This document shows, in pieces, positions 1-64,000 of a DNA stretch of 64,000 nucleotides (positions are counted from its first letter, which is position 1; each line of letters starts with the position of its first letter). Position numbers and translations under genes: made by a program. Source of the DNA: Paraconexibacter antarcticus. GTDB taxonomy: Bacteria > Actinomycetota > Thermoleophilia > Solirubrobacterales > Solirubrobacteraceae. Under the pieces are notes generated by a model. That model was not told where the DNA came from and made no database searches. It saw only the letters and a list, made by a program, of their open reading frames with translations. The stretch lies in NCBI RefSeq assembly GCF_024220175.1, contig NZ_CP098502.1, positions 2,170,001 through 2,234,000 of the forward strand, in the 5' to 3' direction.

Positions 1-243
1 GCTCTCGGCGAACTGCCAGTCCCACAGGTGCTCGTCCTCGTCGTACCCGATGGGCCGCTCGGCCCGCAGCCGGGCGGTCGTCTGCGAGTCGCCGGTCGCG
101 TAGAGCGTGACGTCGTGGCCGCGGCGCACGAGCTCGTCGCAGAGCGCGCCGACGAGCTGCTCGATCGAGTCGCCCGCCCCGCGGCGGACGGGCTGGGCGA
201 CGGGGGCGATCTGGGCGATCCGCAGGCGGCGCGCGTCAGGCAT
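1..243 (-). CDS. Glycosyltransferase family 4, N-terminal part (runs off window)
   Basis: The reading frame begins with ATG at 241-243 and is still open at base 1, so only about 81 N-terminal residues are visible. They show the start of a GT-B fold: a first beta strand (RIAQIAPVAQPV), a Gly-rich turn, then a helix followed by RRGHDVTLYATGDS. This pattern is typical of family 4 glycosyltransferases that move a sugar from an NDP donor to an envelope or exopolysaccharide acceptor. The start overlaps the stop of the upstream ABC exporter by 8 bases, so it is the last visible gene of a five-gene operon. The acceptor cannot be told from this fragment. Confidence 0.8.
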   Translation of the reverse strand, partial: MPDARRLRIAQIAPVAQPVRRGAGDSIEQLVGALCDELVRRGHDVTLYATGDSQTTARLRAERPIGYDEDEHLWDWQFAES

Positions 244-2098
244 CGTCGCCGCCGGCGGTCGTGTCCGCGACGCCGGACAGCGCGTCGTGGTCGGCGATGT
301 CCATCTGGCGGTTGTAGAGCGACGCGTACAGCCCGTGGTTCGCGAGCAGCTCGGCGTGCGTGCCGTGCTCGACGATGCGGCCGCCGTCGACGACGAGGAT
401 GCGCGAGGCCCGCCGGATCGTCGACAGCCGGTGGGCGATGACGAACGAGATCCGGCCCTCCATGAGGCGCTCGAGCGCGTCGAGGAGCGCGCCCTCGGTG
501 CGGGCGTCGAGGGCGGACGTCGGCTCGTCGAGGACGAGCACCGGCGCGTCCTTGAGGAACGCCCGCGCGATCGACAGGCGCTGCTTCTCGCCGCCGGAGA
601 GGGTCGCGCCGCGTTCGCCGATGAGCGTGTCGTAGCCCTCGGGCAGGCGGCTGACGAACTCGTGCGCGTTCGCCGCGCGCGCGGCCCGCTCGATGTCCGC
701 GCGGGCGGCGTCCGGGCGGCCGTAGGCGATGTTGTCGGCGATCGTGACCGGGAAGATGAAGGGGTCCTGGAGGACCATCGCCACCTGGCGCCGCAGCGAC
801 TGGTGGCGCATGTCGCGCAGGTCGACGCCGTCGATCGTGATGCGGCCGCTCGTCGGGTCGAAGAACCGGACGAGGAGGTTCATCATCGTCGTCTTGCCCG
901 CCCCGGTCGGGCCGACGATCGCGATCGTCTCGCCGGGCTCGGCGAGGAAGTCGACCTCGTGCAGCACCTCGCGGCCGGGCTCGTAGCCGAAGCTCACGCG
1001 GTCGTAGCGGATCGGACCGGTGACCTTCGCCTCCTTCGCGTGCGGCCGGTCCTGGATGTCGGGCTCGAGCTCGAGCAGCTCGCTCACGCGGTCGGCCTCG
1101 GCGGCGGCGCCCTGCACGGTCTGCGTCGTGTGCGTGATCGAGTCCAGCGGGTCGTAGAGCGAGCCGAGGTAGGAGAGGAAGACGATGATCGTGCCCGTCG
1201 TCAGCTCGCCCTTGAGCGCGAGGTCGGCGCCGACGTAGATGACGCCGGCCGTCCCCACCGTCGTGACGAGGCCGGCGAAGAGCTCGAACCAGAGCCCGGC
1301 CACGGTCGAGCGGACGTAGGCGACGACGGTGCGGTCGGCGTACGCGCGGAAGCGGCGCACCTCGTGCTCCTCGCGGGTGAACGCCTGCACCGCGGGCATC
1401 GCGCTGAGCGACTGCTCGACGACGTTCATCATCATGCCCTCGAGGTCGCGCTGCTCGCGGTTGCGGTCCTTGATCGGGCCGCCGAGCACCTTGATGACGA
1501 TGAGGAAGAACGGCGTGATGCCGAGGGCGAGCAGGGTGAGCGTCGGCTGCAGGTTCCACATGACGACGAACATCGCCACGAGCGTCACGAGCGCCTGGAC
1601 GGCGGGGACGAGCGCGTCGGCCACGAGCGTGTTCACGCACCAGCAGTCGCCGGTGACGCGGGAGATGAGGTCGCCGACGGGCCGCCGGTGGTGGAACAGG
1701 ACCGAGAGGCGTTGCAGGTGGGCGAAGAGGTCGGTCGCGAGGCTCCACGTCATCCGCTGCCCGAGGAGCAGCGAGTTGTACGTGTAGATCATCTGCGTGA
1801 GCGTCCCCAGCAGGAAGATGAGGATCGTCCCGACGGCGACCCAGACGAGCAGCCCGTGCTTGCCGTCGACCCCCGGGAGGGCCTTGAGGACGCCCGGGAT
1901 CGCGTGGTTCCCGAGGACGTTGTCGACGACGAGCTTGATCGGCCACGGCCGCAGCAGGTCGAGGGCGATGTTCGCGAGCATCGTCGCGATGAGGATGAGC
2001 AGGCCGCGCCAGTGCGGCCTGGCGTAGCGCAGCAGCCGGGCCTGGCGGCGGAAGGACCCGGTCGCGGGCGCGGCGGGGGGCGCGGCAGAGGCCTCCAT
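236..2098 (-). CDS. ABC exporter, fused permease and ATPase (MsbA/MdlB type)
   Basis: A 620-residue half-transporter. Residues ~30-330 hold the six-helix exporter domain (first helix around LLILIATMLANIALDLL). Residues ~370-600 hold the ATPase, with Walker A GPTGAGKTT, Q-loop VLQDPFIF, signature LSGGEKQR, Walker B VLVLDEPTSALD and switch His in FVIAHRLST. It would work as a homodimer in the membrane, exporting a lipid, glycan or peptide. The ATG shares one base with the stop of the GH-GT2 gene, and its own stop overlaps the next glycosyltransferase by 8 bases. That context suggests export of a glycolipid or exopolysaccharide intermediate; the substrate is inference. Confidence 0.93.
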   Translation of the reverse strand: MEASAAPPAAPATGSFRRQARLLRYARPHWRGLLILIATMLANIALDLLRPWPIKLVVDNVLGNHAIPGVLKALPGVDGKHGLLVWVAVGTILIFLLGTLTQMIYTYNSLLLGQRMTWSLATDLFAHLQRLSVLFHHRRPVGDLISRVTGDCWCVNTLVADALVPAVQALVTLVAMFVVMWNLQPTLTLLALGITPFFLIVIKVLGGPIKDRNREQRDLEGMMMNVVEQSLSAMPAVQAFTREEHEVRRFRAYADRTVVAYVRSTVAGLWFELFAGLVTTVGTAGVIYVGADLALKGELTTGTIIVFLSYLGSLYDPLDSITHTTQTVQGAAAEADRVSELLELEPDIQDRPHAKEAKVTGPIRYDRVSFGYEPGREVLHEVDFLAEPGETIAIVGPTGAGKTTMMNLLVRFFDPTSGRITIDGVDLRDMRHQSLRRQVAMVLQDPFIFPVTIADNIAYGRPDAARADIERAARAANAHEFVSRLPEGYDTLIGERGATLSGGEKQRLSIARAFLKDAPVLVLDEPTSALDARTEGALLDALERLMEGRISFVIAHRLSTIRRASRILVVDGGRIVEHGTHAELLANHGLYASLYNRQMDIADHDALSGVADTTAGGDDA

Positions 2099-4695
2099 CA
2101 CGCCACCGGCGCGAGGGGCGGGGCGGGCGCGTGCGGCGTCTGGATCGCCATGACCGCGGTCGCGACCGCCGAGGCGGCCTCGGTGACGATCCGCAGCGCG
2201 AACATGACCGCGAGCAGCCCGAGGACGGCGGCGGCGACCGGGGCCCCGTCGGCGGCGGCGGCGAGCGCGAGCGTCGCGGCGAGGGCGTTCATGAGCAGCG
2301 CCGGGCGCGAGTACGTCGGGCGGCAGAGCGAGCGGACGAGCTGGCGGCCCTGGCCGTGCTCCTCGACGAGCGTCGTGATCCGCACGCCCGCGAGCGTGCC
2401 GCCGCGGACCTCGAGGTCCCACGTGTCGAAGTCCTGGCCGTGCCGGACGATCGCGCCGAGCGCGACGAGCCGCTCCTGCAGGCGCCCGAGCTCCTCGAAG
2501 GGGTCGCGCCACTCCTCGTGCCAGGTCTCGAGCGTGCGGCGGGACGGCCGGGCGCGCCCGGGCCGGCCGCGGCGGCGCCACGGCGTCAGGCCGTGGCGCA
2601 GGCGCCCGTCGAGGCGCAGCAGCGGCTGCAGCAGGTGCAGGAGGGCGGCGAGCCCGCGCCGGCTCGCGCGCGCGGTCACCGGCAGGTCGCCGGTGGGCAG
2701 CCGGGCCTGCGCGACGATCGTGACCGCGCGGACCGACAGCAGCCCCGCGATGACGGCGAGCACGGGGAGGGCGAGGAGCAGCGGCGACCAGGCGGCGCCG
2801 AGCACCGCGAGGAGGATGAGGCCGCCGATGCCGAGGTACGCCTCGGGCATGAGCAGGACCGCGTCGAGGCCGCGGATCCCGGGCTCGTAGAGCCGCTGGA
2901 ACGGGGCGGAGTTCCACGTGCCGTGGTAGACGCGCCAGCGGTGGCGGCCGGCGGGGGCGCGCGGCGTCCCGTCGCCGTAGATGCGCCCGGCCCAGGTGAC
3001 GTGGCCGCCCGCCGAGTACCGCTCGGGCCACTTGCGCTCGAGCATCGCCTCCGCGTGGCCGTAGCCGCGCTGCTGGCGCAGGTAGCCGCCGACCGTGCCA
3101 CGACGGTGGTGGAAGACGACGGCGGCGGCGCTGAAGCCGATCCGCCCGCCCGCGTCCTGCAGCCGCCAGCAGACGTCGACGTCGTCGCCGGCCACGTGGA
3201 AGCGCGGGTCGAACCCGCCGATGGCCTGCAGCGCGTCGCGACGGAACGACGAGTTGCAGCCCGGGATGTGCTCCGCCTCGCGGTCGGACAGCAGCACGTG
3301 GCTCGGGTTGCCCGGGGAGATCGCGACGGCGTCCGCCACGAGCCCGTCCCCGGGGACCGCGAGGTTCGGGCCGCCGACGGCGACGACGTCCTCACGGGCG
3401 TACGTGTCGACGAGGAAGTGCAGCCAGTGCGGGTCGGGCATCGCGTCGTCGTCGAGGTAGGCGACGATCTCCCCCGCCGCGAGCTCCGCGCCGGTGTTGC
3501 GGGCGCTCGACAGGCCCCGGTTCTCGGTGCTCACGACGCGGAGGCCGTGCGCGGCGCAGATCGCGACGCTCGCATCGGTCGAGCCGTCGTCGATGACGAT
3601 GACCTCGAAGGCCGGGTACTCGAGGCGCCGCACGGCCGCGCACGTCGCGTCGAGCGTCTTCGCGCCGTTGTACGTGCAGATGACGACCGAGACGAGCGGC
3701 GGGTCCGGCGGCAGCGGGACGGGGGCGTCGCGCCAGGCCTCGCGGACCGCGGCGAGGGCGGGCTTCGGCTCCCGCGCGCGCCCGGTGAGCCCGAAGTCCC
3801 AGTCGGTGATGGCCTGGCCGCCGCGGTGCCACTCGTCGCTCCAGGCGAAGACGAACGCGCCGGCGCAGCCCGCGGCCATCGCCTCGCGGACCTGCCAGGC
3901 GAGGCTGTCGGCCTGGCCCTCCAGGCCGTTGCGGCGGCTGTCGAGGCCGATCTCGGTGAGGACGAGCGGCCGCTCGCCGACGAGGTTCTGCAGGCGGTGC
4001 AGGTAGGCGACGAACTCCTCGCGGCGCTCGAGGAAGACGTTGAAGCAGACGAAGTCGAGGAAACCGAGGTCGAGGTACTCGGTCGTCGGGTAGTTGACGT
4101 ACGTCACGAGCGCGCCGGGGTCGTGCTGCCTGACGACGTCGTAGAGGCGCCGGAGGAACGCCTCCGTGCGGCGGCGCCCGTGCCAGCGGACGACCGGGGC
4201 CGGGATCTCGTTGCCGACCGCCCAGCCCAGCAGCGCCGGGTGACCCGCGACCTTGCGGACCTCGCCGGCGACCCGGGCGACGACGTCGTCGACACGGCCG
4301 CGGTCGTCGAGGAAGGCGACGTGCTGCTCCCACGCGACGCCCGCGAGCACGCGCAGCCCGTGGCGGAGCGCCGCGTCGAGGAGCCACCGCGGCGGGGCGG
4401 TGTACGTCCGCAGGACGGTGAAGCCCTGCCCGCGCATGGCGGCGAAGTCGCGCTCGGCGGCGTCGGGGTCGTACGGGGTGCCGTCGGGCCCGTCGGCGAA
4501 CGGGCCGTAGGTGACGCCCTTGAGGAGCAGCTTCTCGTCCCCGAGGTGGAGGAACCGGCCGCGGACGACGGCCCGGCCCTCGGCGATGCGCGAGGCTGGC
4601 ACGAGCGGCGCGGCCCGACCCGCGTGCGTGTTCGTGTCCGTGTCCGGTCCGGGTGCCGGGGGCGACGGGCTCGGTCCTGAGTGCAGGTCGGTCAT
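2098..4695 (-). CDS. Fused glycoside-hydrolase-like barrel and family 2 glycosyltransferase, membrane-anchored
   Basis: An 865-residue two-domain protein. Residues ~40-320 resemble the TIM barrel of GH2/GH5-like hydrolases: LLLKGVTYGPF near the start, a strand ending GWAVGNEIP (E163, acid/base candidate) and VLTEIGLDS (E248, nucleophile candidate). Residues ~333-560 are a GT2 GT-A domain with VSVVICTYNGAKTL, DDGSTD, the divalent-metal motif YLDDDAMPD, and a GxDD element near HVAGDDVDVCWRL. Membrane segments follow at ~615-665 and ~790-840. The barrel-GT2 fusion suggests a polymerase that also trims or senses its glycan. The ATG overlaps the upstream stop as ATGA, and the gene sits directly before the ABC exporter. 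Confidence 0.88.
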   Translation of the reverse strand: MTDLHSGPSPSPPAPGPDTDTNTHAGRAAPLVPASRIAEGRAVVRGRFLHLGDEKLLLKGVTYGPFADGPDGTPYDPDAAERDFAAMRGQGFTVLRTYTAPPRWLLDAALRHGLRVLAGVAWEQHVAFLDDRGRVDDVVARVAGEVRKVAGHPALLGWAVGNEIPAPVVRWHGRRRTEAFLRRLYDVVRQHDPGALVTYVNYPTTEYLDLGFLDFVCFNVFLERREEFVAYLHRLQNLVGERPLVLTEIGLDSRRNGLEGQADSLAWQVREAMAAGCAGAFVFAWSDEWHRGGQAITDWDFGLTGRAREPKPALAAVREAWRDAPVPLPPDPPLVSVVICTYNGAKTLDATCAAVRRLEYPAFEVIVIDDGSTDASVAICAAHGLRVVSTENRGLSSARNTGAELAAGEIVAYLDDDAMPDPHWLHFLVDTYAREDVVAVGGPNLAVPGDGLVADAVAISPGNPSHVLLSDREAEHIPGCNSSFRRDALQAIGGFDPRFHVAGDDVDVCWRLQDAGGRIGFSAAAVVFHHRRGTVGGYLRQQRGYGHAEAMLERKWPERYSAGGHVTWAGRIYGDGTPRAPAGRHRWRVYHGTWNSAPFQRLYEPGIRGLDAVLLMPEAYLGIGGLILLAVLGAAWSPLLLALPVLAVIAGLLSVRAVTIVAQARLPTGDLPVTARASRRGLAALLHLLQPLLRLDGRLRHGLTPWRRRGRPGRARPSRRTLETWHEEWRDPFEELGRLQERLVALGAIVRHGQDFDTWDLEVRGGTLAGVRITTLVEEHGQGRQLVRSLCRPTYSRPALLMNALAATLALAAAADGAPVAAAVLGLLAVMFALRIVTEAASAVATAVMAIQTPHAPAPPLAPVA

Positions 4696-5630
4696 CGGGC
4701 GCGGAGGCGGACGCTGCGCCGGGCCGTGGCCGGGGCGCCGCCCACGGGGGTGGCGGTGACGGAGACGCCGAGGGTCAGGCGGCCGCGGCGGGTCAGCGCG
4801 CGGCGGGTCGCCGCGCCGAGCGGGAGGCGCACCGTGAACGTCGCAGGGGCGACGTCGGCCCGGAGCGCCTGGGCGATCGTGCGCCCGGCCTCGTCGCGGA
4901 CCCGCACGCGGAGGGCGGCGAGGGGGCGGCGGACGGTGACGCGGACCCGGACGGCGGGCGCGCCGGGGGCCGGTGCGGCGCTGACGGCTCCGAGCAGGGC
5001 CCGGACACGCGCCTTCGCGTCCGCGACGACGGGGCCCGGGGTGGTCGCCGGTCCGCTGCCGGAGCCCGCGCCCGCGTTGCCGGTCCCCGTCGTCGTGCCG
5101 CCGGCGCCGCTGCCACCGCCGCCACCGCCGCCGCCGGCGCCACCGGGCGGGGTCGCCGGAGCGGGCGGCACGACGGCGTAGGAGATCGCGTACGTCGGGT
5201 CGTCACCCCCCGAGTCCATCGCGACGTAGAAGCGCCCGGGCTCCGGGAAGGTCCAGTCGACGGTCTCCTCCGGCGCGTCGTCGGTCACGGGGCCGGTGCC
5301 GGCGCCGCTGCCCTCGCCGCCGAGCTGGGTGCCGGAGGCGTCGAGGAGCGTCGCGTACACCGGGCAGCCGGTGAGGTCCGGCGACAGGCACGGGCTGACG
5401 GTGTTGCGCACGTCGAAGCGGAGCGTCTGCCCGGGCGACGTGACGTCGAACGCGAGGTAGTCGACGTCGGTCTCGCTCACGAAGGCGCCCTCGTAGGTCA
5501 TCCCGGGGACGAGCGGACCGTAGGCGGTCGCGATGCTGTCGTCCGGGCCGCCGAGGTCCGCCGCGGCGGGCGCGGCGCCCAGCAGGGCGAATGCCGCGGA
5601 GAGGCCCAGCAGCCGCCGGGCTGCGCTCAT
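4692..5630 (-). CDS. Secreted protein with Gly-rich linker, function unknown
   Basis: A 312-residue protein starting at ATG 5628-5630, chosen because it gives a clean signal peptide (MSAARRLLGLSAAFALLGAAPAAA) and an ATGA overlap with the upstream small membrane gene. The mature N-terminal part (~25-165) looks like a pre-peptidase/PPC-like beta domain: DVDYLAFDVTSPGQTLRFDV and PEPGRFYVAMDSG. A Gly/Ser/Thr-rich linker follows (~175-215), then a C-terminal beta domain (VRVRVTVRRPLAALRVRV). The in-frame extension to 5996 lacks a signal peptide and is unlikely to be used. It is translationally coupled to the GH-GT2 gene, so a surface role linked to the glycan is possible. Confidence 0.72.
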   Translation of the reverse strand: MSAARRLLGLSAAFALLGAAPAAADLGGPDDSIATAYGPLVPGMTYEGAFVSETDVDYLAFDVTSPGQTLRFDVRNTVSPCLSPDLTGCPVYATLLDASGTQLGGEGSGAGTGPVTDDAPEETVDWTFPEPGRFYVAMDSGGDDPTYAISYAVVPPAPATPPGGAGGGGGGGGSGAGGTTTGTGNAGAGSGSGPATTPGPVVADAKARVRALLGAVSAAPAPGAPAVRVRVTVRRPLAALRVRVRDEAGRTIAQALRADVAPATFTVRLPLGAATRRALTRRGRLTLGVSVTATPVGGAPATARRSVRLRAR

Positions 5631-5899
5631 GCGGCGCGGCTGCCCGCCGGCACCGCTCGCGGCCCGTCGGGCCGGCCGCGGAAGGCGCCGGGCCCGGCGA
5701 CGACCCGTCCGGGCTGCTGGACCTGGCGCGCCGGCCGTCGGTGCGTGCGCACGGTCCGCGTGACGGTGCTCAGCGTCCCGAGGAGCAGGGCGGCGAGGCC
5801 GCCGAGGACGACGAGCGGCATGAGCGCGAGCACGGCGAACCCCCAGATCAAGGGGCCGGCGAGCTGGTTCGGGGACGTAGGGCGCGGAAGTCGGGGCAT
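5627..5899 (-). CDS. Small single-pass membrane protein
   Basis: A 90-residue protein with one strong hydrophobic segment (about residues 14-42, GPLIWGFAVLALMPLVVLGG onward), followed by a basic tail rich in Arg. The stop TGA at 5627-5629 overlaps the next ATG as ATGA, which is the main reason to believe the gene is real and not a shadow. It would head the envelope operon that runs leftwards to base 1. No family is recognised. Confidence 0.6.
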   Translation of the reverse strand: MPRLPRPTSPNQLAGPLIWGFAVLALMPLVVLGGLAALLLGTLSTVTRTVRTHRRPARQVQQPGRVVAGPGAFRGRPDGPRAVPAGSRAA

Positions 5900-6144
5900 G
5901 TACGGGAGCGGCGGTCGGAAGCGTGTCTCGGAGGTCAGAACGCACCGCGGGGGCAGAGGTTGGCCGGTCGCCCGGGCGTGGAACTTCCGGCGTCATGGTG
6001 CGGGGACAACGCCCCGGCGCGGCACAAGGTCAGGCGGTAGTTGCGGCGACGTGCCCGGTCGCCGGCGGGCGGTGGGCGATGTCCCGTCCCCGGCGTGCCC
6101 TGCCGCCCGCCCGGGCGCCGCCGGACGTGCCAGACTCCTCGCCC
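5900..6144. other. Divergent intergenic region between the envelope operon and the CHAD gene
   Basis: About 245 bases separate the leftward envelope operon from the rightward CYTH-CHAD gene, so both promoters must lie here. I see no convincing -35/-10 pair or inverted repeat. An in-frame ATG at 6079 could extend the CHAD gene by 22 residues. Confidence 0.4.
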
Positions 6145-7674
6145 GTGTCCGCGCCGTCCGAGAGCTACGAGGTGACCGGGCCGCTCGATCCGGCCGCCGT
6201 CGCCGAGGCGCTGGCACCGGCCTTCGGGCTGCACGCCGAGGCGCCGGTCCGCCACGCGCGCACGTACCTCGACACGTTCGACGGGCGCCTGCACGGGCCT
6301 GGTCTCACGCTCGTGCACGAGGGCGGTGAGCTCGTCCTCGCCGACACGGCGCAACAGACCGTGGCGCGCGAGCGGTGGCCGCGCGTGCCGAAGCTCCTCC
6401 TCGTGACCGACCTGCCCGCCGGGCCGCTCGCCGACGCGCTCGCCGGCCCCGTCGAGATGCGGGCGCTGCAGCCGCTCGTGCGCCTGTCGAGCCGCGAGCA
6501 GCTCCTGCGGGTCCTCGACGGCGAGGAGAAGACGGTCGTCCGCCTGCGCATCGAGACGCCGGTCCTCGAGGGCGGGGCGCGCCTGCCGACCCACCTGCAC
6601 GTCGTCCCCGTCCGCGGCTACGAGAAGCAGGCGGCGAAGGTGCTCAGGCGCCTGGAGGCCGCGCTCGACCTGACGCCCGCCGCGGGGAGCATCGCCGACG
6701 ACGCGGTCCGCGCGGCCGGCGGGACACCCGGCGGCGTCTCGTCGAGCCCGAAGGTGCCGCTCGCCGCCGACGACACCGCGGCCGTCGCGGCCGCGCGGGT
6801 GTCCTCGCGACTGCTCGAGGTCATCGAGGCGAACCTCCCGGGGACGCTCGCCGACCTCGACACCGAGTACCTCCACGACTTCCGCGTCGCCGTCCGCCGC
6901 ACGCGCTCGCTCCAGCGCGAGCTGCGCGGGGCGTTCCCGGGCGACGCGCTGCGCGAGGCCCGCGCCCGCTTCAAGCGGCTGCAGGCGGTGACGGGGGACA
7001 CGCGTGACCTCGACGTCTACCTCCTCGACTTCGAGGACTTCGCCGCCCATCTCCCGGAGGCCCGGCGGCCTGACCTCGAGCCGCTGCGTCGGCTCCTGCG
7101 CCGCCGGCGCGCGGCCGCGCTGCGCCGCATGCGCCGCGAGCTCCGGACCGAGGAGACGGCCGCGACCCTCGCCGACTGGCGGACGCTGCTCGCCGCGATG
7201 ACCGCCGGGGAGGCGGGGGGCCCCGACGCCGACGTCCCGCTCCTCACCATCGCCTCGGCGCGGATCCGCACCGTCCACCGCCAGATGGTCAAGGCCGGTT
7301 CGGCGATCGGCGACGACACGCCGGCCGAGGCGCTCCACGACCTGCGCAAGAAGGGCAAGGAGCTGCGCTACCTGCTCGAGTTCTTCGCCCCGCTGTACCC
7401 GGCCGTGGTCATCAAGCCGCTCGTCTCGAGCCTGAAGGCGCTGCAGGACACGCTCGGCCGCTTCCAGGACCGCGAGGTCCAGGCCGAGCTCGTCGCGTCG
7501 CTCGCCGCCGACGTGCACAAGATGGACGACGCGACGAGCGCGCTCATGGCGATGGGCCTGCTCGTCGAGGGGCTGCACGAGCAGCAGCGCGCCGCCCGCG
7601 ACGAGTTCGCGACCCGCTTCGCCGCGTTCGCCGCCCCCGGGCAGGGCGCGATCGTGAAGGAGACGTTCGCGTGA
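6145..7674 (+). CDS. CHAD-domain protein with degenerate CYTH-like N-terminal domain
   Basis: A 509-residue protein if GTG 6145 is the start (ATG 6079 is an alternative). Residues ~1-185 resemble a CYTH tunnel domain (YEVTGPL near the start, TYLDTFDGRL, LRIETPVL) but lack the EXEXK metal/phosphate motif, so catalysis is doubtful. Residues ~205-490 are a CHAD helical domain with conserved basic/His positions: YLHDFRVAVRRTRSLQREL, ARFKRLQAVTGDTRDLDVYL and ALHDLRKKGKELRYLLEFF. CHAD domains bind polyphosphate and often mark polyP granules. The stop overlaps the ParA-like gene by four bases, and a true CYTH enzyme follows. Confidence 0.85.
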   Translation: MSAPSESYEVTGPLDPAAVAEALAPAFGLHAEAPVRHARTYLDTFDGRLHGPGLTLVHEGGELVLADTAQQTVARERWPRVPKLLLVTDLPAGPLADALAGPVEMRALQPLVRLSSREQLLRVLDGEEKTVVRLRIETPVLEGGARLPTHLHVVPVRGYEKQAAKVLRRLEAALDLTPAAGSIADDAVRAAGGTPGGVSSSPKVPLAADDTAAVAAARVSSRLLEVIEANLPGTLADLDTEYLHDFRVAVRRTRSLQRELRGAFPGDALREARARFKRLQAVTGDTRDLDVYLLDFEDFAAHLPEARRPDLEPLRRLLRRRRAAALRRMRRELRTEETAATLADWRTLLAAMTAGEAGGPDADVPLLTIASARIRTVHRQMVKAGSAIGDDTPAEALHDLRKKGKELRYLLEFFAPLYPAVVIKPLVSSLKALQDTLGRFQDREVQAELVASLAADVHKMDDATSALMAMGLLVEGLHEQQRAARDEFATRFAAFAAPGQGAIVKETFA

Positions 7675-8408
7675 CCCGCGTCCTCGCGACGTACAACATC
7701 AAGGGCGGGGTGGGGAAGACGTCCGCCGCCGTGAACCTCGCCTACCTCGCCGCGCGCGAGGGGGCGCGGACGCTCCTCTGGGACCTCGACCCGCAGGGCG
7801 CGAGCACGTACCTCTTCCGCGTGAAGCCGAAGATCAAGGGCGGCGGGGACCGGCTCGTCCGCGGCAAGACCGACGCCGACAGCCAGATCAAGGGCACCGA
7901 CCACGAGCGGTTGGACCTCCTCCCGGCGGACTTCAGCTACCGGCACATGGACCTCGCGCTCGACGCGGCGAAGCGTCCCACCACCCGGCTGGACCGGGTC
8001 CTGGAACCGCTGAAGCCGGACTACGACTTCATCTTCCTCGACTGCCCGCCCTCGATCTCGCTCGTCTCCGAGAGCGTCTTCGAGGCGGCCGACGCGCTGC
8101 TCGTCCCGATGATCCCCGCGACGCTCTCCTCGCGGACGTTCGCGCAGCTGCGCGACGTCGTCGGGGACACGAGCCAGGTGCTCGCCTTCTTCTCGATGGT
8201 GGACGGCCGCAAGCGGCTGCACCGCGAGGTCATGGCCGAGCTCTCGGCGGCGTACCCGGAGATCCTCACCGCGGCGATCCCGGCGGCGGCGGACGTCGAG
8301 CGCATGGGCGTCGAGCGGACGGTCGTCGAGGAGGTCGCGGCACGCGGCCGAGCCGCGGCGGCCTACCGCGAGCTGTGGGCCGAGGTCCGCGCCCGCCTGC
8401 GCCCCTGA
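7671..8408 (+). CDS. ParA/MinD-family ATPase, orphan
   Basis: A 245-residue deviant Walker ATPase. The P-loop is KGGVGKTS at residues ~11-18 with the signature first Lys, switch I is DLDPQGAST and Walker B is FIFLDCPPS. These proteins dimerise on ATP and position cargo on the nucleoid or membrane. No parB gene lies nearby. The GTG start overlaps the CHAD stop (GTGA), so the pair is cotranslated, suggesting a role in placing CHAD-bound polyphosphate bodies (inference). Its TGA abuts the stop of the opposing CYTH gene, forming the palindrome TGATCA. Confidence 0.88.
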   Translation: MTRVLATYNIKGGVGKTSAAVNLAYLAAREGARTLLWDLDPQGASTYLFRVKPKIKGGGDRLVRGKTDADSQIKGTDHERLDLLPADFSYRHMDLALDAAKRPTTRLDRVLEPLKPDYDFIFLDCPPSISLVSESVFEAADALLVPMIPATLSSRTFAQLRDVVGDTSQVLAFFSMVDGRKRLHREVMAELSAAYPEILTAAIPAAADVERMGVERTVVEEVAARGRAAAAYRELWAEVRARLRP

Positions 8409-8867
8409 TCAGGGCCGGCCGTCGGTCGCGAGCGTCTGGTTCGCGTAGCGCCGGTCCCCGGTGAGCTCCGGCCCGAGCCACGCCGGGGGGACGAACGCCG
8501 CGCTCGCCGCCTCGTCGGCGAACTCGACCTCCGCCGTCATCAGGCCGTCGAGGGCCCCGGCGTAGACGTCGAGCTCGAGGACGAGCCCGCCGTCGAGGAC
8601 GAGCTCGTGACGGCGCTTCTCCACGCGCCGGCCCTCCGTGAGCGGCCAGAGCTCGGCGAAGCGCGCGGCGTCGACGTCGAGCTCGACCTCCGTACGCGCG
8701 AGGCCATGACCGCCCTTGATCGTCAGCACGTGGCGGCCGCCCTTCTCGCGGACGCGCACCTCGACCGCGTCGTCGATCGCGACGTACCCCTGCCGGACGT
8801 CCTTCGCCGGGGCGCTCGCGAGGTCGTCCGGCGCGGCCGTGACGAGGAACTTCCGCTCGATCTCCAT
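8409..8867 (-). CDS. CYTH-domain triphosphatase
   Basis: A 152-residue protein starting at ATG 8865-8867, so that it begins MEIERKFLV; the EXEXK-type motif (EIERK) at the extreme N-terminus is the hallmark of catalytic CYTH enzymes. Further tunnel residues are visible: VRVREKGG, LTIKGG, RTEVELDV, KRRHELV, LELDVYAG and AEVEF. CYTH enzymes hydrolyse inorganic triphosphate or related triphosphorylated substrates with metal ions. It lies end to end with the CHAD-ParA pair on the opposite strand, which reinforces a polyphosphate theme. The four-residue upstream extension (MNAA) is less likely to be used. Confidence 0.9.
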   Translation of the reverse strand: MEIERKFLVTAAPDDLASAPAKDVRQGYVAIDDAVEVRVREKGGRHVLTIKGGHGLARTEVELDVDAARFAELWPLTEGRRVEKRRHELVLDGGLVLELDVYAGALDGLMTAEVEFADEAASAAFVPPAWLGPELTGDRRYANQTLATDGRP

Positions 8868-8922
8868 GGCCGCATTCAACCCGCTCGCGCGGCGGGGGCG
8901 CCCTCCCGCCCCGCGCCGCCGA

Positions 8923-8961
8923 CTGACAGCTCACGCAGGACAGGTCTGCCTGAGCTGTCAG
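8923..8961 (-). terminator. Strong hairpin, terminator of the S53 peptidase gene
   Basis: Inverted repeat with arms CTGACAGCTCA (8923-8933) and TGAGCTGTCAG (8951-8961). After a C/C mismatch it continues as GCAG/CTGC around a 7-base loop. It sits 18 bases after the S53 stop on the minus strand. There is no U-tract, as is common in GC-rich actinobacteria. Confidence 0.75.
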
Positions 8962-8978
8962 TGGGCGCGGCGGGGTCG

Positions 8979-10853
8979 CTACCCGCCCGTGAGGTACGTG
9001 GCGCTCGGCACGCCGATGCCGGTGATCGAGTCCCAGCCCTTCGTGACGGCGCCGCCGTCGCCGAGGCTCGAGTCCTGGTCGAACGTCCGGACCGAGTAGA
9101 CCATCCCGCCGGAGGGGTCCACGCCATTGGCGTAGTCCGAGCGGACGTTGCCCGCGTCGGGCCCGGGGGCGCTGACGTCGGTGATCGTGCCCTTGGCGGC
9201 CCCGTACAGCGTCGGGTTCAGCAGCCCGCCGCGCGCGCCGGTGCGCTGGTTGCGGAGGGCCTGCATGCCCGCCATCAGCGGTGCGGCGAGGCTCGTGCCG
9301 CCGATGCGGTACTCGCCGTAGGCGTTGCCGCCCTTGGGGAACTTCTGCGTCTCGCCGACGAGCATGCCCGTCGTCGGGTCCGCGTCCATCGCGACGTCGG
9401 GGACGGCGCGACCGGTGGTGTTCCCCGGCACGGTGCCCTGCTGGTAGGCGGGACGGGCGAAGAGCGACGAGAAGCCGCCGCCGGCGCCGTAGAGGAACCC
9501 GGCCGGCGTCCACGCGCCGCTCGCGAGCGTGAACTTGTCCGTGCCCCAGCCCGTCTGGAAGGAGAGCGCGCCCGTCGATCCGATCCCGGTCGACGTGCCG
9601 CCGACGGAGGTGACGTACGGGTCCGAGGTCGGGTAGTCGGCCTGCCCCACCCCCGAGGAGGCGACCTCGTCGCCGTTGTCCCCGGAGCTGAACAGGAACG
9701 AGATGCCCTGCAGGACGCCCTGCTGGAAGACCTGCTCGTAGGCGGCGACGCCGTCGGGCGTCTCGTTGGACTCGAGGTCGCCCCACGAGTTGCTCACGAC
9801 CGACGCCTTGTCGTCGTCGACCACCCGGGCGAGCGTGTCGCCGAAGTCCTGGTCCAGGCAGCTCGGCGAGCCGTAGTAGAGGACGTTCGCGCCCGGCGCC
9901 ATGCCGTGGACGGCCTCGACGTCGAGCGTCTCCTCGCCGTACCAGCCGAGCGAGTCGCAGAGCCGCTCCTGCGTGAACCGCGCCGGGTTGGACTGCGTGA
10001 GCTGGCCGGCCGCGAACGGCTGGTCGCCGTGCCGGGCCGCGTAGGTGTTCGCGTCGCTCTCGATCGTCGGCGACGCGTAGGCGTCGGTGATCGCGACCGT
10101 GACGCCGCTGCCGTTCAGCGCGGTGCCGCCCTCGTAGGCGGAGCGCAGCTGGGCCGGGACGTAGCCGCAGGGCGCGTAGGGGAGGGTCCTGCCCTGGAAC
10201 GGGGGCTGGTCGGAGGCGGGCTTCTCGCCGTAGTACGCCGAGCACGGGGTCCCGTTGACGAACGCGGCGGGGGCCGTGGCGTGCGGCTTCATGGCGCGGG
10301 GTCGCGTCGAGAGCCCGGACACCGCGAGGACCCGCGGGGCGATCGCGGCGGTGACGGTGGCCGCGTGCGTCGGCGCGTCGAAGCTGTCGCCACCGGCGGC
10401 GAACCGGTGCAGCCCGGTGCCGAACGTCGCGTCCACGGCCGCCGCGGTGCCGGTCACGGTGATGTAGCGCGAGTGCGCCTCGACGCCGTCGACCCTGAGG
10501 CCGCCGTCACGCGCGTAGGCCTCCACGGCCACGACGCTCTCGGCGGTCGGCCGGTAGGCGGCCTCGTACTGCGCGGGCGTGAGGTACCGGCCGTGGGTCG
10601 GCGACGACGGGTCGGAGACCGCCGCGGCCGCGGCGGCGAGCGCATCGCTGCCGCCCTTCGGCGTGAGGTAGATGCGAAGCGTCACGGGCTTGCCGGGGGC
10701 GACGGCGCCCTGGTCGGCGGCGCCCTTGGCCGCCTGGGGACCGGCGGCCGGGACCGCCTTGCGTGCGGGGGCCGCGCCGGCGGCGGGGCCGGCGACCAGG
10801 CCGGCGACGGTCGCGAGGAGTGCCGCGACCGAGGCCTTGGTTGCGTACGTCAA
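8979..10853 (-). CDS. Secreted S53 (sedolisin/kumamolisin) peptidase
   Basis: A 624-residue preproprotein: signal peptide (~1-27), pro-kumamolisin activation domain (~50-195), then the catalytic domain. The Glu-Asp-Ser triad is visible: E307 and D311 in GEETLDVEAVHG and S521 in GGTSLAAP. The oxyanion Asp is likely in SSGDNGDEVASSG, and C-terminal Ca2+-site Asp residues lie near GWDSITGIG. The start is TTG at 10851-10853, chosen because GGGAGGG lies six bases upstream and no ATG or GTG fits. Sedolisins are acid-active endopeptidases that mature by self-cleavage outside the cell. The gene stands alone between its own promoter and hairpin. Confidence 0.93.
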   Translation of the reverse strand: MTYATKASVAALLATVAGLVAGPAAGAAPARKAVPAAGPQAAKGAADQGAVAPGKPVTLRIYLTPKGGSDALAAAAAAVSDPSSPTHGRYLTPAQYEAAYRPTAESVVAVEAYARDGGLRVDGVEAHSRYITVTGTAAAVDATFGTGLHRFAAGGDSFDAPTHAATVTAAIAPRVLAVSGLSTRPRAMKPHATAPAAFVNGTPCSAYYGEKPASDQPPFQGRTLPYAPCGYVPAQLRSAYEGGTALNGSGVTVAITDAYASPTIESDANTYAARHGDQPFAAGQLTQSNPARFTQERLCDSLGWYGEETLDVEAVHGMAPGANVLYYGSPSCLDQDFGDTLARVVDDDKASVVSNSWGDLESNETPDGVAAYEQVFQQGVLQGISFLFSSGDNGDEVASSGVGQADYPTSDPYVTSVGGTSTGIGSTGALSFQTGWGTDKFTLASGAWTPAGFLYGAGGGFSSLFARPAYQQGTVPGNTTGRAVPDVAMDADPTTGMLVGETQKFPKGGNAYGEYRIGGTSLAAPLMAGMQALRNQRTGARGGLLNPTLYGAAKGTITDVSAPGPDAGNVRSDYANGVDPSGGMVYSVRTFDQDSSLGDGGAVTKGWDSITGIGVPSATYLTGG

Positions 10854-10889
10854 GAGATCCCTCCCTGTGGGAATGGCAGGAGGCGCGAA

Positions 10890-10917
10890 CCTATAGTCGC
10901 GACGCGACGTCGCTCAA
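10890..10917 (-). promoter_or_regulatory. Promoter of the S53 peptidase gene
   Basis: On the minus strand TTGAGC (10912-10917) is separated by 16 bases from TATAGG (10890-10895), a good SigA-type pair. The TTG start and its GGGAGGG ribosome site lie about 35 bases downstream. Confidence 0.6.
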
Positions 10918-11013
10918 AGGGGCCGGTGCGAGGGCCCACCCACGCCTAAGCGTCTTCTCATCCGGGGCCGCGCGCGGGTGGCGGCCGGCTCGGCGGGCGC
11001 GCCGGGCGCCCGC

Positions 11014-11019
11014 TACGGT
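11014..11019 (+). promoter_or_regulatory. -10 element, probable leaderless start
   Basis: TACGGT ends 7 bases before the ATG at 11027 and no ribosome-binding sequence is present. This spacing puts transcription start at or next to the A of ATG. Confidence 0.45.
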
Positions 11020-11026
11020 CGGCGTC

Positions 11027-12082
11027 ATGCTTGAGCGCGCAGACGTGTCCGCCGCGACGTGGGCGATCGTCGGCGGTCGGCCGCCCGCCGAGCCCGGCGC
11101 CCCGCTCAACGTCCCGCTCGTCGCGGCGTCGACGTTCATCCAGGGGGCCGAGCGGATCTACAGCCGCAACGAGGCGACCCCCGGCTGGGAGGCGCTCGAG
11201 GCGCTCGTCGGCGGCCTGGAGGGCGGGGAGGCCGTCGCGTTCGCCTCGGGGATGGCCGCGTGCGCCGCCGTCCTGCAGCAGCTGCCGAGCGGCGCGCGGC
11301 TCGTCCTCGGCGACGACTGCTACCAGGGGGTCGCCGGGATCGCGGAGGCCGGGGCGCGCGACCACGGCTGGGCGGTCGAGCGGCTCCCGGTCGCCGACCC
11401 GGCCTGGCCGGACCGCGCGCAGACCGCCGACCTGCTGTGGGTGGAGTCGCCTTCGAACCCGCTGCTCGACGTCGCCGACGTCGCGGCGATCTGCGCCGCC
11501 CCGCGCCGCCCCGGTACGCGCGTCGTCGTCGACAACACGTTCGCGACGCCGCTCGGGCAGCAGCCGCTCACGCTCGGCGCCGACCTCGTCGTCCACTCGG
11601 CGACGAAGTTCATCGGCGGGCACTCCGACCTCCTCCTCGGGCTCGCCGTCACCGCCGACGAGGAGCAGCTGCGCCTCCTGCGGACGGCCCGCGGGCTGAA
11701 CGGCGCGACGCCCGGGACGCTCGAGTGCTTCCTCGCCCTCCGCGGCGCGCGCACGCTGCCGCTGCGCCTGCGGCAGGCGACGGCCACCGCGCAGCTGCTC
11801 GCCGGGCGGCTCGCGGCCCACGCGGCGGTCACGCGCGTGCGGTACCCCGGCTTCGGCGCGATCGTGAGCTTCGAGCTCGCCGACGCACCCGCGGCGGACG
11901 CCCTCTGCGCGGCCACCCGGATCGTCCGCCACGCGACGAGCCTCGGCGGGGTGGAGACGACGATGGAGCGCCGCGCCGCCCACCCGGGGCAGGAGCACAT
12001 CCCGGCCGGCCTCATCCGGATGAGCGTCGGGTGCGAGGACGCGGAGGACCTGTGGGCGGACCTCGCCGCGGCCCTCGGGTGA
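11027..12082 (+). CDS. Cys/Met-metabolism PLP-dependent enzyme (cystathionine gamma-synthase/lyase family)
   Basis: A 351-residue fold-type I PLP enzyme. Visible family features are the substrate/PLP loop YSRNEATPGWEALE, the PLP-stacking region FASGMAACAAVL, the aspartate strand VVVDNTFATPLGQQPL, and the Schiff-base lysine K194 in HSATKFIGGHSD. The C-terminal HPGQEHIPAGLIRMSVGCED is the usual closing motif. It is somewhat shorter than the usual ~380-400 residues, with the loss in the region before YPGFGAIVSFEL. It could make or cleave cystathionine, or act as methionine gamma-lyase. It ends 15 bases from the opposing AlaDH-like gene. Confidence 0.9.
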   Translation: MLERADVSAATWAIVGGRPPAEPGAPLNVPLVAASTFIQGAERIYSRNEATPGWEALEALVGGLEGGEAVAFASGMAACAAVLQQLPSGARLVLGDDCYQGVAGIAEAGARDHGWAVERLPVADPAWPDRAQTADLLWVESPSNPLLDVADVAAICAAPRRPGTRVVVDNTFATPLGQQPLTLGADLVVHSATKFIGGHSDLLLGLAVTADEEQLRLLRTARGLNGATPGTLECFLALRGARTLPLRLRQATATAQLLAGRLAAHAAVTRVRYPGFGAIVSFELADAPAADALCAATRIVRHATSLGGVETTMERRAAHPGQEHIPAGLIRMSVGCEDAEDLWADLAAALG

Positions 12083-12097
12083 CCGCGCGGGGCGCGC

Positions 12098-13231
12098 TCA
12101 GGCGACGGGGTGCGGGTGCTCGGCGGACCGCCCCTGGAAGCTGAGGATGCGGGGGTTCTGGACGTGGCCGTCACGGATCTCGATCGCGCGCCGGATCGTC
12201 TCGACGGCGTCCCACCGCGCCGGGCCGGCCATGACGGTCGGCAGGTAGGCGAGCAGCGCCTCGCTGTTCTCCCACGTCGCGGAGTCCCACAGCAGCGACG
12301 GGCTGTGGTCGACGGCGTAGTGGTGCAGCCCGTCGCCGAAGGTGAACATCGGCGCGGCGAACGTCGTGGGCCGCGTCCACTCGAAACCCATGCCCTCGTC
12401 GCACGAGACGTCGATGAACACCGTCCCCGGCGTGAAGTGGTGCAGGTCCTCGTTCGTGACGAACATAAGCGGCGCGTCGGTGTCCTGCAGGATGCAGTTG
12501 ACGACGATGTCGTACTGCCCGAGGACCTCCGCCAGCGGCCCGGGCTCGGGGTCCTTCAGGGCGAGCGTCCGGCCCGGATTCGCCGGGTCGCGCTCGAAGT
12601 GCTGCATCCGGACGGAGGCGAACGGGGACGCCACCGCGGCGACGCTGCGCTGCGTGAGCACCGTGACGTCGCTGACGCCGAGCGCCGACAGCCCGCGGAC
12701 GGCGCCGCGGGCGGTCGCGCCGAAGCTGATGACCGCGGCGCGCAGGCGCCGGCCGTAGTCGCCGGTCGCGCCGCGGAGCTGCATCGCGTGGAGGACCGAG
12801 CAGTACCCGGCGAGCTCGTTGTTCTTGTGGAAGACGTGGAGGCTGAAGTGGCCCTCCTTCGTCCAGTGGTTCATCGCCTCCCACGCGATGAGCGTCAGGC
12901 CGCGGTCGATCGCGAGCTGCGTCAGCTCCCGGTCCTGCACGCAGTGCGGCCAGCCCCAGAGGACCTGCCCGGGACGCAGCGTCTTGAGGTCCGCCCCCAG
13001 CGGCTTCGGGAGGAGGACGACGTCGCACTCGTCGAGCAGCTCCTCGCGGGTGCGCAGCCCGCCCAGGAGGCTCGTCAGCCGCGCGTCGCTCATGCCGAAC
13101 GCCTCGCCGTACCCGTGCTCCGCGAAGATCCGCCGTCGCAGGAGGGGGTCGATGCGTTCCAGGTGGGCCGGGTGGATCGCCAGCCGGCGCTCGTCCGGCT
13201 TGCGCGACGTCGCGACGAGGGCGACGCTCAA
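12098..13231 (-). CDS. Alanine dehydrogenase / N5-(carboxyethyl)ornithine synthase-like oxidoreductase
   Basis: About 377 residues. The N-terminal RKPDERRLAIHP resembles AlaDH/PNT and CEO-synthase proteins. A Rossmann-type domain follows at ~170-290 (AVISFGATARGAVRGLSALG, then DIVVNCILQ). NHWTKEGHFSLHVFHKNNE resembles the CEO-synthase branch, which reductively joins pyruvate to an amino acid using NADPH. I place the start at TTG 13229-13231 because GGAGGGG lies 8 bases upstream; GTG 13238-13240 is almost on top of that site. The exact substrate is not clear from sequence. Confidence 0.78.
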   Translation of the reverse strand: MSVALVATSRKPDERRLAIHPAHLERIDPLLRRRIFAEHGYGEAFGMSDARLTSLLGGLRTREELLDECDVVLLPKPLGADLKTLRPGQVLWGWPHCVQDRELTQLAIDRGLTLIAWEAMNHWTKEGHFSLHVFHKNNELAGYCSVLHAMQLRGATGDYGRRLRAAVISFGATARGAVRGLSALGVSDVTVLTQRSVAAVASPFASVRMQHFERDPANPGRTLALKDPEPGPLAEVLGQYDIVVNCILQDTDAPLMFVTNEDLHHFTPGTVFIDVSCDEGMGFEWTRPTTFAAPMFTFGDGLHHYAVDHSPSLLWDSATWENSEALLAYLPTVMAGPARWDAVETIRRAIEIRDGHVQNPRILSFQGRSAEHPHPVA

Positions 13232-13299
13232 GGTGTCCACCCCTCCAGTGTAGGGCGGGGCCCGCTGCCGGGACGGCTCCACGCGGCGGCCGCGCCCGG

Positions 13300-13305
13300 T
13301 AACGT
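13300..13305 (+). promoter_or_regulatory. -10 element, probable leaderless start
   Basis: TAACGT lies 6 bases before the ATG at 13312, with no ribosome-binding sequence. It has the same arrangement as the elements at 11014, 20321 and 22652. Confidence 0.45.
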
Positions 13306-13311
13306 CGGGCC

Positions 13312-15641
13312 ATGAGCACGAGCGAGATGCACTACCGGGCCTGCACGCTCTGCGAGGCGATGTGCGGCCTCGAGATCGAGCACGCGGGCGGCGAGATCCT
13401 CGGGATCCGCGGCGACGAGCGCAACCACTTCTCCAAGGGGCACATCTGCCCGAAGGGCAACGCGCTCCAGGATCTGCACACCGATCCCCAGCGGATCCGC
13501 ACCCCGCTGCGGCGCAACGCCGCGGGCGAGTTCGAGCCGGTCGACTGGGACGTCGCCCTCGACGACATCGCCGACCGCCTCGCGGCGATCCAGGCCGCGC
13601 ACGGCCGGGACGCGGTGGGCTCCTACTTCGGCAACCCCACCGCGCACCACCTCGGCGCGGGCCTGGCGATCTTCCCGCTGGTCGCCGCGCTCGGCTCCCG
13701 CAACCGGTACAGCGCGACCTCGCAGGACCAGCTTCCGCACTCGCTCGCGGCGCTGAAGCTCTTCGGCCACTTCGCGATGTTCCCCACCCCGGACGTCGAT
13801 CGGACGGACCTGTTCCTGTGCTTCGGGGGCAACCCGCTCGCGTCCAACGGGAGCGTCATGTCGGCGCCCGGCTTCCGCCACCGGGTGCGCGACCTGCAGG
13901 CCCGCGGCGGCCGCTTCGTCGTCATCGACCCGCGCCGCACGGAGTCCGCCAAGGTCGCCGACGAGTACCTCGCCATCCGGCCCGGGACCGACGCCTGGCT
14001 GCTGCTGGCCATGCTGCACGTCGTCTACGCCGAGGGCCTCGTCGACCTTGGCAGCCCCGCGCCTGCGTCGACGGGGTGGAGGACCTCGGGGCGCTCGTCG
14101 CCGGCTTCACGCCCGAGGACGCCGCCGACCGCACCGGCATCGCGGCCGGCGACATCCGGCGTCTGGCGCGCGACTTCGCCGGGACGCCGCGGGCCCTCGC
14201 GTACGGCCGCGTCGGCATCTGCCAGCAGGAGTTCGGCGGCCTCGCCGCCTGGCTCCTCTACGTGCTCAACGTCGTCACCGGCAAGCTCGACCGGGAGGGC
14301 GGCATGATGTTCACGACGCCGGCCGTCGACCCGCTGCCGATCGCCGACGCCATCGGCTGGGGCGGGAGCTTCGACACCTTCCGCTCGCGCGTCGGCGGCC
14401 TGCCCGAGTTCGCCGGCGAGCTGCCCACCGCCGCCCTCGCCGAGGAGATCGAGACACCCGGCGAGGGGCAGGTGCGCGCGTTGCTCGTCCACGCCGGCAA
14501 CCCGGTGCTGTCGGCGCCGAACGGCTCCCGCCTCGAGCGCGCCCTTCCGGGCCTGGAGCTCCTGGTCTGCTTCGACATGTACGTCACCGAGACGTCCCGG
14601 CACGCGGACTACATCCTGCCGCCGGGCGGGCAGCTCGAGACCGCGGACTACGACGTGATCCTGAACCTCGTCACCGTCCGCAACGTCGCGCACTTCTCCG
14701 AGCCGCTGTTCGACATCGCGGACGGCGGGCGCCACGACTGGCAGGCGCTCGTCGGGCTGACGACGCGGCTGCTCGCGCGCTCCGAAAGCCGGCGGGCCCG
14801 GGCGGCCGGCCGGGCCTACGGGATGGTGTACGACCGGCTCGGCGCGACCGGCCTGCTCGATCTCATGCTCCGCACCGGCCCCTACGGCCACGCGGCCGCG
14901 GCGGCGTCCCTGCTCGACCGCGCGCTCGGCCGCTTCGGCCCGGCGCGCGCGGCGTGGGAGCTGCTCGCGCGGGTCGTCGGCCGCTCGCCCCTCGCCCGCT
15001 ACGCCGCGCCCCCGGCCTCGCCGATGCCGCCGACGATCCCGCGGGGCGGTCTGACCCTGGACGTGCTCAAGGCGCACCCGCACGGCTTCGACATCGGGCC
15101 GCTGCAGCCGCGGCTGCCCGGACGGCTCTTCACCCCGGACAAGCGCATCGCGCTCGTCCACGACATCTACGTCGCGGACCTCGAGCGGCTGCGCGCGGTC
15201 CCGCCGGCCGACGGGCTCGTCCTCATCGGCCGCCGCCACCTGCGGTCGAACAACTCCTGGATGCACAACAGCCGGCGGCTCGTGAAGGGCCCCTCGCGCT
15301 GCACGCTCATGATCCATCCCGACGACGCGGACGCGCGCGGGCTCGAGGACGGCGCCATCGCCGTCGTCGCCTCGCGCGCCGGCGAGCTCTCGATCCCCGT
15401 CGAGGTAACGGACACCCTGATGCCCGGCGTCGTGAGCATCCCGCACGGCTGGGGCCACCACCGCGAGGGCACGGCCTGGAGCACGGCCGAGGACCACGCG
15501 GGCGTGTCGGTCAACGACATCACCGACGACCGCTTCATCGACCGCCTGTCGGGGACGAGCGCGCTCAACGGCGTGCCGGTGGAGGTGCGTGCAGGCGGGC
15601 AGCCCGCGGCGGCGCGGGAGGTGGCCATCGCCGCGGAGTGA
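13312..15641 (+). pseudogene. Molybdopterin oxidoreductase with [4Fe-4S] site, interrupted by a frameshift
   Basis: Read through one frameshift, this is a ~776-residue Mo/W-bis-MGD enzyme of the formate dehydrogenase/nitrate reductase superfamily. The N-terminus has the cluster ligands CTLCEAMC...CPKG, then the MGD-binding domain (LFLCFGGNPLASNGS, FVVIDPRRTESAKVADEYLAIRPGTD in two overlapping stretches). Frame 1 is good up to AEGLVDLG (~14052). From ACVDGVEDLGALVAGF (~14065) the protein continues in the frame one base earlier, to the C-terminal MopB dinucleotide-binding domain (SNNSWMHNSRRLVKG, SIPHGWGHHREG). This fits one lost base near the cccc run at 14055-14060. It may be a sequencing error or a true mutation. 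Confidence 0.8.
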
Positions 15642-17228
15642 CTACGCCGCTCGCGGGTCCCGTCCCGGCGCGGGGCGGGGACCGAGCGGGCGGCCGCCGA
15701 GGGTCAGCTCGCCGTCGGCGTGCGCGGCGAGCACCGGGTCGTGCGTGGCGCAGACGACGGTCCGGCCGTGCTCGTGCGCGACGGTCCGCAGCAGGGCGCC
15801 GAGGGCCTCGGCACCGGCCTCGTCGAGGGCGGACGTCGGTTCGTCGAGGACGACGAGCCCGCGGGCGGAGGCGAGGGCACGGGCGATCGCGGCCCGGCGG
15901 CGCTCGCCGCCCGAGAGCCGCCCGACGGGCTGTCGCAGGCGCTCGCCGAGGCCGAGGGCGCGCAGCCACGGCGTCACGAGCGCCGGGGCCGGCCCGGGCT
16001 GCTCGGCCGGCCCGAGGTGGGGCAGCAGGACGTCGCCCTGCCCGACGTACGCGATGTCCCGCGCGCGGAGCGCCGCCCGCCCGGCGCGGTCGAGCGCGCC
16101 GAGGTCCGCGGCGCCGACCCGGATCGTGCCGGCGTCCGGCGGCTCCAGGCCGCAGAGCAGGCGCAGCAGGGTCGACTTGCTGGTGCCCGAGCGGCCGGTG
16201 ACGACGGTGAACGTCCCGAGCGCCCAGGCGGCGTCGAGCCCGTCGAGGACGACCCGCACGCCGTAGGCGCGGCGCAGGCCGCAGACCTCGGCCCGCACGC
16301 CGGCGGCCCGCCCCGCCGTCGCGGCCGGGACCTCCGGGCGGGGCACGGCCGCGGGCACGGCCGCGGGCACGGCCGCGGGCACGGCCGGGGCCCCGCCGCC
16401 CGCGCCCGCCGGTTCGAGCACGACGCGCCCGTCCTCGGCGCGGGCGGTCGCCCGGTCGGTGATGCCCGCGGCGCGTAGCGTCTCCGCGGGCACGCGCAGC
16501 CAGCCGCCGCGGTCGACGACGACCGCCGTCCCGCCGCCGCTGTCCTCGTCGCTGACCCTCCCGTCGCGGACGTGGACGCGGCGGTCCATCGCCGCCGCGG
16601 TGGCGGGGTCGTGCGTCACGAGGAGCATCGCCATGCCGCGCTCGCGCGCGACCTCGCGGAGCAGCGCGAGCACGGCGGCGGCGCTCGCCGCGTCGAGCTC
16701 GCCCGTCGGCTCGTCGGCGAGCAGCAGGCGCGGCGCGTGCACGATCGCCGCGGCGATCGCCGCCCGCTGGCGCTCGCCGCCCGACAGCTCGACCGCCCGG
16801 GCGCCGGCCGCGGCCGCGAGCCCGACGCGGGCGAGGTGCTCCGTGGCGATCCGCCGCGCCGCGGCGCGTCCGTGGCCGCGCAGCGTGAGGGGGAGGGCGA
16901 CGGCGTCGCGGATGGTGAGGTCGGGCGGGAGGGCGCGCTCGCCGTGCTGCCCGACGAGCCCCAGCCCCTCGCGGCGCAGGCGGGCCCGCGCGCGCGACCG
17001 CACGCGGGACAGGTCGGTGCCGAGGACGAGCGCCCGGCCTGCCGACGGCGCCTCCAGGCCCGCGAGCACGTGCAGCAAGGTCGACTTCCCCGAGCCGCTC
17101 GGCCCGAGACAGGCGACGGCCTCGCCGGCCGCGACCGTGAGCGTCAGGCCCTGCAGCGCGGCGGCGTCCCCCTCGCGGGTGCGGTGCACGCGGAAGAGGT
17201 CGCGGCAGTCGACGGCGGGCGCGCTCAC
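15642..17228 (-). CDS. Tandem (double) ABC-transporter ATPase, LolD/MacB type
   Basis: A 528-residue fusion of two ATPase domains. Domain 1 (~5-220) has Walker A GPSGSGKST, signature LSGGERQRAAIA, Walker B LLLADEPTGELD and switch LLVTHDP. A linker contains PAAV repeats (~290-310). Domain 2 (~315-520) has LSGGERRRAAIA and VVLDEPTSALD, but its Walker A reads GRSGTSKST, with Ser replacing the Gly before the catalytic Lys. The pair is therefore probably asymmetric, with one degenerate site. The GTG start overlaps the FtsX permease stop as GTGA, so the two form one transporter. Its stop abuts that of the molybdopterin gene. Confidence 0.88.
   Translation of the reverse strand: MSAPAVDCRDLFRVHRTREGDAAALQGLTLTVAAGEAVACLGPSGSGKSTLLHVLAGLEAPSAGRALVLGTDLSRVRSRARARLRREGLGLVGQHGERALPPDLTIRDAVALPLTLRGHGRAAARRIATEHLARVGLAAAAGARAVELSGGERQRAAIAAAIVHAPRLLLADEPTGELDAASAAAVLALLREVARERGMAMLLVTHDPATAAAMDRRVHVRDGRVSDEDSGGGTAVVVDRGGWLRVPAETLRAAGITDRATARAEDGRVVLEPAGAGGGAPAVPAAVPAAVPAAVPRPEVPAATAGRAAGVRAEVCGLRRAYGVRVVLDGLDAAWALGTFTVVTGRSGTSKSTLLRLLCGLEPPDAGTIRVGAADLGALDRAGRAALRARDIAYVGQGDVLLPHLGPAEQPGPAPALVTPWLRALGLGERLRQPVGRLSGGERRRAAIARALASARGLVVLDEPTSALDEAGAEALGALLRTVAHEHGRTVVCATHDPVLAAHADGELTLGGRPLGPRPAPGRDPRAA
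16341..16386. repeat. 12-bp tandem repeat, 3.8 copies
   Basis: The unit GGGCACGGCCGC is repeated without change from 16341 to about 16386. It lies inside the double-ATPase gene and encodes the PAAV repeats of the linker between the two ATPase domains. Copy number could vary without breaking the frame. Confidence 0.9.
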
Positions 17229-20227
17229 CGGACCTCCTCCGAGAGGACGCGCGCGGGCCAGTCGCCGCGCAGGCAGCGGCCCGCCAGGAGCGCGGCGACG
17301 AGCGCCGTGAGGAGGAGCGCGACGGCGGTGAGCCCGAGCGTCGCCCCGACGGGGACGACCGTGCGCAGCGGCGGCTGGGCGACGGCGTCGCCGCCGCGCA
17401 CGACCGCGGCGCCCGTCGCGCCCGCGGCGAGGCCGAGCGCCACCCCGGCGACGACCCCCGCGACGGCCAGGCCGCCCGCCTGCAGCGCGACGACGCGGCG
17501 CAGCACCCGCGGGGCGACGCCGTCCGCCTCGAGCCCCGCGTGGGCGGCGGCGCCGTCGCGGAGGATGGCGCCGCGGGCCGCGACGAGGGCGAGCAGCGCG
17601 AGGGCCACGGCGAGCGCGGCGGCGCCGGCGAGCGCGCGCAGCCGTCCCCGGGCGAGCGGGTCCCGGGTGAGCCGGGCCCGGACGGCGGCGCGGGTGAGGA
17701 CCGACCCGCCGGCGACCCGGTGCAGCGCCGCCGCGAGCGCCGGGCCGCCCGCGCCGGCGACCCACAGCTCGTCGACGCGGCCCGTCCCGGGGGCGAGCGC
17801 GTCGAGCGCCGTGCGCAGGGCCGCCGCGTCTGCCACGGCGAAGGCCCCCGTGACGGTCGCGACGCGCGGGGCGACGCCGACGACGAGCGCGGGGACCTCG
17901 GCGCCGTCGACGGCGAGCACGACCCGGCGGCGGGCTCCGGCGTCGCGGGCCGTCCCCGCGTCGGTGAGCACCGGGACCGGGGCGCGGTCGACCGTCGCGG
18001 GCGGCCGCAGCACGCCGAGCCCGCTGCGGTCGAAGGCGTAGCGGACGACGCCCGCGTGCAGGCCGGCGGCGGCGCCGTGCGCGCCCCAGCCGGCGAAGCG
18101 GGTGAGCGTCCGGCCGCGGCCGTCGCGCAGCGGGCCGAGCGTCGCCCGCCCCCGGCTCACGAGAGCGCCCTCGAGGTCGTTCGTCGCCTGGTGCCCGTCG
18201 GTGGCGGCGAGCGCCTCGGCCTTCGTCAGGGTGAGGCCCGCGACCCGCAGCGCGGCGGGGCCTGGGGGGACCCGGCCGACGCGGCGCGCCGGGTCGGCGC
18301 GCGCGGGGGTCAGGTCGGCCACGGTGCTCGTCCCGTCGGCCCGGCGCAGGACGACGCCGACGTCGGCGGCGTCCCCGCGCGAGTGGATCCGGACGGCGAG
18401 GGGCGTCCCGGGGGCCACGCGCGCCGCGCCGAGGACGGCGGCGGCCGGCTGCCGCAGGCGGCGGGCGTGGGGGAGGCCGGCCTGCGCGAGCACCGCGGCG
18501 GGGGCGGCGAGCAGGGTCAGCGGGTCGCGGGTCGGGCCGATGAGCGCGGCGGCGTCCCGCCGGAGGACCGGGGACACGGCGGTGACGCCGGGCACCGCGC
18601 GGTAGCGGGCGAGCGGACGCCGGTCGAGCGGGCCGCGAAGGGCGGCGTCGGGCCCGACGATCCCCCCGAGGGGGACCCGGAAGGCCGCCTGGTCGGACTG
18701 GCCCGCGCGGAGCGTCGCCCGGTACCCGCCGGCGAGGACCGTGAGCGCGGCCGCGACGGCGACGGCCGCGACCGCGAGCGCCGCCGGGCCGGGCCGGCGG
18801 GCGAGGTCGAGGACGGCCAGGCGCCCCGGGCGGCCGGGCGCGCCCGGCCACCGGCGGCCGAGGAGGGCGAGCGCCGGCGGCGTCGCGCGGGCGACGAGGA
18901 GGCCGCCGACGGTGAGGACGAGCGCCGGCAGCTCGAGCACCTGCCGGTCGGCGCCGTCGCGCACCCGCGCGTCCGCGAGCGCGAGGACGAGCGCCGCACC
19001 GGCGCCGGCGAGCGCGAGCTCGCAGAGGCGGGCGGCGAGGCGCGCCCCGGCGGCCGCTCCGGCGACCGCGAGCGCGACCGCGGCGAGCGCCGCCGCGGCG
19101 CCACCGGCGAGCACGGGGCCACGCGCGAGGCCGTGGGCGAGCAGCGGCCCGGCGCCGACGCCGTCGCGGGCCCCGAGGAGCGCGACCGCGGCGACGGCCG
19201 CGAGCACCCCGGCGGCCGCCCCGGCGAGGGCAGGGCCGCCGGCCTCCCCGAGGAGCAGCGCCGCCCGCTGACCCAGCCGCGCGCCGGCCCGCTCCAGCCG
19301 GGCGCCCTCGGCCGCGAGCCCCGCGCGCAGCCCGCCGGCGGTGAGGAGCAGGACGGCGGCAAGCACCGCGAGCGCGGCGGCGGTGAGCGTCTCCAGACGG
19401 CCCGGCACAGCCGCCGCCCGCGCGCGGGCCGCGGCGAGCGCGCCCAGCGGCGCGGTGGCCGTGAGCCCCGGGTCCGCGACGGCGGCGTCCCGGGCCCGCG
19501 CGGCGATGCGGGCCCGCACCGGGCCGAGGTCCCACGCGCGGAGGGCGCCGAGGTCGAGCGGCGCCGCCCACTGCTGCGTGCGGAAGACCGACGCCAGGCC
19601 CGCGAGCGCGTCGAGGGCGGCCGGATCGGCACCGACGAGCACGGGGGGCCGTTGCTCGTCCGCCGCGCCGCCGACCGCCCGCGCCGCGCGGGGGAGATAC
19701 CCGAGCGGCACCGGCGAGCGCAGCCGCCCCCGCCCGACGACGACGACACGCAGGCCGCGGTCGCGAACGCGCGCCGGGGCCGGCACGCCGCCGACCTGGA
19801 GCACCTCGCAGCGCGCGGGCACGCAGCCCTGCGGCAGGCGGCCCGCGGTGACGGTGACCCAGCGGCCCAGGGGGCGGACGGCGGCGAGGCGGACGGTCGC
19901 GCGGGCCAGCCGGAGGGGAAGGAGCTGCGTCGTGCGGGTCGGCGCGGCGCCGGCCATCGCCCGTACGGCGGCCCGGGCGCGCGCGTCGACCGCGCGGGTC
20001 ACCCCGCCGCTCCAGGTGAGCGCCACCGTCCGGGCGGGCGGGGGGACGGCGGCGAGCGTCCGGTGGGCCGCCCGGTCCCCCGTCAGGGTCCCGTAGCCGG
20101 CCACCGTCCCGAGGAAGGCGAGCATCACGGCGGTGACCGCGGCGACACCGAGCCACCGGCCGGGCCGGGCCCGCAGCCGCGCCGCCGCGAGCCGCAGCGG
20201 AGCGGCGAGGGCGGGCGTCCGCGGCAT
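17225..20227 (-). CDS. FtsX/MacB-type ABC permease
   Basis: A 1000-residue membrane protein with a first helix at ~22-45 (WLGVAAVTAVMLAFLGTVAG) followed by a large extracytoplasmic domain. A cluster of hydrophobic helices follows (~330-500), then a second large domain, then a final set of helices (~830-990, for example LTAVALLLTALVAALLA). This duplicated layout matches long FtsX permeases that pair with LolD-like ATPases and act in mechanotransmission, lipid or peptide handling. The start is set at ATG 20225-20227; an in-frame ATG at 20255-20257 is possible. It is coupled to the double ATPase by a GTGA overlap. Confidence 0.85.
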   Translation of the reverse strand: MPRTPALAAPLRLAAARLRARPGRWLGVAAVTAVMLAFLGTVAGYGTLTGDRAAHRTLAAVPPPARTVALTWSGGVTRAVDARARAAVRAMAGAAPTRTTQLLPLRLARATVRLAAVRPLGRWVTVTAGRLPQGCVPARCEVLQVGGVPAPARVRDRGLRVVVVGRGRLRSPVPLGYLPRAARAVGGAADEQRPPVLVGADPAALDALAGLASVFRTQQWAAPLDLGALRAWDLGPVRARIAARARDAAVADPGLTATAPLGALAAARARAAAVPGRLETLTAAALAVLAAVLLLTAGGLRAGLAAEGARLERAGARLGQRAALLLGEAGGPALAGAAAGVLAAVAAVALLGARDGVGAGPLLAHGLARGPVLAGGAAAALAAVALAVAGAAAGARLAARLCELALAGAGAALVLALADARVRDGADRQVLELPALVLTVGGLLVARATPPALALLGRRWPGAPGRPGRLAVLDLARRPGPAALAVAAVAVAAALTVLAGGYRATLRAGQSDQAAFRVPLGGIVGPDAALRGPLDRRPLARYRAVPGVTAVSPVLRRDAAALIGPTRDPLTLLAAPAAVLAQAGLPHARRLRQPAAAVLGAARVAPGTPLAVRIHSRGDAADVGVVLRRADGTSTVADLTPARADPARRVGRVPPGPAALRVAGLTLTKAEALAATDGHQATNDLEGALVSRGRATLGPLRDGRGRTLTRFAGWGAHGAAAGLHAGVVRYAFDRSGLGVLRPPATVDRAPVPVLTDAGTARDAGARRRVVLAVDGAEVPALVVGVAPRVATVTGAFAVADAAALRTALDALAPGTGRVDELWVAGAGGPALAAALHRVAGGSVLTRAAVRARLTRDPLARGRLRALAGAAALAVALALLALVAARGAILRDGAAAHAGLEADGVAPRVLRRVVALQAGGLAVAGVVAGVALGLAAGATGAAVVRGGDAVAQPPLRTVVPVGATLGLTAVALLLTALVAALLAGRCLRGDWPARVLSEEVR

Positions 20228-20320
20228 CAGCGCGCCGTCTCGCCGCGGTCGGCGCATTCACGTGCAGGCGGCACGCACCGATCGTAGTCCCGCCGCCCGC
20301 CCGCACCCAGGGCCAGCGGG

Positions 20321-20326
20321 TACATT
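20321..20326 (+). promoter_or_regulatory. -10 element, probable leaderless start
   Basis: TACATT is followed by six bases and the ATG at 20333, without a ribosome site. It lies in the 105-base divergent region between the FtsX gene and the MDR gene. Confidence 0.5.
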
Positions 20327-20332
20327 CGCCGC

Positions 20333-21445
20333 ATGACCACCGGACGCAGCCTCCGATCGCTCATCGCCTCCGACGGGACGCTCCGGCTCTCGCTCGTGGA
20401 GCGCGACATCCCCGAGCCGACCGGCAGTCAGGTCGTCGTCGCCGTCGAGGCGTCGCCGATCAACCCGTCGGACCTCGGCGTCCTGCTCGGGGCGGTCGAC
20501 CCGGCCGGGCTGCGGCGGGACGGCGCGGAGATCGTCGGCGAGGTCCCGGCGGCGGCCCTCGCGGTCTACCGCGACCGGCTCGACAAGCCGCTGCCGGTCG
20601 GCAACGAGGGCGCGGGCATCGTCGTCGCCGCCGGGCCCGACGCCGCCCACCTCGTCGGCCGGCGCGTGGCGCTGTTCGGCGGCCTGATGTGGGCCGACTT
20701 CCGGGTCGCCGACGCGGCCGCCGTCGTCGAGCTCCCGGACGACGTGAGCACGCCCGCGGGCGCGGCCCTGTTCGTCAACCCGCTCACCGCGCTCTCGATG
20801 GTCGAGACGATGCGCGCCGAGGGCCACACCGCCCTCGTCCACACCGCGGCGGCCTCGAACCTCGGGCAGATGCTCGTGCGCATCTGCGCCGCGGACGGCA
20901 TCGGCCTCGTGAACATCGTCCGCCGCGCGGACCACGTCCGGCTCCTGCGCGACCTCGGCGCCGAGCACGTCGTGGACTCCTCGCTGCCGGACTTCTCGGG
21001 CCGGCTCACCGAGGCGATCCGCGCGACCGGCGCCACGCTCGCCTTCGACGCGATCGGCGGCGGGACGCTCGCCGGGGACATCCTCACCGCGATGGAGCAC
21101 GCCCAGCCGCCGCTGCAGTCGTGGACGCCCTACGGGACGACCGTGCCCAAGCAGGTCTACATCTACGGGGCACTCGACTTCTCGCCGACCGTCATCGACC
21201 GCCGCTTCGGCCTGACGTGGGGCGTCGGCGGGTTCCTGCTGACGAACGCGCTCGGCCGGCTCGGCGGCGAGGCCATCGCCCGGATGCGCGCCCGCGTCAT
21301 CGCCGAGGCCACGACGACCTTCGCCTCGGGGTACGCGCAGACGATCGGCCTGGCCGACGTCCTCGACCTCGAGACGCTCGTCGCCGCCTCCAAGCGCGGC
21401 ACGGGGAGCAAGTTCCTCATCGACCCGTCGCGCGATCGCACCTAG
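20333..21445 (+). CDS. Zinc-type/MDR alcohol dehydrogenase-like (quinone oxidoreductase) protein
   Basis: A 370-residue medium-chain reductase. The N-terminal GroES-like domain has VEASPINPSDLGVLLG and PVGNEGAGIVVAAG. The Rossmann domain starts near ALVHTAAASNLGQMLVRICA, followed by GLVNIVRRADHVRLLRDLGAEHVVD in pieces and LAFDAIGGGTL. Catalytic zinc Cys/His ligands are absent, which points to the QOR branch, NADPH-dependent reduction of enones or quinones. It stands alone, and the Ca2+ antiporter follows after 39 bases in the same direction. Confidence 0.85.
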   Translation: MTTGRSLRSLIASDGTLRLSLVERDIPEPTGSQVVVAVEASPINPSDLGVLLGAVDPAGLRRDGAEIVGEVPAAALAVYRDRLDKPLPVGNEGAGIVVAAGPDAAHLVGRRVALFGGLMWADFRVADAAAVVELPDDVSTPAGAALFVNPLTALSMVETMRAEGHTALVHTAAASNLGQMLVRICAADGIGLVNIVRRADHVRLLRDLGAEHVVDSSLPDFSGRLTEAIRATGATLAFDAIGGGTLAGDILTAMEHAQPPLQSWTPYGTTVPKQVYIYGALDFSPTVIDRRFGLTWGVGGFLLTNALGRLGGEAIARMRARVIAEATTTFASGYAQTIGLADVLDLETLVAASKRGTGSKFLIDPSRDRT

Positions 21446-21484
21446 TCATGGGTCCGGCGGGCGGCGCCGGGTAGGCGGGGGCGG

Positions 21485-22555
21485 ATGACCGGCCTCGCGA
21501 CCCCGCTGCTCCTCGTGATCTTCCTCGGCGCGGCCGGCGCGATCTGGGTCGCCGGCGTGCAGCTGTCGGATCAGACCGACGTCCTGTCACGCCGCCTGCA
21601 TCTCGGGTCGGCCCTCGGCGGGCTCATCCTGCTGGCGGTCGCCACGAACCTGCCGGAGATCGCCATCGTCACGAGCGCCGCGCTCTCCGGGAAGGTCGGC
21701 GTGGCCGTCGGCAACATCCTCGGCGGCATCGCGATCCAGACCGTCGTGCTCGTCGCCCTCGACGCCTTCGGCGGACGCGGCCGTCACCCCCTGACCTACC
21801 GGGCGGCGTCGCTCGTGCTCGTCCTCGAGGGCATCGCGGTCATCGCGGTGCTGGCGGTCGTCGTGGCGGGGACGCAGCTGCCGAGCAGCGCGCGACTCTG
21901 GCGCCTCACGCCCGAGTCGCTGCTCATCGCCGCGCTGTGGATCGTCAGCCTCTTCCTCGTGCAGCGCGCCCAGACGCGCCTGCCGTGGCACGAGTCGGGG
22001 GAGGCGCCCGACAACCAGGAGAAGCCCCGCGGGCACAGCCAGGAGCGGACCGAGCACGAGGCGACGACGCGCGGGGTGAGCACCGCGCGGGCGGGGGCGA
22101 TCTTCGGCGCGGCCGCCCTCGTGACGCTTGTGTCCGGCGTGCTCCTCGAGCGCAGCGGCGAGGCGATCGCAAGCCACATCGGGCTCTCCGGGGTGCTGTT
22201 CGGCTCCACGATCCTGGCGGCGGCGACGTCGCTGCCCGAGCTCTCGACGGGGCTGACCTCGGTCCGCCAGGGCGACGAGCAGCTCGCCATCAGCGACATC
22301 TTCGGCGGCAACGCCTTCCTCCCGGTCCTCTTCCTGCTCGCGACGCTCCTGTCCGGCAAGGCCGTGCTGCCGCAGGCCCAGGACACGGACATCTACCTCA
22401 CCGCGGTCGGCATGCTCCTCACCGGCGTCTACGTGACCGGACTGCTGTTCCGTCCCGCGCGCCGCATCGCGGGGATGGGCCTCGACTCGCTCATCGTCCT
22501 CGTGCTCTACGTCCTCGCGATCGGCGGGCTCTTCGCGATCGCCGCCGGTGGGTGA
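21485..22555 (+). CDS. Sodium/calcium exchanger family antiporter (CaCA)
   Basis: A 356-residue protein with two inverted five-helix repeats. The two alpha-repeat motifs are clear: AVATNLPEIAIVTSAAL with GNILGGIAIQT in the first half, and AAATSLPELSTGLTSV with SDIFGGNAFLPV in the second. The conserved Glu in each motif binds Ca2+. A charged cytoplasmic loop (~residues 170-200) separates the halves. It exchanges Ca2+ for H+ or Na+ across the inner membrane. No link to neighbours is apparent. Confidence 0.93.
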   Translation: MTGLATPLLLVIFLGAAGAIWVAGVQLSDQTDVLSRRLHLGSALGGLILLAVATNLPEIAIVTSAALSGKVGVAVGNILGGIAIQTVVLVALDAFGGRGRHPLTYRAASLVLVLEGIAVIAVLAVVVAGTQLPSSARLWRLTPESLLIAALWIVSLFLVQRAQTRLPWHESGEAPDNQEKPRGHSQERTEHEATTRGVSTARAGAIFGAAALVTLVSGVLLERSGEAIASHIGLSGVLFGSTILAAATSLPELSTGLTSVRQGDEQLAISDIFGGNAFLPVLFLLATLLSGKAVLPQAQDTDIYLTAVGMLLTGVYVTGLLFRPARRIAGMGLDSLIVLVLYVLAIGGLFAIAAGG

Positions 22556-22596
22556 GCTCCGGCCTGCGGACGCGCCGACGGCGCCGCCGGAACGAC

Positions 22597-22657
22597 CTTA
22601 CGCATCATCAGGTCCAGTGAGCAAGTGCCGTGGCTCTGAGGTCGCGTAAGTTACACT
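22597..22657 (+). promoter_or_regulatory. Promoter and candidate operator of the tetR gene
   Basis: CTTACGC (22597-22603) and GCGTAAG (22644-22650) form an inverted pair 40 bases apart. GCGTAAG recurs in the ferredoxin promoter at 23352-23358, so it may be an operator half-site for the local TetR protein. TACACT (22652-22657) lies six bases before the ATG at 22664 and fits a leaderless -10. Confidence 0.45.
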
Positions 22658-22663
22658 CGCGGC

Positions 22664-23275
22664 ATGGCCACCCTCTCTCGCCGCGAGCGCACCGACGCGA
22701 CCCGCCAGGCGACGGAGGCGGCGCTGCTCGCGGCGACCGTCGAGCTCCTGGAGCAGGGCACCCCGTTCGCCGAGCTCGGCATCGAGCAGATCGTGCGTCA
22801 GGCCGGGTTCTCGCGGCCGACCTTCTACACCTACTTCCGCGACAAGCGCGAGCTGATCCTCCGCCTCGGGGCGGGTCTGCAGGCGGCCGTCGCCGAGGCC
22901 GCGGACCCGTGGCTGACCGGCGAGAGCGGCCGCACGCGTGAGACGCTCACGGCCGTCCTCGAGGCCTTCCGCGCCCATCGCGGCACGCTCGTGGCGATCA
23001 ACGAGGCGGCGACGTACGACCCCGAGGTCGCCGGCTTCTGGCGCGGCTTCCACGAGAACTTCCTGCAGACCGCCCTCGGCCGCATCCTCCGCGGCGACCC
23101 GGACCTGTCGCCCGAGCGGGCCCGGGCGCGGGCGTACGCCCTGGTGTGGATGACGCAGCGGGTCCTCTCCGAGCACCTCGCCTTCCCGACCCAGGACGAG
23201 CAGGCGCTCCTCGACGAGCTCGCCGGCCTGTGGCAGGGCGCCGCCGGCGGGTCCGCCGCCGCCGCCGCGGACTGA
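22664..23275 (+). CDS. TetR-family regulator of the CYP153 cassette
   Basis: A 203-residue one-component regulator. The N-terminal helix-turn-helix is at ~15-60 (TVELLEQGTPF, IEQIVRQAGFSRPTFYTYFRDKRELI in overlapping parts), the standard TetR DNA-binding signature. The rest is an all-helical ligand/dimer domain. It lies directly upstream of, and codirectional with, the ferredoxin-CYP153-reductase genes. Repeated palindromic motifs flank both its own promoter and that of the cassette. It probably represses the cassette until an alkane, fatty acid or terpene inducer binds; the inducer is inference. Confidence 0.9.
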   Translation: MATLSRRERTDATRQATEAALLAATVELLEQGTPFAELGIEQIVRQAGFSRPTFYTYFRDKRELILRLGAGLQAAVAEAADPWLTGESGRTRETLTAVLEAFRAHRGTLVAINEAATYDPEVAGFWRGFHENFLQTALGRILRGDPDLSPERARARAYALVWMTQRVLSEHLAFPTQDEQALLDELAGLWQGAAGGSAAAAAD

Positions 23276-23343
23276 CCGGCCGTCCCGGTCGGGCGCGGCG
23301 CGCGCGGCGAGGCCCTGAGCGTCACGGTCCCTGCCGTGATGAC

Positions 23344-23387
23344 TTGACATGGCGTAAGGACGTTCTGTAGTTTGACACTGCGTCAAA
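23344..23387 (+). promoter_or_regulatory. Promoter and operator of the ferredoxin-CYP153 operon
   Basis: TTGACA (23344-23349) is followed after 16 bases by TGTAGT (23366-23371), the best SigA-type promoter in the window. A palindrome TTTGAC-N5-GTCAAA (23371-23387) covers the end of the -10 and the probable start site. A degenerate copy, TTGACATGGCGTAAG, overlies the -35 at 23344-23358, 28 bases away. Repressor binding would block the promoter. Confidence 0.7.
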
Positions 23388-23427
23388 CGACGCCCGCGTT
23401 CATTCGGCATCCAGTAGGGGAGAGACA

Positions 23428-23748
23428 ATGGGAACCATCACCTTCACCGAGTACGACGGCACCTCCCACGAGGTCGAGTTCGCCGACGGTGAGTCGCTCA
23501 TGGAGCTCGCGACGTCGAACGGCGTCCCCGGCATCGACGGGGACTGCGGGGGCGAGGCGTCCTGCGGGACGTGCCACGTCATCGTCGACGACGCGTGGAT
23601 CGCCGCGACCGGGCCACGCTCGGACGAGGAGAGCCAGATGATCGAGATGTCGCCCGAGTGCGCCCCGAACTCGCGCCTGGCGTGTCAGCTGAAGGCCTGC
23701 GCCGGCCTGGACGGTCTGAAGGTCCGTCTCCCCGAGTTCCAGATGTAG
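23428..23748 (+). CDS. [2Fe-2S] ferredoxin, adrenodoxin/putidaredoxin type
   Basis: A 106-residue ferredoxin with cluster ligands C40, C46, C49 and C86 (CGGEASCGTC ... LACQ), the spacing of P450-partner ferredoxins. The C-terminal region LPEFQM ends with an aromatic residue near the tail, as in putidaredoxin-like proteins. AGGGGAGAG lies just upstream of the ATG. It should shuttle electrons from the reductase encoded third in the operon to the CYP153 P450 encoded next. A 38-base gap separates it from the P450 gene. Confidence 0.95.
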   Translation: MGTITFTEYDGTSHEVEFADGESLMELATSNGVPGIDGDCGGEASCGTCHVIVDDAWIAATGPRSDEESQMIEMSPECAPNSRLACQLKACAGLDGLKVRLPEFQM

Positions 23749-23786
23749 GCAGTCCCCGACTTCCAACCCAGGCGGAGAGAGATCCA

Positions 23787-25232
23787 ATGACGACCACCAC
23801 CAGCATGCTCACCAAGGCCAAGGCCGCCATCACGGACAAGGTGCAGGCGACCGTGCCGGTCGACCGCCAGGTCCGGGCGGCGCACCTCGTCAAGAAGGCC
23901 CAGCGCTTCGCCGGCCTGAGCACGCCGCTCGTCTTCACCGAGCAGCCGATCCCGGACCCGGCAGACGTGCCGCTGACCGAGATCGACGTCAGCAACCCGT
24001 TCATGAACCGCCAGGGCAAGTGGTACCCGTACTTCGCGCGGCTCCGCGAGGAGGCCCCGATCCACTACCTCGCCGACAGCCCGTTCGGCCCGTTCTGGTC
24101 GATCACGCGCTACGCGGACATCCAGGCGGTCGACTCGAACCCCGACGTCTTCTCGGCCGAGCCCTACATCGTCCTCGGCCCCCCGCCGCTCGAGATCGAG
24201 ATGTTCATCGCGATGGACCCGCCCAAGCACGACGTCCAGCGCAAGGCCGTCCAGGGCGTCGTCGCGCCGCGGAACCTCAAGGAGATGGAGTCGCTCATCC
24301 GCGAGCGCGTGCAGGAGGTGCTCGACGGCCTGCCGACCGACGAGCCCTTCGACTGGGTCCAGGCGGTCTCCAAGGAGATCACGGGCCGGATGCTCGCCAC
24401 GCTCCTCGACTTCCCCTACGAGCAGCGGCACAAGCTCACCTACTGGTCGGACACCATCAGCGGGACGGCCGAGGGCACCGGGGGCACGACCCACCAGGAC
24501 GAGATGTTCGCCGCCGCCGAGGAGCTGGCCCGCAGCTTCGTCGCGCTGTGGCACGACAAGGCGGCGAGGCGCGCCGCCGGTGAGCCCGACGGCTTCGACC
24601 TCATCACGCTGATGCAGACCTCCGAGGACACGAAGGACCTGATCCACAAGCCGATGGAGTTCCTCGGGAACCTGACGCTGCTCATCGTCGGCGGCAACGA
24701 CACGACCCGCAACTCGATGTCCGGTGGCGTCTACGCCCTCAACCAGTACCCCGACCAGTTCGAGAAGCTCAAGGCCGACCCGTCGCTGATCCCGAACATG
24801 GTCTCGGAGATCATCCGCTGGCAGACGCCGCTGGCCTACATGCGCCGGGTCGCCAAGAAGGACGTCCACTTCGGCGGGCAGTTCATCCGCAAGGGCGACC
24901 AGGTGATCATGTGGTACGCCTCGGGCAACCGCGACGAGCGCAAGTTCGAGGATGCGGACCGCCTCATCATCGACCGCAAGAACGCCCGTAACCACATGTC
25001 GTTCGGCTTCGGCGTGCACCGCTGCATGGGCAACCGCCTCGCGGAGATGCAGCTGCGCATCCTGTGGGAGGAGCTCCTCGAGCGGTTCGACCGGATCGAG
25101 GTCGTCGGCGAGCCCGAGTACGTGCAGTCGAACTTCGTCAAGGGCTACGACAGCATGATGGTCCGGCTCACGCCCAAGGCGGCCCCCGCCCAGGCCGGCG
25201 CTGCCCCCGCCGAAGCGGCCTCGGCCGCCTGA
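23787..25232 (+). CDS. Cytochrome P450, CYP153 family (terminal alkane/fatty-acid hydroxylase type)
   Basis: A 481-residue P450. CYP153 hallmarks are IDVSNPF near residue 65, MFIAMDPPKHDVQRK, the I-helix GGNDTTRNSMSGGV (G302-T307), ExxR in SEIIRWQTPL, and the heme loop SFGFGVHRCMGNR with C413. CYP153 enzymes insert oxygen at the terminal carbon of medium-chain alkanes, and some act on fatty acids or terpenes. The N-terminus is ~45 residues longer than usual and the C-terminal tail is Ala/Pro-rich. GGAGAGAG precedes the ATG. The operon with ferredoxin and reductase makes a complete three-component hydroxylase. Confidence 0.95.
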   Translation: MTTTTSMLTKAKAAITDKVQATVPVDRQVRAAHLVKKAQRFAGLSTPLVFTEQPIPDPADVPLTEIDVSNPFMNRQGKWYPYFARLREEAPIHYLADSPFGPFWSITRYADIQAVDSNPDVFSAEPYIVLGPPPLEIEMFIAMDPPKHDVQRKAVQGVVAPRNLKEMESLIRERVQEVLDGLPTDEPFDWVQAVSKEITGRMLATLLDFPYEQRHKLTYWSDTISGTAEGTGGTTHQDEMFAAAEELARSFVALWHDKAARRAAGEPDGFDLITLMQTSEDTKDLIHKPMEFLGNLTLLIVGGNDTTRNSMSGGVYALNQYPDQFEKLKADPSLIPNMVSEIIRWQTPLAYMRRVAKKDVHFGGQFIRKGDQVIMWYASGNRDERKFEDADRLIIDRKNARNHMSFGFGVHRCMGNRLAEMQLRILWEELLERFDRIEVVGEPEYVQSNFVKGYDSMMVRLTPKAAPAQAGAAPAEAASAA

Positions 25233-25262
25233 GGCCGGTCGGTGGAGCGAGGGGAGACGACG

Positions 25263-26504
25263 ATGGACGCAGGCCGGGTGGTCATCGTCGGCGCAAGCCA
25301 CGCGAGCGCGCAGCTGTGCGCGGGCCTGCGCCAGGGCGGCTGGGCGGGGGAGATCCTGCTGATCGGCGACGAGCCGTCGCTGCCCTACCAGCGCCCGCCG
25401 CTGTCGAAGGCGCTCCTCGCCGGGGAGGCGACCGTCGCCGACCTGCTCATCCGCAAGCCGGAGTTCTACGAGAAGGAGCGGGTCGTCTTCCGGCAGGCCC
25501 GCGTCACGCTCATCGACCGCGAGGCCGCGACCGTCGACCTCGACGACGGCGAGACGGTCGGCTACGACCGGCTCGTGCTGTGCACCGGGGCCCGTCCGCG
25601 TCCGCTGGACATCCCCGGGGCCGACCTCGCCGGCGTGCACTGCCTCCGCGACGCGGCCGACACCGACGCCATCCAGCGGACGCTCGCCACCGCCCGTCGC
25701 GCGGTCGTCATCGGCGCCGGGTACATCGGGCTCGAGGCGGCGGCGTCGCTGCGGAAGCTCGGCGTCGACGTCACCGTGCTCGAGGCGGCCGACCGCGTCC
25801 TGCAGCGCGTGACGGCCCCCGCGATCTCGGCGTTCTACGACCGCGTCCACCGCGAGGAGGGCGTCGACCTCCGCGTCGGCGTCGGCGTCGCGGCCATCGA
25901 GGGCGACGCCGCCGTCACCGGCGTCCGGCTCGCCGACGGCGAGCTCGTCGCGGCCGACCTCGTCATCGTCGGCGTCGGCGTCGTGCCCAACGTCGAGCTC
26001 GCGCAGGACGCCGGGCTGGCCGTCGACAACGGCATCCTCGTCGACGCGCACGGCCGCACCGACGATCCGGCCGTCTTCGCGGCCGGCGACTGCGCGAGCT
26101 ACTTCGACGCCCGCTACGACCGCCGCCTGCGCCTGGAGTGCGTCTCCAACGCCGTCGAGCAGGCCAAGACCGTCGCCGCGACGATCTGCGGGAAGGACAA
26201 GACCATCTCCGCGCTGCCGTGGTTCTGGTCGGACCAGTACGACCTGAAGCTCCAGATCGCCGGCCTGAGCACCGGCTACGACGAGATCGTGCTGCGCGGC
26301 GACCCCCGGACCGGCCGCAGCTTCGCCTGCTTCTACTTCGCCGAGGGCAGGCTCGTCGCCGCCGACTGCGTCAACCGGGCGCAGGAGTTCATGTTCAGCA
26401 AGCGGGCCATCGGCGAGGGCCTGTCCCCGGACCGGGCGCTGCTGGCCGATCCGGAGACCCCGCTCGTCTCGCTCCTGCGCGCGCCGTCGGTCAGCGCGGG
26501 CTGA
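25263..26504 (+). CDS. FAD-dependent NAD(P)H-ferredoxin reductase
   Basis: A 413-residue reductase of the putidaredoxin-reductase type. The N-terminal FAD-binding motif is VVIVGASHASAQLCAGL, and LPYQRPPLSKALLAG follows. The NAD(P)H-binding fold starts at VVIGAGYIGLEAAASLRKLG, and the second FAD motif is VFAAGDCA. The C-terminal WFWSDQYDLKLQIAG is typical of partners of P450 ferredoxins. I start at ATG 25263 with GGGGAGACG upstream rather than the GTG at 25242. It closes the CYP153 operon and is followed by a hairpin terminator. Confidence 0.95.
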   Translation: MDAGRVVIVGASHASAQLCAGLRQGGWAGEILLIGDEPSLPYQRPPLSKALLAGEATVADLLIRKPEFYEKERVVFRQARVTLIDREAATVDLDDGETVGYDRLVLCTGARPRPLDIPGADLAGVHCLRDAADTDAIQRTLATARRAVVIGAGYIGLEAAASLRKLGVDVTVLEAADRVLQRVTAPAISAFYDRVHREEGVDLRVGVGVAAIEGDAAVTGVRLADGELVAADLVIVGVGVVPNVELAQDAGLAVDNGILVDAHGRTDDPAVFAAGDCASYFDARYDRRLRLECVSNAVEQAKTVAATICGKDKTISALPWFWSDQYDLKLQIAGLSTGYDEIVLRGDPRTGRSFACFYFAEGRLVAADCVNRAQEFMFSKRAIGEGLSPDRALLADPETPLVSLLRAPSVSAG

Positions 26505-26517
26505 CGCCGCTCCGGTC

Positions 26518-26542
26518 GCCGCAGGAGCGCTGCTCCTGCGGC
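26518..26542 (+). terminator. Hairpin terminator after the CYP153 operon
   Basis: Perfect 11-bp stem GCCGCAGGAGC (26518-26528) and GCTCCTGCGGC (26532-26542) with a 3-base loop, starting 14 bases after the reductase stop. No T-run follows. Confidence 0.8.
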
Positions 26543-26590
26543 CCGACGACCCCCAGCGACGCGCACGAGGCTGTCCGTTTTTCTGTGTAG

Positions 26591-28018
26591 GCGGGTTGGG
26601 TAGTTAGACCATATGGATCGGGCCGTCGCTGGCGGCGGTGGTTCTGAGTCGTCTGTCTGAGGCGGGCGGTAGAAGTGGCCGGTCCCTCGCGAAGGGTCGT
26701 GGGGTGACGTTTGAGCTGTGCGGTTGCAGCCGCGCAGCGGCCCACAACCACAGAGGAGGAGACCGGCCATGACGAAGGCTAGAAGCCTCGTTGGTCTGGA
26801 CGTACACGCCGCGAAGATCGTGGCGGCGGTGCTCGATGCTGAGAGCGGCGAGCTTCAGTGGTTCGCGTTGCGCGGTGACGTGCGTGAGGCGGCCAGGTTG
26901 TGCGCCGCACTGCCCAGGCCGGTGCGGGCGGCGTATGAGGCCGGGCCGACCGGGTACGGGTTGGCGCGGGAGCTCGCGGCGCGGCAGGTGTCGTGCGTGG
27001 TCGCGGCGCCGAGCAAGATCCCGCGGGCGTCGGGTGACCGGGTGAAGACTGATCGTCGTGACGCCGAACTGCTCGTGCGTTTGCTCTGGGCGGGGAAGCT
27101 GCATCCGGTGCGGGTGCCGGGCCACGAGGAGGAGGCGCTGCGCGATCTGATCCGGGCGCGCGAGGCCGTGCGGGTGGACCTGATGCGTGCCCGCCACCGG
27201 TTGTCGAAGCTGCTGCTGCGTCACGACCATCGCTTCGATGACGGCAAGGCATGGACGCAGCGCCACCGTGACTGGCTGGATCAGGTCGACCTCGTGTGGC
27301 CCGCGGCGCAGGCGACGCTGCTGGACCTGCGCGGCGCGGCCGACGTGCTCGTGCATCGCCGCGATCAGCTCGAGGCGCAGATCACGAGGATGCTTCCGAG
27401 CTCACCGTGGGGCGTGCAGGTCGCCCGGCTGCGGTGCCTTCGCGGGATCGACACGCTCACCGCCGCCGGGCTGTGCTCGGAGGTCGGCGACTTCGCCCGG
27501 TTCGCCCGGGCCGAGCAGCTCATGAGCTACATCGGCCTGGTCCCTTCGGAGCACACCACCGGCTCAAGTCGCCGCCTCGGCTCGATCACGAAGACCGGTT
27601 CCGGGCACGCGCGCCGGCTGCTCGTCGAGGCTGCCTGGCACTACCGCAAGGCGCCGCGGGTCACCAAGGCGCTGAGCGATCGCCACGACGGGCAGCCCGC
27701 CGAAGCGGTCGCGATCGCCTGGACCGCGCAGCGGCGTCTGTATCGCACATGGAACCGCCTTGAGCAGCGCGGCAAACGCCGCACGATCATCGCCGTCGCC
27801 GCAGCGCGCGAGCTCGCCGGATTCACGTGGGCGATCGGCCAGATCGAGTGACCTGAACCCGGCGACATCCCGTCGGCTGGGTCGGTGGCGGCCCGGCACC
27901 GCGCGGGGAACCCGCGGCTGAACTATGAGCAACCCGCCCTCGTCAGGGGGCCGGCCACGCCCGATGTTAGACAGCGGCTCCCCACGACGAACCCCTGGTC
28001 CTGCGGTACCCAACCCGC
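26591..28018 (+). mobile_element. IS110-family element (IS1111-like) with 12-bp inverted repeats
   Basis: GCGGGTTGGGTA (26591-26602) is mirrored by TACCCAACCCGC (28007-28018) on either side of the transposase gene. Short subterminal inverted repeats of this kind mark the IS1111 subgroup of IS110. True ends may lie several bases outside. I could not identify a target-site duplication. The 177 bases left of the transposase and the 155 bases right of it hold no other gene. Confidence 0.75.
26769..27851 (+). CDS. IS110-family DEDD transposase
   Basis: A 360-residue transposase starting at ATG 26769, with AGAGGAGGAGA upstream. The N-terminal RuvC-like DEDD domain begins LVGLDVHAAKIVAAVL, with further acidic positions at YEAGPTGYGLA and KTDRRDAELL. 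The C-terminal transposase_20 domain has LRCLRGIDTLTAAGLCSEVGD and the Ser-containing stretch GSITKTGSGHARRLLVEAAW. Members move through a circular intermediate with a structure-specific nuclease, and some use a bridge RNA encoded in a noncoding end. The reading frame is intact. Confidence 0.95.
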   Translation: MTKARSLVGLDVHAAKIVAAVLDAESGELQWFALRGDVREAARLCAALPRPVRAAYEAGPTGYGLARELAARQVSCVVAAPSKIPRASGDRVKTDRRDAELLVRLLWAGKLHPVRVPGHEEEALRDLIRAREAVRVDLMRARHRLSKLLLRHDHRFDDGKAWTQRHRDWLDQVDLVWPAAQATLLDLRGAADVLVHRRDQLEAQITRMLPSSPWGVQVARLRCLRGIDTLTAAGLCSEVGDFARFARAEQLMSYIGLVPSEHTTGSSRRLGSITKTGSGHARRLLVEAAWHYRKAPRVTKALSDRHDGQPAEAVAIAWTAQRRLYRTWNRLEQRGKRRTIIAVAAARELAGFTWAIGQIE

Positions 28019-28327
28019 GCATATCAGTCTGACCGCGCGTCGCGCACAGCCTGCCGGACCGCCACCAACCCAGCCGACAGCACAGACACGAACGAGCGCT
28101 AATGCGCCACTTCGCCGACCCTAGGTTGACGAACGGCCGTCCATATCAGTTCGGGATCCTGTCGCCGAAATGGATCTTGCACGCGAGCAACGCCGCGTCC
28201 AGTTTCGGGTCTTCGTCCAGGCCGGCACCGCGTTCATGATCGCGAGGTAGTGGCGGCGCGGCGCCAGCACCGCGCGGCGAGGTACGTGGCAATGATCCGG
28301 TGGCCTCCCAGCCGCGTGATAGGTGGC
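28019..28327. other. Intergenic stretch, no supported gene
   Basis: About 309 bases between the IS110 right end and the cupredoxin start. The sequence is less GC-rich than its surroundings. A 9-base direct repeat CATATCAGT occurs near 28021 and 28143. A minus-strand frame ending at 28146 lacks family resemblance and ribosome site. Confidence 0.4.
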
Positions 28328-28684
28328 ATGGCGACTTCTCGGATAGGCAAAGGCCCGATCCTCGCGGGAGCAATCCTCGCCTGTGGCGCGGGGCTTGTCG
28401 CGGGCAGCGCGGGACGGGCGGATGCGGCGGGGTCAGCGCACGTTCGGATCAAGAACATCGACTTCTCTCCGCATAAGCTCGTGATCAAGCAAGGCACGAC
28501 GGTGAGGTGGACATTCGAGGACGCCGCGACACCGCACAACGTGACCAGCCGAGGCCGGGCGAAGTTCCGCAGCTCGCCGTCCAAGCAGTCCGGTTCCTAC
28601 TCAGTCAAGTTCACCAAACCGGGCACCTACCGGTACGTGTGCACCATCCATTTCAACATGAAGGGCACGATCGTCGTCAAGTAG
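28328..28684 (+). CDS. Secreted cupredoxin (plastocyanin/azurin-like)
   Basis: A 118-residue protein from ATG 28328 (AGGTGG just upstream). Residues ~1-34 are a signal peptide (ILAGAILACGAGLVAGSAG). The mature part is a single cupredoxin domain: IDFSPHKLVIKQGTTVRWTF, the first copper His in TPHNVTS, and the Cys-His-Met cluster in YVCTIHFNMKGTIVV. All four type-1 copper ligands are present. It should carry electrons outside the membrane. The ferritin-like gene starts 38 bases downstream in the same direction, so the two are probably cotranscribed. Confidence 0.9.
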   Translation: MATSRIGKGPILAGAILACGAGLVAGSAGRADAAGSAHVRIKNIDFSPHKLVIKQGTTVRWTFEDAATPHNVTSRGRAKFRSSPSKQSGSYSVKFTKPGTYRYVCTIHFNMKGTIVVK

Positions 28685-28721
28685 CGTCGGTCGTCCATTC
28701 GAACAGGAGATACACCACCCC

Positions 28722-29387
28722 ATGAGTTCCAAGATCACGCTCGAGACCATCGATTCCGACGGCGCCGTCCAGGAGGCCGCCGAGCGCGCGGGCTTCAGCA
28801 CGCGCTCGGACTTCTTCAAGAAGAGCATCTACGCCGGCGGGTCGCTGGTGGCCGGCGGCGTGCTGATGGGCGGCATGCCGGCGATCGCGTCGGCCAAGCC
28901 GTCGGCGAAGAACGACGTCAAGATCCTCCAGTTCGCGCTGACGCTCGAGTACCTCGAGGCCGCGTTCTACAAGCAGGCCGTCGCCAGCGGTGCGCTCACC
29001 GATCCGGCGACGTTCGCGCTCGCCACGACGATCAGCAAGCACGAGACCGCGCACGTGACCTTCCTGCGCAAGGCCCTCGGCTCGCACAAGATCAAGTCGC
29101 CGACGTTCGACTTCAAGGACACGGTCACCGATCAGAAGAAGTTCACCGACACGGCGTTCGTCCTCGAGAACACAGGCGTCTCCGCGTACCTCGGCCAGGC
29201 CGGCAACATCAAGAACCCGGCCTACCTCGGCGCCGCCGCCACGATCCTCACGATCGAGGCCCGGCACGCCGGCGCGATCGCGCAGCTCACCGGCCAGTCC
29301 GTTTCGCCGAACGGTTCCTTCGACAGGCCCAAGTCCAAGTCGGCGATCCTCAAGGCCGTCACCGGGACGGGCTTCATCACCGGCTGA
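28722..29387 (+). CDS. Exported ferritin-like domain protein
   Basis: A 221-residue protein with an N-terminal region ending in a hydrophobic segment (YAGGSLVAGGVLMGGMPAIA, ~37-56). It resembles anchored or exported ferritin-like proteins; a twin-Arg motif is not visible. The rest is a four-helix ferritin-like domain with repeated acidic/His positions: LTLEYLEAAFYKQAV, ISKHETAHVTFLRKAL and ILTIEARHAGAIAQL. These could bind a di-iron or other metal site. ACAGGAGATA precedes the ATG. Its partner is the cupredoxin upstream. A strong hairpin follows its stop. Confidence 0.85.
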   Translation: MSSKITLETIDSDGAVQEAAERAGFSTRSDFFKKSIYAGGSLVAGGVLMGGMPAIASAKPSAKNDVKILQFALTLEYLEAAFYKQAVASGALTDPATFALATTISKHETAHVTFLRKALGSHKIKSPTFDFKDTVTDQKKFTDTAFVLENTGVSAYLGQAGNIKNPAYLGAAATILTIEARHAGAIAQLTGQSVSPNGSFDRPKSKSAILKAVTGTGFITG

Positions 29388-29397
29388 CCTTCCCTTG

Positions 29398-29426
29398 GGG
29401 CCGCGGGTGCCGATCACCCGCGGCCC
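29398..29426 (+). terminator. Hairpin terminator after the ferritin-like gene
   Basis: Perfect 12-bp stem GGGCCGCGGGTG (29398-29409) with CACCCGCGGCCC (29415-29426), loop CCGAT, 10 bases after the stop codon. Confidence 0.85.
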
Positions 29427-29649
29427 TGAGCGCCAGCGTCTGCAGGCCCCGTAAGCGCCGTCGCGGCTCGCGCCAACGACCGTACGTCGCGTAACAGATC
29501 TCGCGGGCAGGACCGCGACCGCCCTCTAGTCTGTGCCACGACCGTTCGCGTTACGGGCATCCGAGTCAGTCGTAGACGACCTCCTGATCCCGCCTTCGCA
29601 GCGGGCGCCCCGAACCGCTGTTGGGTCGTCGACATCAGCTGCCTCGGAA

Positions 29650-30192
29650 CTTGACCAGGCCGTCGGTAGATCGCCTGCCGGCTGATCCCCACAACGCGGG
29701 CAACCAGGGCAGCGGGGCGGCCTTGCGCGACGAGCTCGCGGGAACGGGCGATGCGCATGCTCACTCCCATCCCCGCAAGAGTCCCCCGCGACCTCGACGT
29801 CCATCGTCTTGCGGCCGAGCGCGCGCTCGAGCTTTGAGACCTGCGAGCGCAGCTCGTCAAGCTCGGTGCGTTCGGGTCTTGCCCGACAGCCGCTCGGCGC
29901 CGGCGGCGAGGAACTGCTCACGCCACTTGCGAAGGAGGCTGTCGGCGATGTCGTGCGCGCGACAGAGCTCGGCCATCGTCTTATGGCCGCGCAGCGACGC
30001 GAGCACGATCTCGGTCTTCTGCTGCGCAGTGAACTTCCGGTACTTCTTCGTCTCGCTCAACGGGACTTCTCCTTCGGCTGAGCGGCCCATGCTGCGAGGC
30101 GCCCCGGACGGGATCGCCGCTACGGCTCGCGCTACGCGCTCACCTCCGCGACGACCCCGTCCGGGGCCTGATCCCTCACAACGAAAGTGTCA
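29650..30192 (-). pseudogene. IS3-family insertion sequence remnant (OrfA plus start of OrfB)
   Basis: OrfA begins near 30090: KYRKFTAQQKTEIVLASLRG, then AELCRAHDIADSLLRKWREQF, the helix-turn-helix of IS3 OrfA. After SGKTRTHRA the frame changes near 29870 and continues ERTELDELRSQVSKLERALG, the leucine zipper. A further frame holds the OrfB start (MRIARSRELVAQGRPAALV, GISRQAIYRRP). Sequence with the catalytic DDE domain is missing, so the element is dead. The upstream end is probably at TGACACTTTCGTTG (minus strand), near 30192, a TG-starting terminus as expected for IS3. Confidence 0.8.
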
Positions 30193-30234
30193 ACGCCTCC
30201 ACGGGGTCCGCGCCACTGCGGTCGAGCGCGAGCG

Positions 30235-30672
30235 TAAGCGTGGTCCGGCGAGCGCGCCTTCGATGGCGTAGTCGATCAGGCGGTGAGTGAGCAGCGTCCG
30301 GATCCGCCCTCGCGCGTAGCGTCGAGCGTCTGCTGGGAGCGCGGCGACTCGGCGCCGAGTTTGTCGCGGTCGTCGACGAGCAGGGCGATGTCCTCGAGGT
30401 CGCGGCTTTGGAGGACGTCGTCGTTGCCGCGATCGGCGAAGGCCTCGAGCTTGAGGACGAGCAGCCACGGGCCGGGACGGCGCGGATGTCGACGCCGTCG
30501 GCGACCGGGACGGCCGTCGCGGCAGCGGTGGCGTCGGCGAGCCAATGGCCGCTGAAGCCGGCGAGCTCGTGGCGGACGGGAACGTCGTCGAGCGTGAGGC
30601 CGGTGGCGGGGCGTCGCCAGCGGCAGATGACGCCGCTCTCGATGTCCTCGCGGAACCCCCCGGTTCGGCGCT
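30235..30672 (-). pseudogene. Decayed nucleotidyltransferase (AbiEii-like) gene
   Basis: Three minus-strand frames together spell one protein. The first gives FREDIESGVICRWRRP and ELAGFSGHWLADA (~30665-30485). The second gives WLLVLKLEAFADRGNDDVLQ and SRDLEDIALLVDDRD (~30480-30370). The third gives ARGRIRTLLTHRLIDYAIEG (~30330-30240). This is the order seen in nucleotidyltransferase proteins with a KLEAF and HDLEDI-type motif. Two frameshifts and a lost N-terminus show it is a relic. It abuts the IS3 remnant on one side and the P450 relic on the other. Confidence 0.65.
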
Positions 30673-30689
30673 CTCGCCCGCACCGACGC

Positions 30690-31022
30690 CTCGATGCTCG
30701 CGCGGCTCGACGTGGCGGCGGACGCGGGCGACGACGCGTACTTCGACGCGGTCGCCGCGGAGACGCTGCGGGCTGCGGCCGCCCGGGATCTTCACGTTCC
30801 GGACCGTGGTCGCGCCGTTCGAGCTGGACGACGAGACGCCGGTTGCTCCTGGCACGATCCTCGCGCCGGTGATCGCCGCGGTCCACCGCCGGCCCGACAT
30901 CTACCCAGAGCCCGATCGCTTCCTCCCCGATCGCTTCGTCGGCATCAGGCCCGGCACCTACACCTGGGTGCCGTCCGGTGGCGGCGACCGCCGCTGCCTC
31001 GGCAGTGCGTTCGCGATGTTCG
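30690..31022 (+). pseudogene. Decayed cytochrome P450, C-terminal fragment
   Basis: A plus-strand relic covering helix K to the heme loop: LDVAADAGDDAYFDAVAAET in one frame (with an ExxR-like AETLR), then after a +1 shift near 30780 IAAVHRRPDIYPEPDRFLPD and GIRPGTYTWVPSGGGDRRCL. It matches the same part of the intact P450 at 60778-62106 motif for motif (DAGDDDYLDAV, HRRADIYPDP, GVRPGTYTWLPFGGGAHRCL). The similarity stops abruptly at ~31020, where the last mce gene ends on the other strand. Confidence 0.75.
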
Positions 31023-31026
31023 GACC

Positions 31027-32445
31027 TCACGGCGGGCTGGGCAGCAGCCGCGGGTAGGAGGCGACGTGCCCGCGATAGTCGTACGGGCCCTGGAGGAGGC
31101 ACGGCGGTGCGCCGGTCCCCGGCGGGATGACCGGAACGACCGGGGGGTTGTGGACGTTGTCGCAGCTCCAGGCGCGCAGGCCGCCGTGGGCGAGGTCGCC
31201 GAGGCTGCCGGGCCGCGGGTACGGGTTCTGGCGGCTGCTCGGCAGCTGCTTGGAGAGGCCGCCGACGATCTCGTTCCACACGAGCGGAACGGCCTTGGCG
31301 TAGTGCTGCCGGTTGCCGTTCTGGTCGGTGACGTACGGGTTGGCCAGATCGTCGAGGTTGGCCGCCGCGGCGATGAGCAGGTTCGGGTCGACGGCGAGGA
31401 ACTGGAGCGCGGGCAGGAACGAGCGCAGCGCGGCGTGGGCGGCGGCAAGGGTGGGGCCGCTCCGCCGGACCGTGCGCGTCGCCGCCGGCAGCCCCCGGTG
31501 CGCGGTCCTCAGGACCGGTGTGGCGGCGTTGAACAGGCGCTCCACGCTCGGGAGGGCGCGGCGGGTGGCGGTGAGCGCGGGCCGCAGGGCGCGGGCGGGC
31601 GGGACCAGTGCGCGCGTGGCCGCGTCGAGGGCGGGGACGCTGCGGTCGAGCTGCCCGGCGGTACGCCGCAGCTGTGCGAGCGTCGGCGGGAGGTCGCGGA
31701 CGACCCCGGTGAGGTCGCGGTCGCGGGCGGCGGTGGCGGCGAAGACCGCGTCGCCCTGGGTGATGAGCGCCCGGACCGCGCCCTGGCGGCGGCCGACCGC
31801 CTCGAGCACCGCGCCGCCGTGGTCGATGATCGCGCTCAGGGCGCTGCGCTGGTGGTCGAGCGCCGTCGCCGCGTCGGCGAGCGAGCCGGCGGCGCCGGGC
31901 GCGTTCCCGAGCGCGTCGCTGAGGGCCGGGCCGCGGCCGCGGAGCGCGCGGGCCCAGCCGGCGGCGAGCGTCCGCACGCCCGCGCGGGTGGCGGGGTCGA
32001 ACGTGTCCAGGACGTCGTCGAGCCGGGCGACGTCGGCGACGTTGGCGGCGGCGAGCCGGCCGCCGTCGGGGACGGCCGGGGCGGAGGGCGTGCCGAGCGT
32101 CATCTGCAGGTAGGCTTCGCCGAGGAGCGACTTCAGCCGGGGGATCGCGTGGGCGTCCGCATGGAGCGGAACGTAGCGGCGCTCGAGCTCGGCGGTGACG
32201 CGGGCGCCGCGGCCCGCGGGCGTGACGGCCGTGACGTGCCCGACGTCGACGCCGGCGACGCGGACGGCGGCGCCGACCTGGAGGTTGGAGGCCTGCTTGA
32301 GGTCGACGGAGAAGGGGTAGCCGCGGGCCTGCAGCGGCACCGAGCCGCCGAACGACCGCCACACGGCGAGCGTCGCGCCCCCGCACAGGAGGGCGAACAC
32401 GAGGAGGCCGACGACCGTCTGCCAGCGGGGGGCGTGGGTCTGCAT
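31027..32445 (-). CDS. mceF: MCE-family lipid transporter subunit, sixth (MceF position)
   Basis: A 472-residue exported protein: one N-terminal membrane helix (VVGLLVFALLCGGATLAVW), then the MCE domain (~40-115) with VDLKQASNLQVGAAVRVAG and VGHVTAVTP, then a long helical region. The tail has two Cys (WSCDN, PPCLLQGPYDYRG). In Mce complexes six such subunits form a hexameric channel carrying lipids or sterols across the envelope. The start ATG shares a base with the previous stop. The letter is assigned only by position. It is the promoter-distal gene. Confidence 0.88.
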   Translation of the reverse strand: MQTHAPRWQTVVGLLVFALLCGGATLAVWRSFGGSVPLQARGYPFSVDLKQASNLQVGAAVRVAGVDVGHVTAVTPAGRGARVTAELERRYVPLHADAHAIPRLKSLLGEAYLQMTLGTPSAPAVPDGGRLAAANVADVARLDDVLDTFDPATRAGVRTLAAGWARALRGRGPALSDALGNAPGAAGSLADAATALDHQRSALSAIIDHGGAVLEAVGRRQGAVRALITQGDAVFAATAARDRDLTGVVRDLPPTLAQLRRTAGQLDRSVPALDAATRALVPPARALRPALTATRRALPSVERLFNAATPVLRTAHRGLPAATRTVRRSGPTLAAAHAALRSFLPALQFLAVDPNLLIAAAANLDDLANPYVTDQNGNRQHYAKAVPLVWNEIVGGLSKQLPSSRQNPYPRPGSLGDLAHGGLRAWSCDNVHNPPVVPVIPPGTGAPPCLLQGPYDYRGHVASYPRLLPSPP

Positions 32446-33728
32446 CACTTGCCTCCGGTCTTCGGGCACAGCGGGGTCGCGCTGAGGACCGGCGTGAGCG
32501 CGACGGCGGCGGGGCCGAGGCCCTGCAGCTCGGCGCAGCTGACGAAGACGGTCGCGCGGCCGACGACGCCGTGGGCGTCGCGGATCGACCCGAGCGAGTT
32601 GAGGTTGTGGAAGGACCACGGGAGCCAGTGGAGGAAGCCCTCGTCGCTGCCAGGCGGGTTGTAGGCGAGCTCGTTGAGCCAGGCGTTGGTCATCTTCAGC
32701 GAGTTCGTGAGCCCGGGGGCCTCCGCGTCGAGCGACGTGATGCCGGGTCGCAGGTCGTCCACGAGCGGCGTGACCTCGCGGGCGAACGGGCGCAGCTGCG
32801 TGGCGAGGGTCGTGGCGGCGCGGCCTGAGAACGGCCCGAGCGTTCGCAGGGTCGCCGGGAGGCCGCGGACCCCGGGGGTCAGGGCGCGCAGGGTGGGGGT
32901 GAGCTCGTCGGCCAGGCGGCCGCCGGAGTCGAGGGCATGCTGCGCCGTGGTGAGGGTCGCGGGCAGCTGGGCGACGGCCCGGCGCAGCTCCGCGTCGTGC
33001 CCGGCGACGGCGTGGAGGGTGGCGCTGCCTGCTTGCACGAGGGTCTGGAGCCGGTGGTCGTGGCCGGCGGCACGGGTGAGGACGGCGAGGTTGCTCACGA
33101 GGCCCGACACGGCGGCGCTGCGCCCGCGCAGGGCCGCGGCGATCCGGTGGGCCTGCGCGGTCGTGGGGCCGAAGGAGCGCAGCGCGCGGCGGAGGTCCAG
33201 GCCGCGGCCGTCGGTGCCCTGGGCGACCGACCGCAGCAGCGTCTGCAGGAAGGCGCGGGTGTCGGCGTCGAGGGCATCGAGCAGGTCCCCGAGGTCGGCC
33301 GGCGAGGTGGCGTGCGCGGCGGCGATGGTGCCGCCGGCCGGGATTGCGCCGGCCTGCGGGGTCCCGGGCGTGAGCTGGAGCTCGAGGTCCTTCAGGGGCG
33401 TGATCGGGCGCAGGGCCACGGCCGCGTCCCGATAGACGCGGGGGAGCTGGCCGCGGTCGATGGTGAGGGTCAGCCGGGCGCGGCCGCCGGCGAGGCGGGC
33501 GCCGCTGATGGTGCCGACCGGGACGCCGGCGACGGTCACGGGCTGGCCGGCCGACGGGTCCACGCCGTCGGCGGCGGGGAGCAGGACCGAGAGCTCGTAC
33601 GTGTCGGCCAGCGGATCGGGGAAGCGCTGGTGGGCGAGGATGTAGACCGTGGTGGCGACGCCGGCGATCGCGACGAGGACGAGCACGATGATCGCGCGGG
33701 ACTGGCGGCCCAGGAGGCGTTCGCTCAT
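32445..33728 (-). CDS. mceE: MCE-family lipid transporter subunit, fifth (MceE position)
   Basis: A 427-residue MCE protein with an N-terminal helix (AIIVLVLVAIAGVATTVYIL) and MCE domain (~40-118: ADTYELSVLLPAADGV, AGQPVTVAGVPVGTISG, PITPLKDLELQLTPGTP). Long amphipathic helices follow, then a tail with two Cys (FVSCAELQ, PLCPKTGGK). Unlike mycobacterial MceE/LprK it has no lipobox, so it is anchored by its helix. ATGA overlap with the upstream stop. Confidence 0.88.
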   Translation of the reverse strand: MSERLLGRQSRAIIVLVLVAIAGVATTVYILAHQRFPDPLADTYELSVLLPAADGVDPSAGQPVTVAGVPVGTISGARLAGGRARLTLTIDRGQLPRVYRDAAVALRPITPLKDLELQLTPGTPQAGAIPAGGTIAAAHATSPADLGDLLDALDADTRAFLQTLLRSVAQGTDGRGLDLRRALRSFGPTTAQAHRIAAALRGRSAAVSGLVSNLAVLTRAAGHDHRLQTLVQAGSATLHAVAGHDAELRRAVAQLPATLTTAQHALDSGGRLADELTPTLRALTPGVRGLPATLRTLGPFSGRAATTLATQLRPFAREVTPLVDDLRPGITSLDAEAPGLTNSLKMTNAWLNELAYNPPGSDEGFLHWLPWSFHNLNSLGSIRDAHGVVGRATVFVSCAELQGLGPAAVALTPVLSATPLCPKTGGK

Positions 33729-35254
33729 CGGCCGGCGCTCGCTCGGTCGTGGGCGGCCTGGACACGCTGGACGAGGCTCCGGAAGGCCTTTAGGGACGGC
33801 GGGGTCGCGTGGGTCGCGGGGCCGACGGTCTTGAACGAGCGGGGGGCGCCCGTCCGGCGGCGGCTGCCGAGGTCCGGGAGCGCCTGCTCGGCGCAGGGGG
33901 CGTCCGGGCGGAACGGCGGGCTGACGCCGGGCCCGAGCCACAGGGGCGCGGTCCCCTGGATGTCGGGGGAGATGGCGGTGACGGTCTCGGCGAGGCTCGG
34001 CAGGAGCGCGGTGACGGTCTTCTCGCCCGCGGCGGGGGAGATGCGCAGGGCCTTGCCGTTGGCGTCGAAGGAAGGGTTGGCCCCCGAGGCGCTCGCGAAG
34101 GCGTGGACGAGGTCTTGGTAGACGGGCCGGCCGCTGGAGAGCGGCCCGTCGGGGATCTGCTTCTTCAGCGTCGGGGTGACGTTGCGGCCGATGCACGAGG
34201 TGGCGGCGGTCACCTGGCGCAGCAGCGGGCGCAGGCGGCGCTCGAGGCCGGGGAGGTGCTGGACGAGCGGGCTCGCCGCGGTCACGAGCCGGGGGAGCTC
34301 ACCGGGCGCGGTGAGGCGCGCGAGCTGGGTGACGAGCCGGGAGGCGCCGGCGAGGGCGCGCGGCGCGGCCCGGAGGGCGGGTCGCAGCGCGATGGTGAAG
34401 GTGCGCAGGACCGGGAGGGCGGCGTCGATCCGGGTGAGGTTCGCGGGGGCGGCCCGTAGCAGCGCCCGGGCGGTGGTGAGGCTCTGGCCGAGGGCGCCGT
34501 CGTCGGCGACAAGCGCGTGGGCGACGCGCTCGGCCGAGGTCACGGCGGTGGTCAGCGCGGCGGGGTCGGCGGCGAGCTGGGTGGTCATCCGGGCCCCGTC
34601 GCCGACGAGGTGCTGCAGGTCGCCGGGCCGGCGGCCGACGACGGCGCGGGTCACGGTCGTGAGGTCTCCGAGCGCGGCGTCGAGCTCGCGGTTCGCGTCG
34701 CGGAGGCCGTCGGCGCCGGTCCGGCCGTCGGGGCCGCCGAGGCCGGTCGCGAGCGCGTCGGTGGCGTGGGTGAGCGATGACCGCGTGGGGGCGTCGAAGG
34801 TGTCGAGGGCCTGGTCGAGCTGGACGGGGCCGCGGGTCTGCGTGGCCGGGATCGTCGCGCCGGGGGCGAGGACCGGCTGGGCGGGCGACCCCGGGTCCAG
34901 GGCGACGGCGAAGTTGCCCTCGAGGATGAGCCGCGCGACGATCCGCACGCGGGCGTCGCGGTGGATCGCGCCGGCCTTGTCGTTCAGGCGCATGGTGACG
35001 ATCGACGTCCCGTGGGGGCCCGAGTCGACGTGGGCGACCTCGCCGACCTGCAGCCCGGCGATGCGCACGGGGTTCCCCGGCCGCAGCTGGGGCGCGCTGC
35101 CGAAGGCGGCGCGGAGCTCGACGTCGGACCCGAACGGCAGCTTCGGGGTGAAGATCAGCGCGCTGACCAGGACGAGCGCGGCGAGCGCGAGCAGAGCCGA
35201 GCGCACCCTCGTGTCCTGGCCGCGGCTGCGGGTCTTCGTGCGCCGGAGCCTCAT
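33725..35254 (-). CDS. mceD: MCE-family lipid transporter subunit, fourth (MceD position)
   Basis: A 509-residue MCE protein. The helix is at ~20-37 (LLALAALVLVSALIFTP), and the MCE domain at ~42-120 has RAAFGSAPQLRPGNPVRIAG, LQVGEVAHVDSGP and ILEGNFAVALDPGSP. Helical needle-like region to ~375, then CIGRNVTPTLKKQIPDG and a C-terminal domain with DAPCAEQALPDLG. The ATGA overlap places it in the same translational chain as the other Mce subunits. Confidence 0.88.
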   Translation of the reverse strand: MRLRRTKTRSRGQDTRVRSALLALAALVLVSALIFTPKLPFGSDVELRAAFGSAPQLRPGNPVRIAGLQVGEVAHVDSGPHGTSIVTMRLNDKAGAIHRDARVRIVARLILEGNFAVALDPGSPAQPVLAPGATIPATQTRGPVQLDQALDTFDAPTRSSLTHATDALATGLGGPDGRTGADGLRDANRELDAALGDLTTVTRAVVGRRPGDLQHLVGDGARMTTQLAADPAALTTAVTSAERVAHALVADDGALGQSLTTARALLRAAPANLTRIDAALPVLRTFTIALRPALRAAPRALAGASRLVTQLARLTAPGELPRLVTAASPLVQHLPGLERRLRPLLRQVTAATSCIGRNVTPTLKKQIPDGPLSSGRPVYQDLVHAFASASGANPSFDANGKALRISPAAGEKTVTALLPSLAETVTAISPDIQGTAPLWLGPGVSPPFRPDAPCAEQALPDLGSRRRTGAPRSFKTVGPATHATPPSLKAFRSLVQRVQAAHDRASAGR

Positions 35255-36690
35255 GGGGCGGGCGGGGTCGGGGTGAGGAGGCCGGCGGCGGCGAGCCGCT
35301 CACGGACGCCCGCGGGCGGTGAGGTCACGCGGGTGTGGTTGCTCTGGCGGCCGGGCGGGTTGCTCAGGATCTGCTGACCGGGCACGTACGGCTCGTTGCC
35401 GGTCTCGCACTCCTGGTAGTCGTTGATCGGGTCGGCGTTCGAGTGCAGGTTCGCGGCCGGCCGGCTGTTCTGGAAGGCCTCGTTGTCGGCGCCGAGGGTG
35501 CCGGCGGTGATGAGCTCGAAGCCGAGCTCTGGCGTCCCGGTCCCGCCGATGACCGAGCTGCCGTTCTCGCCGAAGATGCCGAAGACGTTGCACTGCACCT
35601 GGGCGGGCGTGACCTTGCCCAGGAAGTCGCGCAGCGCGGCCATCGCGTCGGTCGCGCGGCGCAGCGTGCCGCTCGTGTCGGGGTCGTGGGCCAGGGTCCT
35701 GACGGCGGCGAAGGTGCCGCGCAGGTCGGCGGCGGCGGGCGGGGTGGCGCGGAGCGGGGCGACGCCTGCGGTCAGGGTGCGCGCGAGCGCGGTGAGGGTC
35801 GGGCCGACGTCGCCGGCGGCCGGCCGCAGCAGGCGGGCCAGGCGCGTGAGCCGCCGCAGGGGCGGGGTGAGCCGCTCGGCGGCGCGGGTGGTCGTGGCCA
35901 TGGCCCCGGGGGCGGTGACGATCACGCGGTCGAGGGCGCCCGGTGGCCGGCCCACCGCGGCCATCGTGGTGGCGGCGCCGGAGAGGAGCCCGCGGAGCGG
36001 CTCGCCGACGGGACCGAGCGCCTGCGCGGCCGCCCCGCTCGCGGAGAGCAGGCGCGGCAGCCGGGCCCCCGGCGAGCCGGCGGTCATGAGCACGCGGGTG
36101 GCGGGCGGCAACAGGTCGCCGGCCCCGACGATCGTGTCGTTGACCGCCGTCCCGCGGCCGGCCAGACCGGCGGCCGTGTCGCGGATCCCGGCCTGGACGG
36201 CGCGCGCGGTGGCGTGGTCGAAGATGTCCAGCAGGTCGGTCGCCTGGACGCTCGTGGTCGTCCGGTCGGTCGCGAGGGTGGCACCGGACCGCAGCCGGGC
36301 GGCGCTCGTGCCCGGTTCGAGCTCGAGGTAGTTGGCGCCGAGCGGGGAGGCGGAGCGGATCCGCAGCCGGGTGTCGGCCGGCAGGGAGTGGAAGGACGGC
36401 TGCAGCGCGAGCTCGAGCCGGGCGGCCGGGGGCCGGGTGCCCTCGCCCGGCACGGCGGTGATGCGGGCGACCTGCCCGACCCGCAGCCCGCCGACCCGGA
36501 CCGGGTCGTGCGCGACGAGGCGGCCCGGGTCGGTGACGAGCACGAACAGGCGGAAGTGGCGCTGCAGCGGCAGGCCGTCGCTCGCGTGGTATGAGATGTA
36601 CGTGACGAGCGCCATCACCGCGAGGGCGGCGGCTCCGAGCGCGCGGTGGTCGGGCGCGCGGCGGCGCGTGGCGGCGGGTCGCGCGGTCAT
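35251..36690 (-). CDS. mceC: MCE-family lipid transporter subunit, third (MceC position)
   Basis: A 479-residue MCE protein. The helix is ~18-35 (ALGAAALAVMALVTYISY). The MCE domain (~42-130) has HFRLFVLVTDPGRLV, DPVRVGGLRVGQVARI and SPLGANYLELEPGTS. The distal part has QCNVFGIFGENGSSVIGG and YQECETGNEPYVPGQQILSN, with a Cys in each as expected for extracytoplasmic stabilisation. Start ATG overlaps the previous stop. Confidence 0.88.
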   Translation of the reverse strand: MTARPAATRRRAPDHRALGAAALAVMALVTYISYHASDGLPLQRHFRLFVLVTDPGRLVAHDPVRVGGLRVGQVARITAVPGEGTRPPAARLELALQPSFHSLPADTRLRIRSASPLGANYLELEPGTSAARLRSGATLATDRTTTSVQATDLLDIFDHATARAVQAGIRDTAAGLAGRGTAVNDTIVGAGDLLPPATRVLMTAGSPGARLPRLLSASGAAAQALGPVGEPLRGLLSGAATTMAAVGRPPGALDRVIVTAPGAMATTTRAAERLTPPLRRLTRLARLLRPAAGDVGPTLTALARTLTAGVAPLRATPPAAADLRGTFAAVRTLAHDPDTSGTLRRATDAMAALRDFLGKVTPAQVQCNVFGIFGENGSSVIGGTGTPELGFELITAGTLGADNEAFQNSRPAANLHSNADPINDYQECETGNEPYVPGQQILSNPPGRQSNHTRVTSPPAGVRERLAAAGLLTPTPPAP

Positions 36691-38120
36691 CCGAGGAGGT
36701 GGTGGAGGAAGGCGGCGAGGCCGCTGTCGCCCTTGGCGTCCCCGGGCGTGATGCCCGGGAGGGTGATCTTCGGCAGGGGCAGCTTCGGCAGCGTGAGCTT
36801 GGGGACGGGGAGCGCCGGCGCCGGGCCGGGGGACGCCGGCGTGGCGGCGGCCGGGGCGGGCGCGGCACCCGGCGCCTGCGGCCGGGCGCGCCGGCCCTTC
36901 TGCGCGGGCGCCGCCTTGGTGGCGGCGCCGCCGGTGTGGCCATAGGTGCCGTCGCAGCCCTCGGTCGTCGGGATGACGACGCAGGGTGACCCCGTGACCT
37001 GCGCGGTGACGAGGTGGCTGAGCTTGTCGTACGCGCCCGAGGTTGCGGCCACGTGGTAGAAGAAGGTGAGCAGCGACTCGGTCGCGCCACGGTCGCGCAG
37101 GCTCGCCAGGAGCTGCTCGAGCAGGACGTTCGGCCGCGCCGCGGCGGCGCCCAGGCGTGACAGGCGACGGGCCACGGGGCGCGCCGGCGCGATCGTGGTG
37201 CGCCCGGCGGCCGCGGCGCTCCCGAGGGCGGTGAGGGCCGGGTCGGCGGCGGCGACGAACGGCCCCAGGCGCCGGCTGACCGCGGTCAGGCCGGGGCCGG
37301 CGGTGCGCAGGCGGCTGGCGAGCGGCGTGGCCTGGGTGGCGAAGGCGTCGAGCGTGCGCAGCGCGTTCCGGGTGGCGTGCAGCAGGCGCGGCAGCCGCCG
37401 GACGCCGTCGGCCAGCGGAGCCCGGCGACGGGCGGTGACGGCGGCGACGTCGGCGGTCCGGTCGACGAAGCGGGTGACCGAGCGGGCGTCGTGCGCGACC
37501 CGGGCGACGACGCGGTCGGTCTGCGTGACGGCCTGGGCGACGGTGGCCCGCTGGGCGTCGACGATCCCGAGCACGCGGTCGGCCTGGGTGAGGGCCGGGT
37601 TGGCGCGCCGCAGGATGGCGTTGAGGTCCGCGCCGCGCCCGGCGGTCGCGAGGCCGAGCTCGTCGAGCACGATCTGCAGCCGCTGGCTCGTCGGCACCGC
37701 GAAGACGTCGAGGAGGTCCTGCAGCGACACGGGCACCGTGGTCCGGGGCAGCGGGACCAGGGGGACCGACGAGCGCGCGGCGGTCGCGAGTTCGGCGGGC
37801 GCCGTGCCCGGGGTGCACTGGACGTACTTCTCGCTGATGAGGCTCTCGGGGAGGATCTGGCAGCGCGCGTCCGCGCGCAGCGGGGCCGAGGCGCGCGCGA
37901 TGTCGAACTCGACGCGGGCCTTGAAGTCCGGGGTCAGCCGCACGCGGCGGACGGTCCCGACGCGGACCCCGGCGATCTTCACGGCGCTCCCGGGGGAGAT
38001 CCCGCCGGCGGTGTCGAAGATCGCGGCGGCGCGGTAGGTGCCGCCCCTGCCGTCGCGGGTGCTCAGCACGACCACGAGGACGGCGACGGCGAGGAGCACG
38101 ATGCCGGCGCCGCGCCTCAC
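36687..38120 (-). CDS. mceB: MCE-family lipid transporter subunit, second (MceB position)
   Basis: A 477-residue MCE protein from GTG 38118-38120. The helix is ~5-20 (AGIVLLAVAVLVVVLST), the MCE domain follows with AIFDTAGGISPGSAVKIAG, VRVGTVRRVRLTPD and PESLISEKYVQCTPGTAP. The C-terminal tail is unusual: after SPCVVIPTTEGCDGTYGHT comes an Ala/Pro stretch and then a Pro-hydrophobic repeat (VPKLTLPKLPLPKITLPG), likely an extended segment that crosses the cell wall or contacts a partner. GTGA overlap with mceA. Confidence 0.88.
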   Translation of the reverse strand: MRRGAGIVLLAVAVLVVVLSTRDGRGGTYRAAAIFDTAGGISPGSAVKIAGVRVGTVRRVRLTPDFKARVEFDIARASAPLRADARCQILPESLISEKYVQCTPGTAPAELATAARSSVPLVPLPRTTVPVSLQDLLDVFAVPTSQRLQIVLDELGLATAGRGADLNAILRRANPALTQADRVLGIVDAQRATVAQAVTQTDRVVARVAHDARSVTRFVDRTADVAAVTARRRAPLADGVRRLPRLLHATRNALRTLDAFATQATPLASRLRTAGPGLTAVSRRLGPFVAAADPALTALGSAAAAGRTTIAPARPVARRLSRLGAAAARPNVLLEQLLASLRDRGATESLLTFFYHVAATSGAYDKLSHLVTAQVTGSPCVVIPTTEGCDGTYGHTGGAATKAAPAQKGRRARPQAPGAAPAPAAATPASPGPAPALPVPKLTLPKLPLPKITLPGITPGDAKGDSGLAAFLHHLLG

Positions 38121-39433
38121 GGGTGGTTGTCCTTCAGGTCGCAGAGGCCGGGCGTCGGGACCCAGACGTTGGACTTGTCGGGGGCGGGGGCCGCGCCGCC
38201 GCCGGGACAGGGGGCGATGGCGTCCTTCTGCACCTCGAGCGCTCCGGGGATCTTGAAGCCGGGGAACGCGCTGAAGAGCCCGCTCGGCGCGACCTCGGGG
38301 GAGCCGACGAAGATGATGCGGCCGTAGTGGCCCTGGGCGTCGTAGTTGGCGGACGCGACGCCGCCGAGGCCGCCGAACACGCCGAGGACGAGGTCGGGCA
38401 TGTACACGCGCAGCGCGTCGAGGATCGGCAGCGAGGAGGTCAGCGCGGGGGCGGTGGCCCTGAAGGCGGGGAGCGCGTCGCGCTGCAGGGGGCGCAGGCC
38501 GCGGAAGGTGGCGCGCAGCGCCGGGGCGAGCGCCACGAGGCGGTCGGCGACCGACGCGACCCGTGCGGAGGCGGTCGGCAGGCCGCGGAGGAGGCGGTCG
38601 AGCGGCGGGGCGGTGGCGGGGACCGCGCGCAGCGCGGCGCGGACAGCCGGGGTCGCGCGGTCGACGAGGCCGAGCGTCCGGGTGGCGCGGGGCAGGACGG
38701 CGTGCAGCCGGGTGATGTCGTCGCCGAGCGCACGGCGCCGGCGGGCCACGGCGGTGAACAGCTGGGCGGTGCGGGTGACCGCGTCCTCGAGGGCCGGCGG
38801 GCGGTCTGCGAGAGCGGTTGCGGTCGCGCCGGTGGTCTGGACGAGGCGCTCCAAGGCCCCGCGCTCGGTGGTCAGCTGGCCGCCGAGGTTCGCGGTGGCG
38901 GCGAGGGCCGGGCTGAGCTTGGCCAGCACGCCGTTGAGGTAGCGCGACCCGGAGCCGGCGTACAGCTCGTCGCCGTGCCGGACGAGGGCCTGCACGTCCC
39001 GCCGCAGCGTGGGCGTGAAGGTGTCGAAGACGGCATCGAGGTCGACGATGCCGCTCGTGACGTTCGTCCTGAGGGTGACCGGGGCGGGCAGCGCCGGGGC
39101 CGTGTCGGGTCCGGGGACGAGGTCGACGAAGCGGTTGGTGACGCCAGCCTGGCCGTTGGCCCGGATGCGGGCGCGCGTCCCGGAGCGCAGATGCGCGTAC
39201 CGTGCGTCGGCGATCGAGAGCACGACGTCGGCGTGCCCGTCCGGAGTCAGCGAGATGTCCTTGACCGACCCGACCTTGTGGCCGGCGACGGCGACGACCG
39301 CGCCGTCGACGAGCTGCCCGGCGTCGGTGAACTCGGCGTGCACGATCGTCGCGCCGCCCGGGCGCAGCACGACGACGGCGACCGCGAGGACCGCGAGGGC
39401 CAGCAGCGCGACGGTGATGCGGCGGGTGGTCAT
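38117..39433 (-). CDS. mceA: MCE-family lipid transporter subunit, first (MceA position)
   Basis: A 438-residue MCE protein. The helix is ~6-24 (ITVALLALAVLAVAVVVL). The MCE domain (~30-110) has VHAEFTDAGQLVDGAVVAVAG in part, HKVGSVKDISLTPDGHADV, and GQAGVTNRFVDLVPGPDTAP. Long helices follow (~120-340), then a C-terminal domain with GVFGGLGGVASANYDAQGHY and Cys pairs (APCPGGG, GLCDLKD). It follows the YrbE permeases directly by an ATGA overlap. Confidence 0.88.
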   Translation of the reverse strand: MTTRRITVALLALAVLAVAVVVLRPGGATIVHAEFTDAGQLVDGAVVAVAGHKVGSVKDISLTPDGHADVVLSIADARYAHLRSGTRARIRANGQAGVTNRFVDLVPGPDTAPALPAPVTLRTNVTSGIVDLDAVFDTFTPTLRRDVQALVRHGDELYAGSGSRYLNGVLAKLSPALAATANLGGQLTTERGALERLVQTTGATATALADRPPALEDAVTRTAQLFTAVARRRRALGDDITRLHAVLPRATRTLGLVDRATPAVRAALRAVPATAPPLDRLLRGLPTASARVASVADRLVALAPALRATFRGLRPLQRDALPAFRATAPALTSSLPILDALRVYMPDLVLGVFGGLGGVASANYDAQGHYGRIIFVGSPEVAPSGLFSAFPGFKIPGALEVQKDAIAPCPGGGAAPAPDKSNVWVPTPGLCDLKDNHP

Positions 39434-40236
39434 CCGCCGATGGGCAGCCGGGGGCTGCCGCCCCAGAAGAGCTCGCTGGTGAGGATGCCGACGAAGTGGA
39501 TCCCGAGGAGGTTCACGAACATCGACTGGGCCGCGGCGCGCCCAACCTCGACCGGGCCCCCGCGGACCTTGTAGCCGTAGTAGCACCCGACGATGACGAC
39601 GAACGTCGCCATGAGCGCGCCCTTGGTCGCGGAGAACAACAGGTCGGTCGGGTTCTGGAACTTCCAGAAGAGCTCGAGGAACCCGGCCGCCGACGTCTCC
39701 TTGAGCTGCACGACGACGGCGATGTAGGACCCGAGGAACCCGACGGCGAGGGCGAGCGGGTAGATGAACGGGAAGACGATCCACGTGGCGAGCACCCGCG
39801 TGGAGGCGAGGTACATCCGGGAGTTCATCCCCATGACGTCGAGCGCATCGATCTCGTCCGAGATGCGCATCGTGCCGAGCTCGGCGACGAAGCCGGTGCT
39901 GACCTTCGCGGCCATCATGTACGCGAACGCGTAGGGCACGAGCTCGCGCAGGTTGCCGAGCCCGGCGAAGGCCCCGGCGACGGCGGGCGCCCCGACGGTC
40001 CGCGCCCCGTAGACCCCCTCGATGCCGAGGACGAGGCCGAGCGCGAGCGAGAGCCCGAGCAGGACGGCGAGCGAGCCGTTGACGAGGATGCCGGCCTGGC
40101 GGAGCGTCTCGCCGAGGTAGGGGACCATGCGCCGGCTGAGCGTGTCGCGTGTGACGCGCGCGCCGAACTCGACAGCGTCGCCGAAGGTGGTCAGCCAGGC
40201 GGGCGCGGCCGCGCGGCGCCGGGGGGCGGTGCTCAC
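39430..40236 (-). CDS. yrbEB: YrbE/MlaE-type permease, second
   Basis: A 268-residue inner-membrane permease from GTG 40234-40236. The five-helix MlaE fold is visible, with the conserved central stretch VAELGTMRISDEIDALDVMG, the coupling region that contacts the ATPase (EIDAL motif). N-terminal amphipathic part LTTFGDAVEFGARVTR and C-terminal FVNLLGIHFVGILTSELFW are typical. It would pair with YrbEA and an Mkl/MceG ATPase encoded elsewhere. GTGA overlap with yrbEA. Confidence 0.92.
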   Translation of the reverse strand: MSTAPRRRAAAPAWLTTFGDAVEFGARVTRDTLSRRMVPYLGETLRQAGILVNGSLAVLLGLSLALGLVLGIEGVYGARTVGAPAVAGAFAGLGNLRELVPYAFAYMMAAKVSTGFVAELGTMRISDEIDALDVMGMNSRMYLASTRVLATWIVFPFIYPLALAVGFLGSYIAVVVQLKETSAAGFLELFWKFQNPTDLLFSATKGALMATFVVIVGCYYGYKVRGGPVEVGRAAAQSMFVNLLGIHFVGILTSELFWGGSPRLPIGG

Positions 40237-41024
40237 CTGACCTCCGAGAGCCCGGGATGCGTGGCGAGCAGCAGCTGCCCGTAGACGTAGTCGATCGCGC
40301 CGATCGCGAGGAAGCTGATGACGACCGAGCGGTTGACGGCACGGCCGACGCCCTCCGACCCGCCGGAGACCGAAAGGCCCTGGTAGCAGCAGACGATCGC
40401 GATCGTCGCGCCGAAGATGAGGCACTTGACGTACGAGCCGAGGAGCTCGGTGACGTTCGCCGCGGCGCGGAAGTTCGCGAAGAAGGGGCCGAGCGGCTGG
40501 TGGTTCTGGATCTCGACGAGCGTCGCGCCGGCGACGCCGGCGAGCAGCGCGAGGACGTTGAACAGGAGCGAAAGGGCCACGATGACGAGGAAGCGCGGCA
40601 CGACGAGGCCCTTGACGACGTCGACGCCGAGGACGCCGAGGGCGTCGATCTCCTCCCGGACCTTGCGGGCGCCGAGGTCGGCGCAGAGGGCGGTGCCGAC
40701 GACGCCGGCGACGACGATCGCGGTGACGAACGGCGCGAACTCCCGGACGATGATGAGCTCGTAGAGGCCGCCGAGCCGGTCGAGCGCGCCGAACAGCCCG
40801 AGGAACCCCGCGCCCTGCACCCCGGCGGGCCCGAAGGAGAACGCGAACGCGGCGGCGATGAGCGCGAACCACGAGCGGCCGAGCGCGAAGCGGAACTCGG
40901 TCACGAACTCCGCGCCGTAGGAGTACGGGGGGCGGACCGCCGCGCGCAGGACCCGGCCGCCGAGCGCGAGCATCCCGCCCGTCTCGCGGGCCAGGCGGCT
41001 GGCGCGACCCGGCTCGCGGCGCAT
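40233..41024 (-). CDS. yrbEA: YrbE/MlaE-type permease, first; head of the mce operon
   Basis: A 263-residue permease starting at ATG 41022-41024 (the frame is open further upstream, into the promoter region). It has FVTEFRFALGRSWFALIAAA, the ATPase-contacting motif ADLGARKVREEIDALGVLG, and C-terminal SVVISFLAIGAIDYVYGQLL. It leads an eight-gene chain in which every neighbour overlaps by 1 or 4 bases. The promoter region upstream (41025-41239) carries the 44-bp dyad motif, site A. Confidence 0.9.
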   Translation of the reverse strand: MRREPGRASRLARETGGMLALGGRVLRAAVRPPYSYGAEFVTEFRFALGRSWFALIAAAFAFSFGPAGVQGAGFLGLFGALDRLGGLYELIIVREFAPFVTAIVVAGVVGTALCADLGARKVREEIDALGVLGVDVVKGLVVPRFLVIVALSLLFNVLALLAGVAGATLVEIQNHQPLGPFFANFRAAANVTELLGSYVKCLIFGATIAIVCCYQGLSVSGGSEGVGRAVNRSVVISFLAIGAIDYVYGQLLLATHPGLSEVR

Positions 41025-41122
41025 GGCGGTGGGCGCGCTCGCGGGTGCCGTGGGCAGTGGTGCCGGCAGTGGTGTGGACGTCGACCCGATCAGCTGATCC
41101 TCACCTCGCCGCCATCGGGTGG

Positions 41123-41166
41123 CCACATGCCGAATGGGGGGACCACCCCCGACGTTCGGCACGTGG
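41123..41166. promoter_or_regulatory. Dyad operator, site A (mce operon / SDR divergent promoter)
   Basis: The left half reads CCACATGCCGAATGGGGGG. The right half, on the other strand, reads CCACGTGCCGAACGTCGGG, so TGCCGAA and TTCGGCA face each other 20 bases apart. The same 39-base core aligns without gaps with sites at 51172 and 52139. It lies in the 215-base region between yrbEA (-) and the SDR gene (+). Confidence 0.75.
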
Positions 41167-41239
41167 TCGGCGTCACGGCGAGCCGCCAGGCTCGGAGACA
41201 CCGCAGCACCGGATCCAGATCGAGAAGACGAGGTCGACC

Positions 41240-42121
41240 ATGCAGTCCAGCAAGACACCGCTACGCGGCCGGGTGGCCGCGGTCACGGGAGCAGCTCGCG
41301 GCATCGGTCGTGCGACCGCTGCCGCGCTCGTCCGCGAGGGCGTAGCCGTCGCGATCGGCGACCTGGACCTCGCACTGGCCGAGCAGACCGCGCGGGAACT
41401 CGGCAACGGCACCCTCGCGTTGCGCCTGGACGTCACCTCGCGAGCATCGGTGCGGGCGTTTCTCGATGAGGTCGAGGACCGGCTCGGCCCGCTGGACGTC
41501 CTGGTCAACAACGCTGGGATCATGCTCGTCGGCCGGCCGCTCTGGGAGGAGGACGACGAGGCTGCCCGCCGTCAATACGAGGTCAATGTCAACGGCACGT
41601 TGTACGGGATCAAGGAAGCCGTCCCCCGGTTCCGTGCGCGCGGGCACGGGCATATCGTCAACGTGGCGTCGGGGGCTGGGCTGATCGGCTTTGCCGGCGG
41701 AGGCTCCTACTGCGGGACCAAGCACTACGTGATCGGCGTCAGCGAGGCGCTGCGCGCGGAGCTGCGCGGAAGCGGTGTCGAGGTGTCCTGCGTCATGCCC
41801 GCGGTCGTGAACACCGAGCTGGCCAGTGGCGGCGGAGCGGTCCGCGGCCTGCGCTCGGTCGAGCCCGAGCAGGTCGCCGACGCGATCGTGAACGCCGTGA
41901 AGGGCCGTCGCTTCGACGTGTACGTGCCGCGCGAGCTCGAGGTCCTCGACCGTCTGCAGGGGCTGCTGCCGCGGCGCGTCTTCGAGGCGCTGCTGCGCCT
42001 GAGTGGTGGCGCCGACCTGCTGATCCGGATCGATACCGCTGCACGAGCCGAGTACGAGCGGCGCGCGTTCGCCTCTGCGGGGGCCGTCGATGATGAGCCT
42101 TGGACGGTGTCGGCCCCATGA
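41240..42121 (+). CDS. Short-chain dehydrogenase/reductase
   Basis: A 293-residue classical SDR: nucleotide motif TGAARGIGRA (~20-29), Asp of an NAD-preferring site in GDLDLAL, NNAGI, catalytic Ser in NVASGAG, and a Y-x3-K motif as SYCGTKHYVIG. It is longer than the ~250-residue norm, with a C-terminal extension. The family is common in lipid and steroid alcohol oxidation. It runs divergently from the mce operon across site A and overlaps the LVIVD gene (ATGA). Confidence 0.88.
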   Translation: MQSSKTPLRGRVAAVTGAARGIGRATAAALVREGVAVAIGDLDLALAEQTARELGNGTLALRLDVTSRASVRAFLDEVEDRLGPLDVLVNNAGIMLVGRPLWEEDDEAARRQYEVNVNGTLYGIKEAVPRFRARGHGHIVNVASGAGLIGFAGGGSYCGTKHYVIGVSEALRAELRGSGVEVSCVMPAVVNTELASGGGAVRGLRSVEPEQVADAIVNAVKGRRFDVYVPRELEVLDRLQGLLPRRVFEALLRLSGGADLLIRIDTAARAEYERRAFASAGAVDDEPWTVSAP

Positions 42122-44283
42122 GTCAGAAGCTCATGCACGGCGGCGGGCATCATGCGCAGTTACCGGCTTCGCCGCGACGACCCGTCCGCGCCGTGCTCGT
42201 GCTCGTCACCACGACCCTGCTCATGCTGGGCGTGGACGTCGGCACGGCGGCGGCCCAGAACGGGTTCGCGGCCGGCGAGTTCTCCGGCCTACCGGACGGT
42301 GCCATGAGCGCACCCGTCTCCCCGGCGAGGGTGTTCGAGGGGCCAGTGGCGCCGGCGACGTGCGGACCGGGGTCGAGCGTGGAAAATGGGCTGGATGGTC
42401 AGGTCCCGCTCGCCGACCGGCTGGACGGGCGGAGCAGCAAGGGCTATTCGTGCAACCTGAAGCTCGTGGGTCAGTACCAGGGGGAGGGCTCCAGCTGGGT
42501 CAGCCAGTCCTACGGCGCATGTGCGTACATGTCCACGCGGTGGCCGGACACCGAGAAGTCGCGCGGCGTCCAGGTGCTCGACGTCTCGGACACGGCGCAT
42601 CCGACGCTCGCGGGCACGCTCACGAGCCCCGCGATGCTGGGACCCTGGGAGTCGCTGAAGGTCAACTCGCAGCGAGGCCTGCTCGCCGCCGCCTTCGGCG
42701 GCCCGATCATAGGCGACGGCTTCGTGGAGATCTACGACATCCGGACAGATTGCCGCCGACCACGCCTCCTGGGCTCGATCTCGGCCGTTGACCTGCTCCG
42801 GCACTTCTCCGGTGAGCGTTCGGATGTCCCGACAGATCTCAACGCCGCCACGCTGCTCGGCCACGAGGGCAACTGGTCGCCGGACGGCAACACCTACTGG
42901 GTGAGCAGCTTTGTGGGTGGCGTCGTCACCGCGATCGACGTGCGCGATCCGTCGGCCCCGAGGATCGTATGGACGGGCAGCACCGGGATCATCAACCACG
43001 GCTTCTCGCTCAGCCAGGACGGCAACACCCTCTACATGGCACAGGTCGGCAACCTCGCCGAGACGATCACGGGGGCGCCCCTCGGCGCGTTTCAGGGTAT
43101 CGAGCCCAACGGCCTGAAGATCTTCGACGTCACCGCGATCCAATCGCGCGCAGCACATCCGACGATCTCGCCGCTCGGCCACGCCTATTGGACCGACGGT
43201 GGCATCGGCCAGATGTCGATCCCGATCAGCTACGGATCGCACCCGTACCTCGTGTTCGTCGACGAGCTCAACGAGGGCGGCGCCCGGATCATCGACATCG
43301 CCGACGCACAGGCGCCAAGGGTGATCTCGAAGCTCAAGCTGCAGATCCAGATGCCGCAGAACATCGACGTGGCCAGGCGCGACGTCGGCGGCACAGGACC
43401 GTTCACCTACGACAGTCACTACTGCACCGTCGACCGCCAACAGGACCCGACCACCATCGCCTGCGGGTACTTCGACTCCGGTGTTCGCGTGTTCGACATC
43501 CGAGACCCGTCCGCCCCGCGAGAAGTCGCGTACTTCAATCCGCCGGCCCAGCTCGGCAGGAACGGTGAGCTCAAGGGCTCCGAACACGCCGGCGGCCCCG
43601 GAGTGATCGCGCTGACAGCCCTCTTCCACGGAGGCGACGCTGCCGGGCATCCGCAGGTGGGCGGGGCACTGCCGATCCTCAACACCGACTGGTGCAGCTC
43701 ACCGCCGGCGTTCGTCCGTGACCAGCTCTGGGTCACCTGCCAGGACAACGGCTTCATGGCCCTGAAGTTCACCAACGGCGCGTACCCGATCAAGCCCGGG
43801 TGTCCCAACTCCGTCGGGCCCGTCTCCGGCGCGGGCATCGGGCCGGCGCGCCTCGGCAAGACCCGAGCGGCGACCCGACGGCGCTTCGCTCGCGATCAGG
43901 TACGCAGCACCAAGCACACCGACACGTTCTGCCCGGGCCGGGCCGGGATCCGGATCGGCTACGCGCCCTACCGACTCGTGCGCACCCTCGGCCATCGCCA
44001 ACGGCCGTCGCTCGCCGGCACGGCCGTGCTGATCACCACCGCGGACCCTCGCTCAGCGATCCTCGGAGCCAGGCCGGGCGCGAAGGTCACCGGGCTCACG
44101 GCTGCTCTGCGTCACGCCGTCGGCGTCAGGCACAAGGACGAGGTCTGGTACTTCGTCGACCGAGGGCGCGTCACCGCTGTGCTCAGGACACGACGCGGAA
44201 GGGTCATCGAGATCGGGATAGCCAACCGGCCTCTGACCAGATCTCGGGCAGCAGCACGACGCTTCGTGGCGACCTTCGGCTGA
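42118..44283 (+). CDS. Secreted LVIVD-repeat (beta-propeller-like) protein
   Basis: A 721-residue protein from ATG 42118 (ATGA overlap with the SDR). Signal peptide about residues 27-52 (AVLVLVTTTLLMLGVDVGTA). The body has LVIVD-type repeats, units ending in a D-V/I-R/S-D pattern: VQVLDVSDTAHPTLAGTL, VTAIDVRDPSAPRIVW, ARIIDIADAQAPRVISK and VRVFDIRDPSAPREVAYF. These build a propeller-like surface. A C-terminal ~130-residue domain follows after a basic linker. Function is unknown. Codon use is a little less GC-extreme than in neighbouring genes. Confidence 0.85.
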   Translation: MSQKLMHGGGHHAQLPASPRRPVRAVLVLVTTTLLMLGVDVGTAAAQNGFAAGEFSGLPDGAMSAPVSPARVFEGPVAPATCGPGSSVENGLDGQVPLADRLDGRSSKGYSCNLKLVGQYQGEGSSWVSQSYGACAYMSTRWPDTEKSRGVQVLDVSDTAHPTLAGTLTSPAMLGPWESLKVNSQRGLLAAAFGGPIIGDGFVEIYDIRTDCRRPRLLGSISAVDLLRHFSGERSDVPTDLNAATLLGHEGNWSPDGNTYWVSSFVGGVVTAIDVRDPSAPRIVWTGSTGIINHGFSLSQDGNTLYMAQVGNLAETITGAPLGAFQGIEPNGLKIFDVTAIQSRAAHPTISPLGHAYWTDGGIGQMSIPISYGSHPYLVFVDELNEGGARIIDIADAQAPRVISKLKLQIQMPQNIDVARRDVGGTGPFTYDSHYCTVDRQQDPTTIACGYFDSGVRVFDIRDPSAPREVAYFNPPAQLGRNGELKGSEHAGGPGVIALTALFHGGDAAGHPQVGGALPILNTDWCSSPPAFVRDQLWVTCQDNGFMALKFTNGAYPIKPGCPNSVGPVSGAGIGPARLGKTRAATRRRFARDQVRSTKHTDTFCPGRAGIRIGYAPYRLVRTLGHRQRPSLAGTAVLITTADPRSAILGARPGAKVTGLTAALRHAVGVRHKDEVWYFVDRGRVTAVLRTRRGRVIEIGIANRPLTRSRAAARRFVATFG

Positions 44284-44333
44284 CGTTGCATCCTGAACCA
44301 CCGCAGCGCCCCCGGGCACGCGGCGGCGCGGCC

Positions 44334-45572
44334 TTAGGCCAGCGCGGTGATGAGCTGCACCTGGAGTTCGCCGAACAGGAAGCCCAGCGTGGCGCCGAGC
44401 GCGACGACGATCCACTCGTCGTCCTTGAACACGGGACGCAGGAGGTTCTCGTACGTGTCCGCGTCCATCTGCGACATCTTCTCGACGATCGTGTTCTCGA
44501 TGTCCAGCGCCTCGGCGGCGTAGACCTCGATGTGCTGCGAGGTCTCGGGGAGCCGCTCGATGATCTTCGTCGCGATCGTCTGCTTCATCGCCTGGTAGCG
44601 GCGTCCCCCGACGGCGATCGACACGAACCGGCCGGCGAGCCCGGCCTGCTGGTCGATCGTGCGCTCGATCTCCTCGTTGATGAGCTCGTAGAAGCGGTCG
44701 GACATCGGCCCGGTCAGGAGGCTCTCGAAGACGGCGGCCGGCGTGAACATGTCCTTCGCGAGGACCTCCGCGTACAGCCGGGTCGCCTTGTCGCGGCGGT
44801 TGTGGAACAGGCCCTGCCAGCGGATGCCCGGCGCCAGCCGCCGCTCCTGCTTGGGGCGGAAGATCATCGTCAGGGCGATGTAGTCGGTGAGCCCGCCGAC
44901 GAGCAGGCCGAACAGCGGGAGCACGAGGTGCCGGCCGGTGATGCCGAAGACCGCCGCCTGGATGAGCCCGATGTAGAAGCCGAAGTAGATCCCGGACCGG
45001 ATGATGAACGCGAAGGCGTCGTCGCCGAGCGTCTTGAACATGCGGTTCAGCGCGTGCTTGTCGCGGACGAGGTTCGACACGACCATGTGCTTGATGTCGA
45101 AGACCTGGTCGAGGTTCTCGCGAACCTGGTCCATGAGGTTGCGCGCGGCCTCGGGGGCGCGACGCTGGACGTTGGCGATCACCGCGCGCCTCGCGACCTG
45201 CGGCATCGTGTTCCACAGCCGCGGCTGATACTCGACCATGATCGTCTCGACGATGTCCGCGACCGCATCGTGCAGCGGGCCCTCGAGCTCACGCGCAAGG
45301 TCGTCGGGGTCGATGCGATCGAACAGCTCCTCCGGCTTCAGCAGCTCGGCGGTGATCGAGTCGACAGCGATCCCGGCCATCTTCGCCGCGCGCTTCGGGA
45401 TCTGGCCCTGCCACCCGAAGATCGGGCGGATGCCCTTGAACTCAACGGGGTTGAACATCATCCAGACGGCGAGGAGCTTCGTGAGCCAGCCGACGAGCGC
45501 GGCGGCGAACGGGATCGAGACGTACACCCACACCGGGTCCTCGCCGAAGTGCAGGAAGGCGGCGGGAGCCAT
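44334..45572 (-). CDS. DUF445-family membrane protein
   Basis: A 412-residue protein matching DUF445: the N-terminal helix and signature PFAAALVGWLTKLLAVWMMF with NPVEFKGIRPIFGWQGQIPK, a mostly helical charged middle, a repeat-like second copy (GLLVGGLTDYIALTMIFRP, then APGIRWQGLFHNRR) and a C-terminal helix (WIVVALGATLGFLFGELQ). Members are predicted membrane proteins of unknown function. ATG shares one base with the DUF4393-like stop. It is last in a five-gene operon that begins with ALDH. Confidence 0.88.
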   Translation of the reverse strand: MAPAAFLHFGEDPVWVYVSIPFAAALVGWLTKLLAVWMMFNPVEFKGIRPIFGWQGQIPKRAAKMAGIAVDSITAELLKPEELFDRIDPDDLARELEGPLHDAVADIVETIMVEYQPRLWNTMPQVARRAVIANVQRRAPEAARNLMDQVRENLDQVFDIKHMVVSNLVRDKHALNRMFKTLGDDAFAFIIRSGIYFGFYIGLIQAAVFGITGRHLVLPLFGLLVGGLTDYIALTMIFRPKQERRLAPGIRWQGLFHNRRDKATRLYAEVLAKDMFTPAAVFESLLTGPMSDRFYELINEEIERTIDQQAGLAGRFVSIAVGGRRYQAMKQTIATKIIERLPETSQHIEVYAAEALDIENTIVEKMSQMDADTYENLLRPVFKDDEWIVVALGATLGFLFGELQVQLITALA

Positions 45573-46360
45573 CAGGTCGTCGCGTCCCACAGCTCGCGGC
45601 CGAGCGGTGAGAGGCGGACGGTCTGGCGGATGATCCGGGGGCCGAGCGGCCCGCGGGAGATGCCGCCGATCGCGGCCCGGACGGCGGCGTCGCTCAGCAG
45701 CAGCTCGTACTCGTCGCGGATCGACGTGTCCTCGGGCCCGGTCTCGACGAGGCCGAGCCGGCGCAGGTGCGCGACGTAGATGTGGGTCCGGTCGGGCAGC
45801 GCGACGCCGGCCGCGCGGCCGACGCTCGACGCGTTCTCCAGGACGCGCTTCTGGAACGGGCCGACGCCCGGCTCGGCGACGTGGACGAGCGGGTAGGCCG
45901 ACCCGTCCGACAGCGCGGACAGGATGCGCGCCTCGTCGGGGACGATCTCCGCCAGCAGCGTCCCGTGCAGCGCGCGGCGGCTGTCGGCCGGGGTGTTCCT
46001 CATCGACTGGCGCAGCAGCGCGCCCATGGTCTCGGCCGGGCTCGGGGGCGGCCCGGGCGAGGCCGGCTCGGGCGCCTCGCCGAGGGCCGCCAACGGGCGG
46101 TCGTCGACGCCGTCGAGGCGGCGCTTGAGCTCGCGGACGAGCGCCCGCTCGGCCTCGGCGACCTGCGCCTCGAGCGTACGGACGCCGGGGATCTCGCGGG
46201 CGACGGCGCGGGTCTGGCCGGCCACGGCCCCGAGGGCCCCGAACACGGAGGAGAACGGGACGGCCATCAGCATGCCAAGGTACCGATCGGCGACCCGGTT
46301 CGGCGCGCGACGTCGAGGCTGCCGCTCGGGGCGGGAGCGTGCGGGTCCCCAGGCAGACAT
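45572..46360 (-). CDS. DUF4393-like protein
   Basis: A 262-residue protein. After a basic N-terminal stretch comes GMLMAVPFSSVFGALGAVAG (hydrophobic), then charged helices and a C-terminal domain ending GPRIIRQTVRLSPLGRELW. The middle PADSRRALHGTLLAEIVPDE followed by RILSALSDGSAYPLVHV resembles the DUF4393 group, some of which are linked to phage exclusion. Function here is unknown. It sits 17 bases after the secreted hydrolase gene and overlaps DUF445 by one base. Confidence 0.65.
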   Translation of the reverse strand: MSAWGPARSRPERQPRRRAPNRVADRYLGMLMAVPFSSVFGALGAVAGQTRAVAREIPGVRTLEAQVAEAERALVRELKRRLDGVDDRPLAALGEAPEPASPGPPPSPAETMGALLRQSMRNTPADSRRALHGTLLAEIVPDEARILSALSDGSAYPLVHVAEPGVGPFQKRVLENASSVGRAAGVALPDRTHIYVAHLRRLGLVETGPEDTSIRDEYELLLSDAAVRAAIGGISRGPLGPRIIRQTVRLSPLGRELWDATT

Positions 46361-46377
46361 GCGCGACGCACCGGGGC

Positions 46378-48279
46378 TCAGCGCCGCAGCCTGATGCTGC
46401 GCGCGACGTCGACCGCGCGCGACGGCGATCCGCCACGGGCCCGCAGCCGCAGCCGGTAGGACCCCGCGTAGACGGTCCGATGGCCGTGCAGGCGCAGGCG
46501 GACGCTGCCGCCGGGCGCCAGGCGAGCGCGGCGAACCGAGGCGACGGTCCGTCCGCCGGCGGTCCGCAGGGTGAGCGTCACGCGGGTTAGCGGCCCGTCG
46601 GTGCCGCCGACGCGGACCGACACCCCGCCGGCGGAGATGATGCGCCGGGCCGACGCGGTGCCGAGGAGCGTCAGGGACGGTCGCCGGACGGCACCGGCGG
46701 TGCACGGGCCGAGATTCGGATTCGTGCCGTCGTCGGCGTGCGTCGCGACGCGGAGGTAGCCATAGAACGCGGGTCCGCAGTCGTCGGCGGCGGGGCGGAG
46801 CGCGCGGCAGCCGGCCCGGAGGTCCTCGCAGGCGACCGCCCGGCCGGCACGAGTGTGGATGGCGATCCGCGAGCGGTACAGCCGCGAGAGGAGGTTGGCG
46901 TCACGGGCGGGGTCGTGAGCGGCACCGCGGGCGTCGTGGCGCCAGCGATCGGTCAGCAGGCGGGCGTCGGCGGTCGGGTCGTGCTTCAGGTACTTGTCGA
47001 ACCAGGCGACGGTGTACCACGCGCCGAGATCGACGCCGCGCAGCGTGCCGACGGGGTAGGCGACCCAGGACCAGTCCAGGTGGTTGGCGCCGCGGACGAC
47101 GATGTTCGCGCTGTCGACACCGGCCTTCGTATACGCGACGGAGGCCTGTGCCTTGTCCTCCGGGTTCGGGCGCTCGAGGAACGGCGCGGGGTCGAGGAGG
47201 TAGTCGCCGCTGAGGCCGAGCGCGGGCTTGGTCAGCGGGACGTCGGGGGCGGATCCGGGCGGGGCCCCGACGCAGTCGGGCGGCAGCCCGGTCAGCGCGC
47301 GCGGGAACGGGATGCCGAGCAGGCCGGCGGGGTTCGCGGGGTCGATCGTGAACAGGCCGGCGTTCTCGGTGCTCGTCGAGTCTCGCGGGACGCAGAGGGT
47401 GTCCCACGCGACGACCGCGTCGATCCGCGGGTCGGCCTGGCCGAGGTAGCCGGCGGCCTCGGCGCCGTAGGAGTGGCCGGCGATGCCGATCCGGCCGGGG
47501 TCCAGCATCCGCCACAGCGGGTTGTTCGCGGCGTCGAGTCCCGCGGCCACGCGGCGTCGCTGCTTGTCCGCGTGGCTCGTGCCCGTCGTGCGGCTGGGGC
47601 GGGGGACGTACGGGTGCGCGGGCGTGGACAGGAGGAAGTCCAGCGCGTCCTCGCCGCCGTCGTAGAACGGGCCCCCGTCGCCGACGGGCGGCGTGCCCGC
47701 GATGAGGCTCTCGAAGCGGTCCGGCGCCGCACCGAACTGGTCGGAGGCGCCCTCGCCCTGGGCGTCGAAGGTGAGGACGACGTACCCGCTCTTGGCCAAG
47801 GCCTGGGCGGCCCACCAGTAGGCCTGCTCGAAGCCGACGATCGAGCCGTTGACGATGACGATCCCCGGGCGGTGACGCGGCCCGCGGCGGGTGGCCCACA
47901 CGTGGCCGGAGAGCGTCGCGCCGTCGCGAGCGGTGAACAGCACGGGCTCGACGATGCCCTTGCCGTCCGCCCAGTGGTCCAGGCGCGGGTCGGCCACGCA
48001 GACGGGGATCGGGAGGGTGCACGGGTTCGGGTTCGGTGCGCGCTCGGGGTCGCGCGAGGCGATCTCCGCGCGGCCTGCGGTCTGACGGGCGGCGGCCGCG
48101 AGGACCTGGGCCTCGAGACCGGGCGAGAGGTCGGCGCCGCGGGTGGTCGACAGCGCGATGTTCGCTGCCTGCTCGGGCAGCCCCAGCGGATCTCCGGCCG
48201 GGGCTGCGGACGCCGCTGCGGGCAGGGCGAGGGTCGCGAGCGTGAGGAGGATGCAGGTACCCCGCCGGCGGGCAGTCAC
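46378..48279 (-). CDS. Secreted alpha/beta hydrolase with C-terminal beta domain
   Basis: A 633-residue protein from GTG 48277-48279. Signal peptide ~1-28 (CILLTLATLALPAAASAA). The hydrolase core has a strand-turn VIVNGSIVGFEQAYWWAAQ, the nucleophile elbow GIAGHSYGAEAAGY (Ser) and a likely catalytic His in VVRGANHLDWSW. A C-terminal ~100-residue beta region (VSVRVGGTDGPLTRVTLTLR) ends the protein. It could be an extracellular esterase or lipase that frees substrates for the Mce importer (inference). GTGA overlap with the WS/DGAT gene. Confidence 0.82.
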   Translation of the reverse strand: MTARRRGTCILLTLATLALPAAASAAPAGDPLGLPEQAANIALSTTRGADLSPGLEAQVLAAAARQTAGRAEIASRDPERAPNPNPCTLPIPVCVADPRLDHWADGKGIVEPVLFTARDGATLSGHVWATRRGPRHRPGIVIVNGSIVGFEQAYWWAAQALAKSGYVVLTFDAQGEGASDQFGAAPDRFESLIAGTPPVGDGGPFYDGGEDALDFLLSTPAHPYVPRPSRTTGTSHADKQRRRVAAGLDAANNPLWRMLDPGRIGIAGHSYGAEAAGYLGQADPRIDAVVAWDTLCVPRDSTSTENAGLFTIDPANPAGLLGIPFPRALTGLPPDCVGAPPGSAPDVPLTKPALGLSGDYLLDPAPFLERPNPEDKAQASVAYTKAGVDSANIVVRGANHLDWSWVAYPVGTLRGVDLGAWYTVAWFDKYLKHDPTADARLLTDRWRHDARGAAHDPARDANLLSRLYRSRIAIHTRAGRAVACEDLRAGCRALRPAADDCGPAFYGYLRVATHADDGTNPNLGPCTAGAVRRPSLTLLGTASARRIISAGGVSVRVGGTDGPLTRVTLTLRTAGGRTVASVRRARLAPGGSVRLRLHGHRTVYAGSYRLRLRARGGSPSRAVDVARSIRLRR

Positions 48280-49586
48280 GCCGGGACCGCCCCCGCCGCG
48301 ACGCCGACCGCCGTGCGCAGCTCCTCGAAGGCCGCATCCAGGCACTCCGCGAGGAACGCGGGGTCGGGGACCATGCGGCGGCAGCTGACGAACGAGGCGT
48401 CGATGACGCCGCAGTAGCTGAAGACGCCGAATACGAGTCCGGTGCCACTGAAGATCGGTGCGACGCCGAAGAAGCGCTCGGCCTTCGCGCCGTTCATGTA
48501 GAGCGGCACGTGCGGGCCGGGGACGTTCGAGACGCCGATGTTGAACGTCGGCCGCCGCGCGCCGAACGCGAGCTGGCTCGCGGCGAGCGCCCTACCTCCA
48601 GGCGAAGGGCGAGAGCACCGCGGACAACCTCGTGTGCGCGCAAGGGCGAGGAGTCCACCGGCGGCAACGACATCGCCTTCCTCTTCGTCGCCCTCGGCTC
48701 CGACGTCGCCGACCCCGTCGCCGATATCGCCTGCTGCATCCCGAGCGTTGACGATGACGTCGTTCACGGTGGCGCCCTCGACGAGCTCGCGCATCCGCTT
48801 GACCTCGGCGAGCGGGAACGTCCGCCCGTCGAGGACGCGGTGCGGGGAGAGCTCGGCCTGGAAGCGCGTGCGGGGAACGGCCGGCGGCAGCAGACCGCCG
48901 CTCGAGCCGCGGCTGCCGAGGACCGCGCCGGGGAGCAGCCGGGCGGCGGGGGCGAAGCGCACCACCGCGCGGGCGACCCGCAGCGGTGCGTGGACGAGGT
49001 TGTTCGCCGCGGCCCTCGTGAGCAGCTGCCGGGCGCCGGGCCGGCGCTCGCCGTGCCACGAGTCGGGGATCGCAGTGGCGTCGAGTTCGGGGGTGAGGTC
49101 GTGGATTGCGCTGATGATGTCGCGCATCGAGTGGCCGTCGACGGCGACGTGGTGGAGCTTCGTGAAGATCGCGTAGGAGCCGGCCGGGACACCCTCGACG
49201 TGGTCGAGGCCCTCGATGACCCACATCTCCCACGGCGGGCGGTTCATGTCGAGCGGGCGGGCGTCGATGCGGGCGATCTGGATGCAGAGCTGGCGCCAGT
49301 CGGCGGGCTCGGGCAGGCGGACGTGCCGCACGTGGAACTCGAGGTCGAAGTGCTCGTCCTCGATCCAGTACGGGTGGTCGAGATCCAGCGGCACGCGGAC
49401 GAGGCGGCGGCGGAAGACGGGCGAGCACGCCAGCCGGCGCTCGAGGTGAGCGAGGATGTCGCGGAACCGCACGTGCCCCCCGGGCGCCGTGGACGGGTCG
49501 TAGATCCCGACGATGCCCCCGTGCGCCGCCCAGTTCTCGTTGTCGAAGTGGGCGAACATCGCGTCGTGGGCGTTGAGCTGCTGCAC
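48276..49586 (-). CDS. Wax ester synthase/diacylglycerol acyltransferase, internally rearranged and probably inactive
   Basis: A 436-codon frame from GTG 49584-49586 (AAAGG upstream). N-terminal part is a good WS/DGAT: acyltransferase motif HHVAVDG (H145, H146, D150), PPWEMWVIEGL and EGATVNDVIV. C-terminal part is also good: FNIGVSNVPGPHVPLYMNGA and FSYCGVIDASF. Between ~48598 and ~48745 the encoded residues are acidic nonsense. The opposite strand there spells WS/DGAT sequence (YLQAKGESTADNLVCA, then GGNDIAFLFVALGSDVADPV). So a ~150-bp segment seems inverted and shortened without closing the frame. WS/DGATs make wax esters or triacylglycerol. It lies between ALDH and the secreted hydrolase genes. 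Confidence 0.78.
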   Translation of the reverse strand: MQQLNAHDAMFAHFDNENWAAHGGIVGIYDPSTAPGGHVRFRDILAHLERRLACSPVFRRRLVRVPLDLDHPYWIEDEHFDLEFHVRHVRLPEPADWRQLCIQIARIDARPLDMNRPPWEMWVIEGLDHVEGVPAGSYAIFTKLHHVAVDGHSMRDIISAIHDLTPELDATAIPDSWHGERRPGARQLLTRAAANNLVHAPLRVARAVVRFAPAARLLPGAVLGSRGSSGGLLPPAVPRTRFQAELSPHRVLDGRTFPLAEVKRMRELVEGATVNDVIVNARDAAGDIGDGVGDVGAEGDEEEGDVVAAGGLLALARTRGCPRCSRPSPGGRALAASQLAFGARRPTFNIGVSNVPGPHVPLYMNGAKAERFFGVAPIFSGTGLVFGVFSYCGVIDASFVSCRRMVPDPAFLAECLDAAFEELRTAVGVAAGAVPA

Positions 49587-49588
49587 GG

Positions 49589-51175
49589 TCAGGCCTTTCG
49601 GAAGCGGCGCCCGCGGCGGGCGCCGAGGAGCCGGAGGACGCGACGCAGCAGGTGGTCCCGCCCTGCGGTGTAGGGGTACCAGGCGAGCTCCGCCCGGGGC
49701 GCGACGCGCGCCGAGGTGATCGCCTGGGCCCGGCTGTACTTTCGCAGGCCTGCGGCGCCGCCGAGGCGCGCGCCGATCCCGGACGCCTTCCAGCCGGCCT
49801 GCGGCACGGGGAAGGTGAAGATGTTCTTGAAGACGTCGTTGACGTTGACCGCCCCGACGTCGAGCCGGCGGGCGAGCGCGTCGCCGCGCGCGCGGTCGCG
49901 GGTCCAGACGCTGGCCGACAGCCCGTACGGCGAGTCGTTCGCCAGCCGGACCGCCTCGTCGGCATCGGCGACACGCATGACCGGCAGCAGCGGCCCGAAG
50001 GTCTCCTCCTGCATGCAGAGCATCTCGTGGTCGACGTCGAGCAGGATCGTTGGCTCGTAGAACCAGCCGGGGCGGGCAGGAGCCTGCCCGCCGGCGGCGA
50101 TGCGGGCGCCGCGCTCCCGCGCGTCCGCCACGTGGCGCTCGACGATCTGCCGCTGCGCGGCGTTGGCCATCGCGCCGACGTCGAAGGCGGCGCCGTCGCC
50201 GGGGCCGCCCTGGCGCAGCCGGGCGACGGCCGCGGTGAGCCGCGTGACGAACGCGTCGTGGACCGGCGCCTCCACGTAGATGCGCTCCACCGACACGCAG
50301 GCCTGCCCGGCGTTGAACAGCCCGCCCCAGGCGGCGGCGTTCGCCGCGCGGTCGAGGTCGGCGTCGGCGAGGACGATCATGGCGTCCTTGCCGCCGAGCT
50401 CGAGGCTGCAGGGGATCAGGCGCTCGGCCGCGCGGGCCCCGATCCGCCGACCGGTCGGCGTGGACCCGGTGAACTGGACGTAGTCGACCTCCTCGACGAT
50501 CGCGGCGCCGGCCTCGCCGGCACCGATCGCGACCGCGAGCACGTCCGGGGCGCCGAGGTCCTCGCGCCAGCCGTCGGCGACGGCGGCGGTGGCGAGCGGC
50601 GTGAACTCCGAGGGCTTGACGAGTACGGCAGCGCCGGCGATCAGGGCGGGGACCGCGTCGACGAGGGCGATGATGAGGGGGAAGTTCCAGGGGCAGATGA
50701 CGCCGACGAGCGGGCGCGGCCGGTAGCTCACGGTGAGCTGCGAGGCGGCGGTGAGCAGGCCGTGCGGCCGGGGGTGCTCGTCGGCGAGGAACTCCTCCGC
50801 GTGGTCTGCGTAGTAGTTGATGAGGTCGACGCAGACCGCGAGCTCGAACGCGGCCTCGCGGCGCGGCTTGCCGGTCTCCTGCTGGAGCGTCGTCGTGAGC
50901 TGGTCCTCGTGGTCGAGCAGCCAGTCGCGCAGCCGCCGGACCCAGCTGACGCGGGCCGCGACACCGCCGGCCTCCCACCCCTTCTGCGCCGCCCGCAGCC
51001 GGGCCGCGGTCGCCCCGACGTCGCCTGCCGTGTGGGTGGCGACGGTGGCGATCGGGGTGCCGGTCGAGGGGTCGTCGACCTCGAGGGTGGCGCCGCGAGC
51101 GGCGGGCCCAGGGGCCGGGGCTGTGAGGTGAGAGCTGATGCGCCGATGCTCGTGGGCAGCCTGCTGACGTGCCAC
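49589..51175 (-). CDS. Aldehyde dehydrogenase (NAD(P)+-dependent)
   Basis: About 528 residues if GTG 51173-51175 is used; no better start exists before the domain begins at LEVDDPSTGTPIATV. Family motifs are all present: PWNFPLIIALVDAVPAL, VKPSEFTPLA, QFTGSTPTGRRIG, general base Glu in LELGGKDAMIVL, nucleophile Cys in FNAGQACVSVERIYV, and QEETFGPLLPV. It oxidises aldehydes to acids, fitting oxidation of fatty or side-chain aldehydes here. The start touches operator site B. It leads the operon ALDH, WS/DGAT, hydrolase, DUF4393, DUF445. Confidence 0.85.
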   Translation of the reverse strand: MARQQAAHEHRRISSHLTAPAPGPAARGATLEVDDPSTGTPIATVATHTAGDVGATAARLRAAQKGWEAGGVAARVSWVRRLRDWLLDHEDQLTTTLQQETGKPRREAAFELAVCVDLINYYADHAEEFLADEHPRPHGLLTAASQLTVSYRPRPLVGVICPWNFPLIIALVDAVPALIAGAAVLVKPSEFTPLATAAVADGWREDLGAPDVLAVAIGAGEAGAAIVEEVDYVQFTGSTPTGRRIGARAAERLIPCSLELGGKDAMIVLADADLDRAANAAAWGGLFNAGQACVSVERIYVEAPVHDAFVTRLTAAVARLRQGGPGDGAAFDVGAMANAAQRQIVERHVADARERGARIAAGGQAPARPGWFYEPTILLDVDHEMLCMQEETFGPLLPVMRVADADEAVRLANDSPYGLSASVWTRDRARGDALARRLDVGAVNVNDVFKNIFTFPVPQAGWKASGIGARLGGAAGLRKYSRAQAITSARVAPRAELAWYPYTAGRDHLLRRVLRLLGARRGRRFRKA

Positions 51176-51215
51176 ATGCCGAATGGGGGGACTAGCACCG
51201 ACCAACGGCGGGTGG
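51172..51215. promoter_or_regulatory. Dyad operator, site B (ALDH operon / alpha-beta hydrolase)
   Basis: The left half CCACATGCCGAATGGGGGG is identical to site A over 19 bases. The right half reads CACCGACCAACGGCGGGTGG; its complement CCACCCGCCGTTGGTCGG is the mirrored half-site. It overlaps the likely ALDH start codon and lies 36 bases before the hydrolase ATG at 51251. Confidence 0.75.
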
Positions 51216-51250
51216 CCCTCGCGGGAGTCAGCGGCGAGGCTCGGCGCCAC

Positions 51251-52132
51251 ATGAGCGCAAAACCCCACCAGCTCCACGCGGCCCCGGAGATCGGCGTGCG
51301 GCGCGTCTGGCTCGCCGGGCACGACACCCGCGTCCTGGAGGTCTCGGGCACGGGGCCGGCCCTGGTGCTGATCCACGGCTTCTCCGACAGCGCCGACAGC
51401 TGGCGGCCGCTCCTGGCCCGCGCCGCGCGCGCCGGCCGCCGGGCGGTGGCGGTCGACCTGCCGGGCTTCGGCGCGGCGGGCGCACCGAACGGCCCGGTGC
51501 TCGGCTCCTTCACCGCGGTCGCGCGGGCGGCCGCCGAGCGCGCGGCCGGTCCCGGCGGGGGCGCCGTGCTCGTCGGCCATTCGATGGGCGGCATGGTCGC
51601 GATGCAGACGGCGATCGAGGACGACGGGCGGCTCGCCGGGATCGTCCCGGTCGCCACCGCGGGCCTGCACCATCCGGGCTGGATCGCGGCCGTCGGGTCG
51701 CGCCCCGGCGCCTGGCTCGCGCGGACGCTGCCGGCAGGCCTCGTGCACGCCGGCGCCCGCGCCGGCGTGCGCCGCCTGGCCGTGCACGAGGTCAGCCCGG
51801 ATGTCGCCGAGCACCTCCCGCGGCAGGCCGGCCACCTGCGGGGTCGCCGTGTCGCCGAGCAGGTCGAGCTGCTGCGCCGGCTGCGGGCCCAGACGACGAT
51901 CCCCCTCGAGGTCGCGCGGATCGCCTGCCCGGTCCTGTTCGTCTGGGGCGGGCGCGATGCGGCCGCCGTCTTCGCCCGCAACCGGGCGCGGCTGGAGGGC
52001 CTGGCCGCCGGTGCCCCCTCCTCGCGCGGCGTCGTCATCGAGGAGTGCGGCCACACCCCGCAGCTCGAGGCGCCGCAGGAGCTGTGGGCGCACGTCGAGG
52101 ACTTCGCGGGGTCACTCGGCCGCGGCGCCTGA
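51251..52132 (+). CDS. Alpha/beta hydrolase
   Basis: A 293-residue alpha/beta-hydrolase: HG oxyanion motif VLIHGFSDSADSW, nucleophile elbow LVGHSMGGMVAM, acid in VLFVWGGRDAAAVF, and catalytic His in EECGHTPQLEAP. The fold and length fit MhpC-like C-C or ester hydrolases used in ring or side-chain catabolism. The start is ATG 51251. It is divergent from ALDH across site B and followed, after site C, by the thiolase gene in the same direction. Confidence 0.88.
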   Translation: MSAKPHQLHAAPEIGVRRVWLAGHDTRVLEVSGTGPALVLIHGFSDSADSWRPLLARAARAGRRAVAVDLPGFGAAGAPNGPVLGSFTAVARAAAERAAGPGGGAVLVGHSMGGMVAMQTAIEDDGRLAGIVPVATAGLHHPGWIAAVGSRPGAWLARTLPAGLVHAGARAGVRRLAVHEVSPDVAEHLPRQAGHLRGRRVAEQVELLRRLRAQTTIPLEVARIACPVLFVWGGRDAAAVFARNRARLEGLAAGAPSSRGVVIEECGHTPQLEAPQELWAHVEDFAGSLGRGA

Positions 52133-52138
52133 CCGGCG

Positions 52139-52182
52139 TCCGCTGCCGAATGGGGGGAGGACCACCGACCAATGGCAGGTGG
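52139..52182. promoter_or_regulatory. Dyad operator, site C (thiolase-GMC operon)
   Basis: TGCCGAATGGGGGGA at 52144 is followed, after a 5-base variable part, by CACCGACCAATGGCAGGTGG, ending at 52182. It aligns without gaps to sites A and B. It lies 55 bases before the TTG start of the thiolase gene and just after the hydrolase stop. Confidence 0.75.
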
Positions 52183-52237
52183 TCCGGCCGCCCGGCAGGC
52201 GGGACGCTTGCAGCCCACCTCAGATCAGGAGAGCACC

Positions 52238-53428
52238 TTGCAGCACGACATCTACGTCGCCGGCGCCGGCATGACGACCTTCGGCAAGCAGCTCGAGCGC
52301 GGCCTGCGCTCGCTGGCCGAGGAGGCCGTCCGGGACGCCCTCGCCGACGCCGGGGCGGGCCCCGAGGTCGTCGACCACGTGTTCTTCGCCAACGCCGTGG
52401 CCGGCCTCATCACCGGGCAGGCGTGCGTCCCCGGCCAGGTCGCCCTCCGGCACACCGGGCTGCTGGGCATCCCGATCGTCAACGTCGAGAACGCGTGCGC
52501 CTCGGGCTCGACGGCGTTCGGCCTCGCGTGCACCCAGCTGATGGCGGGCACCGCGGACGTCGTCATGGTCGTCGGGGCCGAGAAGCTCTCCCACGCGGAC
52601 AAGGCCCGGAGCTTCGCCGCCTTCTCCGCGGGGTACGACCAGGAGGAGCCGCCGAGCGCGGCGCCGCCGGCCGTGGAAGGCGCCCCGACCCGCTCGGTCT
52701 TCATGGACGTCTACGCCCAGATGGCCCACCAGTACATGGCGCGCTCCGGGGCGGTCGCCGAGGACTTCGCGCAGGTCGCCGTCAAGGCGCATCGCCACGG
52801 CGCGCTGAACCCGAAGGCGCAGTACGGCGACCCGCTCACCGTCGACGGCGTGCTCGGCAGCCGCACGATCGTCGACCCGCTCACGCTCATGATGTGCTCA
52901 CCGCTGAGCGACGGCGCCGCCGCGCTCGTGCTCGCCAACGAGCGCGGGCTCAAGCGCCTGAACGCCGACCCCGTCCGCGTGCTCGCGGCGACCCTCGTGT
53001 CCGGCCGCGACCGGACCAACGGCGACCGGACCGCGGTCGAACGCGCCGCGCGCGACGCGTACGAGGTGGCCGGCGTCGCGGCGGCCGACATCGACGTCAT
53101 CGAGCTGCACGACGCCGCCGCACCGGCCGAGCTCATCGTGTCCGAGGAGCTCGGGCTGTGCGAGCCGGGCGGCGGGCCCGAGCTGCTGCGCTCCGGCGCC
53201 ACGACGATCGGCGGCCGCGTGCCGATCAACCCGAGCGGTGGCCTGCTGTCCAAGGGGCACCCGGTGGGCGCGACCGGCTGCGCGCAGATCGTCGAGCTCG
53301 TCGACCAGCTCCGTGGGCGCTGCGGCGGCCGCCAGGTCGAGGGTGCGAAGATCGCCCTCGCCGAGAACGGCGGCGGCTACCTGGAGAACGACGCGGCCGT
53401 GGCCACCGTGACGATCCTCGCGCGATGA
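52238..53428 (+). CDS. Thiolase-family acyl-CoA acyltransferase (SCP-x/lipid-transfer type)
   Basis: A 396-residue thiolase. The start is TTG 52238 because CAGGAGAG lies seven bases upstream; the in-frame ATG at 52172 falls inside site C. The nucleophilic Cys is C88 in VENACASGSTAFG; the second catalytic region is GGLLSKGHPVGATGCAQ, with the His. The pattern resembles SCP-x-type thiolases that shorten branched or sterol side chains, not the degradative FadA type. It overlaps the GMC oxidoreductase gene (ATGA), so both are made together. Confidence 0.88.
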   Translation: MQHDIYVAGAGMTTFGKQLERGLRSLAEEAVRDALADAGAGPEVVDHVFFANAVAGLITGQACVPGQVALRHTGLLGIPIVNVENACASGSTAFGLACTQLMAGTADVVMVVGAEKLSHADKARSFAAFSAGYDQEEPPSAAPPAVEGAPTRSVFMDVYAQMAHQYMARSGAVAEDFAQVAVKAHRHGALNPKAQYGDPLTVDGVLGSRTIVDPLTLMMCSPLSDGAAALVLANERGLKRLNADPVRVLAATLVSGRDRTNGDRTAVERAARDAYEVAGVAAADIDVIELHDAAAPAELIVSEELGLCEPGGGPELLRSGATTIGGRVPINPSGGLLSKGHPVGATGCAQIVELVDQLRGRCGGRQVEGAKIALAENGGGYLENDAAVATVTILAR

Positions 53429-55047
53429 CGGACGCCCTCGACTACGACTGGCTCGTCATCGGCTCCGGCTTCGGCGGCAGCGTCTCGGCGCTGCGCCTGA
53501 CCGAGAAGGGCTACCGCGTCGGCATCGTCGAGTGCGGGCGGCGGTTCGCCGACGACGAGTTCGCCGAGCGCCTGACGCAGCTCCGGCGCTCGGTCTGGAT
53601 GCCGCGCCTCGGGATGAAGGGCATCCTCCGGCTCACGGCGTTCAAGGACGTGATGATCCTCAGCGGGAGCGGCGTCGGCGGCGGCAGTCTCGTCTACGCG
53701 CAGACGCTGTACCGCGCGGGGGAGGGGTTCTTCGAGCGCTGGCGCGAGGTCAGCGGGTCGGCGCCGTCCCTCGACGAGTACTACGACACGGCCGAGCGGA
53801 TGCTCGGCGTCGTGACCCACCCCCGCCGCACCGAGATGGACGGCCTGCTTCAGGGCGTGGCGGCGGACATGGGCGCGCCGGACAGCTTCCACCCGACCCG
53901 GGTCGGGGTCTACTACGGCACGCCCGGCGTGACCGTCGACGATCCGTACTTCGGCGGCGAGGGCCCGGCCCGCGCCGGCTGCATCGAGTGCGGCCAGTGC
54001 CTCATCGGCTGCCGCGAGAACGCGAAGAACACGCTCCCGAAGAACTACCTGTGGTTCGCCGAGAAGCGCGGCGCCGACGTGCTCGCCGAGCGGACCGTCG
54101 TCGGCATCGAGCCGCTGAACGGGACCGACGGCGCGACCGGCTACCGCGTCACGAGCGAGCGCACCGGGGCGTGGCTCCGGAAGGACCGGCAGACCCACAC
54201 GGCCCGCGGCGTCGTCGTCGCCGCCGGCGCGCTCGGGACGAACCTCCTGCTCGCGCGGTGCAAGCACGGCGGGATGCTGCCGCGCCTCTCCGACCGCCTC
54301 GGCCACCTCGTCCGCACCAACAGCGAGTCGCTCACCGCCGTCACCGTCCCGGAGGACCGCGGCTGGGGGACGAACGTCACGATCACCGGCAGCATCCATC
54401 CCGACGAGGTGAGCCACAGCGAGGCCTGCACCTACGGCACCGGCGGGGACCTCATGGGCCTGCTGTTCACGCTCATGACGCCGGACGGCACGCGCCTGAC
54501 GCGGCCACTGAAGCTCGTCGGCCAGATCCTGCGCCACCCGCGGCGCTTCGTCCAGGCGACCGACCCGCGCGGCTGGTCGGAGCGCTCGGTCATCACCGGG
54601 ATCATGCAGACGCTCGACAACTCGATGCGCTTCGTCCCGAAGCGGCGGCTCCCCGGCGCCCGGCTGAAGATCACGACCCGGCAGGACCCCGAGCACCCCA
54701 ATCCGCGGTTCCTCCCGATGGCCAACGAGGTCACCCAGCGGCTGGCCGACGCCAGCGGCGGCATCGCGCAGAGCTGGGTCACCGAGGCGCTGCTCGGCAT
54801 CCCCGTCACCGCGCACCTGCTCGGCGGCGTGGTCCCGGCCGCGGACGCCTCCCGTGGCGTCATCGACCTCGACCACCGGGTGTTCGGCTACGAGAACCTG
54901 CTCGTCTGCGACGGGGCCGCGATCCCCGCCAACCCGGGCGTCAACCCGAGCCTCACGATCACCGCGATGGCCGAGCGTGCGATGGCCGCGGTCCCCGCGA
55001 AGCCGGGGGCCGAGCCCGCTCAGCCGCCGGCGATGATGCGCATGTAG
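53425..55047 (+). CDS. GMC-family oxidoreductase, ChoD (cholesterol oxidase)-like
   Basis: A 540-residue flavoprotein: FAD motif VIGSGFGGSVSALRLTEKG (~12-31), then ILSGSGVGGGSLVYAQTLY, the Cys-rich stretch GCIECGQCLIGCRENAKN (~186-203), GVVVAAGALGTNLLLARCK, and C-terminal LGGVVPAADASRGVIDLD with NPGVNPSLTITAMAERAM. This layout is that of mycobacterial ChoD-like proteins annotated as sterol oxidases, though their true substrate is debated. Paired with a thiolase by ATGA overlap. Its 3' end overlaps the opposing luxR gene by 28 bases. Confidence 0.87.
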   Translation: MTDALDYDWLVIGSGFGGSVSALRLTEKGYRVGIVECGRRFADDEFAERLTQLRRSVWMPRLGMKGILRLTAFKDVMILSGSGVGGGSLVYAQTLYRAGEGFFERWREVSGSAPSLDEYYDTAERMLGVVTHPRRTEMDGLLQGVAADMGAPDSFHPTRVGVYYGTPGVTVDDPYFGGEGPARAGCIECGQCLIGCRENAKNTLPKNYLWFAEKRGADVLAERTVVGIEPLNGTDGATGYRVTSERTGAWLRKDRQTHTARGVVVAAGALGTNLLLARCKHGGMLPRLSDRLGHLVRTNSESLTAVTVPEDRGWGTNVTITGSIHPDEVSHSEACTYGTGGDLMGLLFTLMTPDGTRLTRPLKLVGQILRHPRRFVQATDPRGWSERSVITGIMQTLDNSMRFVPKRRLPGARLKITTRQDPEHPNPRFLPMANEVTQRLADASGGIAQSWVTEALLGIPVTAHLLGGVVPAADASRGVIDLDHRVFGYENLLVCDGAAIPANPGVNPSLTITAMAERAMAAVPAKPGAEPAQPPAMMRM

Positions 55048-56180
55048 CGCGAGACGGCCTCGGCGCGATTGGAGGCGTGGAGCTTCTTCAGGATCTGGCT
55101 CACGTGGCCCTTCACGGTGCCCTCGGTCACGACCATCCGCTCGGCGATCTGGCGGTTGGTCTCCCCGGTGGCCATGAGCTCGATGATCTCGAGCTCGCGC
55201 CGGGTGAGGAGGCTGTGGATCCGCGCCTGCGGGGCGGCCTGCGACGTGGACCGGCGGACCTCGCCGGCCGGGTCGGCGGAGCTCGCGATCTGCAGCCCGG
55301 CCTCGCGTGCGTCGGTCAGCAGGGCCTCGGTCGACCGGACGAGGTCGCGGACCTTCTCGCCCTGCTGGTGCAGCCGCTGCTGGAGGATCGACCGCTCGAG
55401 CGCGTACCCGTAGCCCTCGGCGAAGGCCGACAGCAGGTCGCGGTCGTAGGCGTCGTCGGTGCTCATGCGCGTCGCGTGGATGAAGCCGATGACCTGTCCC
55501 TCGGGCATCACCGGCGCGGCGACGTAGGAGCGGATGCGGGAGACGCGGGTGAGGTCGCGCATCGCGCGGGGGTTGTTCATGGCGTCCTCGACGATCATGG
55601 GGACGCGGCGGCGCAGCATCTGCGTCTCCAGGGTGAGTGCGTCGAGCTGCAGCGGCGGGCGGTCGGCGATGAACGCCTGCACCTTGGCGTTCCAGCCCGG
55701 GTCGGTGACCGAGTGCGCGGCCGCCGGCGTCACGACCCCGTCCTCGACCCGCCAGAGGATCGCGACGCGGAACCCGCACCGGGTGCACAGCACCTCCGGC
55801 GCCTTGGCGATCATCTGGTCCACGGAGCCGACGGTGCGCAGCTGGGCGAGGGCCCGCTGGACCTGCAGCACGCCGACGCCGCGACGGGCGAGCGTCTCGT
55901 CGGCGAGGAGCTGGCGCACCTCGGCGAGGTCCAGGGCCACGGCGGTCGCGCGGGCGGCGGCGGCGGGCCCCAGGCCGGGCAGCGCCTCGCGTAGGCCCGC
56001 CCACGCGGCGGCGAGCTGCTCCGCCAGGTCGGTGGCGTCCGGCGCGGGCGCGGCGTCTGCGGCGGCCGAGATGGCCGCGGCCGCGCGCAGGACCTCGGCC
56101 GCCCGCTCGGCGAGCGGGCCCGCGGGCCGGACGAGGGCGGACCCGACCGGCATGACCTCCTCGGTGACCCCGTGCGCCAT
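55020..56180 (-). CDS. GAF-domain LuxR-family transcriptional regulator
   Basis: A 386-residue regulator from ATG 56178-56180. Residues ~1-110 are Ala-rich helices. A GAF sensor domain spans ~120-290 (RVAILWRVEDGVVTPAAAHS, RSYVAAPVMPEGQVIGFIHA). A short coiled coil follows, then the LuxR helix-turn-helix ~322-386 (LTRRELEIIELMATGETNRQ, IAERMVVTEGTVKGHVSQIL). No receiver domain, so it probably senses a small molecule. It lies centrally among the four dyad sites, with site D in its own upstream region, making it the best candidate for the factor that binds them. Confidence 0.9.
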   Translation of the reverse strand: MAHGVTEEVMPVGSALVRPAGPLAERAAEVLRAAAAISAAADAAPAPDATDLAEQLAAAWAGLREALPGLGPAAAARATAVALDLAEVRQLLADETLARRGVGVLQVQRALAQLRTVGSVDQMIAKAPEVLCTRCGFRVAILWRVEDGVVTPAAAHSVTDPGWNAKVQAFIADRPPLQLDALTLETQMLRRRVPMIVEDAMNNPRAMRDLTRVSRIRSYVAAPVMPEGQVIGFIHATRMSTDDAYDRDLLSAFAEGYGYALERSILQQRLHQQGEKVRDLVRSTEALLTDAREAGLQIASSADPAGEVRRSTSQAAPQARIHSLLTRRELEIIELMATGETNRQIAERMVVTEGTVKGHVSQILKKLHASNRAEAVSRYMRIIAGG

Positions 56181-56187
56181 GGCGGCA

Positions 56188-56193
56188 ACCTTA
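56188..56193 (-). promoter_or_regulatory. -10 element of the luxR gene, probable leaderless start
   Basis: On the minus strand TAAGGT lies seven bases before the ATG at 56180, with no ribosome site between. Same arrangement as for five other stand-alone genes in the window. Confidence 0.45.
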
Positions 56194-56256
56194 CGCCGGA
56201 CCCCGCAGGCGGCGGCCGGCCGGCCGCCCGGACCGCGCCGGACCGGGCGCCGGAGC

Positions 56257-56300
56257 CGTTCGTCCGATGGGCCAGCGCATCCCCCCCTTTCGTCAGGTTC
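56257..56300. promoter_or_regulatory. Dyad operator, site D (luxR / enoyl-CoA hydratase divergent promoter), weaker
   Basis: Read on the minus strand: TGACGAAAGGGGGGGATGCG, then CCCATCGGACGAACGG at the same spacing as in sites A-C. Matches sites A-C at TG.CGAA.GGGGGG on the left and at C-A-CGG on the right. It lies about 60-120 bases from each of the two divergent starts (56180 and 56361). Confidence 0.55.
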
Positions 56301-56360
56301 CGCTGCCGTGCGGCGCTTGGGACGGTGTCCGGGACGCCGCCCCCTCCAAGGAACCGACAC

Positions 56361-57185
56361 GTGCCCGAACCCAGCGCCACCACCCCCGTGGTCCCGACGA
56401 CCTCCACGCAGTACGAGCTCCGCGACCGCGCCGCGTGGATCCGGCTCACCCGTCCGGAGAAGAAGAACGCGATCGGCCCCGACGTGCTGGCGGGCATCGC
56501 CGACGGACTGGATCGCTCGCTCGAGGACGGCGCCCGCTCGGTCGTCATCACGGGCTCGGGCGGCGTGTTCTGCGCGGGGGCCGACCTCGCCCACGTGCTC
56601 GGCGGCCTCGACGACCTCTCGGGCATCGAGGCGCTCCTGGAGGACGCCGGGCAGCTCATGCGCCGCATCGAGCAGCATCCGCTCCCCGTGATCGCCGCGG
56701 TCGACGGCATCGCGATGGCCGGAGGCCTCGAGCTCCTCCTCGCGTGCGACATCGTCATCGCCACCACCGAGGCGCGCCTCGCCGACGGCCACGCGAACTA
56801 CGGCCTCTTCCCCGGCGCCGGCGCGACGGTCCGGCTGCCCCGCCGCATCGGCGATGCCCGCGCGAAGTACCTCATGTTCACCGGTCTGCCCGCGACCGCC
56901 GAGGCGATGCGCGAGGCCGGGCTCGTCAACCAGGTCGTCGCGCCCGACGCCCTGGAGGCGACGGTCCGCCAGCTCTGCGGCCGCCTGGCGCAGACGAGCG
57001 GCGAGGGCATCGCGCGGATGAAGCGCGTCGTGGACGAGTCGTGGAACCTGACCACGGAGGACGCGCTCGCGGCCGAGCTCGACGCCGCCCGCGAGCACCT
57101 GCGCAGCGCCGACGTCGCCGAGGGCCTCGCGGCCTTCGCCGAGGGGCGCCGCCCCGACTTCAACCAGACCCGAGGAGCCGCATGA
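56361..57185 (+). CDS. Enoyl-CoA hydratase/isomerase (crotonase family)
   Basis: A 274-residue crotonase. The CoA-binding region is LTRPEKKNAIGPDVLAGI, the first oxyanion loop VFCAGADLAHVL, and the second AVDGIAMAGGLELLLACD. The second catalytic Glu position of hydratases is in the region HANYGLFPGAGATVRLPRRI, where Gly replaces one expected Glu, so isomerase or another crotonase reaction is possible. GTG 56361 is preceded by AAGGA at eight bases. Heads the operon with acyl-CoA dehydrogenase, SDR, acyl-CoA synthetase and P450. Confidence 0.88.
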   Translation: MPEPSATTPVVPTTSTQYELRDRAAWIRLTRPEKKNAIGPDVLAGIADGLDRSLEDGARSVVITGSGGVFCAGADLAHVLGGLDDLSGIEALLEDAGQLMRRIEQHPLPVIAAVDGIAMAGGLELLLACDIVIATTEARLADGHANYGLFPGAGATVRLPRRIGDARAKYLMFTGLPATAEAMREAGLVNQVVAPDALEATVRQLCGRLAQTSGEGIARMKRVVDESWNLTTEDALAAELDAAREHLRSADVAEGLAAFAEGRRPDFNQTRGAA

Positions 57186-58354
57186 GCACCGTCGTCCAGC
57201 CGCAGGTCCCGTGCATCCTCAGCGACGAGCTCGAGGACTTCCGCGCGAGCGTCCGCTCGTTCGCGCAGGCCAAGCTGGCCCCCGGCTACCTCGACCGGGC
57301 GTTGTCGGACGAGACGCCGCGCGAGGTCCGCAGCATGCTCGCCGCGCAGGGCCTCATCGGCGTGGAGGTCAGCCCGGAGTACGGCGGCCAGGGCGCCGAC
57401 CACCTCGCCGCGGGCATCGCCTGCGAGGAGGTCGCCCGCGCGGACTTCAACGCCGCCTACATGGTCTTCTCCTCGACCGTCGAGGGCTGCATCCTGGCGG
57501 CGCACAGCCCGCTGGCCGACGAGCTGCTGCCGCGGATCGTCAAGGGCGAGCTGAAGCTCTGCCTCGGGCTCACCGAACCCGGCAGCGGCTCGGACGCGGC
57601 GGCGATGAGCACGACCGCCACGCGCGTCGACGGCGGCTGGCGCCTGAACGGCGAGAAGACGTCCGTCACCGGCCTGCCGTCCGCGCACATGGCGATCGTC
57701 TTCGCCCGCACCGATCGCGGGCCGACGGGCTTCCTCGTCGACCTCGAGGACCCGACGGTGTCCCGCCAGCGCTTCCGCGACCCGGGCCTGCGGCCGGTCG
57801 GCCGCGGCGCCGTCACCTTCGAGGACACCTTCGTCCCCGAGGAGCGGCTGCTCGGCGTCGAGGGACGCGGCTTCGGGCTCGTCATGAAGGAGTTCGACTA
57901 CACGCGCAGCCTGCTCGGCCTGATGGCGATCGCCGTCGCCGAGCGCGCGATCGAGCTCACCGTCGCCTACGCCCAGGAGCGCACGACGTTCGGGCGGCCG
58001 CTGTCGGAGTACCAGGGCATCACCTTCCCGATCGCCGAGCACCTGACGAAGCTCGAGGCCGCGCGCTGGCTCTGCTACCGCGCGCTCAGCCTCCGCATCG
58101 CCGGCCGGCCCCACACGAAGGAGGCCGCGATGGTGAAGTGGTGGGGACCGCACATCGCCCTGCAGGCCATCGAGGAGTGCATCGTCATCCACGGCCACGT
58201 CGGCTGGTCGGACGAGATGCCGCTGCAGGCCATGAGGCGCGACGTCTCCGCGCTGCTCATCGGCGACGGCACCCCGCAGATCCAGAAGCTGATCATCGCC
58301 CGCGACGTCTTCGGCCGCGAGCCGAAGACCCGTACCGCCGCCCCGACGAGCTGA
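57182..58354 (+). CDS. Acyl-CoA dehydrogenase
   Basis: A 390-residue FAD enzyme: N-terminal helical domain (LEDFRASVRSFAQAKLAPGY), FAD/substrate loop LGLTEPGSGSDAAAMSTTAT, middle beta domain and C-terminal helices with TTFGRPLSEYQGI and VIHGHVGWSDEMPLQ. LIGDGTPQIQKLIIARDVFG is the closing motif, with Asp in place of the Glu usually seen in GEGT. Introduces a 2,3-double bond in an acyl-CoA; the exact chain is unknown. ATG overlaps the hydratase stop (ATGA). Confidence 0.9.
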   Translation: MSTVVQPQVPCILSDELEDFRASVRSFAQAKLAPGYLDRALSDETPREVRSMLAAQGLIGVEVSPEYGGQGADHLAAGIACEEVARADFNAAYMVFSSTVEGCILAAHSPLADELLPRIVKGELKLCLGLTEPGSGSDAAAMSTTATRVDGGWRLNGEKTSVTGLPSAHMAIVFARTDRGPTGFLVDLEDPTVSRQRFRDPGLRPVGRGAVTFEDTFVPEERLLGVEGRGFGLVMKEFDYTRSLLGLMAIAVAERAIELTVAYAQERTTFGRPLSEYQGITFPIAEHLTKLEAARWLCYRALSLRIAGRPHTKEAAMVKWWGPHIALQAIEECIVIHGHVGWSDEMPLQAMRRDVSALLIGDGTPQIQKLIIARDVFGREPKTRTAAPTS

Positions 58355-58365
58355 GGACCGAAGCC

Positions 58366-59184
58366 ATGCACACCCAGACCCACACCGACGACAGCCTCTC
58401 CGGGCTGCTCGACCTCACCGGGCAGGTCGCCCTCGTCACCGGCGCCGGCCAGGGGGTCGGCGAGGCCGTCGCCCGGATGCTCGCCGCCCAGGGCGCGACG
58501 GTCGCCGTCAACGACTACCGCGCCGAGCGAGCCGACGGCGTGGCCGCGGACATCGAGGCCGCGTCCGGTCGCGCCCTCGGGGTGCAGGCGGACGTGTCGG
58601 ACCCCGAGAGCGTGCAGGCGATGGCAGACCTCGTCACCCGCGAGCTCGGCCCCGTCGACATCCTCGTCAACAACGCCGGCAACGCCGGCGCCGATCAGTC
58701 GGCGCTCGCGCCGGTCCCGAAGTTCTGGGAGTCCGACCCGGCCGACTGGGCGCCGTGGATCGACGTGAACTTCACCGGCGTCCTGCTCGCCACCCGGTCG
58801 GTCGTCGGCGGCATGGTCGAGCGCGGCCACGGCCGCGTCATCACCGTCATTTCCGACGCCGGGCGCGTCGGTGAGGCCGACCTCGTCGTCTACTCCGGTG
58901 CGAAGGCCGGCGCGGCCGGCTTCATGCGCGGGCTCGCGAAGTCCGTCGCGCCCCACGGCGTCACCGCCAACTGCGTCGCCCTCGGTGCCGTGCGCACCCC
59001 GACGATCGAGCCGATGCTCCAGAACGAGGCGATCCTCAAGAAGGTCCTGCGCGCCTACCCGCTCGGCCGGCTCGGCGAGCCCGCCGACCCGGCGGCGCTC
59101 ATCACCTTCCTCGCCTCCCCGGCCGCGTCGTGGATCACCGGCCAGACCTACCCCGTCAACGGCGGATACTCGGTGTCCGCGTGA
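58366..59184 (+). CDS. Short-chain dehydrogenase/reductase (FabG/17-beta-HSD-like)
   Basis: A 272-residue SDR: TGAGQGVGEAVARML nucleotide motif, an Asn-Asp pair in VAVNDYRAERA, NNAGNAG, catalytic Ser in VISDAGR and Y-x3-K in VVYSGAKAGAAG, then the closing VNGGYSVSA. GAGGA lies about ten bases before the ATG. In this operon it would oxidise a 3-hydroxyacyl-CoA or hydroxysteroid after the hydratase step. Position 12 bases after the dehydrogenase gene. Confidence 0.9.
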   Translation: MHTQTHTDDSLSGLLDLTGQVALVTGAGQGVGEAVARMLAAQGATVAVNDYRAERADGVAADIEAASGRALGVQADVSDPESVQAMADLVTRELGPVDILVNNAGNAGADQSALAPVPKFWESDPADWAPWIDVNFTGVLLATRSVVGGMVERGHGRVITVISDAGRVGEADLVVYSGAKAGAAGFMRGLAKSVAPHGVTANCVALGAVRTPTIEPMLQNEAILKKVLRAYPLGRLGEPADPAALITFLASPAASWITGQTYPVNGGYSVSA

Positions 59185-59215
59185 TGCCCGCCCGGCCCGA
59201 GGAGAAGGAGACGAC

Positions 59216-60781
59216 ATGGAGCTGACGATGCTCGTCCGCAAGGGCGCCCAGCAGTTCGCCGATCGCCCGGCCGTCATCTGCGGCGACGGCGTCCAGACCT
59301 ACGGCCGGCTCCACGAACGCGCCTGCCGCTTTGCGGGCGCCCTCGGCGCCCTCGGCGTCACGCCGGGCGAGCGCGTGATGACGCTCAGCGACAACGGCGC
59401 GGAGACGATCGAGCACATGGTCGGCATCGCGCTCGGCGGCTTCGTCCGCAGCGCCGCCTACACGCACAACAGCCCGGAGTCGAACCTCTACCTCCTGAAC
59501 CTCGTCGAGGCCGTGTGCCTCGTCGTCCAGCGCCGCCACTACGACGGCATCGCGCCGCTCCTGGCCGACTGCCCGTCGCTGCGCCACGTCATCGTCTTCG
59601 ACGGCGAGGCGCCCGAGGGGACGACCGACTACGAGACCGCGCTCGCCGCGGCGGCGCCCGTCGACCCGGGCACTGCCCCCGACCGCGACGCCGCGCACGT
59701 CGTCCGGTTCTCCGCCGGGACCACGGGCAAGCCCAAGGGCGTCCTCCACACGAGCGCCCGCTGGACCGCCGTCGGCAACGAGATGGCGCTCGTCATGCCC
59801 CGGCTGACGCCCGACGACCGCTACCTCGCCGCGGGCCCGCTGTCGCACGCGGCGATGCTCCCGATGTGGCCCGTCCTCGCCGCGGGCGGCGCCGTGGTGG
59901 TCATGCCCGCGTTCCACCCCGAGCGGTTCCTCGACCTGCTCGAGGAGCACCGCTGCACCGTCACGTTCCTCGTCCCGACCATGATCCAGATGATCGTGCG
60001 GACGCCGGGCGTGCACGACCGCGACGTGTCGAGCCTGCGCGTCCTCATCTACGGCGCGGCCCCGATCAGCGAGCAGACGCTCGCCGAGGCCGACGCCGTC
60101 TGGGGCCCGGTGATGTACCAGATGTACGGCCAGAGCGAGGGGGTCCCGCTGACCGTGCTGCGGCCCGAGGATCACGTCGCCGATCCGGCCGATCCGCGCC
60201 ATCGCCTCCTGCGCTCGGCCGGACGGCCCACGCCCTCGAGCGAGATCACGATCGTCGACGAGGCCGGCGCCACCCTGCCGGTCGGCGAGGTCGGGGAGAT
60301 CGCCGCGCGGTCGCCGACGGTCATGGAGGGCATCTGGCGCGACGCGGACGCCACCGCGCAGCGGCTGCTCCCCGACGGGCGCCTGCTCACCCGCGACATG
60401 GGCTACCTGGACGCGGACGGCTACCTGTTCCTCGCCGATCGCAAGGAGGACCTCATCATCTCGGGCGGGTTCAACATCTGGCCCGCCGAGCTCGAGAACG
60501 CGCTCGCCTCGCACCCGGCGGTGGCCGAGGCGGCGGTGGTCGGTGTCGCGCACGAGAAATGGGGGGAGACACCGCACGCCGCGGTCGTCCTGCGCGACGG
60601 GCACAGCGCCACGGAGACGGAGCTCGTCGACTGGACGCGAGAGCGCCTCGGCGCGGTCAAGCGCGTCACCGCGGTCGCCTTCGTCGACGAGCTGCCCAAG
60701 ACGCCGATCGGCAAGGTCCTGCGTCGCGTCGTCCGCGAGCAGCTCCTCGCCGGCGACCCCCAGCCGGTGGCCGGCGCGTGA
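59216..60781 (+). CDS. Acyl-CoA synthetase (AMP-forming)
   Basis: A 521-residue ANL-family ligase. P-loop-like motif VRFSAGTTGKPKGVLHTSAR (~170), A5 region YQMYGQSEGVPLTVL, A7/A8 hinge DMGYLDADGYLFLADRKEDL followed by IISGGFNIWPAELE, and the catalytic Lys in LPKTPIGKVLRRVV. It activates a fatty or other carboxylic acid to its CoA thioester. ATG 59216 is preceded by GGAGAAGGAG. It supplies substrate to the acyl-CoA dehydrogenase, hydratase and thiolase nearby and overlaps the P450 gene by four bases. Confidence 0.92.
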   Translation: MELTMLVRKGAQQFADRPAVICGDGVQTYGRLHERACRFAGALGALGVTPGERVMTLSDNGAETIEHMVGIALGGFVRSAAYTHNSPESNLYLLNLVEAVCLVVQRRHYDGIAPLLADCPSLRHVIVFDGEAPEGTTDYETALAAAAPVDPGTAPDRDAAHVVRFSAGTTGKPKGVLHTSARWTAVGNEMALVMPRLTPDDRYLAAGPLSHAAMLPMWPVLAAGGAVVVMPAFHPERFLDLLEEHRCTVTFLVPTMIQMIVRTPGVHDRDVSSLRVLIYGAAPISEQTLAEADAVWGPVMYQMYGQSEGVPLTVLRPEDHVADPADPRHRLLRSAGRPTPSSEITIVDEAGATLPVGEVGEIAARSPTVMEGIWRDADATAQRLLPDGRLLTRDMGYLDADGYLFLADRKEDLIISGGFNIWPAELENALASHPAVAEAAVVGVAHEKWGETPHAAVVLRDGHSATETELVDWTRERLGAVKRVTAVAFVDELPKTPIGKVLRRVVREQLLAGDPQPVAGA

Positions 60782-62106
60782 CGACCATCGACGAGCTGCC
60801 GCGCCCCGGCCGACCGGGCGCGATCCTCGGCCTCGAGTACTGGCTCTCCCCGGAGCGGTTCTTCGACGACCTCGACGGTGTCGGCGAGCGCTTCGTCATC
60901 AAGATCCCGGGGCTGCCGACCTGGGTGTGCACGACGTCGCCCGAGGACGTGAAGACGATCTTCACCAAGGGCCAGGAGTCCCTGCGCATGGCCGAGGTCC
61001 TGCGCCGCTTCGCGCCGCACGAGCCACTCGTCGGCGGCGACTCGCTCATCTTCCTGGACGGCAAGGAGCACCAGCGCGAGCGCCGGACGCTCGCGCCGCC
61101 GTTCCACGGCGACCGCCTGAAGGCCTTCGAGCCGACGATGGTCCGCGTGACCGAGGAGCACCTGGGCTCGTGGCCGGTCGACCGTCCGGTCGAGGTCGTG
61201 CCGTTGCTCCAGGAGCTCACCCTCGACGTCATCATCGAGGTCATCTTCGGCGTCACCGAGGGCGACCGGGCCGCGCGGCTGCGGGAGGCGATCGCCGGCC
61301 TCGACGGCCTTGTGGGCTCCTGGCACTTCACCGCCGTCATGGTCTTCGCGCTCGCCCGGAAGGGAAACTGGCCCGGGGCCTACGGCAACATCCGCAACGC
61401 CGTCAAGCGGGTCGACGACGTCGTGCTCGAGGAGATCGCCCATCGCCGGCGCGAGGGTGCGGAGGACCGCGACGACTTCCTCGCGATGTACATGCGCACG
61501 GGCGCCGACGGCGAGGTCATGGACGACGCCCGCATCGCGCAGAACATGCGCGGGCTCCTGCTCGGCGGCCACGAGACGACGACACTCAGCATCGGCTGGA
61601 TGATCGAGCGCCTCACGCGTCACCCGGATGTCCTCGACACCCTGCAGGCCGGCGTGGACGCCGGCGACGACGACTACCTCGACGCCGTCATCGCCGAGAG
61701 CATGCGGCTCCGGCCGGTCGCACCGTTCACCGGCCGCTGGGTCGAGAGCCCGTTCATGCTCGGCGACCTCGAGGTCCCCGCCGGCGTGGCCGTCGTCCCG
61801 TTCATCACGCTGCTGCACCGGCGTGCGGACATCTACCCGGACCCGCTGAGCTTCCGCCCCGAACGGTTCCTCGGGGTGCGTCCGGGGACCTACACGTGGC
61901 TCCCGTTCGGCGGCGGCGCCCACCGCTGCCTCGGCGGCGCGTTCGCGATGCTCGAGATGCGCGTCGTCATGCGGACGATCCTGCGCGAGCGGACGCTGCA
62001 GGCGACCGGGGACGCCGGCGAGTCGATGGTCCGGCGGCACTTCGCCGTCGCCCCGGGCCGCGGCGGGGTGGCCACCTTCGCCGCCCGCGCTCCGGTGCTC
62101 GTGTGA
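60778..62106 (+). CDS. Cytochrome P450
   Basis: A 442-residue soluble P450 from GTG 60778 (GTGA overlap). I-helix GLLLGGHETTTLSIGW, ExxR in AESMRLRPVAPF, PERF motif RPERFLGVRPG, and the heme loop PFGGGAHRCLGGAFAM with C384. Its family is not CYP153; it looks like bacterial P450s with eukaryote-like PFGGGxHRC loops. No ferredoxin gene is adjacent; it might use the CYP153 operon partners or others. Position after an acyl-CoA synthetase suggests hydroxylation of a lipid or sterol side chain. A decayed paralogue lies at 30690-31022. Confidence 0.92.
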   Translation: MTTIDELPRPGRPGAILGLEYWLSPERFFDDLDGVGERFVIKIPGLPTWVCTTSPEDVKTIFTKGQESLRMAEVLRRFAPHEPLVGGDSLIFLDGKEHQRERRTLAPPFHGDRLKAFEPTMVRVTEEHLGSWPVDRPVEVVPLLQELTLDVIIEVIFGVTEGDRAARLREAIAGLDGLVGSWHFTAVMVFALARKGNWPGAYGNIRNAVKRVDDVVLEEIAHRRREGAEDRDDFLAMYMRTGADGEVMDDARIAQNMRGLLLGGHETTTLSIGWMIERLTRHPDVLDTLQAGVDAGDDDYLDAVIAESMRLRPVAPFTGRWVESPFMLGDLEVPAGVAVVPFITLLHRRADIYPDPLSFRPERFLGVRPGTYTWLPFGGGAHRCLGGAFAMLEMRVVMRTILRERTLQATGDAGESMVRRHFAVAPGRGGVATFAARAPVLV

Positions 62107-62486
62107 CGACCCCGCGCCGCACCGCGGCCGTCGTGGCCGTCGCAGGGGCGATCCGCGCGGCCGCGGGCGTCGCGGCGCTGGCCGCTCCCCGGCGGCTGCT
62201 GCGCGTCGTCGACGCCGCCGATCCGGTGCCGGCGACGGTCGTTCTCGCCCGGGCCCTCGGCGCGCGCGAGATCGCGATGGGCGGCGCGGTCCTCGCGGCG
62301 GCGCGCGGCACGAGCCGTGGGCAGCGCGCCGCCCTGCTGACGGGGGCCGCGGTCGACCTGTCGGACCTCGTCACGCTCGGCGGGCTCGCCGGCAGCGGCG
62401 TCTCGCGCCGGAACGTCAGGGTGCTCCGCGTGGGGGTGGCGCTGGCGGTGGTCGTGCAGTTGGGTGGGCAGGCGGCGAGCTCGTGA
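62103..62486 (+). CDS. Small membrane protein, DUF4267-like
   Basis: A 127-residue protein from GTG 62103, overlapping the P450 stop as GTGA. Hydrophobic stretches at ~10-28 and ~105-122; the middle VVLARALGAREIAMGGAVLA and AAVDLSDLVTLGGLAGSG resemble the DUF4267-type membrane proteins. Function is unknown. It is the last gene of the hydratase-to-P450 operon. Confidence 0.72.
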   Translation: MTTPRRTAAVVAVAGAIRAAAGVAALAAPRRLLRVVDAADPVPATVVLARALGAREIAMGGAVLAAARGTSRGQRAALLTGAAVDLSDLVTLGGLAGSGVSRRNVRVLRVGVALAVVVQLGGQAASS

Positions 62487-62560
62487 CGCGATCGTGGTGA
62501 CCTTCGGGGGAGAGGCGTCACTTCGGCTCGGTCTGCTCGGCCTGCCAGGATGCCCGCCGG

Positions 62561-62749
62561 ATGCCGCAGACGCAGAAGCAGTGGATCAAGATCCTCGAGG
62601 CCGAGGGCTGGACCCACGAGACCGGCGGCAAGCACCAGGTGAAGATGACCAAGCCCGGTCATCGGCCGATCACTCTCCCGGCGAACAAGCGTCAGGCCTA
62701 CACGAAGGGCTTCGAGAGCGCACTCCGTCGGCAGGCCGGGCTGCAGTAG
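62561..62749 (+). CDS. hicA: HicA-type mRNA interferase toxin
   Basis: A 62-residue dsRBD-like toxin: WIKILEAEGWTHETGGKHQV, with the active-site His in GGKHQVKM (GSHH-type position), and PGHRPITLPANKR. Closing ALRRQAGL is typical (ILRQAGL). HicA cuts mRNA to stop translation. The antitoxin gene follows after 35 bases. It is close to the integrase remnant, as expected for element-borne toxin-antitoxin pairs. Confidence 0.88.
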   Translation: MPQTQKQWIKILEAEGWTHETGGKHQVKMTKPGHRPITLPANKRQAYTKGFESALRRQAGLQ

Positions 62750-62784
62750 ACCCGTCTTGACCCGATTACTACGATTGAGAGCAC

Positions 62785-63024
62785 ATGGCGACTGACGTCA
62801 CGATCAAGATGCGCGAGGAAGACGGAAGCCTCTGGGCGACTGTCGAGGAGTACCCCGGCGTCTTCGCGACCGGCGACACGATCGAGGAGCTGGTCGAGAG
62901 TGTCCGCGAGGGCCTCGAGCTCGTCCTGAACGAGCCCGGCCAGGCGCACCGCTCGGTCACCGTGGCTGAGGTTGGACCCGTCTCGGAGGTCGCGACCTCC
63001 GAGATGCACCTCAGCATCGCCTGA
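62785..63024 (+). CDS. hicB: HicB-type antitoxin
   Basis: A 79-residue protein with the partial RNase H-like HicB fold: VTIKMREEDGSLWATVEEYP, GVFATGDTIEELVESVREGL. It lacks an obvious C-terminal DNA-binding domain, so autoregulation may depend on another part. TACGAT lies nine bases before the ATG and could serve as a -10 for a separate transcript. Confidence 0.87.
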   Translation: MATDVTIKMREEDGSLWATVEEYPGVFATGDTIEELVESVREGLELVLNEPGQAHRSVTVAEVGPVSEVATSEMHLSIA

Positions 63025-63049
63025 ACGGCCTCTCGGAGTTGGAGCGGGC

Positions 63050-63295
63050 GCTGCGGGCACGGCCTGGGTAAACGAACGGTCGGGACCGGTGAGGCTTCGT
63101 CGCCGGGTCCCGCTTCTGCCGTCGAAGGTGCAGGCAGTCGCCACGCACGTGGCCGGGCAGATGGGCCACGGCGCGAACCTGACTCTCGCCACCTACGGCC
63201 ACCTCATCGAGGAACTCGACGGCGGCCTCCGCATCGACCCGGAGGCCGAGATTCGCGCGGCACGAGCGTCAAAGGTGTCCCTGAGTGCCCCGTGG
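63050..63295 (+). pseudogene. Tyrosine recombinase (phage-type integrase), C-terminal remnant
   Basis: A reading frame crossing this region has VATHVAGQMGHGANLTLATY followed by GHLIEELDGG, i.e. the box-II His (MGH) and the catalytic Tyr (TLATYGHL) of tyrosine recombinases. The Arg of box I and all upstream domains are missing, so only the last ~60 residues remain. It lies ~70 bases from a tRNA-Gly fragment, the usual integrase-att arrangement. Confidence 0.75.
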
Positions 63296-63363
63296 GCCTG
63301 GCGCGCACCGACGTCGGGTAGACCTCAACGACAAACCCCCCGGGTTTCCAGGGGCTTTGACGA

Positions 63364-63412
63364 AGCGGGAGACGAGGCTCGAACTCGCGACCCTCAGCTT
63401 GGGAACTGACGT
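63364..63412 (-). other. 3' fragment of tRNA-Gly(CCC), probable attachment site
   Basis: The minus strand reads AACGTCAGTTCCCAAGCTGA, then GGGTCGCGAGTTCGAGCCTC, then GTCTCCCGCT. This is the anticodon arm with CCC, variable loop, T-arm and 3' acceptor strand of tRNA-Gly. One C of the anticodon stem is missing and the 5' half is absent. It is not a functional tRNA. Such 3' halves are typical att sites of integrative elements. Confidence 0.75.
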
Positions 63413-63479
63413 TTTCGGCCTAGTAGTGCTCCGTTAGGTTGTTGCAGGAGGTTATGGAGTCTTGGCGAACTTCTTGTGC

Positions 63480-64000
63480 ATGAGTTCGTCGGCGGGGCAG
63501 GTCAAGATCGGGTCGGTGGCCGGTCTCTCGGACAAGCAGCTGGCGCGGGTGCGGCCGCGGCTTGAGGCGTTCGCGGAGGACATGTTCGAGCCAATGGTGC
63601 GTCGCGATCAGCGGCGGTGGGGCGGCGTGTATCTGCGGGGGTTGATGCTCGATGGCAAGCGCAAGAGCATCGAGCCGATGGCTGCCCGCCTGGAAGATGG
63701 CGATGAGCAGTGCTTGCAGCAGTTCGTCAACCAGTCGCCGTGGCGGTGGGAACCGGTGCGTAAGCGCTTGGCGGTCCGGCTCAGCGAGGCGATCGTGCCG
63801 GCGGCTTGGGTGATTGACGACACCGGCTTTCCGAAGTTCGGCGACAAGTCAGTCGGCGTGGCGCGCCAGTACTCCGGCGCTTTGGGGAAGGTCGGCAACT
63901 GCCAGATCGGGGTCTCGATCACCGCCGCCACCGTGCACGCGTCGTGCCCGATCGACTGGCGTCTGTTCCTGCCCGAGTCGTGGAACGAGGACCCGCGCCG
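63480..64000 (+). CDS. IS701-family transposase, N-terminal part (runs off window)
   Basis: About 173 residues are visible from ATG 63480, open to the window end. Recognised by RLEAFAEDMFEPMVRRDQRR, YLRGLMLDGKRKSIEPMAAR and the first catalytic Asp region WVIDDTGFPKFGDKSVGVAR followed by QYSGALGKVGNCQIGVS. These are classic IS701/IS4-like DDE motifs. A preceding 9-codon frame (ATG at ~63454 with AGGAGG) ends at the TGA overlapping this start, so translation may be coupled. The left end of the element lies between ~63415 and 63450. Confidence 0.93.
   Translation, partial: MSSSAGQVKIGSVAGLSDKQLARVRPRLEAFAEDMFEPMVRRDQRRWGGVYLRGLMLDGKRKSIEPMAARLEDGDEQCLQQFVNQSPWRWEPVRKRLAVRLSEAIVPAAWVIDDTGFPKFGDKSVGVARQYSGALGKVGNCQIGVSITAATVHASCPIDWRLFLPESWNEDPR

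Follow-up and report, generated by a model that had tools for sequence, protein, structure and literature searches.

What would a ParA-type ATPase do when it is encoded together with a predicted polyphosphate-binding protein and no ParB gene adjoins it? This question is raised by a locus in Paraconexibacter antarcticus, which we analysed within a window of 64,000 nucleotides (2.170-2.234 Mb of a high-GC genome assembled as a single contig of 5.14 Mb) whose genes have their closest named relatives in the Solirubrobacterales. A CHAD protein gene (positions 6145-7674, + strand, GTG start, 509 aa) is followed by the gene of a ParA-type ATPase (7671-8408, + strand, GTG start, 245 aa), and the stop codon of the first overlaps the start codon of the second in a 4-base overlap read from the sequence (GTGA, 7671-7674, + strand). 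A stand-alone CYTH enzyme gene (8409-8867, - strand) meets the ParA gene end to end, with abutting stop codons. The first-pass annotation had described both the coupling and the facing CYTH gene, and in these respects its account of the locus stands. The CHAD, ParA and CYTH proteins of the window all score below the cut-off of every NCBIfam model. A longer N-terminus of the CHAD protein, from an ATG at 6079 that would add 22 Arg-rich residues, was set aside because the relatives begin at the position matching the GTG at 6145.

The CHAD protein matches Pfam CHAD (PF05235) over residues 222-450 with an E-value of 9e-54 (183 bits against a cut-off of 25.6), and 56 relatives were used to build its AlphaFold2 model, in which confidence is high along the whole chain (mean pLDDT 95.8, pTM 0.91). 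The best Foldseek match of this model is 6qva, the polyphosphate complex of the Chlorobium tepidum protein CtCHAD, which aligns over the C-terminal 300 residues (E 5e-15, TMt 0.91). This part of the protein is a CHAD domain of the long CtCHAD type (approximately residues 208-509; 6766-7671, + strand) with two four-helix bundles, and the family profile matches CtCHAD (3e0s/6qv7) at E ~1e-66 over 300 residues, while YgiF of Escherichia coli goes unmatched by the same profile at 0.01. Residues H244, R247, R251, R287, R408 and Y409 (6874-7371, + strand) are by alignment the respective equivalents of CtCHAD H253, R256, R260, R296, R418 and Y419, mutation of which weakens polyphosphate binding (PMC6537752). 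All six are invariant in 56/56 ParA-linked CHAD proteins, and both the long domain and the polyphosphate-contact residues are held in common with CtCHAD and the phosins. We propose that the protein is a putative polyphosphate-granule adaptor. The P. antarcticus genome has no other CHAD gene; it also carries ppk1 elsewhere, and since PPK1 is encoded, polyphosphate can be made.

The N-terminal part of the CHAD protein (approximately residues 1-190; 6145-6714, + strand) has no Pfam CYTH match, is beta-rich in the AlphaFold2 model, and matches ThTPase/TTM structures in Foldseek (E ~2e-5). The EXEXK metal motif is absent here and from the N-termini of the relatives inspected, as the first reading of a CYTH-like domain lacking this motif had held, while K129 and G158 are kept among relatives and R106, R133 and Y159 in nearly all of them. 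Judged from sequence and model together, this domain appears to be an inactivated, degenerate CYTH/TTM fold without the metal motif. Joining of a CYTH fold to CHAD is likewise found in the E. coli tripolyphosphatase YgiF, although there a catalytic CYTH domain is combined with a short CHAD domain (PMC3440374, PMC6537752). The CHAD domain of CtCHAD, numbered 207-522, is also preceded by approximately 200 N-terminal residues (PMC6537752). For Acidithiobacillus, the CYTH-CHAD protein has been read as an adenylyl cyclase, which is unlikely here because EXEXK is missing.

The partner of the CHAD protein matches AAA_31 (E 5.8e-32) and carries an intact deviant Walker A motif (KGGVGKT) and DLDPQG. 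The features of ParA/MinD ATPases, namely KGGxGK[TS] with its signature lysine, the A' aspartate and Walker B, are all present, and K11 (signature lysine), K16 (P-loop), D40 (catalytic) and D124 (Walker B) are invariant in 80 subfamily sequences. By sequence and by fold, the closest solved relatives are Soj/ParA, with McdA ranking lower. In a FastTree phylogeny approximately 1.9 substitutions per site lie between these CHAD-associated sequences and the Soj branch, with low support (0.49) for the root split. By its sequence, the window ParA is assigned to a distinct CHAD-associated subfamily that extends from Actinomycetota to Alpha-, Beta- and Gammaproteobacteria. A hallmark of the subfamily is a basic loop after DLDPQ (RVKPKIKGGGDRLVRGK...; 7818-7895, + strand) with the consensus FRIKPKVKGG, a candidate contact surface in which R50 and G58 are invariant and P53, G57 and K74 nearly invariant among the 80 ParA sequences, and which the monomer model predicts with low confidence (pLDDT <50 at residues 56-66). 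At the position of the Soj DxR motif, R180/K181 are nearly invariant; the region of the second Soj DNA-binding arginine (IPRN) is replaced, which makes nucleoid binding by the window ParA uncertain.

This ATPase is not the one that segregates the chromosome, since the genome has its own Soj, located next to the main ParB at ~5.134 Mb and 31% identical to the window ParA, which is thus a separate paralogue. The main ParB lies ~3 Mb from the window ParA, the nearest ParB_N matches in the whole genome are at least 1.9 Mb away, and no ParB gene adjoins the window ParA as it would in a ParABS system; the earlier description of the ATPase as an orphan is therefore accurate.

The coupling of ParA to CHAD had been called unusual, and in this the first-pass annotation is not supported, as the pair is instead deeply conserved. 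In an order-level survey of 151 genomes, a close ParA homologue was found in 20 (61-76% identity, own gene counted), and CHAD lies directly upstream of ParA in 18/18 of those with intact contigs; in the other two the locus is cut by contig ends. Three genomes of the same genus are without close homologues of both CHAD and ParA. The best 80 ParA loci (51-78% identity) come from Actinomycetota, Dormibacterota, and Gamma-, Beta- and Alphaproteobacteria, and in 57 of them CHAD is directly upstream, always first and on the same strand, a proportion that is biased in that these are the best matches. A 4-base overlap is kept in 38/57 of the linked pairs across phyla. Of two culturable carriers, Sedimenticola selenatireducens (L118) has CHAD and ParA in overlapping form, and in Methylotuvimicrobium buryatense 5G (L073) CHAD lies ~40 bases upstream of ParA. 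Lack of conservation in related genomes had been named as what would refute the original proposal, and the outcome is strongly on its side. Sixteen genomes, mostly of methanotrophs, have a ParA locus without CHAD, and 15 of these still carry a CHAD gene: in 14 it is separated from ParA and encodes a long-type protein of 500-530 aa like that of the linked pairs, and in the remaining one (L146) it lies beside a second ParA copy.

Even draws of genomes from two phyla (299 Pseudomonadota and 296 Actinomycetota) provide a less biased sample than the best 80 loci. CHAD is present in 49/57 of the Pseudomonadota genomes with ParA vs 104/242 of those without (Fisher p 2.5e-9), and in 10/10 vs 114/286 of the Actinomycetota genomes (p 1.3e-4), in tests that take genomes as independent, though genomes are not. 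CHAD adjoins ParA in 7/10 of the Actinomycetota cases and in only ~4/57 of the Pseudomonadota cases (G268, G282, G306, G322); the other ParA genes of the Pseudomonadota draw are more divergent and scattered, and 8/57 of its ParA genomes have no CHAD match. The notion of a constant proteobacterial pair was accordingly rejected, as the more divergent members of the ParA subfamily mostly lie apart from CHAD, and because CHAD is common without this ParA, positioning by this ParA cannot be general. Chance adjacency is rejected by cross-phylum conservation together with co-occurrence, and we regard it as almost certain that CHAD and ParA form a functional unit.

Genes for handling polyphosphate gather around the CHAD-ParA pair. 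Four loci (L134, L077, L125, L141) have ppk1 no more than a few kb away, and genes identified by eye as encoding SixA-like phosphatases neighbour CHAD or ParA in L131, L134, several of L147-L156, and L160. The CYTH protein of the window matches Pfam CYTH at 1.8e-6 and NeuTTM (2fbl/3typ) at E 1.8e-39 (phmmer), and its EIERK, Y28 and K51 align with NeuTTM, a specific tripolyphosphatase with the catalytic dyad Tyr28/Lys52 (PMC3440374); it is a probable inorganic tripolyphosphatase of the NeuTTM type. In L015/L051 (56% identity with the window CYTH), in L165 and on Paracoccus plasmids, the gene after ParA encodes a NeuTTM-like CYTH protein. The plasmids have the gene order CHAD-ParA-CYTH-NUDIX, which is the same in L165. 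The product of the Paracoccus NUDIX gene is similar to Ddp1 of yeast (E 8.5e-11), a member of the Nudix enzymes that acts on polyphosphate (PMC8064635). Because tblastn found no homologue of the window CYTH in the best 80 ParA loci, we reject this enzyme as a core part and rank it as accessory. The three-gene module first put forward is thereby reduced to its conserved CHAD-ParA unit, to which CYTH is a loose addition present in at least three other lineages and in 0/80 of the best loci. That the pair is directed at polyphosphate, as was also suggested at the outset, is borne out by the invariant contact residues and the polyphosphate genes nearby, and polyphosphate is very probably its target; we infer that the pair acts on polyphosphate granules.

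With a ParA genetically tied to a predicted binder of one polymer, the simplest reading is a cargo-positioning pair in which CHAD serves as the adaptor. We hypothesize that CHAD and ParA make up a dedicated two-part system for placing and partitioning polyphosphate granules, the placing of which by the pair had already been suggested in the first-pass annotation; we infer it as the best single explanation, and lean towards it without great assurance. The CHAD domain would use its conserved basic pore to coat or grip the granule, taking the place that ParB has for plasmids and McdB for carboxysomes. The ParA dimer would bind the nucleoid in its ATP-bound state, physical contact with a CHAD-coated granule would stimulate ATP hydrolysis and release ParA locally, and granules would follow the resulting ParA gradient and be spaced along it, so that both daughter cells would get a share. 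No conserved basic, disordered ParB-like N-terminal tail is found on the CHAD protein among its 56 relatives, and ParA activation would thus need another surface of this protein; only 25/56 have a basic C-terminal tail (net +3 or more). Binding or sensing is the probable task of the dead CYTH-fold domain, its ligand being perhaps ParA or short polyphosphate, and the NeuTTM-like CYTH enzyme, where present, would clear the tripolyphosphate left from polyphosphate breakdown. In its most extended form, our hypothesis is that of an undescribed and widespread ParA/MinD system, in which ATP-dependent spacing and inheritance of polyphosphate granules would be mediated by a CHAD adaptor whose triphosphate-tunnel domain is dead, and which could travel as a CHAD-ParA-CYTH-NUDIX cassette, plasmids included; on this wider proposal our confidence is evenly divided.

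The main rival to positioning is a regulatory switch of polyphosphate metabolism, where ParA would bind CHAD (and perhaps PPK1, CYTH or NUDIX) and, responding to ATP, control how polyphosphate is made or degraded on the surface of the granule, much as ATPases of the BcsQ/FleN type serve as regulators. The MinD/ParA relatives BcsQ and FleN regulate and do not position, and their structures are among the lower-ranked matches of the window ParA; its closest folds and motifs, however, are those of Soj/ParA and McdA. The neighbours of the pair are metabolic (ppk1, SixA, the NeuTTM-like CYTH and the Ddp1-like NUDIX), as a switch would have it, but the link between CHAD and ParA is far more constant than that to any enzyme neighbour, and the partner of ParA is a predicted polyphosphate-binding protein, not an enzyme. 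Although the lack of a conserved ParB-like activating tail also fits a switch, we consider this reading unlikely.

Granules could also be held by a static, passive tether to the nucleoid, with ParA-ATP on DNA and CHAD on polyphosphate and no ATP-driven gradients, in the manner of AlgP and PhaM. The known positioners of polyphosphate and PHB granules (AlgP, PhaM, PhaF and PhaH) are indeed nucleoid tethers, of unknown ATP dependence (PMC13052382). A pure tether would need no ATPase motifs, however, and none of these varies among the 80 sequences, not even at the catalytic D40, which makes a tether a decidedly improbable account of the pair. That ParA is instead a plasmid or chromosome partition protein beside CHAD by chance, as its name in the Acidithiobacillus papers (PMC10892726, PMC6416229) and the few copies on plasmids might suggest, is already contradicted and scarcely credible, given cross-phylum adjacency and co-occurrence that exclude chance, a separate Soj-ParB in the genome, relatives on only 11/72,556 plasmid records, and Paracoccus plasmids that carry the whole CHAD-ParA-CYTH-NUDIX set with no ParB gene among those listed in the stretch. 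Phage records contain only a single match, at 31%.

If the pair does position granules, it would resemble McdAB, ParABS and PomXYZ in having a ParA-type ATPase, with a deviant Walker A and a Soj/McdA fold, that is encoded with its cargo binder; as in McdAB-like systems, the gene of this partner accompanies that of the ATPase. It differs from all three in that a CHAD protein, predicted to bind polyphosphate, would stand in for McdB, ParB or PomXY as the cargo protein, and in that no conserved basic activating tail is seen. The folD-ppk-parA-CHAD cluster of Acidithiobacillus, likened here by its published description, contains both gene types together with ppk1 and is conserved (PMC6416229, PMC10892726). 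It has been read in the context of adenylyl cyclase (cAMP) and polyphosphate or of copper resistance, with no proposal of positioning (PMC6416229, PMC10892726). In other words, the CHAD-ParA pairing has already been noticed in Acidithiobacillus, and the idea of positioning is absent there. Our search of the open-access literature, with subscription journals and preprints outside its scope, found no paper linking ParA to CHAD function, and neither CHAD nor polyphosphate is mentioned in work on a cell with several ParA/MinD ATPases (PMC10241942). Deletion of a CHAD protein in Ralstonia had no apparent phenotype (PMC6537752).

In Pseudomonas aeruginosa, AlgP affects the spacing of polyphosphate granules and has a proposed link to the nucleoid (PMC9239181), but it is a histone H1-like protein and no ATPase. 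A 2025 review lists only AlgP for the placement of these granules, with its ATP dependence unknown, names no ATP-driven system that positions them, and states that in Caulobacter the proteins behind it are yet to be identified (PMC13052382). A conserved pair of ATPase and putative adaptor with known polyphosphate-contact residues makes placement and inheritance of these granules a testable question. If positioning is true, it would provide a candidate function both for an unnamed ParA subfamily and for CHAD proteins.

The subfamily that contains the window's ParA-type ATPase has a specific basic loop, RVKPKIKGGGDRLVRGK in this protein (window 7818-7895, low model confidence), and alignments reveal no conservation of this loop in Soj. 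Divergent from the neighbouring CHAD gene, which encodes a putative polyphosphate-binding protein, is a small ORF for a membrane-protein-like product (window 5627-5899, minus strand).

Two Paracoccus plasmid loci, L172 (4296-7648) and L174 (3285-6650), each carry a cassette composed of a small ribbon-helix-helix-like protein, CHAD, ParA, a CYTH protein and a Ddp1-like NUDIX hydrolase. Elsewhere the ATPase is found unlinked to CHAD. In methanotrophs, the gene immediately downstream of such a ParA is often glycogen phosphorylase-like, as recognized by eye (L072, L075, L080, L083, L088 and L109). At other loci the following gene resembles one for a D-aminoacyl-tRNA deacylase (L076, L078 and L099) or for an MgtE-type transporter (L095, L097 and L132). 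Loci L161 to L168, excluding L165, form a divergent proteobacterial branch within the same ParA subfamily, also unlinked to CHAD, and in two of its members a truA-like gene adjoins ParA.

A ParA with 76% identity occurs in G091, a genome placed in another family of the order, at the beginning of a short contig (L033/L062) where the CHAD side is missing beyond the contig edge; its presence there possibly reflects a binning error or a transfer. Neither CHAD nor ParA has a close homologue in three genomes from the window's own genus (G027, G103 and G141), indicating that the pair is patchily distributed even inside this genus.
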